Shown: positions 1-64,000 of the stretch, one piece after another | Layout of the letters: each line of letters begins with the position of its first letter | How positions within the stretch are numbered: the stretch's first letter is position 1 | Source: Chloroflexota bacterium | GTDB taxonomy: Bacteria > Chloroflexota > Limnocylindria > P2-11E | Direction: 5' to 3' | NCBI GenBank assembly: GCA_005881885.1 | Contig: VBDX01000131.1 | Location: 31,352-95,351 of the forward strand | Length of the DNA stretch: 64,000 nt | The notes under the pieces: model-generated | Told to the model about the DNA's origin: nothing | The model's database searches: none | What the model saw: the letters and a program-made list of their open reading frames with translations, nothing else | Position numbers and translations under genes: made by a program

Positions 1-2
1 CC

Positions 3-335
3 GCGATCGGCGCCTACATCGTCAGCCCCTTCGCCGGTCGTCTCGACGACATCAACGAGGACGGGATGCGGGTCGTGGCGGACATCGTGTCCGCGTACCG
101 TCAACAGGAGATCAAGACGAAGGTGCTCGCCGCGTCCATCCGTAACCCGACGCACGTCACGCAGGCGGCGCTAGCCGGCGCCGATATCGCGACCATGCCC
201 TTCGCCGTCCTGAAGCAGCTCTTCGAACACCCGCTCACCGCGGCCGGCCAGAAGCGCTTTCTCGAAGATTATCGGAAGACCCAGGAAGCGAGGCCGGTGC
301 AGGCTCAAGGGCGAGAGGCCACAGCGAAGCGCTAG
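3..335 (+). CDS. tal: Transaldolase (C-terminal part, 5' end outside window)
   Basis: Open frame from window start: AIGAYIVSPFAGRLDDIN...KVLAASIRNPTHVTQAALAGADIATMPFAVLKQLFEHPLT, typical transaldolase/TalC C-terminus. Confidence 0.9.
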   Translation, partial: AIGAYIVSPFAGRLDDINEDGMRVVADIVSAYRQQEIKTKVLAASIRNPTHVTQAALAGADIATMPFAVLKQLFEHPLTAAGQKRFLEDYRKTQEARPVQAQGREATAKR

Positions 336-341
336 CCCCGC

Positions 342-1412
342 TCAGCGGCGCGGGGGCTCCACGAGGAGCATGTCCCGCAGGTCGGCGTTCGCGATCCCGC
401 AGAGATCGAGCACGCAGAGCGTGAGTGCGGCCACGTCCGATTCCGCTCGTCCCGTCTTGATCACCTGATCGGTCGCGTAGATCGCCTCGTACGCGCGGAG
501 GATGTCGGCGCGCGTGACACGCCGCGCGTAGGCCGTAGCCCGCGCGATGGCGAACGGTGTCGAACGGATCGCCTTCGCCATGCGCTCCGCGTCGGCGTTC
601 GTCCGCATCGCCGACGCGAAGAGCAGCACCCGAAACTGCCAGAGCAGCAGCGCGAGGATCTGCTGCACCGCGTTCCCGTCCGCTAGGAGCCGCTCGAGTG
701 TGCCGATCGCGGTCTTGGCATCCTTCCGCACGACCGCCTGCGTCAGCTCGAACACGTCGGCTTCGATCGCGCCGCTCACGAGCGTTCGTACGTCCGCCGC
801 CGTCACGGCCGCGCCCGCCGTGTACGCGGCGAGCTTGCCCAGCTCCTGCTCGACGCGCTCGGCATCCGGACCTACCGCCGACGCAAGCGCGGGCATGGCG
901 TCCGCCGCGAGCGTGATCCCGTGAAGCTTGGCCCGCGCCGAGATCCAGGGCTGGACGTCGCCCGGCGCGAGGCGTTCGAACCGCTCGACCACGCCACCGG
1001 CTGCCTCGACCGCGTCGATGAGCGTCGCCGGCGGAGCGGCCTTCGTCCGGGGCGCGCGACGCGCTCGGCTCGATGTAAGACGTTCGACCGCCACGAGTAC
1101 GAGGGCCGCCTCAGGCGGGAACGAGGCGATGACATCGAGGTCCCGAAGCGCCTCAGCGTGTTCGACGACGACCACCCGGCGTTCATCGATCGCATCGAAG
1201 AGCCCTTGCGCCTGCCCTGAGAGCGTGATCGCCGCGCCAGCGTCGGTCCGCGCGTCATGACGCGACACGCCGAGCAGCGTTCCGATCCGCGGCTCGAGGA
1301 GCACCGCGAGATTCGTTGGTGCTGTCGACCGACCGGCCAGCAGCGCTCCCACGAGCTCACCCAGGCGGAGGCGCATGCGGAAGGAATCCTCCCCGTGGAG
1401 GAGAAAGACCAT
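342..1412 (-). CDS. holA: DNA polymerase III delta subunit
   Basis: MVFLLHGEDSFRMRLRLGELV... HolA-like; ATG at 1412 chosen over the longer ORF. Confidence 0.8.
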   Translation of the reverse strand: MVFLLHGEDSFRMRLRLGELVGALLAGRSTAPTNLAVLLEPRIGTLLGVSRHDARTDAGAAITLSGQAQGLFDAIDERRVVVVEHAEALRDLDVIASFPPEAALVLVAVERLTSSRARRAPRTKAAPPATLIDAVEAAGGVVERFERLAPGDVQPWISARAKLHGITLAADAMPALASAVGPDAERVEQELGKLAAYTAGAAVTAADVRTLVSGAIEADVFELTQAVVRKDAKTAIGTLERLLADGNAVQQILALLLWQFRVLLFASAMRTNADAERMAKAIRSTPFAIARATAYARRVTRADILRAYEAIYATDQVIKTGRAESDVAALTLCVLDLCGIANADLRDMLLVEPPRR

Positions 1413-3447
1413 TCGCGTGGGTGCGAGCGAAGAGCTGGCTGCCACCTTGATCGAGCTCCACCGTGCCGTCGCGGTCGGTGCGATATGTCGTGACCCTGCC
1501 GAGCGCCGCGAGCGTCTCGGGAGTGGGATGACCATACCGGTTCTGCGCGCCGACGGAGATGACCGCCGCCGATGGTCGCACCGCTTCGACGAGGGCCACC
1601 GCGTGCGGCGTCGCGGCGCCGTGATGGGGCGGCACGTAGACGCGCGTCACGAGCGATTCCTTCGAGAGCAAGAGATCTGCCTGCGCCTGCTCCGTCGCGT
1701 CGCCCATGAAGAGCATGGAGAACGCTCCCAGCTCGAGCCGGAGCACGAGCGACGGGACGTCGACGCGGGGATCGCCATCGGGCGCAAGCACTAGGAGCGT
1801 CGCGTCGCCGATCCGCATCCGCATGCCGGCGGACACAGCATGCCGTGGCACGCGCGCGCGTGCGATCCGCTCGCTCCAGGCAGTGGCCACCGGGCCCGGA
1901 TTGAGTCCGACCGGCTCGATCGCGAGACCGACCTCGTAGCGTTCGAGCACGCCGATGAGCCCATTCGCGTGGTCCGCATGAGCGTGCGTCAGCGCGACGA
2001 CGTCGATCCGACGAGTCCACGGCGGGAGACTGGCGCCGAGCTCCGCCAGGAGTCGCGCTGGGTCCGGTCCCCCATCGACGAGCATTGTTCTGCCGCTCAC
2101 CTCGATGAGGAACGCGTCGCCCTGGCCAACGTCGAGGGCCCGTACGCGAACGCCGCTCGCCGATGGCCAGAGCTGCGTCGCCGCGACGACGACGAGGGCG
2201 ATCGCCACGAGCGCTCCGCCCGCCCACCGCGCGCGCCGACCGAACGTCGGTCGTAAGAGGCGCGGGATGCGGAAGAGTGCGATGGCGCGCAACCCGGCCG
2301 CACGCAGCGACGCGCTCCCGAGACCTGGCCCGAAGCGAAGCGCGGCGGCTACCAGGCCGGCGTACAGCACGCCGGCGAGCGGACCCTCAGGGACCGCGAG
2401 CGAGGCCATGGGAAGAGACGCCGTCGACTCGACGACCACGCGGAGCAAGAGGGCGAGCGCATAGGTGATGAGCGCGGGGACACGCGCCAGGTCGACCGAC
2501 AAAACGCCGATCGCCGCGCTGGCCGCGCCGGAGATCATCAATGGGGCGAAGAGCGGTACGGCGGCGAGATTGGCGAGCGGCGAGACAAGCGAGACGCGAC
2601 CGAAGACCGCGGCGATGATCGGCAGGGTCGGGAGCGTCGCGGCCATGGTCGTCGCGAGCCCCTCGCGGATCGCCGATGGCAGGAACGCGAGGCGCTGCGA
2701 TAGTGGGTCGCCGAGGAAGAGCAGACCTCCGGTGGCGGCGGCCGAGAGCAGAAAGCCGACGTCGGTGATCGTCGCGGGATCGGCGGCGACCATCGCCGCG
2801 ATCGCGAGTGCAAGCCCGTTGACCGTCGCTCCGCGGCGGCCGAACGCCAGTCCGCATGCGGCGACCGCCGCCATGAGCGCCGCCCTGATCACGCTCGGCG
2901 CCAGACCGACGAGGACGCTGTAGGCGATCACGCATCCGAGCGTCGCCGCAGCCGTAACCAGCGGAGGCACTCGACCTCGCATCACGATCGCGACGCCGGT
3001 CGCAACGAGCGTCATATTGAAGCCGGAGATCGCGAGCAAGTGCGTGGTCCCGCTTCGGGCGAAGGCCGCCGCGAGATCGGCATCGACACTCGCCCGCTCG
3101 CCGAGGACGATGCCCCGCACGATCCCGCCTTCAGGCTCCGGGATGAGCCGGCGGAGCGGCTCGGCGAGCGCGTCACGCACCGCGTCGAGCGGTCCCGCGT
3201 GCCGGAGATCAAAGCCCGGAACTGGCCCGATGACGGCGGCGACGCCGGCGAGCGAGGCAAAGAGCGCTGCGGCCGACCAGCAGAGGCGCCGCTCGCGATC
3301 GACGCTCGCGAGCGCGAGCCACGCGCAAGCCATCGTGAGTCCGAGCGCGAGCGCGAGGCCACAGAACGGCGCGATCCGACTGGTGAAGGCGACGGCGACC
3401 GCGCAGACCGCGGCAGCCATGAGCGGCGCCCGAAGTATCTGCGTCAC
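1357..3447 (-). CDS. comEC: ComEC/Rec2 family competence protein (membrane competence domain plus metallo-beta-lactamase domain)
   Basis: GTTHLLAISGFNMTLVA, VRALDVGQGDAFLIE, LTHAHADHANGL motifs. Confidence 0.93.
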   Translation of the reverse strand: MTQILRAPLMAAAVCAVAVAFTSRIAPFCGLALALGLTMACAWLALASVDRERRLCWSAAALFASLAGVAAVIGPVPGFDLRHAGPLDAVRDALAEPLRRLIPEPEGGIVRGIVLGERASVDADLAAAFARSGTTHLLAISGFNMTLVATGVAIVMRGRVPPLVTAAATLGCVIAYSVLVGLAPSVIRAALMAAVAACGLAFGRRGATVNGLALAIAAMVAADPATITDVGFLLSAAATGGLLFLGDPLSQRLAFLPSAIREGLATTMAATLPTLPIIAAVFGRVSLVSPLANLAAVPLFAPLMISGAASAAIGVLSVDLARVPALITYALALLLRVVVESTASLPMASLAVPEGPLAGVLYAGLVAAALRFGPGLGSASLRAAGLRAIALFRIPRLLRPTFGRRARWAGGALVAIALVVVAATQLWPSASGVRVRALDVGQGDAFLIEVSGRTMLVDGGPDPARLLAELGASLPPWTRRIDVVALTHAHADHANGLIGVLERYEVGLAIEPVGLNPGPVATAWSERIARARVPRHAVSAGMRMRIGDATLLVLAPDGDPRVDVPSLVLRLELGAFSMLFMGDATEQAQADLLLSKESLVTRVYVPPHHGAATPHAVALVEAVRPSAAVISVGAQNRYGHPTPETLAALGRVTTYRTDRDGTVELDQGGSQLFARTHANGLSPPRGGFLPHAPPPG

Positions 3448-4019
3448 CCGATGGTGATGAGATCGCGGATATCGGCAAAAACACGGGCCGGCACGAGCCC
3501 GCGCGTCTGGAGCTCTTCCACCTTCGCGAAGGGATGCGCATTGCGCGAACGGACGATGCGCGCCGCGGTCGCCGGACCGATGCCGGGCAGACTCTCGAGC
3601 TCGCTCGCGGTGGCGCGGTTCAGGTCGAGCTTGAGCTGCGCCTCGCTGGTCGCGCTCCCGGGGGGCACCATCTCGCCCGGCTTGGGGACGTAGATCCGCT
3701 GTCCGTCGCGAATCGGAGCGGCCTTGTTGAGCGCGGCAAGGTCGGCCTCACCGGTCATCCCTCCCGCGGCGAGGAGGGCGTCGACGACCCGGGAGCCGCC
3801 GGGTAGGCGATAGACGCCAGGATGCGCGACCGCGCCCGAGACGTCGACGACAAGGTGGGGCTCGGGCGTCCGCACCGGCGCCGGCGTCTCTTCGACGATG
3901 GTGACCTGCTGCGGTCCGTCCGCGTGCGCGCGCGCGATGACAAGACCGGCCCCCGCAAGCACGAGGGTCGCGATACCGATGAAAAGTGGCCGGGGCATGC
4001 CCGGAAGCGTGAGCCGCAC
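3444..4019 (-). CDS. comEA: ComEA-like SLBB/helix-hairpin-helix DNA-binding protein
   Basis: SLBB region (VDVSGAVAHPGVYRLPGGSRVVDAL) and HhH (LNRATASELESLPGIGPATAARIV). Confidence 0.92.
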   Translation of the reverse strand: MRLTLPGMPRPLFIGIATLVLAGAGLVIARAHADGPQQVTIVEETPAPVRTPEPHLVVDVSGAVAHPGVYRLPGGSRVVDALLAAGGMTGEADLAALNKAAPIRDGQRIYVPKPGEMVPPGSATSEAQLKLDLNRATASELESLPGIGPATAARIVRSRNAHPFAKVEELQTRGLVPARVFADIRDLITIG

Positions 4020-4052
4020 GCGACGTCGTGGCTAGCCGACAAATGTGTCAGC

Positions 4053-4076
4053 GCTGTCGTCATTTTTGACGACAGC
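4053..4076. repeat. Perfect 10-bp inverted repeat with 4-nt spacer upstream of comEA operon
   Basis: GCTGTCGTCA-TTTT-TGACGACAGC. Confidence 0.8.
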
Positions 4077-4082
4077 CTGTCA

Positions 4083-4490
4083 TCAATTCGTGCGTCTGCC
4101 CTGTTGCTGCTGCTGCATTTGCACGATCGCGACCGGCAAACCGCCGATGGAGCTGCCGTCGACCTCGAGGTCGAACTTGTGGACGCCGTAGCTCGTGAAG
4201 CTCATGTTGTTGAGCTCGACGATCACGTTGACGTCCTGCCCGGCCACGGCGTGCACGGAGATCTCGGGCGGATTCGGCATCGCCTGCTGCCCGTCGGGTC
4301 GGAGCAGCCGCACGCGGACAGTGTGGGCGCCGACCTCGAGGCCAAGGATGGCGACGACGAACATTCGTGGATGCTGCGCCGGCAGCCCACTCACCGAGAT
4401 GTTGCGGAAGATCCCCATGAGGCTGACCTTTCCGTCCTGTCCGACGAGTGCGTGGTCGCAGAGCGCGGCGAGCCGGATCTCGGCCGTCAC
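4083..4490 (-). CDS. Conserved hypothetical (DUF6941-like)
   Basis: GTG start overlapping leuS stop; AALCDHALVGQDGKVSLMGIFRNI... Confidence 0.7.
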   Translation of the reverse strand: MTAEIRLAALCDHALVGQDGKVSLMGIFRNISVSGLPAQHPRMFVVAILGLEVGAHTVRVRLLRPDGQQAMPNPPEISVHAVAGQDVNVIVELNNMSFTSYGVHKFDLEVDGSSIGGLPVAIVQMQQQQQGRRTN

Positions 4491-6928
4491 GACCGCTGCT
4501 TCGTGACGATGTTCACCAGACGGTCCTGCACGACCACGACGCGGTCGACGATACGACCGTCGAGCGCCGCCTTCGCGCGGGGGCTCGCCAGGGCCATCTC
4601 TTGCGCCTGCGCCTGTGGCAGCCCGGCCGCGGCGGGAATGCGGTCGCGGACCTTGCCGTCGACCTGGACGACCAGGGTGATCTCCTTCACCGCGGCGAGC
4701 GCGGGATCGAACGCCGGCCAGGATTGCTGGTGTACCGAGCCCCTGCCGCCGCGTCGCTCCCAAAGCTCTTCGGCAAAGTGCGGGGCGAAGGGCGCCAGCA
4801 GGAGCACCAGCGTGTCGATCCCATATTCGCGGCTTGTGCCGCGGGCGCGCGAGAGCGTCGTCGAGAGCTCCATCATCGCCGCGATCGCGGTGTTGAAGTG
4901 GTAGCCCTCGAGGTCCGCGGTCACCTTCTGGATCGTCCGGTGGACCGCGCGGTCGACCGCCTCGTCGCGACCCCCACTCGCCTCATCCACCTTCTCGATC
5001 CCGAGGCTCCAGACGCGATTCAGGAAGCGATAGGTGCCTTCGATGCCGGCGGCGTCCCAGTCCGAACCATCCGTCCAGGGACCCATGAACATCAGGAACA
5101 ATCTCAGGCTGTCCGCACCGTACCGTGCGACGTACTCGTCCGGCGCCTGGACGTTGCCGCGGGACTTCGACATCTTGCGGCCGCCGAAGACGATGTTGCC
5201 CTGGTTCCGCAGGTGCTTGAAGGGCTCGCCGAACCAGAGGTAGCCCATGTCGCGTAGCGCCTTCGCCACGAACCGCGCGTAGAGCAGATGCAGGATCGCG
5301 TGCTCGATCCCGCCGGTGTAGCGCGCGACCGGCAGCCACTTGCGGCCTACCTCCGCGTTCATGAACAGGCGGTCGTATTTCGGATCGGGATAGCGATAGA
5401 CGTACCAGGACGAGTCCACGAAGGTGTCCATCGTGTCCGTCTCGCGACGCGCCGGCTTGCCGCAGCGCGGGCAGGTCGTGCGAACGAACGACTCGACCTT
5501 CGCCAGCGGGTTACCTCCCTCGACGGTGAACGGCGCATCCCGCGGCAGGACGACCGGTAGGTCCTTCTCGGGCACCGGAACGACGCCGCAGTCGTCGCAA
5601 TAGATGATCGGGATCGGCGTGCCCCAGTAGCGTTGGCGCGAGATGAGCCAGTCACGCAGGCGGTAGATCACCGACGGCCCGCCGATGCCGCGGCGTTTGG
5701 CCTCCTCGGCGACGGCTCGCCGGCCCGCTTCGGTCCGGGTGCCGTTGAAGGGGCCGCTGCGGACCATGACGCCCTCACCGACATACGGCGCGGACATACT
5801 CGGTTGCTCGGCCCCGTCCGGCGAGATCACCTCGCGGATCTCCAGGCGGTGGCGGTTGGCGAAGTCGAAGTCGCGCTCATCGTGCGCGGGAACGGCCATG
5901 ATCGCGCCGGTCCCATAGGTCGACAGCACGTAGTCGCCGACCCATATCGGTATGCGCTCTCCGGTGAACTCGTTCCGTGCGAACGCGCCGGTCTCGACGC
6001 CGGTCCTCTTCCGCTCGGTCGAGGTCCGCTCGATCTCCGCCATATTCCGGGCGCGAGTCACGTACGTGTCGACCGCAGCGCGGTGGTCCACAGTCGTGAT
6101 CTTCGCGACGAGCGGGTGCTCCGGCGCGAGCACCATGAAGGTCGCACCGTAGATCGTGTCCGGCCGCGTGGTGAAGAACTTGATGCGCTCGCCGGCGTGC
6201 CCGTCCACCGCGAACGAGATCTCGGCGCCCTCCGACCGGCCGATCCAGTTCGTCTGCATGACGCGGACGCGTTCGGGCCAGTCGATGCCGTCGTAGCGCA
6301 AGAGCTCGTCGGCGTAATCGGTGATGCGGAAGAACCACTGCTCGAGATCGCGCTTGACGACGGGCGTCTCGCACCGCTCGCAGCGCCCCGCGATCACCTG
6401 CTCGTTCGCGAGCACGGTCTGATCCTTCGGACACCAGTTGACCGGCGCGTTCGCGCGGTAGGCAAGCCCCTTCTCCAGGAACTTCAGGAAGATCCACTGG
6501 TTCCACCGGTAGTACTCGGGGTAGCAGGTGACGACCTCGCGGCGCCAGTCGATCGAAGCGCCCATCATGCGGAACTGATCCCGCATGTGGGCCATGTTCT
6601 TCTCGGTCCACGCCGCCGGATGCATCTTCCGTTTGATCGCCGCGTTCTCCGCCGGTAGCCCGAAAGCGTCGAAGCCCATCGGGAACAGCACGTTGTGCCC
6701 ACGCATGCGCAGGAAGCGGGCTGCGGCATCCGATGGCGCCATGGCGTACCAGTGCCCGACATGGAGCTCTCCCGACGGGTACGGGTACATCGTCACGAAA
6801 TAGAAGTTCGGCTTGTCGGAGACGTTCGGCGTCTCGTGGAGGCCGGACGAGCTCCAGCGCTTTTGCCATTTGGCCTCGACGGCCTGCGGCGAGTAGCGTT
6901 CGGTCTTCTTCTTTACTTCGCTCGTCAT
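4487..6928 (-). CDS. leuS: Leucyl-tRNA synthetase
   Basis: YPYPSGELHVGHW, WGTPIPIIYC, KMSKSRGN motifs; class I LeuRS. Confidence 0.98.
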   Translation of the reverse strand: MTSEVKKKTERYSPQAVEAKWQKRWSSSGLHETPNVSDKPNFYFVTMYPYPSGELHVGHWYAMAPSDAAARFLRMRGHNVLFPMGFDAFGLPAENAAIKRKMHPAAWTEKNMAHMRDQFRMMGASIDWRREVVTCYPEYYRWNQWIFLKFLEKGLAYRANAPVNWCPKDQTVLANEQVIAGRCERCETPVVKRDLEQWFFRITDYADELLRYDGIDWPERVRVMQTNWIGRSEGAEISFAVDGHAGERIKFFTTRPDTIYGATFMVLAPEHPLVAKITTVDHRAAVDTYVTRARNMAEIERTSTERKRTGVETGAFARNEFTGERIPIWVGDYVLSTYGTGAIMAVPAHDERDFDFANRHRLEIREVISPDGAEQPSMSAPYVGEGVMVRSGPFNGTRTEAGRRAVAEEAKRRGIGGPSVIYRLRDWLISRQRYWGTPIPIIYCDDCGVVPVPEKDLPVVLPRDAPFTVEGGNPLAKVESFVRTTCPRCGKPARRETDTMDTFVDSSWYVYRYPDPKYDRLFMNAEVGRKWLPVARYTGGIEHAILHLLYARFVAKALRDMGYLWFGEPFKHLRNQGNIVFGGRKMSKSRGNVQAPDEYVARYGADSLRLFLMFMGPWTDGSDWDAAGIEGTYRFLNRVWSLGIEKVDEASGGRDEAVDRAVHRTIQKVTADLEGYHFNTAIAAMMELSTTLSRARGTSREYGIDTLVLLLAPFAPHFAEELWERRGGRGSVHQQSWPAFDPALAAVKEITLVVQVDGKVRDRIPAAAGLPQAQAQEMALASPRAKAALDGRIVDRVVVVQDRLVNIVTKQRS

Positions 6929-6947
6929 GTCGACCTCCTTTCCAAAT

Positions 6948-6985
6948 GAAAAAGGTCTTTCGTCCTAAGAGGACGGAAAGACCTT
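6948..6985 (-). terminator. Intrinsic terminator of leuS T-box leader
   Basis: AAGGTCTTTCCGTCC-TCTTA-GGACGAAAGACCTTTTT. Confidence 0.93.
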
Positions 6986-7024
6986 CCGCGGTACCACCTC
7001 AGTTAAGAGCCGGGCCCTGCGGCC

Positions 7025-7099
7025 TGGTGGAGCTGGCGGGATTCGAACCCGCGACCCCCACACTGCCAGTGTGATGCGCTCCCACTGCGCCACAGCCCC
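7025..7099 (-). tRNA. tRNA-Ala (anticodon GGC), CCA encoded
   Basis: GGGGCTG TG GCGC AGTGGGA GCGC A TCACA CTGGCAG TGTGG GGGTC GCGGG TTCGAAT CCCGC CAGCTCC ACCA; G3-U70 present. Confidence 0.96.
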
Positions 7100-7292
7100 G
7101 ATCGCTCTTCGCTCGAGCACGCTTCTAACGGGCGTGACCCCGGCGAGGGCTAGCGGCTAGGCCGTTCGCTCCCGCGGCTCCCGGGCGAGTTCAGCGTTCC
7201 CGCGACACCGGCTCGCACCCGACGCCGGCTCTCTTCACTCGAGGGATACGCGTACTGCTCCCGTTCGTGGCCGTTCGTGAAAAGTATACGGA

Positions 7293-8453
7293 CTACGGCC
7301 CCTCGGGCTCGCGCCGCATCGAGACTGACTGCAGCACGCCCAGCGCGAAACAGATCGACACCAGCGAGCTGCCGCCGTGCGAGATGAACGGGAGCGGGAT
7401 GCCGGTCACCGGCATGAGCGAGATCGCCATCCCCACGTTCACCAGTATCTGGAAGACCAGCATGGTCGCAATGCCCCCGCCGATGAGCATCCCGAAGGGA
7501 TCGCGCGCCCGGAAGGCGACCCGGAGCGCTGCGAAGAGCAGGACGATGTAGAGAGCGAAGAGGATGATCGCGCCGGCGAATCCGAGATCCTCGGCGAGAC
7601 CCGCGAAGACAAAGTCAGACTCGGCGATCGGCAGATAGCCGAGTGGCGACTGCGTGCCGGCGGTGAGTCCCTTTCCCGTCGCGCCCCCCGAGCCGACCGC
7701 GATGAGGGACTGGATGATGTTCCAGCCCGCGCCCTGCGGATCGGAATACGGATCGAGGAACGCGGAGAGGCGGGCGCGCTGGTAGTCCTTGAGCAGGGCC
7801 CAGATGACCGGGAAGGACGCGGCGGCGATCGCCACGAGCCCAACGAGCTGCCACATCCGAGCGCCTGCGAGAAAGGCGATGCCGAAGAAGATCGCGATGA
7901 AAACGAGGCTCGTCCCGAGATCCGGCTGCCGGTAGACGAGGAACACCGCCGGCGCGAGCAGCGCGAGCCCAAAGAGCATGACGAGCGGTGAGCCGATCCG
8001 CGCGCGGCGATCGGCGAAATACTTCGCGAGGACCACGATCATCAGGATCTTCGCGACCTCGCTGAACTGGAACGTGAGCCCGGCGATGTTCACCGAACGC
8101 TGCGCTCCGAGACTCGCGGTGCCGAGCTGCAGAACGATCGCGAGCAGACCAAGCGTGACGAGGTACAGGACCGGCGCGAATGTCCCGAGCCACGCATAGT
8201 CGAACATCGCGACGGCGGTCATCACCGCCAGTCCGACCGCCGCCCAGATGGCGCCGCGGATCACGAACTGCATGGGATCGCCGGTGAAAGTCCGCGTCTC
8301 CGCGGTCGTCGAGTAGGTCATCACGAGGCCATAGGCGATGAGCAGCAGCGTGATGATCAGCAGGATCGGGTCGATCTCCGTCCAGCGCCGCGGCACCGGC
8401 CGGTCGTGAAGCGGGGTGGCCGGCCGGGCAAGCTCCATCGGACGGACGCTCAT
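7293..8453 (-). CDS. rodA: RodA/FtsW/SpoVE family peptidoglycan polymerase
   Basis: SEDS family TM protein adjacent to PBP2. Confidence 0.95.
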   Translation of the reverse strand: MSVRPMELARPATPLHDRPVPRRWTEIDPILLIITLLLIAYGLVMTYSTTAETRTFTGDPMQFVIRGAIWAAVGLAVMTAVAMFDYAWLGTFAPVLYLVTLGLLAIVLQLGTASLGAQRSVNIAGLTFQFSEVAKILMIVVLAKYFADRRARIGSPLVMLFGLALLAPAVFLVYRQPDLGTSLVFIAIFFGIAFLAGARMWQLVGLVAIAAASFPVIWALLKDYQRARLSAFLDPYSDPQGAGWNIIQSLIAVGSGGATGKGLTAGTQSPLGYLPIAESDFVFAGLAEDLGFAGAIILFALYIVLLFAALRVAFRARDPFGMLIGGGIATMLVFQILVNVGMAISLMPVTGIPLPFISHGGSSLVSICFALGVLQSVSMRREPEGP

Positions 8454-10333
8454 TTCGTGTCCAGCAGATAGGTCTCGAGGATCCGCTGCGACATGCTCAC
8501 AGCCGGGTTGAAGCAGTTATCGCAGAGGGATTTCGAGGAGTCGTAGGTGAAGAGCACCATCGCGATCTGCGCGGTCGGGTCGGAGTTGTCGGCCTGCGGG
8601 ACGAAGGAAATGAACCAGTTGTGGAAACCGAGCTTGTTCCGGCCGGCGCTGTCTCTGCCGCTCGAGGCGCCGAACTCCGCGGTTCCTGTCTTGCCGGCGA
8701 TCGGGAGGCGGGCGTTGGGCATGTACGCGTGGCCGATCGTGACGACGCGTCGCGCGGACTCGCGCAGGAGCCGAAGGTTCTCCTGGGTCATATCGAGCTT
8801 TCGGATCGGCTTCGCTTGCGGGATCGGGATCGCGGTTCCGGTCGGGGAGGTCACCTGCTTCAAGAGGTGCGGCTGCCACAGCGTTCCGCCGTTCGCGACG
8901 GAGGCATACGCGTTCAACAGTTGCAGCGGGGTCACCGCGACGAAGCCCTGGCCGATCGCCTCTTGATAGGTGTTGCCGATCGTCCAGGGCTCGTCCTGCG
9001 TGGCGAGCTTCCACTCCGGATCCGGCATGATCCCGGACGCCTCGTTTGGCAGATCGATTCCCGTGGGCGAGCCGAAGCCGAGCATCTTGCCGTACTTCGC
9101 GATCGCATCGGGACCCACGCCGCGCACGTTCGGCGCGAACGGCGTGCCTGCCGCGAGCGTGTAGAAGTAGATGTCACTCGAGTGCGCGAAGCCGGTGACG
9201 AAATCGAGCGTGCCGTGCGCGCGCCAGTCGTAGAACGTCGTGCCCGAAACGCTGAACGACATCGCGGACACGTTGACAGTCGTGCTCCGCGTCGCGGTTC
9301 CCTCGGATAAGGCCGAAAGACCGGTCACCATCTTGAACGTCGAGCCTGCCGGGTACTGGTCCCCCACCGCTTTGTTGACGAGCGGGTGGCGATCGTCGGC
9401 GTTCAGCGCGGCGAGCTCGGACGTCGTGATTCCGCGGGCGAACATGTTGTTGTCGTAGCCGGGGATCGAGACCATCGCGAGGATCTCACCGTTCTGCGGG
9501 TTCATCGCGATGCCGACGGCCTGCGTGAAGCGATCCTCCTCGACCCCCTTGCGCAGCTCGGCGTCAATCAGCTTCTGCAGGCGGTCGTCGATGGTCAGCA
9601 CGATGGTGTTCCCGACGACCGGCTGCCGCAGCGCCAGCGTCTTTATCTCGCGCTGCGCGGCGTCGCGCTCGATCTCGCGCCAGCCGTACGTTCCGCGAAG
9701 GTAGCGCTCGTAGATGCTCTCGATGCCGGTCCGACCGATGTCGTCGTCGCCGAGATAGCCCTGGTCGCGCAGCTTTCCGAGCTCGTCCTCGGTGATCGGA
9801 CCGGTGTATCCGATGACCGGCGAATAGAGTGTCCCGTTGACGTAGAGCCGGATGCTTTCGGGATCGACGCGCACACCCGGAAAGAGCTCGGCCCGCTCGG
9901 TGATGGCGAACGCGATCTCCCGCGGAACCGGCGTCTTCGAGATGCGCACCGGCTCGTAGGGATTGCGCTGGCGCTGCGTCCGGACGGCATCTCCCACCGC
10001 GTCGCTGGGCAGGCCGAGGACGGCGCCGAGGCGCTGAAAGAGCTCGGTCTCCCGGGGCCGCGGCAGGTCGACGGGGATCACGCTTACCGCGAAGCCAGGA
10101 ACGTTGCGGGCGAGGACATAACCGCGCCGGTCGGTGATGCCGCCGCGCTCGGCCGCTACGGGCAGCCGAAGGATGCGGTTTTGCTCCGAAAGGTCGTGGT
10201 AGTAGTCGCCACGCACGATCTCGAGGTCATACAGGCGTGCGGTGAGCGCCGAGAAGACCACCGCGATCACAACGCCGAAGGCGATGAAGCGCCGGGGGTG
10301 GACGAACGCGCGCGGCTCCTCTCTTCTCACCAC
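8450..10333 (-). CDS. mrdA: Penicillin-binding protein 2
   Basis: Transpeptidase motifs AGSTFKM, SSD, KTGTAE. Confidence 0.95.
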   Translation of the reverse strand: MVRREEPRAFVHPRRFIAFGVVIAVVFSALTARLYDLEIVRGDYYHDLSEQNRILRLPVAAERGGITDRRGYVLARNVPGFAVSVIPVDLPRPRETELFQRLGAVLGLPSDAVGDAVRTQRQRNPYEPVRISKTPVPREIAFAITERAELFPGVRVDPESIRLYVNGTLYSPVIGYTGPITEDELGKLRDQGYLGDDDIGRTGIESIYERYLRGTYGWREIERDAAQREIKTLALRQPVVGNTIVLTIDDRLQKLIDAELRKGVEEDRFTQAVGIAMNPQNGEILAMVSIPGYDNNMFARGITTSELAALNADDRHPLVNKAVGDQYPAGSTFKMVTGLSALSEGTATRSTTVNVSAMSFSVSGTTFYDWRAHGTLDFVTGFAHSSDIYFYTLAAGTPFAPNVRGVGPDAIAKYGKMLGFGSPTGIDLPNEASGIMPDPEWKLATQDEPWTIGNTYQEAIGQGFVAVTPLQLLNAYASVANGGTLWQPHLLKQVTSPTGTAIPIPQAKPIRKLDMTQENLRLLRESARRVVTIGHAYMPNARLPIAGKTGTAEFGASSGRDSAGRNKLGFHNWFISFVPQADNSDPTAQIAMVLFTYDSSKSLCDNCFNPAVSMSQRILETYLLDTK

Positions 10334-10872
10334 ACCCCTAACGCCCCCTGCCTCTCGGTGGCGCGGCGCAGGAGTCTCGCCACGGGATAGATCGCGAGCG
10401 CCAGGAGTCCGGTGTAGATCGCGCTCGCCACGGCGGTCCCCGCCGCGAGCGGCATGGAGGCGACGGGCTGGGCCGTCGCGAGGAGGATCCCTAGGTATCC
10501 CAGCGCCGCGACGAGCGCGGCGAGGCCCACGAGCAGCGCCGCGACAATGATTGGCGTCGGTCGGGTACTTCCCCGATCGCGGACCCCGATCGCCGCGACG
10601 GGTGGCAGCGAGGCGAGTGCGAACGCGCCAAGCGGCCCGCCCGAGAGGAGGTCAGACGCCAGACCACCCAGGAACGCCCACCAGACCGCTTCGCGAGCGC
10701 CGGCGGCGACCGCCCAGCAGCCAGCAACCAATATCGGTAGCGACGGACGGGCTGCACCGATCGCGATGAGCGGCGCGACCGTCCCTTGGAGCAGGGCGGC
10801 CGACAACGGGATCAGGACCGCCAGCGCCAGGCGCACGGTTCCCCCTTCGCGGGACCAAGCGGTCGTGGCCAC
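10327..10872 (-). CDS. mreD: MreD-like rod-shape membrane protein
   Basis: Small polytopic protein directly upstream of mrdA-rodA. Confidence 0.7.
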   Translation of the reverse strand: MATTAWSREGGTVRLALAVLIPLSAALLQGTVAPLIAIGAARPSLPILVAGCWAVAAGAREAVWWAFLGGLASDLLSGGPLGAFALASLPPVAAIGVRDRGSTRPTPIIVAALLVGLAALVAALGYLGILLATAQPVASMPLAAGTAVASAIYTGLLALAIYPVARLLRRATERQGALGVW

Positions 10873-10896
10873 CTTCCCTCCGTTCCGATCTTCCGA

Positions 10897-12033
10897 TCAG
10901 GAATGCGCGCGACGACCGACCGCACGCGCGGTCGCGTGTGCGGGAGCTGGGTGCTGGACCTCGAGCTCTTCTTCGAGCTGCGGGAAGGGGTCCTCGTCGC
11001 GCAGCTTTGCGCCCACGTAGATGAGCACGAGACGCAAGGTCGCCGCGACAGGCACCGCGACCAGAACACCCAGCAGACCGAAGAGCGCGCCGCCTGTCAG
11101 CAAGGAGAAGATCACGACCGCCGGATGGAGTTTCACGATCCGCCCGATCACGAACGGGATCACGAAGTAGTCCTCTAGGTGACGCAGCACGGTGTACATG
11201 GCTGCGACGATCGCTACATACCAGATCTGCGATAGCCCCCACGGCGCGGGATGACCGAGCGCGACCAGGCACGCGATCGCGCCGGCCGTAATCGGGCCGA
11301 CGATCGGGATCACCTCGAGCACGCCCGTCATGAGCGCGAGGAGCAGAGCGAATGGCACCTGCAGCACCGAAAGCCCGATCACCGTCACCGTCGCCATCAC
11401 GCCGATGAGAAAGATCTGCCCCCGCACGTAGCGGCCGAGCAGCGTGTTGACCTGGGCGAAGAGCGGGATGATCTCGTTCCGCTGGCTTGGCGGCAGGAGA
11501 CGTCGGAGCCACTGGAAGAGCCGGGGCGCGTCGCGCAGGAGGAAGAACGTCGCGATGAGGAAGACGAGGAGTTCGAGCAGGAAATGACCGAAGCCGACCA
11601 CGAAGGGGACCGCTCCGCGGGCGATCATCTGGCTTAGGTCGGTGATGCCCGCGAAATTCACGAGCAGCGCGTCGAGATCTCCGAGGCCGAGCTGATCGGC
11701 CGTCTCCGCCAGGGTGTTCTGCGCGTTCGCGACGAGCGAAGGGAGCGACCGTTGCAGGTCACGCACCTGGTCGACGGCGAGTGGCACGAGAACCCGACCG
11801 CCACCTATTATGGTTGCGACCAGCGCCACGAAGACGATCAGCGCGGCGATGGTCCGAGGCATAGAGAAGCGCCGCTCGAGGAGGGCCACGACCGGCAGGA
11901 GGACGTACGCCAGGATTCCCGCCCAGACGAACGGTCGCACGATGTCACCCGCGCGATAGACGATGTACAAGGCGGCGAGTCCGAACAGGGCGACGACCAC
12001 CCGCTTGGTCGTGCCACTCCAACGTGCTCCCAT
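10897..12033 (-). CDS. AI-2E family transporter (PerM/YtvI-like)
   Basis: Multiple TMs; EVIPIVGPITAGAIACLVAL, RHLEDYFVIPFVIGRIVKLHPAVVI; ATG at 12033. Confidence 0.9.
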   Translation of the reverse strand: MGARWSGTTKRVVVALFGLAALYIVYRAGDIVRPFVWAGILAYVLLPVVALLERRFSMPRTIAALIVFVALVATIIGGGRVLVPLAVDQVRDLQRSLPSLVANAQNTLAETADQLGLGDLDALLVNFAGITDLSQMIARGAVPFVVGFGHFLLELLVFLIATFFLLRDAPRLFQWLRRLLPPSQRNEIIPLFAQVNTLLGRYVRGQIFLIGVMATVTVIGLSVLQVPFALLLALMTGVLEVIPIVGPITAGAIACLVALGHPAPWGLSQIWYVAIVAAMYTVLRHLEDYFVIPFVIGRIVKLHPAVVIFSLLTGGALFGLLGVLVAVPVAATLRLVLIYVGAKLRDEDPFPQLEEELEVQHPAPAHATARAVGRRAHS

Positions 12034-12094
12034 GGTCTGCACCGGATTATCAGCCCGATCGGGGAACCGACGACGTCGGAAGCGTTGCGACCTC

Positions 12095-12112
12095 GCTACC
12101 TGAAAAGGTAGC
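12095..12112. repeat. 7-bp perfect hairpin in divergent intergenic region
   Basis: GCTACCT-GAAA-AGGTAGC. Confidence 0.7.
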
Positions 12113-12250
12113 AAACCACGAGCCTCATTGGTACGGCGCGGCATCGCGCTCCGCGCGCGCGTCGGCTAGAATGGTAGGCACGAAAGCATCCCGGACTCTC
12201 CCTACTTTTACCCCATTTTCGTCACCTCATTCGCGACCCCTTCCGGCGGA

Positions 12251-12266
12251 TGTTTCACGTGTGACA
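12251..12266 (+). promoter_or_regulatory. Candidate parS site
   Basis: TGTTTCACGTGTGACA, 14/16 match to consensus TGTTTCACGTGAAACA, 12 bp upstream of parA. Confidence 0.75.
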
Positions 12267-12277
12267 GGGGCTGATCG

Positions 12278-13068
12278 GTGACGGTCTTGGTGATCAGCAA
12301 CCAGAAGGGTGGGGTGGGGAAGACAACCACCGCAATCAGCCTTGGAGCGGCCTTCGTTGCCCAGGGTCAGCGTGTGCTTGTGGTCGATCTCGACCCGCAA
12401 GCCAACGCGACGAGCGGTCTTGGCGTGAGCAAGGAGCTGCCGAATGCCATCTATGGAGTGTTGTTGAACGAGCGACCGCTAGGCGACTCGATCGTACCGA
12501 CGGCTATGGAGGGCCTCGATCTCGTCCCCTCCGGGCCGGATATGGCTGGAGCCGAGGTCCAGCTCGTGCCGATCATGGCCAGGGAGTACCGCCTCCGGCA
12601 AGCTCTCCGTGACACCCACGGCTACGACACCGTGCTCGTCGACTGCCCGCCGTCTCTCGGCCTGCTGACCGTCAACGCTCTTGCGGCGGGCGACGCCGTG
12701 CTTATTCCAGTTCAGTGCGAGTACTACGCGCTCGAGGGCCTTGCCCAGCTGCTGAGCACGATCGAAGCGGTCCGGGAGCGCCTCAACGACCACCTCGTGC
12801 TGCTGGCGATCGTTCTCACGATGGAGGACCGCCGGAACCGACTGTCACTTCAGGTGATCGATGAAGTGCAGCGGCACTTTCCCGACCTTGTGGCTCGCTC
12901 GCGTATCCCGAGGACGGTGCGGCTCGCGGAGGCGCCGAGCCACGGCCTCCCGATCTCCATCTACGACCCCAAATCCCCCGCCACACAGGCCTACAACGAC
13001 CTCGCGCGCGAGCTCTCCCAGCGCTTGAAGGCGCGCGCCCCCCTCGCCGTCCGCGGAGCGATCGCCTG

Positions 13069-13069
<1 letters not shown>
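12278..13069 (+). CDS. parA: Chromosome partitioning ATPase ParA/Soj
   Basis: NQKGGVGKTTTAISLGAAF. Confidence 0.97.
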
Positions 13070-16093
<3,024 letters not shown>

Positions 16094-16094
<1 letters not shown>

Positions 16095-16624
16095 TGGCAA
16101 GGCTTTCCGAGCTGGGCGTGGATTTCCAGCACTGGTGCTTCGCCTGCGGGCAGCTCAACAACGGCGGTATGCACCTCGACTTCGACGTGTCGCGCGATCG
16201 CGCCGAGGCCCGCTACACGGCGCTCCAGCGCCACCAGGGCTACGACGGCGTCCTGCATGGCGGTGTAGTGACGGCGCTCCTCGACGAGGCCATGGGCTGG
16301 GCGATCTTCCACCAGGGGATCTGGGGCGTCACCGCGCGCATCAACGTGAGCTTCCGACTGCCGGTCCCGGTGGGCGAGGAGATTCGGGTCGTCGGCGAAG
16401 TCACGCGCGATCGCGGCAGGCTCATCGAAACGCGTGGCGCCGTCACGCGCGCCCGCGACGGTGAGATGCTCGCGGAGGCGGACGCGATATTTTTGAGGAT
16501 GCCGGAGGAACGACGGCGCGAGCTCGAGCGCCGCTATTCGAAGACCGACGAAGCCTTCGCCCGCGTTCGGGCGGCTGTCGAAGCCGAAGAATCCGCACCT
16601 CTAGTCGAGCACGGCCGCACGTGA
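16094..16624 (+). CDS. PaaI/hotdog-fold thioesterase family protein
   Basis: [17 protein letters not shown] motif. Confidence 0.8.
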
Positions 16625-16637
16625 TCGGAGACCTACG

Positions 16638-19622
16638 GTGATCGACGAGCCACGCAACGAGCGCGTGATCCCGGTCGAGCTCGAGCACGAGATGCGCCAG
16701 GCATATCTCGACTACTCGATGAGCGTGATCGTCGCGCGCGCGCTCCCCGACGTGCGTGATGGGCTCAAACCGGTGCAGCGTCGCATCCTCTACACGATGC
16801 ACGAGATGGGCCTGCGGAACGATCGGCCGTTTCGCAAGTCCGCCGCGATCGTCGGCGACGTGATGGGGAAATACCACCCGCACGGCGATGTGCCGATCTA
16901 TGACGCGCTGGTCCGGCTCGCGCAGGATTTCGCCGCCCGGTACCCGCTCGTGCAGGGTCAGGGGAACTTCGGCTGCTTCACCGGCGACACGAAGGTCGAA
17001 CTCTATAACGGCGAGCAGAAGACCTTCAGCGAGCTCGTGGAGATGGCCCACAAGGGCATGCGCGCCGAGATCTTCACGGTCGACGCGCACCGCAACGTCC
17101 GGATCAAGCCGCTCCGCGCCCCTCGACTTGTCCGCCGGAACGACCCTGTCGTCAAGCTGACCCTCGAGTCGGGAGCCGAGATCCTCTGCACGCCCGATCA
17201 CCGCTACATGCTTCGCGACGGGACGTACCGAGAGGCCCAGCAACTCAAAGGCAAGGACCAGCTCATGCCGTTCTCGCGGACGGCGATCCCCGAGCGCCTC
17301 CACCGGACAGGAGCGTTCCCGATCCCGGCCAGCCTGACCGCAAAGGTCGCGAAGGTCGAGCCCGCAGGGCGCGCCGATGTCTATGACCTCACCGTCGACG
17401 TCACGCAGAACTTCGCGCTGGCCGCTGGGGTGTTCGCGCACAACTCGATCGACGATGACCCGCCCGCGCACATGCGCTACACGGAGGCGCGCCTCGCTGC
17501 GATCTCGAACGAGATGCTCGCGGACATCGAGAAGGCAACGGTCGACTGGATGCCGAACTACGACAACCGGCATCAGCAGCCAACGGTGCTCCCGGCGCCG
17601 CTCCCGAACCTCATCGTCAACGGGTCGGCGGGCATCGCCGTGGGCATGGCGACCAATATCCCGCCGCACAACCTGCGCGAGATCGTCGAGGCGACCAAGC
17701 GCCTCATCGACGATCCGGATCTGACCACGGACGACCTTTGCGACACCGTCATCGGTCCCGATTTTCCGGGCGGCGGCGTCATCTACCGCTTCGAAGAGCA
17801 ACGGAATGTCGAGACCGGGGCGGCCGAGCGCGTGGACGCGATCCGGCGTGCGTACGCCCAGGGCCGCGGCCGCGTGATCGCGCGGGCCAAAGCACACAAC
17901 GAGCAGCTCCGTGGCAACCGCGACGCGATCATCGTCACCGAGCTGCCCTACGCCGTGAACAAGGCCTCACTCATCGAGAAGATCGCGGAGCTCGTGCAGA
18001 ACAAGCGCCTCGCCGGAATATCCGATATCCGCGATGAGAGCGACCGCGAGGGCATGCGCGTCGTCATCGAGATCAAGCGCGACGACGACCCAACCCTCGT
18101 GCTGAACAACCTCTACAAGCACACCGCGATGCAGTCCGCGTTCAACCTCAACATGCTGGCGCTCGTCCAGCAGCACCCGCGGACGCTCTCTCTGAAAGAG
18201 ATCCTCCAGCACCACGTCGATCACCGCCGTGAAGTCATCCGGCGCCGCACCGAGCACGACCTTGGAAAGGCGAAGGAACGCGCGCACATCCTCGAGGGGC
18301 TCAAGATCGCCCACGACCACATCGACGAGATCATCAAGCTGATCCGCGCGCACAAGGGTCAGGAGGCTCTCCTCGTCGGCAAGCTGCGCGAGGGGTTCGG
18401 CCTTACGGAGGTGCAGGCCAAGGCCATTCTCGAGATGCAGCTCCGCCGGCTCTCCGGCCTCGAGCGCGCGAAGCTGGACGACGACTACCGCGAAACGATC
18501 CAGCTCATCTCGGAGCTCGAGTCGATCCTCGCGAATCCCCGCAAGATCCTCTTCCTGATCAAATCTGACCTTGATGAGCTCGCGACCAAGTACGGCGACG
18601 ACCGACGCACCGAGATCGTCGACGACACCCCGCGCCAGCTCTCGGCCGAAGAGCTCGTGGCCGACGAGGACGTGGTCATCGCCATCTCGAGTCGCAACTA
18701 CGTCAAGCGCATCCCTCTCTCGACCTACCGTGCACAGCACCGCGGCGGGCGCGGGGTCATCGGGATGGCGACGCGCGATGAGGACGACGTCGAGCATCTT
18801 GTCGTCGCTCGCACCCACGACCGCCTGTACGTCTTCACCGACCGCGGCCGCGTCTTCGCGGTCAAGGTGTTCGAGCTCCCGGACGCGAGTCGCACCGCGA
18901 AGGGCACGCCGATCCAGAACATCCTCGAGGCGATGCAGGCCGGCGAGCGCGTCTCGGCGCTCGTCGCGCTCCGAGACGGTACGACCGCCGAACACCTGGT
19001 GATGGCGACGCGCAAGGGGTTCGTAAAGAAGACGGCGCTTTCCGAGTACACGAACGTGCGTCGCGCCGGTCTCATCGCCATCGCTCTCCGGAAGGGCGAC
19101 GAGCTCGCCTGGGTCGCGCAGTGCACGGCCAAGGACCGCATCGTCCTGGCGACACGAAAAGGAAAGGCGATCACATTCAAAGCCACCGACGCTCGCCCGA
19201 TGGGTCGGCAGACCCAGGGCGTCACCGGCATCCGTCTCGCCAAAGGCGACGAGGTGGTCGGAATGGGCATCGGCCGACAACGAACTGAGGTCCTCTCCGT
19301 CACCGAAAACGGGTTTGGGAAGCGGACGGCGGTCGAGGACTTCCCGACCCAGGGCCGAGGCGGGCAGGGCGTCATCCTGGCCGCGCTCTCACCGAAGACG
19401 GGCAACGTCGCCTCGATCCAGGTGGTTGATGAAGGCACCGAGGAGATCCTCCTCATCACGTCGACCGGGGTCGTGATCCGCACACCGCTCGAGCAGGTCC
19501 GCGTGCTCGGCCGCGCGACCATGGGCGTCAAGGTCATGGCGGTCGGAGAGGCGAAAATCGCCTCGATCGCGACCTTCACACCGACTCGGCCGGCGCAAAC
19601 TCAGCTCGCACTGCCCAAGTAA
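16638..19622 (+). CDS. gyrA: DNA gyrase subunit A containing a mini-intein
   Basis: GyrA extein ([31 protein letters not shown]) interrupted by an in-frame intein. Confidence 0.98.
16974..17444 (+). other. Intein coding segment (157 aa, no endonuclease) in GyrA at GNFG|S
   Basis: Starts [15 protein letters not shown]; block [16 protein letters not shown]-terminus [24 protein letters not shown] followed by Ser+1. Confidence 0.96.
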
Positions 19623-19796
19623 CAGCGCCGTCGGAACGCCCAGCAGGCGCCCAGGCGGGTCGCAATCGGGGCGCATGCCTGGTCGGTTCACGTGCATTCC
19701 AGCGCCTGCCAGTACCTTTTTCGACCGAATTGACGTTGTCCTGAGCGAGCGCGCCCCGTTATGGTGGCGGCGCGCGCGAATGGGAGGGGCAACGAA

Positions 19797-20477
19797 CTGA
19801 TCACGCTCGACGACGTCAGCAAGCACTACCCCAACGGCACCGAGGCGCTGCGCGACGTCGATCTTCGGATCGAATCGGGTGACTTCGTCTTCCTCGTCGG
19901 CTCGTCCGGGGCGGGCAAGTCGACCCTCATCCGCCTTCTGATCCGCGATGAGCTTCCCTCGTCGGGCCGGGTCTGGGTCGATGGACAGGACGTCGTCCGA
20001 ATGCGCCGCTCGGCGGTCCCCAAGCTGCGCCGCCGCGTCGGCGTGGTCTTCCAGGACTTCAAGCTCCTCCCGCGACGGACGGTCGCCGAGAACGTCGGTT
20101 TCGCGCTTTTGGTCACGGGTCATTCCGATGAAGAAGCACGTGAGGAGACCGAGCGAGCCCTTTCGCTGGTCGGGCTCGCAGAGCGGCGCGATCACTTCCC
20201 CGATCAGCTCTCGGGCGGAGAGCAGCAACGCGCCGCGATGGCGCGCGCGCTCGTGAGTCGCCCCAAGATCCTCATCGCCGACGAGCCGACCGGGAACCTC
20301 GACCCGGTGACGAGCTGGGAGATCATCAAGCTCCTCATTCGCGTGAACGAGCTTGGCACGACGCTGGTCATGGCGACGCACAACGCCGAGATCGTCAACG
20401 CTCTCCGCCGGCGCGTCGTGCACCTCGACCGCGGCATGGTCGTCCGCGACGAGCGCGAGGGGCTGTACGCGGCATGA
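19797..20477 (+). CDS. ftsE: Cell division ATP-binding protein FtsE (probable CTG start; ORF extends to ATG 19761)
   Basis: LITLDDVSKHYPNGTEALRDVDL, VGSSGAGKST, LSGGEQQR; GGGAGGGG upstream of CTG. Confidence 0.9.
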   Translation: MITLDDVSKHYPNGTEALRDVDLRIESGDFVFLVGSSGAGKSTLIRLLIRDELPSSGRVWVDGQDVVRMRRSAVPKLRRRVGVVFQDFKLLPRRTVAENVGFALLVTGHSDEEAREETERALSLVGLAERRDHFPDQLSGGEQQRAAMARALVSRPKILIADEPTGNLDPVTSWEIIKLLIRVNELGTTLVMATHNAEIVNALRRRVVHLDRGMVVRDEREGLYAA

Positions 20478-21364
20478 AGCGGGTCTCCTACGTGCTCTCC
20501 GCGGCGTGGCAAGGCTTCTGGCGCAACCCGGTGATGAGCCTCGCGTCCACCTTCACCGTGGGCCTCATGCTTCTGCTCTTCGCGTTCTTCCTCGCGACCG
20601 ACCGCGGGCTGCAGGCGACGGTGGGCGTCCTCGAGTCGAAGGTGGAGCTTGCGCTCTTCCTCGAGGACGACGCGAAGGTCTCGGACGTCCTGGCGCTTCG
20701 CGCACAAATCGAAGCCGACCCCGCCGTCTCGCACGTCGACTACATCACCAGAGATCAGGCGATGGCGCGTCTTGTGGACATCGCATCGCGTCAGCCAGAC
20801 ATCCAGATCGTCGACATCTCATCGAACCCGTTGCAGAACTCGCTCGAGATCAAGCTTCAGAACGCGCAGGACGCGCCGCGGATCGGCGCGACGCTCCGCC
20901 AGGAGGTCGGCAAGGGTGTGGTGTACGAGGTCGTTGACAACCCGTCGGTCGTCGACAAGCTCCTGACGATCACGCGTGTCCTTTCATTCGGCGGCGTCGC
21001 GGTGCTCGCGATGATGCTCGTCGTCGCGCTCTTCGTGATCGTGAACACCATCCGCATCGCCGTGCACGCGCGACGCGACGAGATCGAGATCATGAAGCTC
21101 GTCGGCGCCACCGACTGGTTCGTTCGCTGGCCCTTCATCCTCGAGGGAATGCTCGTGGGCGCGCTCGGCGCGATGGCCGCCCTCACGGTGGTCGTGCTGG
21201 CGGCGGGGCCGGTGTCGAACGCGCTCGTCGGCTTCCTCGAGATCGTCCCACTCTCGTTCGGCGCGGCGTTCCTGTGGCAGCTCGTCGGCAGCGTCTTCGC
21301 CCTGGCTCTCGCGGTCGGCGGCGGCGGCGCGATGCTCTCCGTACGAGCGCATCTGGCGAAGTGA
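20474..21364 (+). CDS. ftsX: Cell division protein FtsX
   Basis: Overlaps ftsE; FtsX-type permease. Confidence 0.94.
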   Translation: MKRVSYVLSAAWQGFWRNPVMSLASTFTVGLMLLLFAFFLATDRGLQATVGVLESKVELALFLEDDAKVSDVLALRAQIEADPAVSHVDYITRDQAMARLVDIASRQPDIQIVDISSNPLQNSLEIKLQNAQDAPRIGATLRQEVGKGVVYEVVDNPSVVDKLLTITRVLSFGGVAVLAMMLVVALFVIVNTIRIAVHARRDEIEIMKLVGATDWFVRWPFILEGMLVGALGAMAALTVVVLAAGPVSNALVGFLEIVPLSFGAAFLWQLVGSVFALALAVGGGGAMLSVRAHLAK

Positions 21365-21462
21365 GACCGAGACGCGCCTTGACCCGCGCCTCCTCGCGGT
21401 GCCACGATGGCCCGCACATGGGAACTCCCCGGCGGTCCGCTCGGGGAGGTGGGGTATGGAGG

Positions 21463-22878
21463 ATGCGTGCCGGCCGCGCGATGACGATCGCGCTGGTGTT
21501 CGGCGCCCTCCTGGCTGGCACTCAGCCGGCTTCCGCCGACGACCCGCTCACCGAAGCGCTAAAGCGCAAGCAGGAGCTCGAGCGCGCCGTCCAGGTCTCG
21601 CGCGCCAACACCGCACGCTACCAGGCCGCGGCCAACCAGTTCCAGACGGTCATCAGCCAAACGAATGCGCGGATCGCGGAGCTCGCGGCGAAGGAGGACG
21701 CGGCGCAGTCCGAGGCCGACGAGCTCTTCTACGAGATCCAGATCGCCGAGGAGCAGCTCGCGCTCGTCACGTTCCAGCTCGATGAGACCCGCGCGCTCGC
21801 GGATTCGCTGAACGCGCAGGCCGCCGAAGAGACCAAGCAGCTCGCGACGCGCGAGGCCTTGTACGCGCGTCACTTAAGAACCACGTACCGGCAGGCTCTG
21901 ATCAGTCCGCTCGAGATGCTTCTCTCGTCGTCGTCGCTCACCGAGTTCGCGAACCGTCTCCAGGCGATGATCTTCATCAACCGTCAGGACGTTCAGCTGG
22001 CGAGCGAGATCCGGGGACTTCGCGCGGACACACAGAGCAAGCAGAACGAGGCCTCGGCGAAAGAGAAGGAGATCCTCGGCCTCGGCGATCAGATCACGAC
22101 CCAGCGGAGGCTCCTCGCCGCCGAGAAGGACCGCTACGACAAGCTCGTCGCCGAGGCGCAGGCGGCGATCGGCGAGCAGGCCGACACGCGAGCCGGCGCC
22201 GCCGCGAACAAGCAGAACGCTCAGGGCCAAGTCGTTCAGTCGAAGGGCCAGACCGTCGAGCTCCAGCGCCAGCTCAACGACGCCGAGGCGCGGTACGAGA
22301 TGCTCGCCGCGGCCGCCGCCGGCGGATGCGGGTGCGGCGCCTTCACCGGGTCGAAGCTCGCGATGTGGCCCCTCAGTGGTCCGATCACCTCACCATTCGG
22401 TCCGCGGTGGGGCGGATTCCACAACGGCATCGACATCGCCGCACCCAAGTACACGGCCATCCGCGCCGCTTCGCTCGGCAAGGTGGTCACGGTGGGGCGC
22501 CCGTATCTCGCGTACGGGGATACCGCGGTCGTCGTGATCATCGCGCACGGCTCGAACTTCTCGACGCTCCACGGCCACCTCGACGATTCCCGCTGGCCTA
22601 TCGTGCGGGTCGGACAGGTGGTATCGGCAGGTCAGATCATCGCGTATGTGGGTATGACCGGATTCACCACCGGACCGCACCTGCACGGGCTCAGGGCTGG
22701 TGGATGCTCGCTCGGCGACGTGAAGTCGCCTCGCTCGCGTTCTCGCGCCCAACCATCCCCGTTTCCAGGCATCTCTTTATGCGACCGCGCTTACGTTGAC
22801 GCGGTCGAGCCGCCGTGTGAGCATCAGGAGCGAAAGAAAGGAGGTGATGTGGAGTGGGCGATGCCAGTGGGAATCTAA
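21463..22878 (+). CDS. Coiled-coil M23 metallopeptidase (EnvC/RipC-like), C-terminus diverges after HLH
   Basis: Signal peptide, coiled coil, PFGPRWGGFHNGIDIAAP, TTGPHLH; expected FE... tail missing. Confidence 0.85.
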   Translation: MRAGRAMTIALVFGALLAGTQPASADDPLTEALKRKQELERAVQVSRANTARYQAAANQFQTVISQTNARIAELAAKEDAAQSEADELFYEIQIAEEQLALVTFQLDETRALADSLNAQAAEETKQLATREALYARHLRTTYRQALISPLEMLLSSSSLTEFANRLQAMIFINRQDVQLASEIRGLRADTQSKQNEASAKEKEILGLGDQITTQRRLLAAEKDRYDKLVAEAQAAIGEQADTRAGAAANKQNAQGQVVQSKGQTVELQRQLNDAEARYEMLAAAAAGGCGCGAFTGSKLAMWPLSGPITSPFGPRWGGFHNGIDIAAPKYTAIRAASLGKVVTVGRPYLAYGDTAVVVIIAHGSNFSTLHGHLDDSRWPIVRVGQVVSAGQIIAYVGMTGFTTGPHLHGLRAGGCSLGDVKSPRSRSRAQPSPFPGISLCDRAYVDAVEPPCEHQERKKGGDVEWAMPVGI

Positions 22879-23005
22879 AGACCCAGGCCGGCTCACTTCA
22901 GCCTTTCGGAATGCATCCAACTGAGGTGATCGCAAGCTAAAGCCTCGGGTCTTTGGTGACCCCGGCAACAAGGAGCGGCGGCAGCGATGCCGCCGCTCTT
23001 CGTTT
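22835..23005 (+). promoter_or_regulatory. Putative structured leader/attenuator upstream of smpB
   Basis: AGAAAGGAGGTGAT (22835-22848), mini-ORF VEWAMPVGI* (22849-22878), AAAGACCC...GGGTCTTT stem (22877-22954), alternative GGGTC...GACCC (22947-22962), GC hairpin. Confidence 0.45.
22974..23005 (+). terminator. Putative intrinsic terminator upstream of smpB
   Basis: AGCGGCGGC-AGCGAT-GCCGCCGCT then TCTTCGTTTCTT. Confidence 0.7.
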
Positions 23006-23027
23006 CTTCACCCTAGTCTCCCGTCTC

Positions 23028-23525
23028 ATGCCAGCCCGTAAGACCGAAGCGGCACCCCCGCAAGACCGCGAAACCCTTCTCGCCGATAACCGGAAGGCGC
23101 GCTTCGACTACGACATCGAGCGACGCCTCGAGGCGGGGATCGCCCTGCGCGGGACGGAGATCAAATCCCTCCGTGCCGGCCACGCGAACCTCCGCGACGG
23201 ATACGCGCGTGTGGAGCGAGGCGAGGTCTGGCTACGGAACGTGCATATCGCCCCCTGGGCGAACTCCGCGTACACCAATCACGATCCGCTTCGGCCGCGG
23301 AAGCTCCTATTGCACAAGGACGAGATCGGGCAGCTCGTGGGCACGGTCGCCCAGAAGGGCTACACCCTAGTCCCGCTGCGGATGTACACGAAGAACGGCC
23401 GCGCCAAGGTCGAGCTCGGCGTCGCGCGCGGCCGCAAACGGTACGACAAGCGGCAGATCATCAAGGAGCGGGAGGCCGCGCGCGAGATGGATGTCGCCAT
23501 CCGCCGGAGGGTGGGCCGGGGCTAG
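23028..23525 (+). CDS. smpB: SsrA-binding protein SmpB
   Basis: NRKARFDYDIERRLEAGIALRGTEIKSLR...KRYDKRQIIKEREAAREM. Confidence 0.97.
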   Translation: MPARKTEAAPPQDRETLLADNRKARFDYDIERRLEAGIALRGTEIKSLRAGHANLRDGYARVERGEVWLRNVHIAPWANSAYTNHDPLRPRKLLLHKDEIGQLVGTVAQKGYTLVPLRMYTKNGRAKVELGVARGRKRYDKRQIIKEREAAREMDVAIRRRVGRG

Positions 23526-24394
23526 TCGCGGCGCTGGAAGGCGCGGACCGCCACGAGCAGCATCACCCCGCCGAACGCGAGCACGATCCCCGCTTCGACC
23601 GGGATCGCGAGCGTCCGGTCGAAGATGTTGATCGCGAACCGCTCGACGGGGAACCCCGATGAGCCGAGGAGCACGCGACGGATCGGATCGATCCCGTACG
23701 ACGCCGGGTTGAGCCGGGTCAGGACGGTCATCCAGCCGGGAAGGCCGACGAGCGGGAACAGCGCTCCAGACAGAAAGAACATCGGCATCATCAGGAAGTT
23801 CATCACGACCTGAAATCCCTGCATCGAGCGCATGAACGACGCGAGCGCGACGCCCATCGCGGACAGGCCGAACGCGAGCACGAACGTCAGCACGACGACC
23901 TGAGCGATCACCAGAGGGGCGAGCGTCACGCCGACGAACGGCGCCAGCACCAGCAGGATGAGCCCCTGGACCATCGCCTGGGTAGCCCCGCCCAGAGTCT
24001 TGCCGACCGCGATCGCCGCTCGGTCGATCGGCGCGACGAGGAGCTCGCGCATGAAGCCGAACTCGCGGTCCCACACGATCGACATGGCGCCGAAGATCGC
24101 TGTGAACAGCACCGACATGCTGATCACACCCGGGTAGATGAACTGGGTGTAGCTGACGCCCGGGCCGCCCGCGGTGCCGGCGCCGAACCCGCCGCCGAGC
24201 GAGGACGCGAGACCTGTCCCGAAGATGACCAGATACAGCAGCGGCTGGGCCAGCGACGCCCCGACCCGCGCTCGATCCCGCCAGTAGCGGATGATGTCGC
24301 GCCACCACACGATGTAGACCGCGCCGAGGAAGCCGCCGCCCAGGCCGCGCAGCGGAGCGACCGCCGCCGTTGTGCGTTGTGCGGCCGTCGTCAT
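23522..24394 (-). CDS. ABC-2 type transporter permease (drug exporter)
   Basis: IFGAMSIVWDREFGFMRELLVAPI. Confidence 0.93.
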   Translation of the reverse strand: MTTAAQRTTAAVAPLRGLGGGFLGAVYIVWWRDIIRYWRDRARVGASLAQPLLYLVIFGTGLASSLGGGFGAGTAGGPGVSYTQFIYPGVISMSVLFTAIFGAMSIVWDREFGFMRELLVAPIDRAAIAVGKTLGGATQAMVQGLILLVLAPFVGVTLAPLVIAQVVVLTFVLAFGLSAMGVALASFMRSMQGFQVVMNFLMMPMFFLSGALFPLVGLPGWMTVLTRLNPASYGIDPIRRVLLGSSGFPVERFAINIFDRTLAIPVEAGIVLAFGGVMLLVAVRAFQRRD

Positions 24395-25371
24395 CGGCGA
24401 CCTCCGCGCCACATGCGGCCCATGTTCCGCAGCATGTCCTTTTCGCTCGCGCCCTCGGTACGGATCGCGTGGCCGGTGAGCTTGAGGAAAACATCGTCGA
24501 GGCTGGGCCGACTGAGCGCCACGGAGTCGATGCCCATCGGAAGATCGCGCACCAGTCGGGGCAAGAACGACGCGCCGTCGGGCACCTCGATCCGCAGGGT
24601 GCCGTTCGCCGCAAGTGGTGCGATCCCGAACCGCTCGGCGATCTCCTTCGCCGCGGCCGGCACATCCGCGACCGTCAGCGTGATCACGTCCCCACCGATA
24701 CGAGACTTGAGCTCCGCCGGCGTGCCGAGCGCGACGATCTTGCCCCGGTCGATGATCGCGATGCGGTCGCAAAACTCGGCCTCGTCCATGTAGTGCGTCG
24801 TCATGAAGAGCGTGACGCCCTCGCGACGTCGCAGCTCCTGAAGATAGTCCCAGATGTGCTTGCGGGTCTGGGGATCAAGTCCCAGGGTGGGCTCGTCGAG
24901 GAAGAGCACCTTCGGGTGGTGAAGGACGCCACGCGCGATCTCGAGGCGCCGCTTCATGCCCCCGGAGAAGGTCTTGACGAGTGAAGCGGCGCGATCGGAG
25001 AGCTCAACGACGCGAAGCAGCTCATCGATGCGCTGGCGCCGCAGCGCGCCCGGCACGCCATAGATGCGGCCGTGCAGCTCGAGGTTCTCGCGTGCGGTCA
25101 GCTGGTCGTCGAGCGAGGGATCCTGGAAGACGAGGCCGATACGCGATCGAACGGCCCCCGGGTCATGCGCGACATCGATGCCCGCGACGCGTGCCTCACC
25201 GGCCGTCGGCCGCAGGAGCGTGCAGAGGATGCTGATCGTCGTCGTCTTGCCGGCGCCGTTCGGGCCGAGGAAGCCGAAGACCTCGCCTGGTTCGACTTCG
25301 AGATCGATGCCGCGGACCGCCTCGAGATCGCCGTACGTCTTGACAAGGCCGCGAACCTCGATGACGCCCAC
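24391..25371 (-). CDS. Daunorubicin-resistance-type ABC ATPase
   Basis: GPNGAGKTTTISIL, FSGGMKRRLEIA. Confidence 0.95.
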   Translation of the reverse strand: MGVIEVRGLVKTYGDLEAVRGIDLEVEPGEVFGFLGPNGAGKTTTISILCTLLRPTAGEARVAGIDVAHDPGAVRSRIGLVFQDPSLDDQLTARENLELHGRIYGVPGALRRQRIDELLRVVELSDRAASLVKTFSGGMKRRLEIARGVLHHPKVLFLDEPTLGLDPQTRKHIWDYLQELRRREGVTLFMTTHYMDEAEFCDRIAIIDRGKIVALGTPAELKSRIGGDVITLTVADVPAAAKEIAERFGIAPLAANGTLRIEVPDGASFLPRLVRDLPMGIDSVALSRPSLDDVFLKLTGHAIRTEGASEKDMLRNMGRMWRGGRR

Positions 25372-25374
25372 CGC

Positions 25375-26928
25375 TTAGTCCCCGAACGCCGGTACGGTCT
25401 CGGCCTCGGGCTGTGGCGCACGAGCGGTGCGGCCGCGGATCGGGACCTCCTGAAGGAATAGCGAGAGAACGACGGCCAGCCCGGCGACGCCGGCAGCTAT
25501 GAGGAAGATGTCGTGCAGGGAGGAGGCGAGCGCGCTCCGGATCGCGACGAGCACCGGCGGCGGGATCCGCTGCATGACGGCGGGATCGAAGATCGCCTGC
25601 GCGTTACCGTTGGCCGGAATCGCGCCCGCAAACTGCGGCGGGATCGAAGCGACGATCTTCTGCGTGAGCTCATGGGAGAGCACCGCACCGAGGATGGCAA
25701 CGCCCACGGTGCTTCCGATGTTCCGCCAGAACTGGATCTGGCTCGAGACGACGCCGAGGTACCGAGGGTCGACCGCGCTCTGCGTCGCGTTCAGATAGAG
25801 CGGCATGCCGACCCCAACGCCGAGCCCGACGAGCACGAGGTCGCGCACGACCTCGATCTCGGGACTACCGACCGTGACCTGCGAGAGCAGGTACAGACCG
25901 ATCACCAGGAGCACTGCGCCGACCGTCCCGAGGTACCGGTAGCGACGCATGCGAACCATGAGCTGGCCGGTGATGAGGCTTGCGACGATGAGACCGACCA
26001 TGAGCGGGGTGATCAGGAGACCCGAGTTCGTCGCGGGGATGCCGAGGACTCCCTGATAGACGAGCCCAACGAAGAGGATCGCGCCGAACATGGCGAATCC
26101 GAGGAGAAAACCGATCGCGGTGGAAACTGCGAACGTCGGGTTCTTCCAGAGGTCGAATGGGACGACCGGGTGCGGGTCACGCCGTTCGATGACGAAGAAG
26201 ATCACGCCCATGACGGCCGCGATGAGAAGCAATCCGATCACCTCGGGAGAGGTGAAATCGTGGTCACGCGTGATCGAGAGCGCGATCAGAAGCGGCACGA
26301 GCGTCGCGGCGAGGGCGAACGCGCCGGCGAAGTCGATGTCGCGCCAAGAGGCCGCGTGGCGCACCGAGGGGAGCGTGAGGAACACGACGACGATGGCGAG
26401 GATGCCGACCGGGACGTTGACGTAGAAGACCCAGCGCCAGCTGAGATTGTCGGTGAGATAGCCACCGACGACGGGACCGACGACCGAGGCGATGCCGAAG
26501 ATCCCGGCAAAGACGCCCTGCAGCCTGGCGCGCTGGGCCGGCGAGTAGAGATCGGCGATGGTAGCGAACACGCTCGCGAAGAGAACGCCGCCGAAGATTC
26601 CCTGAAGCGCGCGGAACGCGACGAGCTCGGCCATGTTTTGCGCTTGACCGCAGAGAGCCGATGCGATGACGAAGCCGATCATTCCGGCGAGAAGGAAGGG
26701 CTTCCGGCCGAAGAGGTCGCCGAGCTTTCCGGCGATCGGCGTCAGGATGGTCGAGGTCACCAGATACGCCGTGGCGACCCACGCGAAGTAGTCCAGCCCG
26801 TTTAGCTCGGCGACGATGCGGGGGAGGGCCGTGCCGACGATGGTCTGGTCGAGCGCGGCGAGGAAAAGCGCGAGCGCCACTCCGACCGTCGCCAGGATGC
26901 GGGCGCTGCGAGTCATTTCAGCGGGCAT
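25375..26928 (-). CDS. MFS DHA2-family multidrug exporter
   Basis: LDQTIVGTALPRIVAEL, GKLGDLFGRKPFLL, 14-TM size. Confidence 0.94.
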   Translation of the reverse strand: MPAEMTRSARILATVGVALALFLAALDQTIVGTALPRIVAELNGLDYFAWVATAYLVTSTILTPIAGKLGDLFGRKPFLLAGMIGFVIASALCGQAQNMAELVAFRALQGIFGGVLFASVFATIADLYSPAQRARLQGVFAGIFGIASVVGPVVGGYLTDNLSWRWVFYVNVPVGILAIVVVFLTLPSVRHAASWRDIDFAGAFALAATLVPLLIALSITRDHDFTSPEVIGLLLIAAVMGVIFFVIERRDPHPVVPFDLWKNPTFAVSTAIGFLLGFAMFGAILFVGLVYQGVLGIPATNSGLLITPLMVGLIVASLITGQLMVRMRRYRYLGTVGAVLLVIGLYLLSQVTVGSPEIEVVRDLVLVGLGVGVGMPLYLNATQSAVDPRYLGVVSSQIQFWRNIGSTVGVAILGAVLSHELTQKIVASIPPQFAGAIPANGNAQAIFDPAVMQRIPPPVLVAIRSALASSLHDIFLIAAGVAGLAVVLSLFLQEVPIRGRTARAPQPEAETVPAFGD

Positions 26929-27397
26929 TGGCGGTCTCCTTGGTCATGGCATCGATCGATTCGTTCAGGTCCGTCAGGGCGGCACGCAGACGTGCGCGCT
27001 TGTCGGCGGGGACGCGTGCGAGTAGGGCGGCCACGCCCCGCTTCATGACCTCGCCGTACTTGTCCAGCTCACGGCGTCCCTGAGCGGTCAGCTCGACGAG
27101 CACGACCCGCCGATCTTCCGAGTCCTCGAGGCGACGGACGAAACCGTCGCGCGAGAGCGAATCGACGAGCTCGGTCAGCGCGGGGGCCGTCATCGCGCAC
27201 CGTTGCGCGAGATCGCCGCTCCGCATGGCGCGCTCGCGAAGCTGCCACATGACACTGGCGCGATTCGCCGACACGTGGCTGTGCTCGCGGCTCGCGGCCG
27301 TGGCCATCTTCACAATGCGCAGGGTGTCCAGGAGAAGCCCCGCGAGCTCGAGGTCCTCGGCCTTCGCGGGGGGATGACGCTCGATCAACGCAGTCAT
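26918..27397 (-). CDS. MarR family transcriptional regulator
   Basis: wHTH: CAMTAPALTELVDSLSRDGFVRRLEDSEDRRVVLVELTAQG. Confidence 0.93.
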   Translation of the reverse strand: MTALIERHPPAKAEDLELAGLLLDTLRIVKMATAASREHSHVSANRASVMWQLRERAMRSGDLAQRCAMTAPALTELVDSLSRDGFVRRLEDSEDRRVVLVELTAQGRRELDKYGEVMKRGVAALLARVPADKRARLRAALTDLNESIDAMTKETANAR

Positions 27398-27505
27398 TAC
27401 GCTTCGGGCTCCAAATAGTTAGGTCGCCGAAATGTAAGGGACCCGTAGCAACAACGCAAGCTTTCTGGACTGCATCGTCTGACGCAGAAGCGCGCGAGCG
27501 TGCGG

Positions 27506-27802
27506 CTAGCCGGCGCCGGACTCCACGAAGGGCTGCTCGATGTCGGCCGCGAAGAACTTCGTGCCGCCGCACGTCGGGCACCGCGAGGGTGCATCGGTCC
27601 CGTGCACGACGGTCCCACAGGCCTCGCAGCGGAAATGCTTCTGGCCGCCCTTGGCGGGGATGACCGCCGGTGACTCCGCGAGCAGCTGGCGGATCTGCCC
27701 GAGCTCGCTCGCCACGTGCAAAGGCTCGATACCCGCGCCAGTCTGGTCCGCCTCGACGAGGCGGTTCATGAGCGCGTCCAGGCGCTCGAGAGCTTCCTTC
27801 AC
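27506..27802 (-). CDS. Small zinc-ribbon protein
   Basis: CEACGTVVHGTDAPSRCPTCGG. Confidence 0.7.
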   Translation of the reverse strand: MKEALERLDALMNRLVEADQTGAGIEPLHVASELGQIRQLLAESPAVIPAKGGQKHFRCEACGTVVHGTDAPSRCPTCGGTKFFAADIEQPFVESGAG

Positions 27803-27893
27803 GACCGGCCTCCCCTGTGGACGACAGGATAAAGCGCTCCACATGCAGGCACGCGCACCGCTTGCGGCGCGCGTGGCCGATGAGCGCTTCGCG

Positions 27894-28430
27894 CTATGCG
27901 GCCGTGCTGGCCTTCGAGGCCTCGGCCGCGATCCGGCGCGACCCGATCAGGTACGCGACCACGCCGATCACGAGGACAACCGCGTATGCGCCGGCACCAA
28001 AGGTCGGTAGGCCGAGCGCCCGATCGAGCGAATACGGACCCGGATCAGCGACTCCGCTGATCGCGGCGATGGCGCCGAGCGTGAACGGGAACTCGATACC
28101 ACCCTTGGAGTTCCAAAATCCCTTCGCCCAGTGAGCGCGCGCGATGGCCACGCCCATCTGGATCGTGAGCGCCGCGGCGACCAGAGGGACGAGGAAACCG
28201 AGCGCGAACGCGATGCCACCCGCGAGCTCCGCGAACGCGGAAACGTACGCCCAGAAGACCGGCGGCCGCATGCCCATACGGGTGATGCCTTGCGTCCAAC
28301 CCGCGAGGCCAGGCCCGCCCCACACCCCGAGGACTTTCTGTGCGCCGTGAGCCGCCATCACAAGGCCGACGACGCCGCGGGCGAGGGCGAGAGCGAGATC
28401 GGTGGAGATGACGAATGTGCTGAAGGTCAT
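27894..28430 (-). CDS. DoxX family membrane protein
   Basis: ARGVVGLVMAAHGAQKVLG...ELAGGIAFALGFLVPLVA. Confidence 0.88.
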   Translation of the reverse strand: MTFSTFVISTDLALALARGVVGLVMAAHGAQKVLGVWGGPGLAGWTQGITRMGMRPPVFWAYVSAFAELAGGIAFALGFLVPLVAAALTIQMGVAIARAHWAKGFWNSKGGIEFPFTLGAIAAISGVADPGPYSLDRALGLPTFGAGAYAVVLVIGVVAYLIGSRRIAAEASKASTAA

Positions 28431-28544
28431 CGGGATGATCCTCCTTCTTGGATTTTCCCGGCGGGATAACGCGCGCTACAACGAACGTATTCCCATTCAA
28501 CGGCTCGCTCGCCCGTCCGCTCGAGCGCCGTATCGTGCGTCCCG

Positions 28545-28931
28545 GTGAAGCTCGACCACGTCGTGATCTCGGTGAGCGATTTCATCCGCGCGAACGCTTT
28601 CTATAGAGACGTGCTCGGTGTCGAGATCGTAGAGATCGATGAGCGCCTCGCCTACCGCATCGGCGAGCAGCAGCTCAATGTGCATGGCCCGGGCGTTCGT
28701 CCGGCGATGGTCGCGCGTGTGCCGGTGGCGCCTGGGAACAGCGACTTGTGCTTCGAATGGGACGGCCCGATCGCCGGCGCGGTCGAACACCTGCATAGGC
28801 ACGGCGTTGCGATCGAGGCCGGACCGATGACCCGGGGTGGGCGACGGGGGCGCGGGACGAGCGTGTACTTCCGCGATCCCGACGGAAGCCTGCTCGAGTT
28901 CATTTCGTACGAGGGCACAACTCTGCGCTAG
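28545..28931 (+). CDS. VOC/glyoxalase family protein
   Basis: MKLDHVVISVSDFIRANAFYRDVLG...YFRDPDGSLLEFISY. Confidence 0.92.
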   Translation: MKLDHVVISVSDFIRANAFYRDVLGVEIVEIDERLAYRIGEQQLNVHGPGVRPAMVARVPVAPGNSDLCFEWDGPIAGAVEHLHRHGVAIEAGPMTRGGRRGRGTSVYFRDPDGSLLEFISYEGTTLR

Positions 28932-29641
28932 CCGGACGCGCCGGGTCCGATCCGCCGTGCGAACTCGACCACAGCACCCACGAGCTCCGGGAATCGCTCC
29001 GGTTCGAGGCCGTGCGTGCGACAGAGAATGTCGCCGCGCTGCACCTCCCACGTCAGCGGAAGGTGCGGCGCGAGATCGACCAGCCACGCCATGAGGTCGA
29101 CGTCGAGGAGCGCGGTCGCGAAGCCCCGTTCCGGGGACGACACCCGGTATCTCGCGTTGAAGTCTCCCCACTCGAGCTGGACCCGCTCCGGCGCGACGTG
29201 CACGTCCGGCAGCATCGAGGCCGGCTCGATCACGACGTGCGGGCGATGCCCGCCGATGGCTCCGACCGCGCAGGCATAACGGACCGGCTCAGACCGTAGT
29301 GCGCGGTAGTCCGCAGTTCCATCAGGATGCTGGGTGCCGCTGTCCACCTGCTGGATGTATAGGAAATCGAGCGCGGTGACGGGAACTCCGCCGATCGTCC
29401 CCGTCATGACGTTCTCGCAGGTCTGCTCGATGCCGCGTGAGAAGAGCTCGAAAGGAAAGGCCTGTCCGATCGATCCCGGGTAGGCCGGGTCACCGCGCGA
29501 GAATTGCAGACCGAGCATGCGTGCGGCTCGCTCCATGCGATCTGCGCGGCTGAGCTCGCGGCGTACAAGACGCAGGTAGAGCGGGGCCACCGCCGCGAGG
29601 CCCGCGCCGAGCACGATGATCACGAGCGCGAGTAGCGGCAT
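28928..29641 (-). CDS. Hypothetical membrane-anchored protein (DUF3137-like)
   Basis: N-terminal TM; start placed at ATG 29641 because the longer ORF overlaps ssrA. Confidence 0.6.
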   Translation of the reverse strand: MPLLALVIIVLGAGLAAVAPLYLRLVRRELSRADRMERAARMLGLQFSRGDPAYPGSIGQAFPFELFSRGIEQTCENVMTGTIGGVPVTALDFLYIQQVDSGTQHPDGTADYRALRSEPVRYACAVGAIGGHRPHVVIEPASMLPDVHVAPERVQLEWGDFNARYRVSSPERGFATALLDVDLMAWLVDLAPHLPLTWEVQRGDILCRTHGLEPERFPELVGAVVEFARRIGPGASG

Positions 29642-29773
29642 GACGGCGACTTTAGATGGCCCACGGTCGCGTTTAGCCGCTTCGCGGTCCCTTTGTAGGC
29701 GCTTCGCGCCTTCCAGAACATCGTCGGCCGGCCGGAGTGAGCTGCGGCTCCCTCCGCCGGCCTCCTCGTCCTG

Positions 29774-30125
29774 TGGAGATGGGGGAGGGTCGAACTCCCC
29801 GTCCAAGGCCTGCGCGCGGATCGCGTCTACGAGCGTAGTCGGCGATTTTTTTCTCGCGGAATGAGGCGCGCACCGACACGCTCCTCGTTCTCGCCAGGCC
29901 GTGGATCTTTGGCCCGCCTACCGGCCGCTCGGCGGGCCGCAGCTCCGCTGATGGCGCCCTTCCCGGCCCGCGGAGCGGGGACCGGGAGGACGTCTCACTG
30001 ACTAGGCAGCGAGAGCGTAAGAAGTGTTGGCAGTTGTCTGCCTGCCGTTCGGATTAACGAGGAGGAACGGCGTTCCTCGGCTCGCGGCGGTCCGTTTGCG
30101 TGCCCTGTCGAAACCACGCATCCCC
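29774..30125 (-). ncRNA. ssrA: tmRNA, tag ANTSYALAA
   Basis: 5' GGGGATGCGTGGTTTCGACAGGG; tag GCC AAC ACT TCT TAC GCT CTC GCT GCC TAG (30031-30002); 3' GGGGAGTTCGACCCTCCCCCATCTCCA; acceptor GGGGAUG/CAUCUCC with G3-U70. Confidence 0.96.
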
Positions 30126-30173
30126 GTGTCCGCTATCGCGCCCGGTTTCCCGGGCAAGACAATTGTACGGCTA

Positions 30174-30932
30174 ATGAAGTACTCGGGAAGCGTTTGGACC
30201 CTGGTGTGTGCCGTCTTCCTTGCGGCGTGTTCGTCCACGTCGACGCCCCCGCGATCGGCGAGCCCGGTGCTCGCGGCGGCGGCGAGCCCGACGACGCCCG
30301 TACCTTCGCCAGCCGCGTCATCTGCTGCGCCCGCGGTGCGGTACGTCGCGATCGGTGCATCCGACAGCGTCGGCGTCGGCGCGTCGGATCCGGTGAGGGG
30401 CTCGTGGCCGGCTCGGATCGCGGCGCGCCTGCCGGCGGGCTCCGCGTACGTGAACCTCGGGGTCTCAGGATCGATCGCACTGCAGGCGAGTCGCGAACAG
30501 CTACCCGGCGCGATCGCGCAGCGACCGACCGTGGTCACGATCTGGCTGGCCGTCAACGATCTCAACGCGACGATCGATCGGGCGTCGTACGCCGATGCGC
30601 TCGGCGGTATCGTCGACGCTCTCGTGCAGCGCAGCGACGCGGCGATCTTCGTCGGCAATGTTCCCGACCTCCGGACCGTCCCGGTCTACGCGAGCGTCGA
30701 CAAGCTCGTCCTCCTGGTGCGCATCAACGCATACAACGACGCCATCGCCGAGATCGCCGCGCGCAGCCCGACACGCATCTTCGTGGTCGACCTGTTCACT
30801 GGGAGCGCCGATCTCGTGTCGACGGCGACCGTCGCGCAGGACGGATTCCATCCATCCGATGCGGGCTATCAGCTGATCGCGGACCGCTTCGCGAACGCGA
30901 TGCGCGCGAAGGGCGTGCCCCTGCGGAGCTAG
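30174..30932 (+). CDS. Lipoprotein SGNH/GDSL hydrolase
   Basis: Lipobox FLAACSS, GASDSVGVGAS, DGFHPSDAGYQLIAD; start ATG 30174. Confidence 0.85.
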   Translation: MKYSGSVWTLVCAVFLAACSSTSTPPRSASPVLAAAASPTTPVPSPAASSAAPAVRYVAIGASDSVGVGASDPVRGSWPARIAARLPAGSAYVNLGVSGSIALQASREQLPGAIAQRPTVVTIWLAVNDLNATIDRASYADALGGIVDALVQRSDAAIFVGNVPDLRTVPVYASVDKLVLLVRINAYNDAIAEIAARSPTRIFVVDLFTGSADLVSTATVAQDGFHPSDAGYQLIADRFANAMRAKGVPLRS

Positions 30933-32152
30933 TCCGCGGGGCTTTCCAAAGCGACGCGCGGGGCCGGCAGCGCGGTCGGCACGATGAGGCGTACCGCCCC
31001 GGCCATGATCGCGCAGCCTGCCGTCATGAAGACCACGCCGATCAGCAGGACGACGCGCGGGTCCGCCACGCCGAGAAGCGCTGCCGCGATGAATGGTGCG
31101 GCGGTGCCACGAAGTCCCATGAGCAGTGACTGGGCCGTCGCGTACTCGCCGATCCTATCCCGCGGCGCGATCTGCACGATGTTGGTGAAGAACGTGATCT
31201 CGCCGCCCGCGTTCACGATCCCAGCGACGATCGCGACGGGAATGAGGAGCCAGACGTCACCCGCGGCGATATAGCCGATCGGAACGAGCAGCGCCACCAC
31301 GGTGTTTACGAGCGTCAGGCGGATCGATGAGCCACGGTCGATCATCCGGCCCCAAATGATGTACGCCACGACCATCGTCAACGACGACACCGCCATCATC
31401 CCGCCGATGAACGAGTTCGACGCATTGAAGTGATCGACGAGCAGGATCGGGTACACCGCGACGTTCATGAGATTGCCCATGCCGAACACGGTGAACGACA
31501 AGAGCAGTCGCCGATATTTGTGATCGGCCCACACGCCGCGCGCGATGTCCGGAAGAGGTCGCCGCGTCGCGGCCTTCGCCGACCCGTCGTACCGAACCCA
31601 GAAGAAGGCTATCGCGCCCGGCAGGCCGATGAGCGCCGCGGCGGCGAAGACCCACGACGCAGGGATGACATCGATGAACGTACCCGCGACCGCCGCGGAC
31701 GCGATTCCGGCGATCGCGGCGCCGATGCGCACGTTCGCCATGGCTTGAGCCCGCTCCCGGTCGGGGTAGATACCCTGCATGAGCGCGGTGTACGCGCCGA
31801 TGTTCGCGACGCTGATCGCGAAGAACGCGACCGTGGTCACGGCGAGCATCAGCGGCGTCGCCGCGACGAGGACGCCCGCGAGGAACGTGGCACGCGCCAG
31901 CGTGACCGTTCCCGCAACCACCCTGACAAGAGGGAACCCGGAAAGCAGATAGGCCGAGATCGGCGACAGGAGATGCCCGACGAACGGGGCCGCGATGACG
32001 ATGGCGACGTCGGTGGTGGATCCACCAAGCCGCCGCACCACGATCGGCATGAAGGTGATGAGCACGGCGATGTACACGCCACCGCAGATGGCGCTGAAGG
32101 TGTCGATCCGAAAATTACGGCGGACGCGCGCGGGTGCCCAGTTGCCTTCCAT
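30929..32152 (-). CDS. MFS transporter
   Basis: 12-TM MFS-like protein. Confidence 0.88.
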   Translation of the reverse strand: MEGNWAPARVRRNFRIDTFSAICGGVYIAVLITFMPIVVRRLGGSTTDVAIVIAAPFVGHLLSPISAYLLSGFPLVRVVAGTVTLARATFLAGVLVAATPLMLAVTTVAFFAISVANIGAYTALMQGIYPDRERAQAMANVRIGAAIAGIASAAVAGTFIDVIPASWVFAAAALIGLPGAIAFFWVRYDGSAKAATRRPLPDIARGVWADHKYRRLLLSFTVFGMGNLMNVAVYPILLVDHFNASNSFIGGMMAVSSLTMVVAYIIWGRMIDRGSSIRLTLVNTVVALLVPIGYIAAGDVWLLIPVAIVAGIVNAGGEITFFTNIVQIAPRDRIGEYATAQSLLMGLRGTAAPFIAAALLGVADPRVVLLIGVVFMTAGCAIMAGAVRLIVPTALPAPRVALESPAD

Positions 32153-32201
32153 CCGAGGAGCAGAACGTTAGCGCGCGAGCGGTGTTTTCCGGAAGACCTG
32201 G

Positions 32202-33101
32202 TTAGGGGCGATCTCGTGGCGGACCGAGGTCAGTCCGCGGCCGGTATCCACCCGGTCTCGGTCCGAAGCCGCGCCGCGGTCCATAGCGGCCTGGCGGCTC
32301 CCCCCGCAACCCGCCACCACTGCGTGGGCGGAAGGGGGCCGGCCCGCGAGCGCCGGGTGCGGTCGAGCTGATCACGACACGCCGGTTCGGATCGATGCCT
32401 ACGGATTCGGTCTTCACTCCGGGCGTGTCCTGCACGGCGAGATGCACGATCCGCCGCTCGTAGGCGAGCATCGGCTCGAGCGTCACCGCCTGCCCGGTCG
32501 CGCGCACGCGCGACGCGACGCGTTGGGCGATCTCGCGGAGCTGATCCTCCCGCCGGCGCCGGTATCCCTCGATGTCGACGGGGATGTGCACCGTGCGACC
32601 GACGCGGCGCGATGTGATGGCCGAAGTGATCTGCTGAAGGGCGACGAGGTTCTCGCCACCACGGCCGATCAATGCCCCCAGGTCCGGGCCGAGGACCTCG
32701 ACGCCCTCGTGCCGCGGCCGGTCATCGAGAGCGACCTCCGCTTCGACCCCCATCAGGGCGAGCAGGTCCTTGAGCACCCCGGCCCCCGCCGCGAGCTCTT
32801 CAGCGAGCGCGGGTGACGCCGCGTCCTCAGACTCTTCGTCGCGCTCGCGAAGCGCATCCGGCCGACGCGGTACCTCCGCCTCGTCGACGACCGGCTCGGG
32901 CTCCTGGACGGACTCCTCCTCCTGGAATGTGAGGAGCACGCGGGCGTCCTCGCCCCCGATGCCCAGTACGTTCGCGGGCTTGCCTTTTTCGAGGATCTCG
33001 ATATCCACGTCGGTCCGTTTTTTCCCAAGTGACCGCAGTCCGCGTTCGATCGCCTCTTCCACCGAACGACCAGTGAACTCCTCCCCACGAAGCGGGCTCA
33101 T
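32202..33101 (-). CDS. jag: Jag/KhpB KH-R3H RNA-binding protein with RG-rich tail
   Basis: Jag_N, KH GRGGENLVALQQI, R3H; C-terminal RGEPPGRYGPRRGFGPRPGGYRPR. Confidence 0.93.
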   Translation of the reverse strand: MSPLRGEEFTGRSVEEAIERGLRSLGKKRTDVDIEILEKGKPANVLGIGGEDARVLLTFQEEESVQEPEPVVDEAEVPRRPDALRERDEESEDAASPALAEELAAGAGVLKDLLALMGVEAEVALDDRPRHEGVEVLGPDLGALIGRGGENLVALQQITSAITSRRVGRTVHIPVDIEGYRRRREDQLREIAQRVASRVRATGQAVTLEPMLAYERRIVHLAVQDTPGVKTESVGIDPNRRVVISSTAPGARGPAPFRPRSGGGLRGEPPGRYGPRRGFGPRPGGYRPRTDLGPPRDRP

Positions 33102-34051
33102 CGCTTCCTCCTCCTTCCGCGCCGCCGACCGCCGGTCGCGTCACGCTTCTGCGCCCCGACCCCGTCCGCGAGCTTCATGTCCGCCTCAGCCTCCTTGATA
33201 GCGGCTTGCTCGCGCTCGCGCATCGCGCGATCAGCCGGCGTCGGGATCTGGTTCAAAGCTGGGACCCAGCGTGGCAGCTGGCCCCAGCCCATTACGAAGT
33301 ACTGCTGCACGATCTGGAAGATCGTCGTGGTGATGTAGTAAATGAAGACGCCCGACGCGAGATCCTTGAAGAAGACAACCGTGATCAGCGGCAGGTAGTA
33401 GGTCATCGACTGCATCGTTCGCTGCGTAGGGTCATCGGTCTGCGGTGGGTTACGCGGCAGTGCCTGGACCGAGGCGATGAGCTGCAGGATCGCCGAGATG
33501 ATCGGCAGCGGACCGATGAAGTCGAAGAACAGGTGATCGGGGTGGGCCAGGCTGCCGACCCACGGAAGCCAGTGGGCGGTCAGATCGATCGTATCGGCAT
33601 CGCCCAGACCGGCGGGCGGAGGAATGAACGGCCACAGCACATGATCCCGGAGCTCCTGGACGCTGAGCGCGTGACTCCCGCTGAGGCCGCCGACCTGCTG
33701 GAACGCGGCGTACATGGCGAACAGCACCGGGAAGAACACCACCATCGGCAGGCACCCAGCCGCGGGATTGATGCCGCGCTCCTGGTAGAGCTTCATCTGC
33801 TCCTGCTGGACGCGCGCGCGATCGTTGCCGTATTTCTTCTTGATGTCGTTCAGCGCGGGCGCGAGCTCCTGCATCTTCCGGGAGGACATGACCTGCGCGC
33901 GGAAGAGCGGATAGAGCGCGAGGCGGATCGCCACCGTCACGATCACGACGGCGAGGCCGAAGTCATGGACCACGTCATAGGCGAGGACGAGCAGGTTGAT
34001 CAGCGGGTGGACGAGGACGGCATTCCAGATATCGGTGATGACGAGCGGCAT
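33098..34051 (-). CDS. yidC: Membrane protein insertase YidC/Oxa1
   Basis: VTVAIRLALYPLFRAQVMSSRKMQELAPALNDIKKKYG. Confidence 0.96.
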   Translation of the reverse strand: MPLVITDIWNAVLVHPLINLLVLAYDVVHDFGLAVVIVTVAIRLALYPLFRAQVMSSRKMQELAPALNDIKKKYGNDRARVQQEQMKLYQERGINPAAGCLPMVVFFPVLFAMYAAFQQVGGLSGSHALSVQELRDHVLWPFIPPPAGLGDADTIDLTAHWLPWVGSLAHPDHLFFDFIGPLPIISAILQLIASVQALPRNPPQTDDPTQRTMQSMTYYLPLITVVFFKDLASGVFIYYITTTIFQIVQQYFVMGWGQLPRWVPALNQIPTPADRAMREREQAAIKEAEADMKLADGVGAQKRDATGGRRRGRRRKR

Positions 34052-34275
34052 CAGCTCGCCCTGCGCTCTGGCACGGGGTCGTATCCACCCTGGCTCCAGG
34101 GATGGCAGGAGGCCAGGCGCTTCAGCGCGAGCCAGCCGCCCCGCGTGACACCGTGGCGCTCGACCGCCCCCATGGCGTATTCCGAGCAGGTCGGCGTGTA
34201 CCGGCAGGCTGCCGGGAGCATCGGACTCACGGCGCTCTTGTAGAAGCGAAGGGCCGCCAGGACCAAGGTCTTCAT
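34051..34275 (-). CDS. yidD: Membrane protein insertion efficiency factor YidD
   Basis: [31 protein letters not shown]. Confidence 0.96.
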
Positions 34276-34619
34276 CGCTCGGACGATCGCGCCGCGACCG
34301 TGGCAAGCGCCGCCGCGGCGGCCTCGCGGAGCTTCGCATGTGGCGCGGACCCGACCGGCGGCCGCGCGACGATGATCAGGTCACAGCCGGCCCGTTGCTC
34401 GAGATCCCGGATCACAGTGCGGAATGCCTCGCGCACGCGGCGGCGCGCGCGATTCCGCGCGACACCGCGGCCGATGGAACGGGGAGCGGAAACGGCAAGG
34501 CGCATCGTCGTCAACCCGTTCGGTCGAGCGCGTACGGCAAAGAGCGAATGCTGGAGCTTCATTCCTTCGCTCCACACCGCGGCGATCTCCGCGTTCCGCC
34601 GCAGACGAGCGGCGTCCAT
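34272..34619 (-). CDS. rnpA: Ribonuclease P protein component
   Basis: [18 protein letters not shown]; between rpmH and yidD. Confidence 0.93.
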
Positions 34620-34632
34620 GAACGCGGCCGCG

Positions 34633-34770
34633 TTAGACGACGGTGAGGCGCTTGCGGCCACGCGCGCGGCGCGCGGCGAGCACACGACGTCCGCCTGTGG
34701 TACGCATGCGCGCACGAAAACCGTGCACGCGCGAACGACGGCGGGTCTTCGGCTGATAAGTGCGCTTCAC
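34633..34770 (-). CDS. rpmH: 50S ribosomal protein L34
   Basis: [42 protein letters not shown]. Confidence 0.98.
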
Positions 34771-35003
34771 GGTCGAGTCCCTTCTCCCGCTGGGAACAAA
34801 GCGATCACGCTGATCAGAGGGTGTCTGTTTGTGTAAGTGAGCATAGCGCAGCGCGACGTCATCTTCCCTGGGGTATAGTTCGCGGGCTTCCAAGAGAGCG
34901 CGGTCTCTAGAGGTCTTTCCCTTCGGTGTGGCGATCCGCGGGTGCGTGCGGCATCACGTGCGTGTGGGGAGCGGTAGTGCACGAGCAGAGAGAAGGGGAA
35001 CCG

Positions 35004-36383
35004 TTGAACCTCAAGCAGCTGTGGACCGCCGCTCTCGGCGAGCTGCAGGTGGGACTCTCGCGTGCGCAGTACGACACCTGGTTCAAGGAGACGCAGGTCA
35101 TCTCCGAGGAGGACGACGTCTTCCTCATCGGAGTACCGAACGCATTCGCGCGTGAGTGGCTCGAGAGCAAGTTCCGTCCTCAAGTAAGGTCGACGCTCCA
35201 GCATCTTCTGGGGAAGACCGTCGACGTACGTTTCGTGACGTCCGCGGCGAACGCGCCGATGGCCGGTCGGATGGGCGGCACGAGCGTCGCGGCCCACCCC
35301 GGCGTCGGCGGATCCCAGCAGGCAGGCACACAGGACCGGCGGGAGGTGTCCGGCGCCCTTCTCAATCAGCGCTATACGTTCTCGACCTTCGTCGTCGGCT
35401 CCAATAACCGTCTGGCGCACGCGGCCGCGCTTTCGGTCGCCGAGCGGCCAGGGCATAGCTACAACCCGCTCTTCGTGTACGGCGGATCCGGCCTCGGAAA
35501 GACACACCTCATGCACGCGATCGGTCACGCGGTGATCGCGCGCCATCCAAAGAAGCGCGTCGTGTATGCCACGAGCGAGAAGTTCACCAACGAGTTCATC
35601 AATTCGATCCGCGCGCAGAAGGGCGAGGAATTCCGCGAGCGCTACCGACGCATCGATGTCCTGCTCATCGACGATATCCAGTTCATCGCCGGCAAAGAGG
35701 GAACGCAGGAAGAGTTCTTCCACACATTCAACGCGATCCACGAGGAGGGCAAGCAGATCGTTCTCTCGAGCGACCGGCCGCCGAAAGCGATCACGCAGCT
35801 GGAAGACCGGCTGCGCTCGCGGTTCGAGTGGGGTCTGATCGCGGACATCTCGGCGCCGGACCTCGAGACGCGGATCGCGATCCTCCGTGCGAAGGCCGAG
35901 GCGCAGAACATCGCGATCCCGCCGGCGGTCGTCGATTTCCTCGCACAACGGATCGTCTCGAACATTCGCGAGCTCGAGGGCGCACTGACGCGAATCGTCG
36001 CGCACGCGTCGCTCAACGCCGTGCCCGTCACCACCCAGCTCGCGCAGGAGATGCTCCAGAACATCCTCTACAACCCGCAGCGCAAGAGCCTCTCTCCCGA
36101 GCGCATCGTCGAAACCGTCGCCCGCTACTACGGCGTCCCACTCGACCAGATCAAGGGAAAGGCCCGCGACAAGCAGGTCGTCCTCCCTCGTCAGATCGCG
36201 ATGTATCTGATGCGTGAGGAGACCGAGGCGCCCTTGATGCGGATTGGAGAAGCTGTGGGTGGCCGGGACCACTCGACGGTGTTGCATGGCTGCGAAAAGA
36301 TCGAGCGGGAGATGGCCGAGAACGACGACTTCCGCCGCGATGTCGGGGCCCTTCGCGAGATGCTCTACACCGATTCTTCCTGA
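35004..36383 (+). CDS. dnaA: Chromosomal replication initiator DnaA (TTG 35004 or GTG 34977 start)
   Basis: FVYGGSGLGKTHLMHAIGH, DDIQFIAGKEGTQEEFFHTFN, GGRDHSTVLHGCEKI. Confidence 0.97.
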   Translation: MNLKQLWTAALGELQVGLSRAQYDTWFKETQVISEEDDVFLIGVPNAFAREWLESKFRPQVRSTLQHLLGKTVDVRFVTSAANAPMAGRMGGTSVAAHPGVGGSQQAGTQDRREVSGALLNQRYTFSTFVVGSNNRLAHAAALSVAERPGHSYNPLFVYGGSGLGKTHLMHAIGHAVIARHPKKRVVYATSEKFTNEFINSIRAQKGEEFRERYRRIDVLLIDDIQFIAGKEGTQEEFFHTFNAIHEEGKQIVLSSDRPPKAITQLEDRLRSRFEWGLIADISAPDLETRIAILRAKAEAQNIAIPPAVVDFLAQRIVSNIRELEGALTRIVAHASLNAVPVTTQLAQEMLQNILYNPQRKSLSPERIVETVARYYGVPLDQIKGKARDKQVVLPRQIAMYLMREETEAPLMRIGEAVGGRDHSTVLHGCEKIEREMAENDDFRRDVGALREMLYTDSS

Positions 36384-36754
36384 TGGCGTCCGTGAGGGGG
36401 TGTGGGGGCCAGCCCCCACGATTGGACGGTGGCCTGCTCGGTCGCTGAAAACGCGCGTCAGTAGGGGGTACGGAGGCCCGCTCCCGCGATGAGCCAGGTG
36501 TGGATAAGGCGTGCGGACCTGTGGATAAGAAGCCCTATTTGTGGACAGATGATCGATTCCGGTGTTTGTTTATGCTACGTGTGTTGTATCGCGCGACGTT
36601 GAGGCCGGAGTCGTCCACGCTCTTTCCCGGCGCATGCACAGACGGTCCAGCGCCTTCGCCGCACGGGCCGAGCGGCAAGCCCCATAGTCCACACCACGAC
36701 TAGCGACACTACTGGTTGTATCTATCTTCAAGTAAGGACGGCGGGGAGGGTCGC
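36384..36754 (+). other. Putative oriC (dnaA-dnaN intergenic)
   Basis: DnaA boxes TGTGGATAA at 36499-36507 and 36520-36528, near-match TGTGGACAG 36540-36548, followed by a locally AT-richer stretch. Confidence 0.8.
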
Positions 36755-37882
36755 GTGAAGGTCACTTGTCTACAAGAGAACCTCGCTCACGGCCTCGGGG
36801 TCGTGGGGCGTGGAGTCTCGAGCCGCGGAAGCCTCCCGATTCTGGGCAACGTGCTCTTGCGGACAGATTCTGGTCGCCTTCGCCTGACCGCCACAAATCT
36901 TGAAGTGGGCATCAATTGCTGGGTACCCGCAAAGGTCGAGGACGAGGGTGCCATAACTGTGCCGGCGAAGCTGTTCATCGACTTCGTGAACTCGCTGCCG
37001 CCGGGGAACGTCGAGCTCTCACTAAACGTGCGCACAAAGACCGTGCATATCAAGGCCGGCCCGTATGAGGCGAACATCAAGGGCCTGGATGCGGAAGAGT
37101 TCCCGATCATTCCGCAGATCCCGGACAAGCCAACCACACGCATGGCGCAGGGAACGCTGCGGCGCATGATCAGCGAGGTCGCGTTCGTCGCGGCGACCGA
37201 CGACAGCCGGCCGGTGCTCACCGGTGTGCTGACGACCTTCGCCGGCGAGATGATAACGATGGCGGCGGCGGACCCCTATCGGCTCTCGGTGCGTCATGCA
37301 CGGCTCCTCGATCGGGTCGATCCGCCGATAGAGGTCATCGTCCCGGCGAAAAGCCTCTTCGAAGTCGCGCGCATCGTCGGCGACAGTGACGATGCAACGG
37401 TCGATATCTTGGTCACGCCAAATAAGAGTCAGGTCATCTTCCACACCGACGAAGCCGACCTGGTGTCTCGCATCATCGAAGGTCAATTCCCGAATTACCG
37501 GCAGGTCATCCCCACGACCAGCAACACGAAGATCGTCGCGCAGCGCGAAGAGCTTCTGAAGGCGACGCGGCTCGCTTCGTACTTCGCGCGCGATGCCGCG
37601 AACATGCTGCGGTTCCAAGTCGATCCCTCGAGCGACCCGCCTCTTGTGATCTCGGCGAACGCCGCCGAGGTAGGCGACAACACCGGCCGCGTCGACGCGA
37701 CGGTCGAGGGCCAGCCGACGACGATCGCCTTCAATTCGCGGTTCGTCGCCGACGCGCTCTCCAGCCTTTCGGCGCCGGAGATCGCGCTCGAGCTCGGCGG
37801 CCCGCTCGCGCCGGGTGTGGTCCGCATTGTCGGCGACGACAGTTATCTTCACGTGGTGATGCCGCTCCGCATCCCGGCCTGA
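36755..37882 (+). CDS. dnaN: DNA polymerase III beta clamp
   Basis: LPILGNVLLRT, FVNSLPPGNVEL, YLHVVMPLR. Confidence 0.97.
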   Translation: MKVTCLQENLAHGLGVVGRGVSSRGSLPILGNVLLRTDSGRLRLTATNLEVGINCWVPAKVEDEGAITVPAKLFIDFVNSLPPGNVELSLNVRTKTVHIKAGPYEANIKGLDAEEFPIIPQIPDKPTTRMAQGTLRRMISEVAFVAATDDSRPVLTGVLTTFAGEMITMAAADPYRLSVRHARLLDRVDPPIEVIVPAKSLFEVARIVGDSDDATVDILVTPNKSQVIFHTDEADLVSRIIEGQFPNYRQVIPTTSNTKIVAQREELLKATRLASYFARDAANMLRFQVDPSSDPPLVISANAAEVGDNTGRVDATVEGQPTTIAFNSRFVADALSSLSAPEIALELGGPLAPGVVRIVGDDSYLHVVMPLRIPA

Positions 37883-37888
37883 TCTCGC

Positions 37889-39007
37889 GTGCGCGTCGCG
37901 TCGCTTTCCCTCGAGGACTTCCGCAGCTACGAACGCGAGGACTGCCTGTTCGTTCCGGGCGTCACCGCGTTCGTCGGCCCGAACGGCGCGGGCAAGACCA
38001 ACCTGCTCGAGGCCGTGCACCTCGTGGCGCGCGGAGAGTCATCGCGTGCCGGCGACGACGCCGAGATGGTCCGCTGGGGTGCATCTTTCGCCCGAGTCGT
38101 TGTCGAGGCGTGCCACGGGAAGGACGAGCGTGCCCGTCTGGAGGTCACGCTGTTCGCCCCTGAGGTCGCCGCCCGCAAGCGGCCGCGGCGGTACACCTCG
38201 GACGGCGCGCCCCGGAGGGCGGACGACATCATCGGCGCGTTCGCGGTCGTGGCGTTCTTTCCCGAGGATGTCGAGCTCCTGGCGTCGGCGCCCTCGGCCC
38301 GCCGCCGCTACCTCGACGCGATGGTGTCTCAGATCGACCGTGGTCATCGGGCGGACACGCGTGCCTACGCGCGGGTGCTCGTGCAGCGGAACGCGCTGCT
38401 GCGTGCGGGCCGGGAGGAGGAGCCGATCCCCGAAAGCGAGCTCGCGTTCTGGGACAGCGAGCTCATCCGACTGGCGACAACGATCTCGCTCCGGCGAGAG
38501 ACCGCGGTCGAGGAGTTCCGACCGGCCTTCCGCGCGGCGGCCGCGGCGCTGGGCGCGGACCCGGTCCCGGACGTCGCGTACGCCTGCCAAACGACAGGGA
38601 CGACCCCTGAGGATCGCGCCGAGGGCTATCGCCGACTGCTCATCGAGAAGCGTGACCGCGAACGCTGGCAGGGGACGACGCTCGTGGGTCCGCATCGTGA
38701 GGATCTCGCCGTGGCGGTCGGCGAGCGGCCACTGCCGACCTTCGCCTCGCGAGGAGAACAGCGGTCCGCCGTCCTCGCGCTCAAGCTTGCGGAGGGGACG
38801 TGGCTGCGCGCGCGCACCGGGGAGACGCCGGTCTTCCTTCTTGACGACGTGCTTTCCGAGCTCGACGCCGCGCGGCGCGACGCCTTCTGTCGCGCCCTTC
38901 CCGTCGAGGCCCAGGCTATGTTGACGGCTGCCGTGCTCGCGAGCATCCCGGAGGCCCTCCGCGAGCGCGCCACGATCGTTCCCGTTGGGCGTGGAGACGT
39001 CGGCTGA
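37889..39007 (+). CDS. recF: RecF recombination protein
   Basis: GPNGAGKTNLLEAVHLVA, TLVGPHREDL, LLDDVLSELD. Confidence 0.97.
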   Translation: MRVASLSLEDFRSYEREDCLFVPGVTAFVGPNGAGKTNLLEAVHLVARGESSRAGDDAEMVRWGASFARVVVEACHGKDERARLEVTLFAPEVAARKRPRRYTSDGAPRRADDIIGAFAVVAFFPEDVELLASAPSARRRYLDAMVSQIDRGHRADTRAYARVLVQRNALLRAGREEEPIPESELAFWDSELIRLATTISLRRETAVEEFRPAFRAAAAALGADPVPDVAYACQTTGTTPEDRAEGYRRLLIEKRDRERWQGTTLVGPHREDLAVAVGERPLPTFASRGEQRSAVLALKLAEGTWLRARTGETPVFLLDDVLSELDAARRDAFCRALPVEAQAMLTAAVLASIPEALRERATIVPVGRGDVG

Positions 39008-39021
39008 GGCCTCTGTCGGCG

Positions 39022-39303
39022 GTGCTCGCGCGAGCCCTTCGGACACTGGGGCTCGATAGCGACGTCGCCAGGGCTGATGCGGTACGCGAGTGGAGGACGG
39101 TCGCCTCGGCGGTGATCGGCGCGGATGCCGCGCGGACCACCGCGCTGCGGATGGACGGGGGCACCCTGGTCGTGGCCGTGCCGACCGCGCAGTGGGCGGC
39201 GGAGATCCGTCTTCGGGAACACGAGCTCGTCTCGCAGCTCGCAACACGCGCGCCGCGCAGCGGCATCGCCAAGATCCGGTCCGTCCCGGCGTCGCACAAC
39301 TAG
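39022..39303 (+). CDS. dciA: DciA-like DUF721 protein
   Basis: WRTVASAVIGADAARTTALRMDGGTLVVAVPTAQWAAEI; downstream of recF. Confidence 0.8.
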   Translation: MLARALRTLGLDSDVARADAVREWRTVASAVIGADAARTTALRMDGGTLVVAVPTAQWAAEIRLREHELVSQLATRAPRSGIAKIRSVPASHN

Positions 39304-39304
39304 C

Positions 39305-41404
39305 GTGTCCCTAAACTCGCCTGCGGTGCGACAGGCGAGCTTCGTCACGAAGACCGGATCGACCAGCGAGCTTCGTCCGGGAGCGCCCGATGTCATCCTC
39401 GTGAGCGAGCCGACGCTTGGCGCGACGCTTCGCACGAAGGGTCGCTTCTATTTCCTCTGCGAGGTCTCACGTCAGCACGGCACGAACGCCGGCGCCGACG
39501 TCGCCAAGGAGGTCGCGGATCTCGCGCGCCAGGAGTACTACTACGATCTCTCGGCCGGGATCGAGGTCTCGCTGCGCAAAGCGCTGCGCCAGGCGAACCG
39601 CCGCGCGGCGCAGCGGCTTCGGGATCACCGGGGGCGCGTCACGCTCCATTGCGCTTGCGCGGTCGTCGTGAACAACGAGCTGTACGCGGCGCGCATCGGC
39701 GCCGCACAGGTCTTCCTCGTTCGCCGCGCGCGGCTCTTCCTCCCCGGCGACGAGCCTGGCGAGCTCGCCGACTTCGTTCATCGCACGACGACGCGCGAGG
39801 CGGCCTCGCTCGGTGGTGAGGCCGATGTCCTGCCAGACGTGTGGCGGCAGAGCGTCGAACCGGGAGACACGCTCATCCTCGCTTCCGGGGCGCTGACCGA
39901 TGGCCTCGGTGCCGAAACGCTCAAGAACGCGGCGGTGACCCTGCATCCGCGCGCTGCGGCGGAACACGTGCATAACCGCGCGGTCGCGGACGGAGTGGTC
40001 GGGAGCGCGGCCGCGCTCTTCATCGAGATCAGCGCCGCGAGCGCCGGAGCAGCGCGCGTCCTCTCCGAGCCCGTCCGTGCCGCTCAGCCGAGCGAGGTGG
40101 AGATCGCGGACAACATCCGCTCGCGCGTCGATGCGCTCTGGCGCAAACGCCCACGGATCGGCGAGGCGATCGGCGCGGCGGCGGCACCGGCGACCCGCGC
40201 CGTCGGCAAGACGGTCGCGGTCGGATTCGAGCTGATGCCGAAGCGTGCGCCGCCTCTGCCGCGCAGGCCGGACACCGCACGCGCCCGCTCACGGCGGCAG
40301 CGACGTGCCGCGTCGATCCTCGCGGCGCTCCTCCTCGTGGTGGCCGGCGGGATCGGTCTCCTCGCCTACCGCGACTACAGCGGCAATCAGGTCTCGGGTG
40401 ACTACCAGCTCGCGATCATCTCCGTCGAGTCCGACATCTCGTCCGCGCAGCGCTTCGCCGACCGCAAGCCACCGGACAACGACTCCGCGCGCGAGAGGGT
40501 CAACCACGCGCGCAGGTCGCTCGATGAGGCCGCCCGCTCGCCAGCGGCCGACCCTGTCCGCGTGGCGGCGCTGCGCGCGCAGCTCGACGCGCTGGACGAC
40601 AAGATCAACGGGGTCGTCATAGATCTTGCGCGCATCGCGCCCGGTGCGAAGCCGGCGACGCTCCTGGGAAACGTGAACGGCCTGTACGCGGCGGATCCCG
40701 GATCGGGCAGGCTTTGGCGGATCTTTGGGGATCCGACCGAGGTCGGGGCGGTGCTCACCAAAGGGACGCAGGACGTGGGCTCCCCACGCCTGGTCGCGGC
40801 GCAGGGCGAGACCCTCTATTCCGTCGATGATGCCAAGCACCTCTGGCGGGCAGAAGGCAACGCCATCGAAGATGTGACGCCCGATGAGTCGACCAAATGG
40901 AAGAGCGTCGAGGCCTTCGCGGTATTCGTCTTCAACCTGTACGTCCTCGATGCGACGAGCGGTCAGGTGTGGAAGCACGCGTCGAGGGATGGTGCCAACT
41001 TCGAGCGCGGGCAGGGGTATCTGGCCGAGCCGCTCGCCGCGGGGACAGGCCGGTCTCTGGCGATCGATCAGGACATCTGGATCGTGACGACGCAGGGCGA
41101 GATCCTGCGGTTCCGGCGGCTCACCCAATCGTTCACGGCGACACGGGTCGACTTCGTCCCGCGATGGAAGGGCGATCCGGTGAAGCCGACCGCGGTCCAG
41201 GCGATCGACGTGCAGCGCTCCATCTACTTCCTCGATGCGCCAGGGAAGCGTGTGATCCAGATGACCCGCGATGGCGGGGAGCTCGCGCGCTTCGCGCTGC
41301 CGGCAAATCTGCCCGCGCCCACAGGCTTTTACGTGTCCGAGGGCTCCCGCACGATATTCACGATCCACGACTCGAAGGTGGTGGCGACGGAGCTTCGCGC
41401 GTGA
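39305..41404 (+). CDS. Degenerate PP2C-like domain, TM helix, C-terminal propeller-like domain
   Basis: PP2C-like order with lost motifs (FYFLCEVSRQHG, ARIGAAQVFLVR, ASGALTDGL); TM at about 40303-40372; repeated GQVWKHAS/GEILRF strands. Confidence 0.75.
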   Translation: MSLNSPAVRQASFVTKTGSTSELRPGAPDVILVSEPTLGATLRTKGRFYFLCEVSRQHGTNAGADVAKEVADLARQEYYYDLSAGIEVSLRKALRQANRRAAQRLRDHRGRVTLHCACAVVVNNELYAARIGAAQVFLVRRARLFLPGDEPGELADFVHRTTTREAASLGGEADVLPDVWRQSVEPGDTLILASGALTDGLGAETLKNAAVTLHPRAAAEHVHNRAVADGVVGSAAALFIEISAASAGAARVLSEPVRAAQPSEVEIADNIRSRVDALWRKRPRIGEAIGAAAAPATRAVGKTVAVGFELMPKRAPPLPRRPDTARARSRRQRRAASILAALLLVVAGGIGLLAYRDYSGNQVSGDYQLAIISVESDISSAQRFADRKPPDNDSARERVNHARRSLDEAARSPAADPVRVAALRAQLDALDDKINGVVIDLARIAPGAKPATLLGNVNGLYAADPGSGRLWRIFGDPTEVGAVLTKGTQDVGSPRLVAAQGETLYSVDDAKHLWRAEGNAIEDVTPDESTKWKSVEAFAVFVFNLYVLDATSGQVWKHASRDGANFERGQGYLAEPLAAGTGRSLAIDQDIWIVTTQGEILRFRRLTQSFTATRVDFVPRWKGDPVKPTAVQAIDVQRSIYFLDAPGKRVIQMTRDGGELARFALPANLPAPTGFYVSEGSRTIFTIHDSKVVATELRA

Positions 41405-42099
41405 TCCCTCTTCGCGATCAGAACCCCACGTCGCGCACGCCGATCGCCAACCGCCTCCTCCTTGCTATCAACATCGCGGTCTGGATCTACACCCTGTCGA
41501 TCGCGCGCGACGCCGCGGCGATCGCGGCCTTCTACGACCGCTATTCGTTCGACTGGCGCGAGTTCGCAGGAGCGATCGCGCAAGGGAACCTCGGCGCCCA
41601 AACGTTCATCCCGCTCCTCACGCACATGTTCATGCACGGTGGTTGGCTACACGTCATCGGCAACATGCTGTACCTCTGGATCTTCGGCGACAACATCGAG
41701 GACCGGCTCGGTAGCGGACCGTATCTCGTCTTCTATCTGCTTTGTGGGGTGGTGGCCGCTGTCGGGCAGGGCCTCGTGCAGCCCGAGCCGATGGTCGGGG
41801 CCTCGGGGGCGATCGCCGGGGTCCTGGGCGCGTACCTGGTGCTCTATCCGACCGCGCGTGTGTCAACGCTCATCTTCCTCGGACTCTTCATCTCGATCGT
41901 TCAGCTGCCCGCACTCATCGTCATCGGATTTTTCATCGTGCTTCAGATGATCGATGCGCTCGCCGAGTTGCGCTTCACCGCGCATCAGGCGACGTCCAAC
42001 ATCGCGTACTTCGCGCACATCTTCGGCTTCGCGGCCGGCATCCTGCTTCTGCTCCTCTTCAACCGGCGTCGCGAGGTCGGTCGAATTCGTTTCGGCTAG
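41401..42099 (+). CDS. Rhomboid family intramembrane serine protease
   Basis: HMFMHGGWLHVIGNMLYLWIFGDNIED, GASGAIAGVLGAY, AHIFGFAAG. Confidence 0.95.
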   Translation: MIPLRDQNPTSRTPIANRLLLAINIAVWIYTLSIARDAAAIAAFYDRYSFDWREFAGAIAQGNLGAQTFIPLLTHMFMHGGWLHVIGNMLYLWIFGDNIEDRLGSGPYLVFYLLCGVVAAVGQGLVQPEPMVGASGAIAGVLGAYLVLYPTARVSTLIFLGLFISIVQLPALIVIGFFIVLQMIDALAELRFTAHQATSNIAYFAHIFGFAAGILLLLLFNRRREVGRIRFG

Positions 42100-42149
42100 C
42101 TGTCAACCGTCCGCATGACGGTTGACGCGGCCTTTGACCGGGTAGGCTT

Positions 42150-42650
42150 GTGACGATGCTCGTGCCGTGCACGGTCGAATCGGTTCGGGTCCACGTGCTC
42201 ACGAATCAACACGTCGTGCTGCTCCAGGCGGAGGGCGTGCGACGGCTCCTCCCGATCTGGATCGGTCCCGATCAGGCGTACAGCATCGCGACGAAGATCG
42301 CCGGGATCACCAGCGAGCGTCCGCTCACCCACGATCTGATGGTCGACATGCTGACGAAGATGGGCGCCGAGATCACGCGCGTCGTCGTCAAGGACCTCGT
42401 CGCCGACGACGCCGGCGGCGGAGTCTTTCATGGCAGCGTCTTCCTGCAGGTCGCCGACCGCGAGATCGAGGTGGACTGCCGCCCGTCGGACGCGATCGCG
42501 CTCGCCGTCCGCTGCACCGCGCGCATCCTCGTGAGCGAGACCGTTCTGGATCGCTCGGCGATCACCGCCGAGTCGAACGACGATCACGAGCTCGCCGTGT
42601 TCAAGGAGTTCATCGAATCTCTTCCGGACGAGCCGCCGCAAAGCTCATAG
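42150..42650 (+). CDS. DUF151/bifunctional nuclease family protein
   Basis: LLPIWIGPDQAYSIATKI...RPLTHDLMVDML...VDCRPSDAIALAVR. Confidence 0.92.
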   Translation: MTMLVPCTVESVRVHVLTNQHVVLLQAEGVRRLLPIWIGPDQAYSIATKIAGITSERPLTHDLMVDMLTKMGAEITRVVVKDLVADDAGGGVFHGSVFLQVADREIEVDCRPSDAIALAVRCTARILVSETVLDRSAITAESNDDHELAVFKEFIESLPDEPPQSS

Positions 42651-43951
42651 AGATCGATCGCGCGATCTGGCCGCTCCGAACGGCCGTCAGCCGCGATGGC
42701 CGCCTTACGGTCGCGGGAGCGGATGTCGTCGAGCTCGCGGACCGCTACGGGACGCCGCTCTACGTCTACGACGCCGAGACGATACGCACGAGCGTCCGCG
42801 GATATGTCGATGCGTTCTTTCCGTACCGGCCCGTGCGCGTCGCGTATTCGGTCAAGGCTTGTCCGCTCATCGGCGTCGGCGCGGTCATAGCGCGCGCGGG
42901 GCTGGACGCCAGCGTCGCATCGTTTGGGGAGCTGCTCGCCGCGCGCCGCTCCGGGTTTCCGGCCTCCCGCATGGAGCTGCACGGGAACGCGAAGCCCGAC
43001 GAGGAGCTCGCTGGTGCGCTGCGCTCTCGCGTCGGACGCGTCGTGATCGACGGTGCGCACGACATCGAGCGCCTGGGTCCGCTTGTCCGAAAACGTGTCC
43101 AGCCGCAGCCGGTATGGCTGCGCGTCTCGCCCGGCATCGCGGTGGACACGCACCCGCACCTTCGGACCGGAGGGCTGGACAGCAAGTTCGGCGTGCCGAT
43201 CTCGACGGGCGACGCGCTGGCGTACGCGCGCGAGATCGTCCGCACGAAAGGCCTCGCGCTCGTCGGGCTACACGCTCATCTTGGGGCGGAGGTCCGTGAC
43301 GCGCGCCCGTACCGCGAGCTTGCGCGTGCGCTCGTCGCCTTCGCGAACGAAGTGCGCGCGGCGACGAAGGCTCCGATCGCGGAGATCGCGATGGGCGGAG
43401 GGCTCGCCGTTCCACTGCGCTCCGGAGAGGAAGTCGTGGGTCTCGCCGACTACGCGCGTGCGCTCGCGGAGCCGGTGCGGAAGGAGGGCGGCGCTCTGCG
43501 AGGCGCGACGATCTACGTCGAGCCGGGCCGAGGCATCGTCGGTCGCGCCGCGGTCGCGCTGTACCGCGTGATCGGCACGAAGCGGGTCGAAGGCCTCCGC
43601 GCCTTCGTGGCCGTCGATGGCGGGATGGGCGACAACATCCGGCCCGCGCTCTATGGCGCGGAATACACCGCGGCGATCGCGGGCCGCGCGAACGCGCCCG
43701 CGACCGAAGAGGTCGCGGTGGCCGGCAAGTTCTGCGAGAGCGGGGACGTCCTCATCCGTTCGGTGAAGCTGCCGTCAGCGCGGGCGGGGGATGTGCTCGC
43801 GATGCCCAGCGTCGGCGCGTACAGCCTCGCGATGGCCTCGAACTACAACCAGGCGCCCCGTCCGGCGGTCGTCTTGCTGGATGGAGGACGCGCGCGTGTC
43901 ATCCGGCGGCGCGAGCGACCCGAGGACATCTGGAGGCTCGAGCGCCGCTAG
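42647..43951 (+). CDS. lysA: Diaminopimelate decarboxylase (start unclear; ATA 42647 possible)
   Basis: YGTPLYVYDAETIR, YSVKACPLIGVGAVIARAGLDASVAS, VEPGRGIVG, CESGDVL. Confidence 0.93.
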   Translation: MEIDRAIWPLRTAVSRDGRLTVAGADVVELADRYGTPLYVYDAETIRTSVRGYVDAFFPYRPVRVAYSVKACPLIGVGAVIARAGLDASVASFGELLAARRSGFPASRMELHGNAKPDEELAGALRSRVGRVVIDGAHDIERLGPLVRKRVQPQPVWLRVSPGIAVDTHPHLRTGGLDSKFGVPISTGDALAYAREIVRTKGLALVGLHAHLGAEVRDARPYRELARALVAFANEVRAATKAPIAEIAMGGGLAVPLRSGEEVVGLADYARALAEPVRKEGGALRGATIYVEPGRGIVGRAAVALYRVIGTKRVEGLRAFVAVDGGMGDNIRPALYGAEYTAAIAGRANAPATEEVAVAGKFCESGDVLIRSVKLPSARAGDVLAMPSVGAYSLAMASNYNQAPRPAVVLLDGGRARVIRRRERPEDIWRLERR

Positions 43952-44670
43952 TCGTTCGGGCGAAGCCAGAGTCGCGCGCGCAAGACGAAGAGGTCGCGGA
44001 TGGCCCGGAGGATCACCCGCGGCGATGCACCCTTTTCCTCGCCTGCCGTGCGCGGGAAGTGGCGCACGCCAACCTGCCTGATGCGGATGCCCGCCCGGCG
44101 CAACGTGATCAGAAGCTCGGGTGAGAAGAAGGCGCCGTTCGCGCGAACGCGCTCGAGCGGCACGCGTGCGAAGACGTCGCGGCGGAAAAGCTTGAAGGCG
44201 CAGTCCACGTCGCGCCACCCACCGCCGAAGAGCAGGCGGATCAAGCGGTTGTAGACCCACGCAACGAACAGTCGGCGTGGCGGGTCCGCCCGCTTCTCGC
44301 GATAGCCGACGACCGCGTCGAAGCCGTCGCTGGCGTTGACGAGTCGCTCCAGGTCCGCGAGATCGAACTGCCGGTCCCCATCCGTGTAGAAGACCCACGG
44401 CTTCGTTGCCGCGCGCAGACCCGATCGCACCGCTCCGCCATATCCCCGCCGCGTGCCGTGGTGGATGACGCGGACGCGCGGGTCCCTCCCGGCAAGGTCG
44501 TCCGCGATAGTGCCCGTGCGATCGGTGCTGCCGTCGTCGACGACCGTGACGTCGACGTCGTCCGCGAAACGGGGAAGGATTGTGAGCGCGTCGTTCACGA
44601 CCGCCCCGACGTGATCCTCTTCGTTCAGCGCCGGAAAGAAGAAGGAAAGGCCGTCGAGCCGTGCGGGCAC
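43948..44670 (-). CDS. Family 2 glycosyltransferase (polyprenyl-phosphate sugar synthase-like)
   Basis: FFFPALNEEDHVGAVV, VVDDGSTDRTG, YTDGDRQFD. Confidence 0.9.
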   Translation of the reverse strand: MPARLDGLSFFFPALNEEDHVGAVVNDALTILPRFADDVDVTVVDDGSTDRTGTIADDLAGRDPRVRVIHHGTRRGYGGAVRSGLRAATKPWVFYTDGDRQFDLADLERLVNASDGFDAVVGYREKRADPPRRLFVAWVYNRLIRLLFGGGWRDVDCAFKLFRRDVFARVPLERVRANGAFFSPELLITLRRAGIRIRQVGVRHFPRTAGEEKGASPRVILRAIRDLFVLRARLWLRPND

Positions 44671-44700
44671 AGGCAGCCAAGGTTAGCGTGTTCGTGTCGG

Positions 44701-45891
44701 ATGAGCGTGTCGGACCGCATGGCCGCGATCTGGATCGGAGCGATCGCGGCGGGGATCTATCTCGCCGCCGGCATCGGCCTGACGACCGACTATGACTATT
44801 TCGGACGCCTCGCCGCCGCCGTGCTCGACGGCCGCTGGTGGCTGGATGAGGCGCCGACCTGGCTGAACGAGCTCCTCTCCTGCGGTGGCGGGCGCTTCTG
44901 CGTCGTCTATCCGCCGCTCCCGGCGATCATGGCGCTCCCGCTCGTCCCGTTCCTCCCGACCGCGTCCGCGCAGGTCATCGCTTCGCGCGTCGCCGGCGGC
45001 GCGTCGGGCGGGATCCTCTACTACGCCCTGCGGGGGTACGGCGCACCGCGCCTCTACGCGCTCGCCGGCGCCATCCTTTCGACGTTCGGCACGACGCTGT
45101 TCTTTTCCAGCGTCGACGGGCGCGCCTGGTACGCCGCGCACGCGGCCTCCATGCTTTTTCTCGCGGCGTCATTCGCGATCGCAGCGCGGGGCGGCGCACC
45201 GACCCTGGTCGGCGCGCTTCTTGGCATCTCGGCGCTGGCACGGCTGCCGGTCGCAGTCGCCGCGCCGGCGCTCGCGCTGCTCACCGCGCGACGGAGTGGA
45301 ACGCCATATCGCGCGGCGCTCGTCCGGGTCGTCGCCGGCGGGCTGCCCTTCGCGCTCCTGTATGTCGGGTACAGCGTGCTCCGCTGGGGAACGCCGTTCG
45401 ACTCGGGTTACGCCCGCCTCACGGAGGGCGACTTCTTCTTTCAGCAGGGCCTCTTCTCGCCGATCTACCTGGTTCGGCAGCTGTATGCGATCTTCCTCGA
45501 GCCACCTGACTTCGTCGAAGGGACACCGTTCTTCTTGCGTCCTCGTTTCGTGGGCATGAGCCTTTTCCTCACGACCCCGGCCTTTCTCTGGGTGTTCATC
45601 GCGCTCCGTGAGGTCCGGCGGGACGTCGTGGTCGGCGCGACCGCCCTGGCCGCGCTGCTCGCGCTGCTGCCGGATCTCTTCCACGGCACCGTCGGGTTCC
45701 AACAGTTCGGGTACCGCTTCAGCATCGATGCGCAGCCTTTCCTCGTCGCCCTCGCGCTCACCGGCGATGGACTCGTTCGCGGGGTGTGGCGGCGCCGGCC
45801 CACAATCCTCTTCCTCGCCGTCATCCTGCTGTCAGTGCTCGTCAACGTGTATGCCACGATCGCGATCACGCGGTTCGACTATTGGCAATGA
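44701..45891 (+). CDS. Polytopic GT-C-like membrane protein
   Basis: Multi-TM protein; partner of adjacent GT-C fusion. Confidence 0.65.
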   Translation: MSVSDRMAAIWIGAIAAGIYLAAGIGLTTDYDYFGRLAAAVLDGRWWLDEAPTWLNELLSCGGGRFCVVYPPLPAIMALPLVPFLPTASAQVIASRVAGGASGGILYYALRGYGAPRLYALAGAILSTFGTTLFFSSVDGRAWYAAHAASMLFLAASFAIAARGGAPTLVGALLGISALARLPVAVAAPALALLTARRSGTPYRAALVRVVAGGLPFALLYVGYSVLRWGTPFDSGYARLTEGDFFFQQGLFSPIYLVRQLYAIFLEPPDFVEGTPFFLRPRFVGMSLFLTTPAFLWVFIALREVRRDVVVGATALAALLALLPDLFHGTVGFQQFGYRFSIDAQPFLVALALTGDGLVRGVWRRRPTILFLAVILLSVLVNVYATIAITRFDYWQ

Positions 45892-48800
45892 GCACCCACG
45901 AGGCGCGCGACGAGCGGCGGGCACGCCTGCTGCTCGCGGGCGTGATCGCCATCGGCGTGCTCATCAGGCTCGTCGCGGTGCGCGCCCAAGGCTTCACCAC
46001 CGACGTGGGTACCTTCCAGGCGTGGGCCGAGCGGCTCGCAGAGATCGGGCCGGGCCGTTTCTACGAGCCTGGTTACTTCAGCGACTACCCGCCGGCGTTC
46101 CTCTACGTGCTCTGGCTGCTCGGCGCGATGTTCGACGGCGAGTTTCTGCGCCTCGCGGTGAAGGCGATCAGCATCCCGGCGGATATCGCGATCGCGATCC
46201 TCGCGGCGAGGGTGCTCTGGCGCACCGCGGGCCACGCCACGGGGATCGCCGCGGCGGCGATCTGGTCCCTTCAGCCCGGACCGATCTTCGCGGGCCCGTA
46301 CTGGGGCCAAGTCGACGCCGTCGGCACGCTGCCCCTCTTCGCTTCGGTCCTTGCAGCCGGATCGCGGCGCTGGTGGCTTGCGGGCGCGCTCGGCGCGGTC
46401 GCGGCCCTCGTGAAACCGCAGTTCGGGATCGGAGCTCTGGTCATCGTCGTCGCCGCGGCGATCGAGTTCATCCGGGACGCGCGCTGGCGTCCGGCCCTGG
46501 CGGTCGTCGTCGGGGGAGCGGCGACCGCGTATGCGCTATCGGTCCCGTTCTGGGGCCCGGATCCGTTCCGGATCGCGACCGAGCTCGTGGCCCTCGTGCG
46601 CAGCGCGTCGGCGACGTATCCGTATACCTCGCTCTACGCGTTCAATGGGTGGTCGATCTTCTTCGACTTCTGGAAACCGGACGAGGGCCTGGTCGTCTAC
46701 GGCGCGCTGCTCCTCGCCGCGGGCTTCCTTCTCTCGGTACTCCCGCTCTGGTGGCGCCGGGATACGGCGATGCTGCTGGCCTGCGCCGTGTTCACCGGCC
46801 TCGCGTTCTACTTCCTGCCGACGCGCGCGCACGAGCGCTACCTCTTCCCGATCTTCGCCCTGGCGCTCCCGTTCGCGGCGGCGCGCTCGCGGGTCTTCGC
46901 GCCGTACGCCGCGCTCGCGATTGCCTTCGCTGTATCGGTGTATTTCGCGTTCACCAGATACGAGCAGTACGTCGATCTCCGCGTGCCACAGATCATCGAG
47001 GCGACGTTCTTCGGACGCGCGGGTCAGATCGCCATCGCCGTCGTCATGATTGCCACGTCGGCCTATCTGGTCTGGCGGCTCGCCCGTGGCGATGCGCGTC
47101 TTGAGACCGACAGCGGGTGGGAACTGCCCCAGGTCACGCCGGGGGAGGTCACGTGGCGGCTCCCCGCGGGTCTGGGGCCTGGGCGCATTCCCACGCGCCG
47201 CGACATCGCGGTCGCGACGCTCATCGCGCTCGCGGTGCTCGTAACGCGCGGCTACCGCCTCGACTGGCCGCGCGACATGTATTTCGACGAGGTGTATCAC
47301 GCACGCACCGCGTTCGAGCTGCTCGCGGAGCGAGAGCCCTACGAGTGGACCCACCCGCATCTCGCGAAAGAGATCATGGCCCTCGGGGTCCTGGCCTTCG
47401 GTGACGATCGCGTCGTCGGGCACGAAGGCGTCCCGCACGATGGCCCCGTCGCCTTCGCGGTGTCGAACGAGGGCACGCGCGCTTACGTTTCCCGCGATGG
47501 CACCGTGTCGATCGCATCGCGCGACGGGCCGCTTCGGGATCGCGCGAAGCTAGGCGACGCAGCCGCGATAGCGATCGCCATCCAGGGCGATCACATGATC
47601 GTGCTGACCACGACGTCGCTGATCGTCGTGCCGGTCACGGAACCGCCGAGCAACACAGCGCTCCAGACGGTGACCTTGCCGTTCGGCGACGCGAGGTCGC
47701 TGGTGCTCGCCGGAGACAACGTGGCCGTTGGCGGAGTGAAGGCGCTTGCGATCTATCCGACGCTTGATACCGCCCCGCTGACGGTCCCGCTGGACACGGT
47801 CGCGCTCACCGCGAAGACCGACGGCAGCGAGCTGTACGTCCTCGACACGCTCGGCAGCGTCCACGTGATCGCGCCGGGCACCGCGCAGGAGACCAAGATG
47901 CTGACCGGCGGCAAGCCTGGGACCGCGATGGCCTATGCGCAGGGCCCCAACCGGCTGTTCGCGGCGCGCGCCGACGGGCCGGTACTCGACGCGTATGACC
48001 TCGAGACCGGATCCCACGACACCGTCTCCCTCACCAACGCGCGCACGGGGGCGTTCGCGGCAGGCGCGACCGCGCTCGCAGTCGTGCCGCGCACCGACTT
48101 CCTCTATGCGCTCGACGGCGGACGGGTCGTCGTCATCGAGACGCACGGCGCGTCGCCGTTCACAGCCATTCCAGTGGACGGAACGTTCCTGGGCGTCGAC
48201 GGCGCACACGACAAGCTCCTCGTCGCCGGCGCGACCGGCGCCGACCTGATCGAGACCGGGCGTCATGCGCTGGCCTGGCGCATCCCCGGTGTGGTCTTCG
48301 CCGCGCTCCTCGCGTTCATGCTCGTGCTTCTCACGCGGCGGCTCTTCACATCGCCGGTGGTCGCGACCATCGCGGGGCTCGCGGTGCTCCTTGACGGCTC
48401 GATGTTCGCGCAGGCGCGGATCGGTATGAACGACGTGTACGTGGGGGCCCTCATCGTCGCGGGGTGGTACTTCGTCGTCGCGGCTCATCGGCCGCGGCGA
48501 TCCGCGGTGATCGACATCCTGATCGCGGGAGTCCTGCTCGGCCTCGCCGCAGCGGCGAAGTGGGCGGCGTTTTACGCGCTCGCCGGCCTGCTGATCGCGA
48601 CCATCGCAGTTACCGTGCGCGCCTACGACCGCGGCCGGCCCGGGACGGGCGGGCCGCTCGACCTCCTCGCCGGGCGCGGACGCAACGCGGCCTTGCTGTT
48701 CGCGGCATTCGCGGTGATCCCGGTCGCGATCTATCTCGCGAGCTACGTCCACTGGTTCGGCGGACCAACGATCCCGTTCGGCTGGAACCTCGTCGAGTTG

Positions 48801-49496
48801 ACGCAGCAGATGTATTGGTACCACTCGAGCCTCACCGCGCCTCATCCCGCCGGGTCGCCGTGGTGGAGCTGGCCGCTCGTACTCAAGCCCGTGTACTGGT
48901 ACTTCGGACAGTCTGCGGACGGCGATAACGCCTACATCTACGACGCCGGGAACATCGTGCTCTTCTGGGCGGGTCTCGTGGCCTTTGGCTGGTGCGCGGT
49001 CGCGGCCGTACGCGCTCGCTCAGCGGGCCTCGGCTTTGTCGTCTTCGCGGGACTGGCGCAGTATGTGGCCTGGATCCCGATCGGCCGCGTTCTGTTCTTC
49101 TATCACTTCTTCACCGTGCTGCCGTTCTACCTGCTCGCGCTCGCCGCCGGCCTCGCGTATTTCTGGGGCACCGGGCGAGCACGCTGGGTCGTCGCCTACC
49201 TCGCCACCGCCGCCGCGGCGTTCGCCTACTTCTATCCGTTCGTTTCCGCGCAGCCGTTCCCCGGCGCGCAGGCGGGGATGTTCTTCATCCTTCCGACCTG
49301 GACCTACGACTGCCAGTTCTATCCGACGTTCGTGTGCAACCCGACCATCGGATCGAGCTTCTCTGCGGGGGCGCTCTTGGGACGGCTCGCACTCGCGTTC
49401 GCGGTCGCCGGCGGCGTCGCGCTGCTCCTCATGGCCGGGAGCTCGCCTCGCTTCTCGCGCCTGCTGGCTACGGCGCGGTCTGGTACGCGCCGCTAG
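45888..49496 (+). CDS. Fusion: N-terminal GT-C mannosyltransferase-like domain + C-terminal PMT/GT39 with propeller-like insertion
   Basis: ATGA overlap with previous gene; N-terminal YPPAFLYVLW...GPYWGQVDA; C-terminal MYFDEVYHARTAFELL...YEWTHPHLAKEIMALG; about 285-aa beta-rich insert 47420-48275. Confidence 0.85.
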   Translation: MSTHEARDERRARLLLAGVIAIGVLIRLVAVRAQGFTTDVGTFQAWAERLAEIGPGRFYEPGYFSDYPPAFLYVLWLLGAMFDGEFLRLAVKAISIPADIAIAILAARVLWRTAGHATGIAAAAIWSLQPGPIFAGPYWGQVDAVGTLPLFASVLAAGSRRWWLAGALGAVAALVKPQFGIGALVIVVAAAIEFIRDARWRPALAVVVGGAATAYALSVPFWGPDPFRIATELVALVRSASATYPYTSLYAFNGWSIFFDFWKPDEGLVVYGALLLAAGFLLSVLPLWWRRDTAMLLACAVFTGLAFYFLPTRAHERYLFPIFALALPFAAARSRVFAPYAALAIAFAVSVYFAFTRYEQYVDLRVPQIIEATFFGRAGQIAIAVVMIATSAYLVWRLARGDARLETDSGWELPQVTPGEVTWRLPAGLGPGRIPTRRDIAVATLIALAVLVTRGYRLDWPRDMYFDEVYHARTAFELLAEREPYEWTHPHLAKEIMALGVLAFGDDRVVGHEGVPHDGPVAFAVSNEGTRAYVSRDGTVSIASRDGPLRDRAKLGDAAAIAIAIQGDHMIVLTTTSLIVVPVTEPPSNTALQTVTLPFGDARSLVLAGDNVAVGGVKALAIYPTLDTAPLTVPLDTVALTAKTDGSELYVLDTLGSVHVIAPGTAQETKMLTGGKPGTAMAYAQGPNRLFAARADGPVLDAYDLETGSHDTVSLTNARTGAFAAGATALAVVPRTDFLYALDGGRVVVIETHGASPFTAIPVDGTFLGVDGAHDKLLVAGATGADLIETGRHALAWRIPGVVFAALLAFMLVLLTRRLFTSPVVATIAGLAVLLDGSMFAQARIGMNDVYVGALIVAGWYFVVAAHRPRRSAVIDILIAGVLLGLAAAAKWAAFYALAGLLIATIAVTVRAYDRGRPGTGGPLDLLAGRGRNAALLFAAFAVIPVAIYLASYVHWFGGPTIPFGWNLVELTQQMYWYHSSLTAPHPAGSPWWSWPLVLKPVYWYFGQSADGDNAYIYDAGNIVLFWAGLVAFGWCAVAAVRARSAGLGFVVFAGLAQYVAWIPIGRVLFFYHFFTVLPFYLLALAAGLAYFWGTGRARWVVAYLATAAAAFAYFYPFVSAQPFPGAQAGMFFILPTWTYDCQFYPTFVCNPTIGSSFSAGALLGRLALAFAVAGGVALLLMAGSSPRFSRLLATARSGTRR

Positions 49497-50262
49497 CGAA
49501 GAGGACCGCCGCGATCGCCACGGCGATGACCACCACGACGAGAAGAGCGAGGATCGCGTCGGTCAGCCCGAGGTTCGCGTCCGCGAAGAGGCGCCGCGGG
49601 CGTGCGGCGTAGAGGACGACGGTGATGTTGTCCTCCCCGCCGCGCTCTTTCGCGAGATCGACGAGGGAATTCACGGCGTGCTCGATGTCCTGCGACCGCA
49701 CTTCTGCGGCGATCTCTTCGTCGGGCACATGCCTCGTGAGGCCATCCGAGCACAGCAAGAGCCGATCCCCAGGCACGAGCGTCTCCACGAATACGTCGGG
49801 CTGCACGCCGTTCGGATCGCCGACGAAGCGGGTGATCGAGCTCGGGAACACCCCGGAGTGATCGGCGGTGATCCTCTGGATCGTGCTATCACGCACGAGG
49901 TAGGCGCGGCTATCGCCGAGGTTTCCGACGACCGCGTCGTCCCCGCTCACCGCCGCGGCGACGAGCGTCGACGCGGCGCCCTTCTGTCCGCTCTCGCCGG
50001 CGGCGCCGAGCACCGCGTCGTTGGCGTCGCGCATCGCGGCGGCGAGCGCGTCGGCGCGCGAGAGCTCGGCGCTCGCGCCGAAGAAACGTGTCGAGAGCGC
50101 TTCGATGGCGGCGCTGCTCGCCAGCTCGCCGCCGGGCTCACCCCCGACGCCGTCCGCGACGGCGAGCAACGTCCCGCTCGGCTCGACGCGCACCAGATAG
50201 CGATCCTCGTTCATCTCCCGCACGCGACCGACGTCCGTCCGTGCGGCGGTCCGCTTCCCCAG
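49468..50262 (-). CDS. PP2C-type Ser/Thr phosphatase (probable CTG start)
   Basis: MNEDRYLV, ADGVGG, GDSRAYL, SDGL, GGEDNITVV; C-terminal TM. Confidence 0.92.
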   Translation of the reverse strand: MGKRTAARTDVGRVREMNEDRYLVRVEPSGTLLAVADGVGGEPGGELASSAAIEALSTRFFGASAELSRADALAAAMRDANDAVLGAAGESGQKGAASTLVAAAVSGDDAVVGNLGDSRAYLVRDSTIQRITADHSGVFPSSITRFVGDPNGVQPDVFVETLVPGDRLLLCSDGLTRHVPDEEIAAEVRSQDIEHAVNSLVDLAKERGGEDNITVVLYAARPRRLFADANLGLTDAILALLVVVVIAVAIAAVLFASGAYQTAP

Positions 50263-50264
50263 AG

Positions 50265-51521
50265 CTAGTCCCCCTTCTTCGTGCAGTCCTTCCCGGCGAC
50301 GTAATACAACGTCGCGGTCTGGTTCGGGGTGATGGCTGTTCCGGCCGGAGGGTCCTGGCGGACCACGGCACACGAACCGCCTGATCCCTGACCGACATCC
50401 CACGCCACCGTGGCGTACCCGGCGCCGCGCAGCGTCTCGACCGCGTCGGCGAGCTTCTTGCCCACGACGTTCGGTGAGACCCTGCCGGCGGCGGTGGCTG
50501 TCGGATTCGCCGGCGAGGAGAGGCCGGCTCGCGAGAAGGACGCGAAGAACAGGGCCGTCGCGAGGAGCACGGCGAGCACGGCGAGGACCGCGACGGCGCT
50601 GTCGAAGCGCGGAAACGACCAACGCCCGGGAGCGCGCGTCGCCGGGAGCCGGCCAAGAAGCGTGGTGTCGTCTCCCGCGCCTTCGGCCACGTCGGTGAAC
50701 GCGTCCGCGAACGCGCCGGCGCTCGCGTACCGGCGCTGCGGATCAACCGCAAGCGCGCGGGCGAGTACGGCATCGACGCGCCCGTCCACGCCGATGCGCC
50801 GATTGCGGAGCGACGGCGGTGGTCCGAGGAGACGCTTGCGCACGAGCTCTTCGCTCGACCGGCCCTCGAACACCGGCTGGCCGGCGAGGAGCTCGTACGC
50901 GAGAAGACCAAGGCCGTACACATCCGTCTGGGCCGTCACCTCGCCGCCCTCGACTCGCTCGGGAGCGATGTAGCGCGCGGTGCCGAGAAGCTCCTGCTCG
51001 TCCTTGTCGCGTGCGGCGCGGGCGATGCCAAAGTCGGTGAGCTTCGCGATGCCCCTTGGATCGACGATGACGTTCGCGGGCTTCACATCGCAGTGCACGA
51101 CGCCGGCGGCGTGCGCCGCGTCGAGGGCGGCCGCGACCTGGCTCACGATTCGAGAGACCTCGTGCGGCGGCAAGGGACCACGCTCTGCGACGAGGTCGCG
51201 CAGGGTCTTGCCGGGCACGAGCTCCATGACCATGAATGTGTCCGCGCCGTCACGACCCTCGTCGAATACCGTGACCACGTTCGGGTGGACGACAGCGGCG
51301 GCGCGCCGCGCCTCATCCGCGAACCGCGCGCGGAACGCATCGTCCGCGCCCGGGCCGAGCACCTTGACCGCGACGTCGCGGTCGAGCTTGGAGTCTCGCG
51401 CGCGCCACACCTCGCCCGCACCGCCTTCGTCGATGCGTTCGAGCAGGCGGTAACGTCCTGCGAGGACGCGGCGAGCGGCACGCGGCCGGGGTTCGAGCGC
51501 CATGCCCTCGCTCGCCCGCAA
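50265..51521 (-). CDS. Ser/Thr protein kinase with one PASTA domain
   Basis: Kinase HCDVKPANVIV, TDFGIARA; TM; PASTA repeat VVGKKLADAVETLRGAGY. Confidence 0.94.
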   Translation of the reverse strand: MRASEGMALEPRPRAARRVLAGRYRLLERIDEGGAGEVWRARDSKLDRDVAVKVLGPGADDAFRARFADEARRAAAVVHPNVVTVFDEGRDGADTFMVMELVPGKTLRDLVAERGPLPPHEVSRIVSQVAAALDAAHAAGVVHCDVKPANVIVDPRGIAKLTDFGIARAARDKDEQELLGTARYIAPERVEGGEVTAQTDVYGLGLLAYELLAGQPVFEGRSSEELVRKRLLGPPPSLRNRRIGVDGRVDAVLARALAVDPQRRYASAGAFADAFTDVAEGAGDDTTLLGRLPATRAPGRWSFPRFDSAVAVLAVLAVLLATALFFASFSRAGLSSPANPTATAAGRVSPNVVGKKLADAVETLRGAGYATVAWDVGQGSGGSCAVVRQDPPAGTAITPNQTATLYYVAGKDCTKKGD

Positions 51522-51542
51522 GAGCCGAGCCAGAGGCTCCGC

Positions 51543-52697
51543 TCAGGACAGGCGGACGAGCGCGGCCAGGGCTTCCTCGTACGTCCGGTCGCTGCCAAGG
51601 ATCGCGAGCTCCTCACCGATGAGCTCCACGATCGCGGGAGACGGAAGCGGAACCGTGCGCTCCCAGCGCGTGCGTCCATCGATGAGGACGGTCGAGGTCT
51701 GATGCCGTTCGTCAGGCTGCCGCTTCACGACGAACTCGGCCCGTTGCCCGTCACGCTCTGCCTGCACGCGGATGCCTGACACATCGCCCTCCTCCAAGCC
51801 GCGCTCGAAACGAGGCCGCACACGAACCATGACCCGCGCACCATCCGCGCGCGCGATCGCGAAGAGCAGACCGCCGGCCTCGGATGGCGCGAGCTCATCG
51901 ACGCGCCGCCACCCGAGTCGGGACGCGAGCCAGCCGATGAAGAGCAGGGCCTGCGATGGATGGATGTCTCGTCCGTCCATGTCGACCGCGAAGCCGACGC
52001 GGACCCCGGTCGTCGTTTCGAGGAATGGCCGCCACGCCGGGACATCGAAGAACGATGTGACCATCTCGCGCCACGGCGTAAGGCGCGTCCAGTTGAGGTC
52101 GGTCAGTCCGAACAGGCCCCGCGCCTGAGAGCAGATCCGGGCGATCGACGGAAGGGCGAGGTCGGGCCGCGCGAAGTCCGACGAATCGACGATCAGGCGA
52201 TCGGCGACCCCGAGGAGATCACCGAACGGCGGACCGCCCACCGGCGGTGCCCCCGTCCACCAGAGGAACACCGGCAGGTCAGGCACGAGAAGGGGGATGA
52301 CCGCGGACGCGACCCGCTGGCGCGAATCGCCTCGCGCACGCACGAGGATCTGCTCGTAGCTGACCTGTGTCGCGTTGTCGGCGGCCGGCAGATGGCAATG
52401 CATTTCGATCCGCGCCTCGACATCCTCGCGCGCGCCGCGATCGGCCAGCACCACGATCGCCCGCGACGGGTGACGCAGCGCGAGCTCGGAGATGCTCTTC
52501 GCGGCGCGGCGCGCGTGCACCTCACGCTCCGCGTACACGATGAGGTTGAGGACCGACGCGCGCGCCGCCACAAGTCGCTGCTCCAGCGCATGCGCGATGA
52601 CGGCGCGTCGAAGGCGCGTCAGCTCGCGCTCGACCGCGGCGACCCCGAGGACGCGCGCGCCCCAGAAGGTCGTGTCGATAGCTATGCTTTGCGCCAC
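51543..52697 (-). CDS. opcA: Glucose-6-phosphate dehydrogenase assembly protein OpcA
   Basis: [25 protein letters not shown]; next to zwf. Confidence 0.92.
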
Positions 52698-54208
52698 TCC
52701 CGCCCGTCCCGTTCGATCAGCACGTGCGCCTCGATAGGCCCCCAGGTCCCCGCTTCGTAGATCGGAGGATCAGTGGGCGACGCGCCCCACGCCTCCATGA
52801 TCGGATCGACGAACGCCCACTGCTGGTCGACCTCGTCTCGGCGGGTGAAGAGCGTCGCATCGCCGCGAAGCGCGTCGAGGATGAGGGTCTCATAGGCATC
52901 CGGGGCTTCGACCATGAACGAAGCGCCGTAGTCGAAGTCCATGTTGACCGAACGAATGCGTATGCCCTGGACCGGCACCTTCGCGCCGAATTTCAGCGAG
53001 ATCCCCTCATTCGGCTGGATGCGTAGCACGAGCGCGTTCGGCTCGAGTCCTTCCGACGCCTCGCGCGAGAAGAGCTGGTGTGGTGCGGCGCGGAACTGGA
53101 TCGCGATCTCGGTCGAACGCTTGGGGAGCCGCTTCCCGGTACGCATGTAGAACGGCGTTCCCTCCCAGCGCCAGTTGTCGACCCAGCACTTGAGTGCGAC
53201 GTAGGTCTCGGTACGCGAATCCCGCGCAACTCCCGGCTCTTCGCGGTAGGCGTTGACCGCGACGCCTTCGATGAACCCGCGACCGTACTGTCCGCGGACC
53301 GCGTTCATCCTGACATCGTCCCCGGTGATCGGGCGCAGCACGCGCAGCACCTTCACCTTTTCGTCGCGGACCGCCTTGTCGTCGAACGCCGCCGGCGGTT
53401 CCATCGCGACCAGGGCGAGGAGCTGTAACAGATGGTTCTGGACGACATCGCGCATCGCGCCCGCCTGCTCGTAGTAACCGGCGCGTTCTTCGACGCCGAT
53501 CGTTTCGGCGACCGTGATCTGCACGTGGTCGACGTACTGCCGGTTCCAGATCGGCTCGAAGATCCCGTTCGCGAACCGCATGACGAGGATGTTCTGAACG
53601 GTCTCTTTGCCGAGGTAGTGATCGATGCGGAAGACCTCGTCCTCGCGGAAGACGGTGTGGAGGATCTCGGTGAGCTCCCGTGCGGACTCGCGGTCATGTC
53701 CGAACGGCTTCTCGATGACGACCCGGGCCCAGCCCGTGTCGCCCCGCAGGCGGTGCTCGCCGATCGCTCGGACGATGCTCGCGTACGCAGGCGGCGGCGT
53801 GGCGAGATAGAACAGCCGATTCGCGTGGGTGCCGAGCTCGTGGTCGAGGCGATCGAGCGTTTCGCGGAGCTTCCCGTAACCACGGTCGTCGGATGTGGCG
53901 ACGAAATGCAGATTCTCCGCGAAGCTTCGCCACACCTCCTCATTCAGCGGTTTGGTCCGGCTGTGCTGAGAGACCGCGAGGCGCAGCTCCTCGCGGTACG
54001 CAGCGTCGCTTAGGGGTCGGCGAGCGGTGCCGACGACACAGAACGCCGCCGGAAGCAGCCGTTGCAACGCGAGGTTGTAGAGGGCCGGCATGAGCTTGCG
54101 CATAGCGAGGTCACCCGATCCTCCGAAGATCACGATGGTCGAAGGCTCCGGGATGCGTTGGAGGCGGAGGCCCTCCCGTAACGGGTTCTGGACGGTGGTG
54201 GTCGCCAG
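52682..54208 (-). CDS. zwf: Glucose-6-phosphate dehydrogenase (probable CTG start at 54208)
   Basis: [47 protein letters not shown]. Confidence 0.96.
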
Positions 54209-54303
54209 CGCCTACTCCTTCTCAATCTCGGCGCTTCGCGCCGCAGACGCGCTCAGGGCTGACCGTCTTGCTCCTCGTGGCTGAACCACTCGTCGCTCGG
54301 CTC

Positions 54304-55203
54304 TCATTCTTTCTTGAGCGCGTGGCCGCCGAACTGGTTGCGAAGCGCGGCCGCGACCTTCATCGCGTAGCTCGAGTCCTGCCGCGAGGCGAAGCGCGCG
54401 AAGAGCGAGTGCGCGAGCGCGGTCATCGGGACGTCGTGGTTCATGGCTTCGATGATCGTCCACCGGCCCTCGCCGGAATCGGCGACCCAGCCCTTGATGC
54501 CCTCTAGATCCGTGCCCTCCTGCTCGAACGCGCGCTCGGCGAGCTCGAGCAGCCACGAGCGCACCACGCTTCCCTGAAGCCACACGGACGAGACCTTTTT
54601 GAGGTCGAGCTCGAACTCGCTCGCATGAAGGAGTTCGAAGCCTTCGCCGTAGGCCTGCATCATCCCGTACTCGATCCCGTTGTGGACCATCTTCACGAAG
54701 TGGCCGGCGCCGGCCTTGCCGAAGTGCGCCCAGCCATTCGGCGGCGCGAGCGCGTCGAGGATCGGCTTCGCAATGGCCACGGCGTCGGCGGGACCGCCGA
54801 CCATCATGCAGTAGCCGTTCTCGAGTCCCCAGATCCCTCCCGAGACGCCGATGTCGAGGAAGCGCAGACCTTTGGCCGCGTATTTTTCGGCACGCTTCAT
54901 CGAATCGCGGAAGTTGCTGTTCCCGCCATCCACCAGCACGTCGCCAGGGGAGGCGTAGCGCGCGAACTCGTCCAGGGCATGATCGGTCGCCTCGCCCGCC
55001 GGGACCATCGACCAGAGCACGCGCGGTGGCTTGAGCTTTTTCACCATGTCCTCGATCGAGCTCGCGCCCACCGCGCCGTGCCCGACCGCTTCCTGCACCG
55101 GCTCGGGGCTACGGTTGCCCGCGATGACGCGATGACCACCGCGCGCGAGCCTCGTGACCATGTTCCCGCCCATGCGCCCTAAGCCGTATAGACCTATGTC
55201 CAC
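54304..55203 (-). CDS. gnd: 6-phosphogluconate dehydrogenase (short, decarboxylating)
   Basis: GLYGLGRMGGNMVTRL, DGGNSNFRDSMKRAE, KMVHNGIEYGMMQAYGEG. Confidence 0.95.
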   Translation of the reverse strand: MDIGLYGLGRMGGNMVTRLARGGHRVIAGNRSPEPVQEAVGHGAVGASSIEDMVKKLKPPRVLWSMVPAGEATDHALDEFARYASPGDVLVDGGNSNFRDSMKRAEKYAAKGLRFLDIGVSGGIWGLENGYCMMVGGPADAVAIAKPILDALAPPNGWAHFGKAGAGHFVKMVHNGIEYGMMQAYGEGFELLHASEFELDLKKVSSVWLQGSVVRSWLLELAERAFEQEGTDLEGIKGWVADSGEGRWTIIEAMNHDVPMTALAHSLFARFASRQDSSYAMKVAAALRNQFGGHALKKE

Positions 55204-55291
55204 GCGCGCCTCTTTTATCGCCCTTCGGGCGAGATTTTGGTCCGTGTTCGCCGTGCGCTTTACGGTCTGCATTGTGCGGTAGGGTTAGAAC

Positions 55292-57148
55292 GTGGCTACG
55301 GCCGCCCAAACCGGCACGAAGATCGACCTTTATCGCGAACTGGCACGGCAGCTTCGCATAGACAGCATTCGCTGCTCCACCGCGGCGGGCTCCGGACATC
55401 CCACCTCGTCGCTCTCCGCGGCCGACCTCATGGCGGTGCTCCTCGCCGGACATCTCCGCTACGACTTCGCGCACCCGGACGATCCGGCGAACGATCACCT
55501 CATCTTCTCCAAGGGGCACGCGTCGCCGCTCGTGTACGCGGTGTTCAAGGCGGCGGGCGCGATCAGCGACGACGAGCTCATGACCTTCCGCAAGTTCGGC
55601 AGCAAGCTCGAGGGCCATCCGACGCCCGTCCTGCCGTGGGTCGACGTCGCCACCGGCTCGCTCGGTCAGGGGCTGCCGATCGGCGTCGGCATCGCGCTCG
55701 CGGGGAAACGTCCGCTGGACGCGCCATATCGGGTCTGGGTCCTGGTCGGTGACAGCGAGACCGCGGAGGGCTCGATCTGGGAGGCCTTCGATCACGCCGG
55801 GCACGAGGGACTTTCCAATCTCACCGCGATCCTCGACGTGAACCGGCTTGGGCAGCGCGGGCCGACCGAGCTCGAGTGGGACATGGGCGCATACGCCGCG
55901 CGCGTCCGAGCGTTCGGCATCGACCCGATCGTCATCGACGGCCACGACCTCGCCGAGATCGACGATGCGTACGCGCGTGCCCGAAGCGCGGAGCGCCCGA
56001 CCGCAGTGCTCGCGCGGACGATCAAGGGCAAGGGCGTGTCCTTCCTCGAGAACAAGGAAGGCTGGCATGGCAAGGCGCTCGATCCCGATCAGGCGAAGGA
56101 GGCCATCGCCGAGCTCGGCGGCGAGACCCGCTCGCGCACGTTCCCGGTCACGAAGCCCGAACGCTGGGAGCCGCGGCCTCTGCAGCGCACCGGGTCGGTT
56201 TCGCTCAAGAGTTACAGCGAGTCCGTCGCCACGCGGAAGGCCTACGGCGAGGCGCTCGCGGCGCTCGGCGCGGCGCGCAAGGACGTCGTCGTCCTGGACG
56301 CGGAGGTCTCGAACTCGACGCATGCCGAGGACTTCAAGAAGACCGCAGCCGACCGCTTCTTCGAGATGTACATCGCGGAGCAGCAGATGATCGCGGCCGC
56401 CGTGGGGATGCAGGTCGTCGGTCTCGTTCCGTTCGCCTCGACGTTCGCCGCGTTCTTCACGCGCGGGTACGACTTCATCCGGATGGCCGCGGTCTCACGC
56501 GCGGACATTCGCCTGGCCGGCTCGCACGCCGGCGTCTCGATCGGTGAAGACGGCCCGTCGCAAATGGGGCTCGAGGACCTCGCGATGATGCGAGCCGTCC
56601 ACGGCAGCACGGTCCTCTATCCCTGCGATGGCAATCAGACCGCAAGGCTCGTCGCGCAGATGGCCGATCGCAAAGGCATCACCTATCTCCGCACGACACG
56701 CGAGAAGACGCCGGTGATCTACGGCCCAACCGAGGAATTTCCGATCGGCTGGTGCAAGGTGGTGCGCGGGACGGAGAAAGACCGCGTCACGATCGTGGCG
56801 GCGGGCATCACGCTGCACGAGGCCCTCAAGGCGTACGACGTCCTTGGGAGTCAGGACATCGCGGTACGGGTCATCGATCTCTACACGGTGAAGCCGGTCG
56901 ACGCCGATGCCTTGGCGGACGCGGCCAAAGTGACCGGCGGACGGTTCGTCGTCGTGGAGGACCACTGGCCCGAGGGCGGCCTCGGCGACGCGGTCCTTGC
57001 CGCGCTCGCCGAGAAGGGCATCCGCGAGATCCGGTACCGCCACCTCGCCGTCCGCAAGATGCCCGGGTCCGGCAAGCCGGCGGAGCTCCTCGACGATGCG
57101 GGCCTTAGCACGGTCCACATCGTTCGCGCGGTGAAAGGGCTGCTCTAA
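55292..57148 (+). CDS. tkt: Transketolase
   Basis: GSGHPTSSLSAADLMAVLL, GQGLPIGVGIAL, GEDGPSQMGLEDLAMMRA. Confidence 0.97.
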   Translation: MATAAQTGTKIDLYRELARQLRIDSIRCSTAAGSGHPTSSLSAADLMAVLLAGHLRYDFAHPDDPANDHLIFSKGHASPLVYAVFKAAGAISDDELMTFRKFGSKLEGHPTPVLPWVDVATGSLGQGLPIGVGIALAGKRPLDAPYRVWVLVGDSETAEGSIWEAFDHAGHEGLSNLTAILDVNRLGQRGPTELEWDMGAYAARVRAFGIDPIVIDGHDLAEIDDAYARARSAERPTAVLARTIKGKGVSFLENKEGWHGKALDPDQAKEAIAELGGETRSRTFPVTKPERWEPRPLQRTGSVSLKSYSESVATRKAYGEALAALGAARKDVVVLDAEVSNSTHAEDFKKTAADRFFEMYIAEQQMIAAAVGMQVVGLVPFASTFAAFFTRGYDFIRMAAVSRADIRLAGSHAGVSIGEDGPSQMGLEDLAMMRAVHGSTVLYPCDGNQTARLVAQMADRKGITYLRTTREKTPVIYGPTEEFPIGWCKVVRGTEKDRVTIVAAGITLHEALKAYDVLGSQDIAVRVIDLYTVKPVDADALADAAKVTGGRFVVVEDHWPEGGLGDAVLAALAEKGIREIRYRHLAVRKMPGSGKPAELLDDAGLSTVHIVRAVKGLL

Positions 57149-57174
57149 CTAGCGCGCGCTCATACTCCGCCGCC

Positions 57175-58680
57175 ATGAGGACGGCGGCGCAGGCACGCGA
57201 GCCGCTCACGGTCCCGCTGCGCGAAGCGAAAGCCCCGCTCGTTATCGCGATCGACATCGGCACATCCGGCCTGCGCTCGTTCCTCTTCGACGCGCGCGGC
57301 CATCCTGTCGCGAACGCCATCGCGCATCGCGACCGGCCCCTCCGCACAGCGGCCGACGGCGAGGCCACCGTCGATCCCGACGAACGCGTACGCGCCGCGG
57401 CGGACGCGATCGACGAGACGCTCGCGAGCGCGAGGCGCAGGGCCACCGACATCGTCGCGGTCGCGACCTCGACGTTCTGGCACAGCCTCATGGGCGTCGA
57501 CGCGCGCGGGCGGCCGACGACGCGGGTGCTGACCTGGGCGGACACCCGGGCGCGTGGCGCGGCGGCGGCGCTCCGCGAGGAGCTCGACCCGGTGACCACG
57601 CACGCGCGGACCGGCTGCACGTTCCACGCGTCGTACCTTCCGGCGAAGCTGCGCTACTTGCGTGACGCCGATCCGACCGCGTTCGCGCACACCGCCAAAT
57701 GGATGTCCCTCGGCGAGTACCTCTACTTCCGGCTCTTTCCGGGAGTGCGCGCGGCGCACGGCATGGCGTCGGCGACCGGTCTCTACGATCAACGCCGGCG
57801 CGCCTGGGACGATCCGTTGCTCGCGCATCTTCGGATCCGTGCGGGCACGCTCTCGGCGATCTCCGACGAGCCGGTCGTCGGTCTCCGGCCGCAGTTCGCG
57901 AAACGCTGGCCTGCACTCGCGAACGTCCCATGGGTCCCGGCGATCGGTGACGGCGCGTGTTCGAATGTCGGTGCGGGTGCGCTCGGCCGCCACAACGCGG
58001 CGCTCTTCTTGGGCACCTCCGGCGCGATCCGGCTCCTCTACGCGACCGACGATCCACCGGTCGTTCGTGGCGGCTGGACGTATCACCTCGACGCGCGGCG
58101 TGTCGTGGCGGGTGGCGCGCTCTCCAATGGGGGCAACGTGATCGCCTGGCTGCGGTGGGCGTTTCCATCGGTCGACCCAGGCACGCTCTGGAGGGCGGAC
58201 GTCGACGCCGACGGCCTGGTCGCGCTTCCGTTCCTCGCCGGCGACCGGAGTCCGACGTGGAACGACGGGGCGCGCGCGGCGATCGCCGGGATCGGGCTTG
58301 CAACCGGACCGGAAGCTATCGCGCGGGCGATGCTCGAAGGAGTCGCCTATCGCTTCGCGCGGGTCTGGCAGGTCGTCGACCAGGCGGTGCCGGGGCCAAA
58401 GCGGCTGATCGCCACCGGCGGGACGCTGCTGCAGTTCCCGTGGCTTATGCAGCTCCTCGCCGACGCGCTCGATCGGCCGTTGGTGATGAGCGGCGCCGGC
58501 GAGGGGTCCGCGCGCGGGGCCGCGATGGCCGCCCTCGAACGCGTCGGGATCATCAGCGACATCTCCGCGGTGCGCTCGCCGCTCGGGCGCATCTTCCGGC
58601 CGCGCGCGGCGGCGCACGCGCGGCTCGCCGATGGCATGGAACGTCAACGCAGGCTCGAGGAGGCGCTGGCCCCGCTCTAG
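57175..58680 (+). CDS. gntK: FGGY-family sugar kinase, probable gluconokinase
   Basis: AIDIGTSGLRSFLFD, GDGACSNVGAG, PFLAGDRSPTWND. Confidence 0.88.
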   Translation: MRTAAQAREPLTVPLREAKAPLVIAIDIGTSGLRSFLFDARGHPVANAIAHRDRPLRTAADGEATVDPDERVRAAADAIDETLASARRRATDIVAVATSTFWHSLMGVDARGRPTTRVLTWADTRARGAAAALREELDPVTTHARTGCTFHASYLPAKLRYLRDADPTAFAHTAKWMSLGEYLYFRLFPGVRAAHGMASATGLYDQRRRAWDDPLLAHLRIRAGTLSAISDEPVVGLRPQFAKRWPALANVPWVPAIGDGACSNVGAGALGRHNAALFLGTSGAIRLLYATDDPPVVRGGWTYHLDARRVVAGGALSNGGNVIAWLRWAFPSVDPGTLWRADVDADGLVALPFLAGDRSPTWNDGARAAIAGIGLATGPEAIARAMLEGVAYRFARVWQVVDQAVPGPKRLIATGGTLLQFPWLMQLLADALDRPLVMSGAGEGSARGAAMAALERVGIISDISAVRSPLGRIFRPRAAAHARLADGMERQRRLEEALAPL

Positions 58681-58769
58681 AACGACCCGAGCTAGCGCTC
58701 GGCCTGTACGCGAAGCCTCGCTGACGCGAGCCTTCTGGTAGCCTCGCAGCGCAGTCGAGGGAGGGCTTC

Positions 58770-59330
58770 GTGGAGATCGTCGTCGTTGCCGTCATCATCG
58801 CCGCGCTCGCGCTGTTCTTCATCGGCACGTACAACCGCCTCATCACGCTGCGTCAGCGCGTGAAGGAGGCGTGGGCCGACATCGATGTCCAGCTCAAGCG
58901 GCGCCACGACCTGATCCCGAACCTCGTCGAGACCGTCAAGGGTTACGCCACGCACGAGTCGACGGTCTTCCAGAACGTGACCCAGGCGCGGGCCGCCGCC
59001 GTCGCCGCAGGCGCGTCGGCGTCGCCGCAGGAGCGGGCGCAGGCCGAGAACATGCTCACGACGGCACTCCGCTCGGTCTTCGCCGTCGCGGAGAACTACC
59101 CGCAGCTCCAGGCGGTGCAGGAGTTCAAGGATCTGTCCGAGAACCTGACCGCGACCGAGGACAAGATCGCTTTCGCGCGTCGCTTCTACAACGGGAACGT
59201 GCGCGATTTCAACACCGCGCTGCAAACCTTCCCGACGAACGTCTTCGCGGGAATGCTCGGCTTCAAGCCGGAGGAATACTTCGAGCTCGCGGAGGCCGGC
59301 GAGCGCGAGGTGCCACAGGTGAAGTTCTAG
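58770..59330 (+). CDS. lemA: LemA family protein
   Basis: YNRLITLRQRVKEAWADIDVQLKRRHDLIPNLVETVKGYA. Confidence 0.97.
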   Translation: MEIVVVAVIIAALALFFIGTYNRLITLRQRVKEAWADIDVQLKRRHDLIPNLVETVKGYATHESTVFQNVTQARAAAVAAGASASPQERAQAENMLTTALRSVFAVAENYPQLQAVQEFKDLSENLTATEDKIAFARRFYNGNVRDFNTALQTFPTNVFAGMLGFKPEEYFELAEAGEREVPQVKF

Positions 59331-59354
59331 CGAAGCACTAGCCTTTTCATCCGG

Positions 59355-60275
59355 ATGGCGATAGAGCCCTCACCCGCGCGCCTATCGATCTACGACGCCG
59401 CCGCGGCGAACCGGTGGCGGACGATCGCGCTCATCGCCGCCTTCACCGCGCTCATCGTTGTCCTCGGCTACTTCGTGGGCGAGTACTTCGCGCCCGGCGG
59501 CGGTCCGGCCGTGCTGCCCTTCGCGTTCGCGCTCTCGATCGGGGGCGCGCTCGCGTCGTACTTCGCCGGGGACCGGCTCATCCTCGCGCAGAGCCAGGCA
59601 CGCGAGCTCCGACCCGACGAGGAGCAGCAGCTGCACAACATCGTCGAGACGCTCGCGATCGGCCTGGGCATCCCCACGCCGCGGCTCTACGTGATCGAGG
59701 ACTCCGCGCCGAATGCATTCGCGACCGGCCGCGACCCACAGCACGCGTCGGTCGTCGTGACGCGCGGCCTTCTCGACAAGCTTGATCGCACGGAGCTCGA
59801 GGGCGTGATCGCGCACGAGCTGTCGCACGTCGGGAACCGCGACATTCGAGTCATGGTCCTCGTCACCGTCCTCGTCGGAACGGTGGCACTCCTCGCGGAC
59901 TGGATGTGGCGGTCGATGTTCTGGGGCCGCGGCCGCGACCGCGACCGCGGCGGCGGCGGCGCGATCATCGCGGTCATCGCGATAGCGCTCGCCGTGCTCA
60001 CGCCGATCATCGCGACCCTCATCCAGCTCGCCGTCTCGCGTCAGCGCGAATATCTGGCCGACGCGTCGGGCGCGCTTCTGACGCGTTACCCGCCCGGCCT
60101 GGTATCGGCCCTGCGCAAGATCGCGGCAGACAAAGAGGCGCTGGAGGTCGCGAACAAGGCGACGGCGTCCCTGTACTTTGCAAACCCGTTAAAGGACGCG
60201 CCGGCCTTCTTTGACCATCTATTCGACACCCATCCGCCCATCCAGGAGCGCATAAAGAGACTCGAGGCGATGTGA
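59355..60275 (+). CDS. htpX: M48 protease HtpX homolog
   Basis: GVIAHELSHVGNRD; QREYLADASGA. Confidence 0.96.
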   Translation: MAIEPSPARLSIYDAAAANRWRTIALIAAFTALIVVLGYFVGEYFAPGGGPAVLPFAFALSIGGALASYFAGDRLILAQSQARELRPDEEQQLHNIVETLAIGLGIPTPRLYVIEDSAPNAFATGRDPQHASVVVTRGLLDKLDRTELEGVIAHELSHVGNRDIRVMVLVTVLVGTVALLADWMWRSMFWGRGRDRDRGGGGAIIAVIAIALAVLTPIIATLIQLAVSRQREYLADASGALLTRYPPGLVSALRKIAADKEALEVANKATASLYFANPLKDAPAFFDHLFDTHPPIQERIKRLEAM

Positions 60276-61276
60276 CACCTTTCATCCAGCGGTATCTACG
60301 ACCCAGCACGGCGGTGGCCGCCGCGGCGGTCATGCTCGTTATCGCGATCGGCGCGGGTGCCGCGGCCGGGATCGTCACGCGCCCCACGCCGACCCCGATC
60401 CCGACTCCGGTGCCAACGTCCGCACCGACCGCGACACCCGAGCCAGATACCGGGCCGCTCGTCTTCCAGCAGCCGCTCACGGCGGGTTGCGCCAGCGACG
60501 ACGCGACGTGGGTCGTGTCCGACGGCGGCGGGATCGGCCGCTTCGACGGACACCGGTGGCAGCTCATCGATTCAACGCTTCGCTCGTTGGTCGCGGCGGC
60601 CTGCTCACCCGACTCGGTCGTCGCGATCGGGGCGTTCGGGCGCGTCGTGACGATCGACGACGTCGCGAAGACGATCCGCTCCGACGACCTGGGCTTTTTC
60701 GACGCGTATGGCATATCGCTTATCCCCGATGGCGCGATCATCGTGGGCTCTGGAGGCAGCGTGCAGCGGCAGACCTTCGCCGGATGGCAGCCGTTCGCGC
60801 GCGGGATCGAGGAAGATCTCTTCGGCGTCGCAGCGTTCGCTGGCAGCTCGGCGTGGGCGGTCGGCGCCGGTGGCGTGTCCTATCGACTGGAGAACGCCGG
60901 ATGGCGGCCGTTCGACACAGGCACGACCGCGACGCTCCGCACCGTCGCCGGCGCTTCGCCGACGGACGCCGTCGCCGCCGGAGACGGCGGCGTGCTTTTG
61001 CGATTCGACGGTCGCTGGCGACCCCTCGAGAGCGGAGTCGAGAGCGCGCTTCGCGCGTCTGTCCGCGCCGGCCCGGTGACCTATGTCGTCGGGGATCACG
61101 GCGTGGCGCTCGCAGTGCAAGGCGCGACCGTCAGTCGCGTCGATATCGGCACGACGTGCGCGCTCCGCGGCGTCTTCGCGCGCGGCAACGACGTCTGGTT
61201 CGTGGGATCCGAAGGCACGCGCGCGGGCGTGTGGCGCAAGACCGGTGACAAACTAGACCGGTGGGGAACCTGCTAG
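60272..61276 (+). CDS. Signal-anchored propeller-like protein with Thr/Pro linker
   Basis: TRPTPTPIPTPVPTSAPTATPEP followed by repeated GxxGxxxRxxxxxW strands. Confidence 0.75.
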   Translation: MTPFIQRYLRPSTAVAAAAVMLVIAIGAGAAAGIVTRPTPTPIPTPVPTSAPTATPEPDTGPLVFQQPLTAGCASDDATWVVSDGGGIGRFDGHRWQLIDSTLRSLVAAACSPDSVVAIGAFGRVVTIDDVAKTIRSDDLGFFDAYGISLIPDGAIIVGSGGSVQRQTFAGWQPFARGIEEDLFGVAAFAGSSAWAVGAGGVSYRLENAGWRPFDTGTTATLRTVAGASPTDAVAAGDGGVLLRFDGRWRPLESGVESALRASVRAGPVTYVVGDHGVALAVQGATVSRVDIGTTCALRGVFARGNDVWFVGSEGTRAGVWRKTGDKLDRWGTC

Positions 61277-62496
61277 GAGCAACGGGGGCTGAGCCCCCCT
61301 CGAACCCCCCGCCACTGACGGGGGTCCGGGTCATCGAGGTCGGCAATTACATGGCGGGTCCCTTCTGCGGCATGCAGCTCGCCGATCTTGGCGCGGACAT
61401 CGTGAAAGTCGAGAGCCCTCGAGGCGGCGACTTCGCCCGACTCCTCGAGCCGCTCGCGAACGGCGAAAGTGGGAACTTCGCTCGGCTCAATCGGGACAAG
61501 CGCAGCCTCGCGATAGATCTGAAGCACGCGGAGGGCCGCGAGGTCTTTCGGCGACTCGCCCGCCACGCCGACGTCATCGTCGAGAATCTGCGGCCCGGCA
61601 CGATGGATGAGCTCGGACTCTCTCCCCGGTCGCTGCTGGCCGCAAACCCCCGTCTGGTCTACGTCGCTCTGACAGGATTTGGCCTCGATGGTCCGTACGC
61701 GGACCGGCCCGCGCTCGACATCATCGTGCAAGGCCTGAGCGGCCTCATGAGCGTCACCGGCGAAGAGGGCGGCGCGCCGGTGAAGGTCGGCGTCTCGATC
61801 GCCGACCTGACCGCTGCGCTCTACGCCACGGTGGCGACGCTCGCGGCGCTACGGGCGCGCGACCGCGACGGTGCCGGCCAGCTCGTGGACGTCTCGATGT
61901 TCGAGTCCGCGGTTTCGCTCGCCGTGTGGGAGGCGGGGATCCACTTCACGACCGGAGAGGTCCCGCACGCCGCTGGTTCGGCGCACAAGCTCGTCGCGCC
62001 ATACCAGGCCGTGGCCGCGTCGGACCGGCCATTCACCCTCGGAGCGACGACGCCGGCCAACTGGGCCGCGTTCTGTCGCACGCTAGGGATCGAATCGCTC
62101 GAGCACGACCCGCGCTACGCCGACGCCAACGCCCGACTCCGGCATCGCGCGGAGCTCATCGCCGCGATCGAAGCGGTTACCCGGACGCGGCCGGCGGCGC
62201 ACTGGCTTGCGCTGCTCCGAGCGGCCGGCGTGCCCTGCGGCGAGATCGCCGACTACCGCGACGTCTTCGTCGACCCGCATCTTCGCGCGCGCGGTTTCTT
62301 CGTCGACCTACCACATCCGGTGCTCGGCACGCTGCGCGGTCTCGGCTCGCCGCTCCGCCTCGAACGCACGCCGGTGCGGCACCGTCGCGCCGGCCCACGC
62401 CTGGGCGAGCACAATGCCGACGTCCTTCGTGAGCTCGGCTGTACCGACGCCGACGTCGCCCGCCTCGAGCACGACGGTGTGATCTCCGGCGCATGA
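61261..62496 (+). CDS. CaiB/BaiF (type III) CoA-transferase
   Basis: GVRVIEVGNYMAGPFCGMQLADLGADIVKVE. Confidence 0.95.
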   Translation: MGNLLGATGAEPPSNPPPLTGVRVIEVGNYMAGPFCGMQLADLGADIVKVESPRGGDFARLLEPLANGESGNFARLNRDKRSLAIDLKHAEGREVFRRLARHADVIVENLRPGTMDELGLSPRSLLAANPRLVYVALTGFGLDGPYADRPALDIIVQGLSGLMSVTGEEGGAPVKVGVSIADLTAALYATVATLAALRARDRDGAGQLVDVSMFESAVSLAVWEAGIHFTTGEVPHAAGSAHKLVAPYQAVAASDRPFTLGATTPANWAAFCRTLGIESLEHDPRYADANARLRHRAELIAAIEAVTRTRPAAHWLALLRAAGVPCGEIADYRDVFVDPHLRARGFFVDLPHPVLGTLRGLGSPLRLERTPVRHRRAGPRLGEHNADVLRELGCTDADVARLEHDGVISGA

Positions 62497-63269
62497 CGGA
62501 AGAGATCCGGCCCGAACGCCGCGGCGACGCGCTCTGGATCACGGTGGACCGCCCCATCGCGCGCAACGCCATGACGTTCGCCATGTACGAGCGCATCGCG
62601 GCGATCTGCCGGGACGCGAACGCGGACGCGTCGGTCCGGGCGGTGGTGATCACGGGCGCAGGTGAGGCGTTCGTGGCCGGTACGGATATCGCGCAATTCC
62701 GTGACTTCGCCACAGCCGAGCAGGCCCTCGAGTACGAGCGCCGCATGGACGACTGGCTCGGTGCGATCGAAGGCGTCCGGGTGCCCACGATCGCCGCGCT
62801 CAGCGGCCCCGTTATCGGTGGCGGGCTGGCGATGGCCGCCGCATGCGATCTGCGCGTCGCGACGCCGTCGGCGAAGTTCGGTGTCCCTGTCGCGCGCACA
62901 CTTGGCAACTGCTTTTCGGCTGCCAACCTCGTGCGGCTCTCAGCCCTCGTTGGCATAGGCCGCGTGAAGGAGCTCGTGCTGACGGCGCGCCTCATCGATG
63001 CGCAGGAGGCGCGCGCGATCGGACTGGTGAGTGAGGTCGTCGCTGGGGAAGACGCCCTGGTCAAGCGCGTGGACGAGCTCGTCGAGACGCTCGCATCCTT
63101 CGCCCCGCTCACGCTGCACGCGACGAAAGAGACGCTCCGCCGCATCCGCCGGCGAATGCTGCCGTACGAGGCCAGCGACTTGGTCGCGCTCTGCTACACG
63201 AGCGACGACTTCCGCGAAGGTGTGGCCGCCTTCATCGAGCGGCGAAAGCCGGTGTGGAAAGGCCAGTGA
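62493..63269 (+). CDS. Enoyl-CoA hydratase/isomerase family protein
   Basis: ITGAGEAFVAGTDIAQF, AALSGPVIGGGLAMAAACDLRVA. Confidence 0.95.
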   Translation: MTEEIRPERRGDALWITVDRPIARNAMTFAMYERIAAICRDANADASVRAVVITGAGEAFVAGTDIAQFRDFATAEQALEYERRMDDWLGAIEGVRVPTIAALSGPVIGGGLAMAAACDLRVATPSAKFGVPVARTLGNCFSAANLVRLSALVGIGRVKELVLTARLIDAQEARAIGLVSEVVAGEDALVKRVDELVETLASFAPLTLHATKETLRRIRRRMLPYEASDLVALCYTSDDFREGVAAFIERRKPVWKGQ

Positions 63270-63748
63270 CGCGCTTCCATGAGGAGCAGCACTTTCACGG
63301 TGCGCTCATGGGATTGCTGCTCGTGGCCATGATCTTCGTCGTTGTCGTCACGGTGATGGCCGTGGTGTTCGCGCGGCCGGACGACGCGCTCCTCCTCGCG
63401 ATCGCGCCGGTCGTGATCGTGCTCGTCGCTTCACTCTTCTCGCTCTCGCATCTCGATGTCGACGTCACCGACAGAGGCGTGCGCATCGCGTTCCGCTACT
63501 TGTGGCCGACGCGTCTCATTCGATTCGAGGACATCCTCGGTCTGGAAGTGAGGCGATACCGTCCGCTGCTCGAGTACGGTGGTTGGGGAGTGCGCCTCGG
63601 GCCCGCGGGCTGGGCATACACGACCGGCGGCAACGAGGGCGTCCAGCTGCGACTCCGCACAGGGATCCCGGTTCTCATCGGCTCGAAGCACCCGCGGGAG
63701 CTCGAGGCGGCTGTCCGTGTGGGGATCGAGGGTGCCGCCAGGACGTGA
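63266..63748 (+). CDS. Hypothetical two-TM membrane protein
   Basis: GTG start overlapping previous stop; two TMs. Confidence 0.65.
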   Translation: MTRFHEEQHFHGALMGLLLVAMIFVVVVTVMAVVFARPDDALLLAIAPVVIVLVASLFSLSHLDVDVTDRGVRIAFRYLWPTRLIRFEDILGLEVRRYRPLLEYGGWGVRLGPAGWAYTTGGNEGVQLRLRTGIPVLIGSKHPRELEAAVRVGIEGAART

Positions 63749-64000
63749 CGAGGATTCTCCGGATGGGTGGGATCGCACTCGCCTTCTGGATCGTGGTCGT
63801 AGGGATCTGGGCTTTGGTTGATTCGTTCAACGAACCGCTCCCGGAGCTTCAGCCTGTCGCCGGGATCATGTTGGTCGTCCTCGGGACCGGCCTGGTTCTC
63901 GCGGCTGTGGGTGGAGTCCGCACTCCGAGGGTCGCGGCCGCGCCTACGGCGACGATGACGACTAACGGTCGGTCTAGGCCGTCCGCAACCTCGGATCCAA
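63745..64000 (+). CDS. Hypothetical membrane protein (truncated by window end)
   Basis: GTGA overlap; MTRILRMGGIALAFWIVVVGIWALV... Confidence 0.5.
   Translation, partial: MTRILRMGGIALAFWIVVVGIWALVDSFNEPLPELQPVAGIMLVVLGTGLVLAAVGGVRTPRVAAAPTATMTTNGRSRPSATSDP

Follow-up and report, generated by a model that had tools for sequence, protein, structure and literature searches.

A complete tRNA-Ala(GGC) gene nested in the leuS T-box leader of Chloroflexota, at the tip of the predicted Stem III

Bacterial tRNA genes can be co-transcribed with mRNAs, as in the metY-nusA and thrU-tufB operons of Escherichia coli, and an mRNA leader can mimic tRNA, as in the thrS operator of the same species. The leuS leader described here shares features with both. 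As in metY-nusA and thrU-tufB, a tRNA would be cut from the 5' part of a protein-coding transcript, but in those operons the tRNA precedes or flanks the mRNA, whereas the leuS leader has it within a conditional riboswitch, with the sensor on one side and the switch on the other. As in the thrS operator, a tRNA-like fold is found in the leader of a synthetase gene; however, the thrS mimic is read by the encoded enzyme, whereas the tRNA gene found here is genuine, apparently the only one of its kind, and serves an amino acid other than that of the enzyme. The remaining system is the leuS-class transcriptional T-box (RF00230), with which the leader shares the Stem I specifier loop, the AG and GGUG signatures, the CCGUUA region, the RRRNG-StemIII-AA motif, the UGGU bulge, the antiterminator/terminator and the position of leuS downstream. 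It differs from this class in that a complete 75-nt tRNA-Ala(GGC) gene caps the predicted Stem III. The nested-tRNA leader is a variant of the T-box and not a new class. In the open literature that was searched, we found no T-box described as containing a tRNA gene; a passing mention elsewhere is possible.

The window, that is the whole stretch of DNA that was analysed, comprises 64,000 nucleotides of a Chloroflexota contig (VBDX01000131.1), and leuS and its leader are encoded on its minus strand. The leader matches RF00230 at 7277-6966, over the whole model (1-219 of 219) and including Stem I, with 77.6 bits and E=2e-16. This score is below the curated (gathering) cut-off of 93 bits for RF00230, which is a curation threshold rather than a biological feature, and relatives with the same architecture reach it. 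The alignment skips 93 nt between the arms of Stem III, and tRNA-Ala(GGC) lies exactly within this stretch. The initial annotation of this locus, which had described an intact tRNA-Ala gene nested in a leuS T-box, agrees with these matches.

Read in the direction of transcription, the locus begins with a -10-like promoter box, TATACT (7283-7288), identified from its sequence and its conservation in the order. It is followed by the T-box 5' end and Stem I (7177-7277, model positions 1-103), with AGTA, AGAGAG and GGTGCGAG signatures and the leucine specifier codon CUC (7187-7189), which lies in the GAA-CUC-G/A context of nested leaders. The Stem II/IIA-B region, a CCGTTA hairpin and the linker (7115-7176) align with model positions about 104-160. 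Next come the Stem III purine string GAGCG (7110-7114), a sequence match to RRRNG, and the Stem III 5' arm AAGAGC (7104-7109), which pairs with 7010-7005. The tRNA-Ala(GGC) gene (7025-7099) was detected by both ARAGORN and RF00005; it is complete, with G3-U70 and an encoded CCA. Beyond it lie the Stem III 3' arm GCTCTT (7005-7010), recognised by its pairing with 7109-7104 and by covariation, and the AA of the RRRNG-StemIII-AA motif (7004-7003). The T-box motif or antiterminator, AACTGAGGTGGTACCGCGG (6986-7004), is placed by the RF00230 alignment, with the UGGU bulge at 6996-6993, and is followed by a predicted intrinsic terminator (6949-6985) consisting of a hairpin of -19.5 kcal/mol in RNAfold and then T5. 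The leuS Shine-Dalgarno sequence AAGGAGGT (6940-6933) precedes an open reading frame for a leucyl-tRNA synthetase of 813 aa (4487-6928), at most 56% identical to named leuS loci. The positions previously assigned to the promoter box, specifier, helix arms, tRNA, T-box motif and terminator all proved correct.

The terminator hairpin includes the 3' strand of the antiterminator, so that at the sequence level the two structures are mutually exclusive. The UGGU bulge fits a tRNA 3' NCCA: tRNA-Leu(GAG), which is cognate to the specifier CUC and is encoded in the window's genome, has A as its discriminator (read from locus L236). Read-through by uncharged tRNA-Leu is predicted for this leader. In unconstrained RNAfold predictions, the isolated segment formed the outer Stem III helix and not the full cloverleaf, and the minimum-energy structure of the whole leader is without Stem III.

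The 6-bp helix AAGAGC/GCTCTT had been noticed before and its coordinates stand, but it had been taken for a helix in the linker, whereas it corresponds to Stem III of the T-box, with the tRNA at its tip. The 5'-RRRNG-StemIII-AA-3' motif has been defined for T-boxes (PMC7778990, PMC7583486), and according to the latter paper it is required for the T-box aminoacylation sensor. In the window the order is GAGCG-AAGAGC-[tRNA]-GCTCTT-AA, in L171 it is GAGTG-GGTAGA-[tRNA]-TCTACC-AA and in L022 it is GAGCG-GACAAA-[tRNA]-TTTGTC-AA, so that tRNA-Ala(GGC) is predicted to cap Stem III inside this conserved motif. The RRRNG string lies at offset 0 from the helix in most nested leaders outside family f21. 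We examined covariation in Stem III with the arms anchored independently of pairing, using 32 distinct arm pairs from outside f21. Standard pairs occupy 82% of cells as opposed to 55% after shuffling, and the covariation is 0.669 versus 0.224 for shuffled arms, with none of 500 shuffles as high. When the partner arm is slid by one to three columns covariation is at most 0.21, and all six pairs show changes on both sides among the 32 distinct relatives. In f21 the helix and the RRRNG-AA motif are weak and poorly resolved. The spacers around the tRNA vary widely: that on the 5' side is 0-17 nt in most nested loci outside f21, and that on the 3' side ranges from 1 to over 80 nt.

We searched for leuS in 29 genomes of the window's order, mostly draft or metagenome assemblies as in the other comparisons, and found it in 28. 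In all 28, tRNA-Ala(GGC) is encoded on the same strand as leuS, preceded by Stem I features and followed by a T-box motif, so that the tRNA is inside the leader in relatives as well. A wider search, with a pattern of the tRNA 3' half followed by the T-box motif, matched a second family of the class (f5) and many other families of the phylum, and in all 30 phylum loci tested the downstream gene is leuS and the nested tRNA is Ala(GGC). Nesting occurs in at least 14 families (f1, f2, f5, f7, f8, f13, f15, f18, f21, f35, f37, f46, f54 and f80), a count that includes single leaders read from further families; their assignment to Chloroflexota is inferred from the named leuS loci among their rows in a LeuS tree. 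The specifier is CUC, as GAA-CUC-G/A, in 68 of 69 nested leaders, and the remaining one is cut by a contig end. Within the order, L113 from genome G001 scores 108 bits as a T-box with the tRNA inside, above the cut-off. The same nesting is present in Bacillota, where its breadth amounts to three named loci, all above the Rfam cut-off: Thermosyntropha sp. (L022, 133 bits) and Peptococcaceae BRH_c4a/b (L030 and L028, 127 and 125 bits). On the LeuS tree the nested state takes 8 changes for 72 rows, as opposed to 52 with shuffled labels.

Five further T-boxes of the window's genome (L002-L006), upstream of open reading frames read as pheS, valS, trpE, ileS and thrS, have no nested tRNA. Since all 28 order genomes with leuS have the nesting while these five T-boxes lack a tRNA, we conclude that the nesting is not due to chance. 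Conservation in the order, in other families and in a second phylum likewise rules out an insertion into a single genome or an assembly artefact, and the tolerated insertion suggested in the initial annotation fails if taken as an event in one genome, given how many families conserve the nesting.

Several f5 loci depart from this layout in other respects. In L147, L152, L164 and L168 an open reading frame of about 200 aa, identified by eye as GNAT-like acetyltransferase, lies between the nested-tRNA T-box and leuS and apparently shares the T-box switch with leuS. In L155 the T-box motif is degenerate (GCGTGG for GGTGG) with the tRNA and Stem III flanks kept, and in L157 it was missed by the search motif; the T-box may possibly be in decay in these two loci.

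The nested sequence has the properties of a genuine tRNA gene. It scores 66 bits with RF00005, against a cut-off of 29. The G3-U70 pair, the main identity element for AlaRS, is kept in 69 of 69 nested tRNAs, and acceptor pair 4 switches from G-C to C-G among relatives. Among the segments of the leader, conservation within the genus is highest for the tRNA (0.99), with 0.89 for Stem I/II and linker and 0.45 for the spacer. In a pattern search, 28 of the 29 order genomes each gave a single tRNA-Ala(GGC) copy, and only G020, which is 70% complete, gave none and has no leuS either. A second Ala(GGC) is present in nine of the large f21 genomes. In the window's genome the only other alanine tRNA in the inventory is Ala(CGC), and no Ala(TGC) was seen in the inventory of this draft assembly. 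(A tmRNA gene with the tag ANTSYALAA is also encoded in the window, at 29773-30125 on the minus strand.) The conserved fold, the G3-U70 pair, the change at pair 4 and the sole-copy status exclude a pseudo-tRNA, and that status among the genes found implies that the nested tRNA is processed, charged and used in translation.

Promoter and terminator signals suggest how the tRNA might be produced. In the order, every leader (28 of 28) has a -10-like box (TATACT, TACACT or TACAAT) placed 27-30 nt upstream of the AGTA of Stem I. In the linkers of the same 28 leaders, from Stem II to the tRNA, no -10-like hexamer exceeds 3/6 matches. The spacer between tRNA and T-box, where a transcription start would have spoken against the initial annotation, holds no promoter-like box in 27 of them and one such box in L109. 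A T5 run separates tRNA and T-box in 2 of 69 nested loci, and a T-run follows the T-box in 56 of 66. From this distribution of boxes and T-runs, synthesis of the tRNA in the window's order appears to begin at the leader promoter and to end at the T-box terminator or wherever leuS transcription ends. Because no other Ala(GGC) gene was found and no promoter-like box was seen apart from that 5' of Stem I, the tRNA would have to be cut from the leader whether or not leuS is transcribed.

We propose, with a probability of about 0.72, that the leuS leader is a dual-product T-box, in which one transcript serves as both gene switch and tRNA precursor. We infer leucine control, the order of events, processing and any benefit as follows. 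Transcription would start 5' of Stem I, and Stem I/II with the specifier CUC would recruit tRNA-Leu(GAG). RNA polymerase would then make tRNA-Ala(GGC), folding as the Stem III cap, before it arrives at the antiterminator/terminator. With uncharged tRNA-Leu bound, the antiterminator would form and leuS would be transcribed; with charged tRNA-Leu, transcription would stop at the T-box terminator. The 'off' transcript would then be a pre-tRNA and not waste, the T-box terminator doubling as terminator of the tRNA gene. RNase P and 3' processing would later excise the tRNA, severing the sensor from the leuS mRNA. This account assumes, from general kinetics, that the switching decision precedes RNase P, and also that the tRNA is freed in time from the antiterminated transcript. 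With only about 75 nt in the window between the tRNA 3' end and the end of the terminator, sensing, tRNA synthesis, decision and processing would be the simplest order. Polymerase passes the tRNA before it meets the terminator, so the tRNA should be made in either state, and leuS, but not tRNA output, should follow the leucine signal; a coupling of alanine tRNA supply to leucine starvation, as first suggested, is therefore not supported in that form.

Possible, although we do not prefer it, is that the tRNA is simply trapped: it would have landed once in a variable Stem III loop, after which the two functions became inseparable, leaving a frozen accident without regulatory or economic benefit. 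Stem III loops do vary naturally among T-boxes (PMC7583486), as do the spacers on both sides of the tRNA. Other lineages illustrate how the elements can be arranged. In some, the entire T-box, its Stem III a plain one, comes after tRNA-Ala(CGC) and/or tRNA-Ala(GGC), and others keep tRNA-Ala(GGC) upstream of leuS with no detectable T-box (L145, L146, L148, L150, L151 and L158 of f3/f4, L009 and L063). Among Bacillota, some have tRNA-Ala(GGC) adjoining leuS with no detectable T-box, and several have a T-box without tRNA. Entrapment is favoured by the lineages that keep the tRNA beside leuS with no T-box and by those with the tRNA outside the T-box. Against it, nesting has persisted in many families of both phyla, the LeuS tree needing few changes, although the lineages with the tRNA outside show that escape is possible.

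A T-box wholly 3' of the tRNA was also considered for the window; it holds for the Anaerolineae-like loci L012, L037, L052, L247, L251, L262 and L273 and not for the window. Six of these (L247, L251, L012, L037, L052 and L262) have tandem tRNA-Ala(CGC) and tRNA-Ala(GGC) 5' of the whole leuS T-box, and in L247 and L251 the second tRNA ends in its own terminator. In L181-L199 (f21), L244 and L245, a tRNA-Ala(CGC) lies 5' of Stem I in addition to the tRNA-Ala nested in the T-box.

The dual-product reading places processing after the decision. We consider it unlikely that the maturation of tRNA-Ala by RNase P and the T-box decision instead compete kinetically, so that the nesting would be functional and the leader would integrate leucyl-tRNA charging with RNase P and tRNA-processing capacity, each 'off' event yielding a tRNA unobtainable elsewhere. 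Rather improbably in our judgement, RNase P cleavage of the nascent tRNA might compete with antitermination: removal of Stem I and its tRNA-Leu before the antiterminator forms would force termination, and leuS would be sensitive to both RNase P activity and tRNA-Leu. All nested loci do have the RNase P site placed so that cleavage would part the sensor from the switch, and the Stem III pairing of 5' leader with 3' trailer could slow the enzyme, as has been reported for leader-RCCA pairing (PMC9433436). However, the published inhibition may not apply, as the pairing in the window lies past the unpaired GATC and CCA, and over the short distance to the terminator end polymerase would probably pass first.

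That the nested tRNA is itself a working part of the switch seems very doubtful. It might act as a cis decoy, its 3' ACCA competing for the UGGU bulge, which is close by in the window, or as a folding or timing element, the about 75 extra nt probably giving tRNA-Leu more time to bind before the decision. A decoy or reset through its own ACCA had been raised in the initial annotation, but two observations weaken the idea: no more than 7 of 28 order genomes (42 of 69 nested loci) encode the CCA, and spacer lengths differ greatly. Moreover, the tRNA 3' end is not free within the leader, related leuS T-boxes manage with a plain Stem III and no nested tRNA (L247 and L251), and the anticodon GGC cannot read CUC, which also excludes the nested tRNA as ligand of its own T-box.

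Least probable of all, and to us scarcely credible for the window, is a promoter of the tRNA's own in the T-box linker, giving two overlapping transcription units and not one dual-product transcript: most of the 19 f21 leaders (L181-L199) do carry a sigma70-like TTGTCG-N17-TATAAT box, or a sequence close to it, that overlaps T-box linker sequence and stands 40-52 nt upstream of the nested tRNA, but the order linkers have nothing comparable and conserve the TATACT box 5' of Stem I instead. In f21, a large-genome, Ktedonobacteria-like group in which Stem I of most leaders is also preceded by a box of its own resembling TATAGT or TATAAT, the internal box could drive the tRNA alone.

The T-box is an RNA that binds tRNA, and in these bacteria it houses a tRNA gene as well, where its aminoacylation-sensing domain has its tip, which indicates that Stem III is able to carry a whole folded RNA. 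On the dual-product reading, a riboswitch transcript that has been terminated is predicted to be useful as a precursor and not waste. The arrangement also poses a testable question, namely the order of co-transcriptional switching and RNase P processing on one RNA. For the organisms themselves, it would mean that an essential tRNA, for which no other gene was found, is expressed through a conditional leader.
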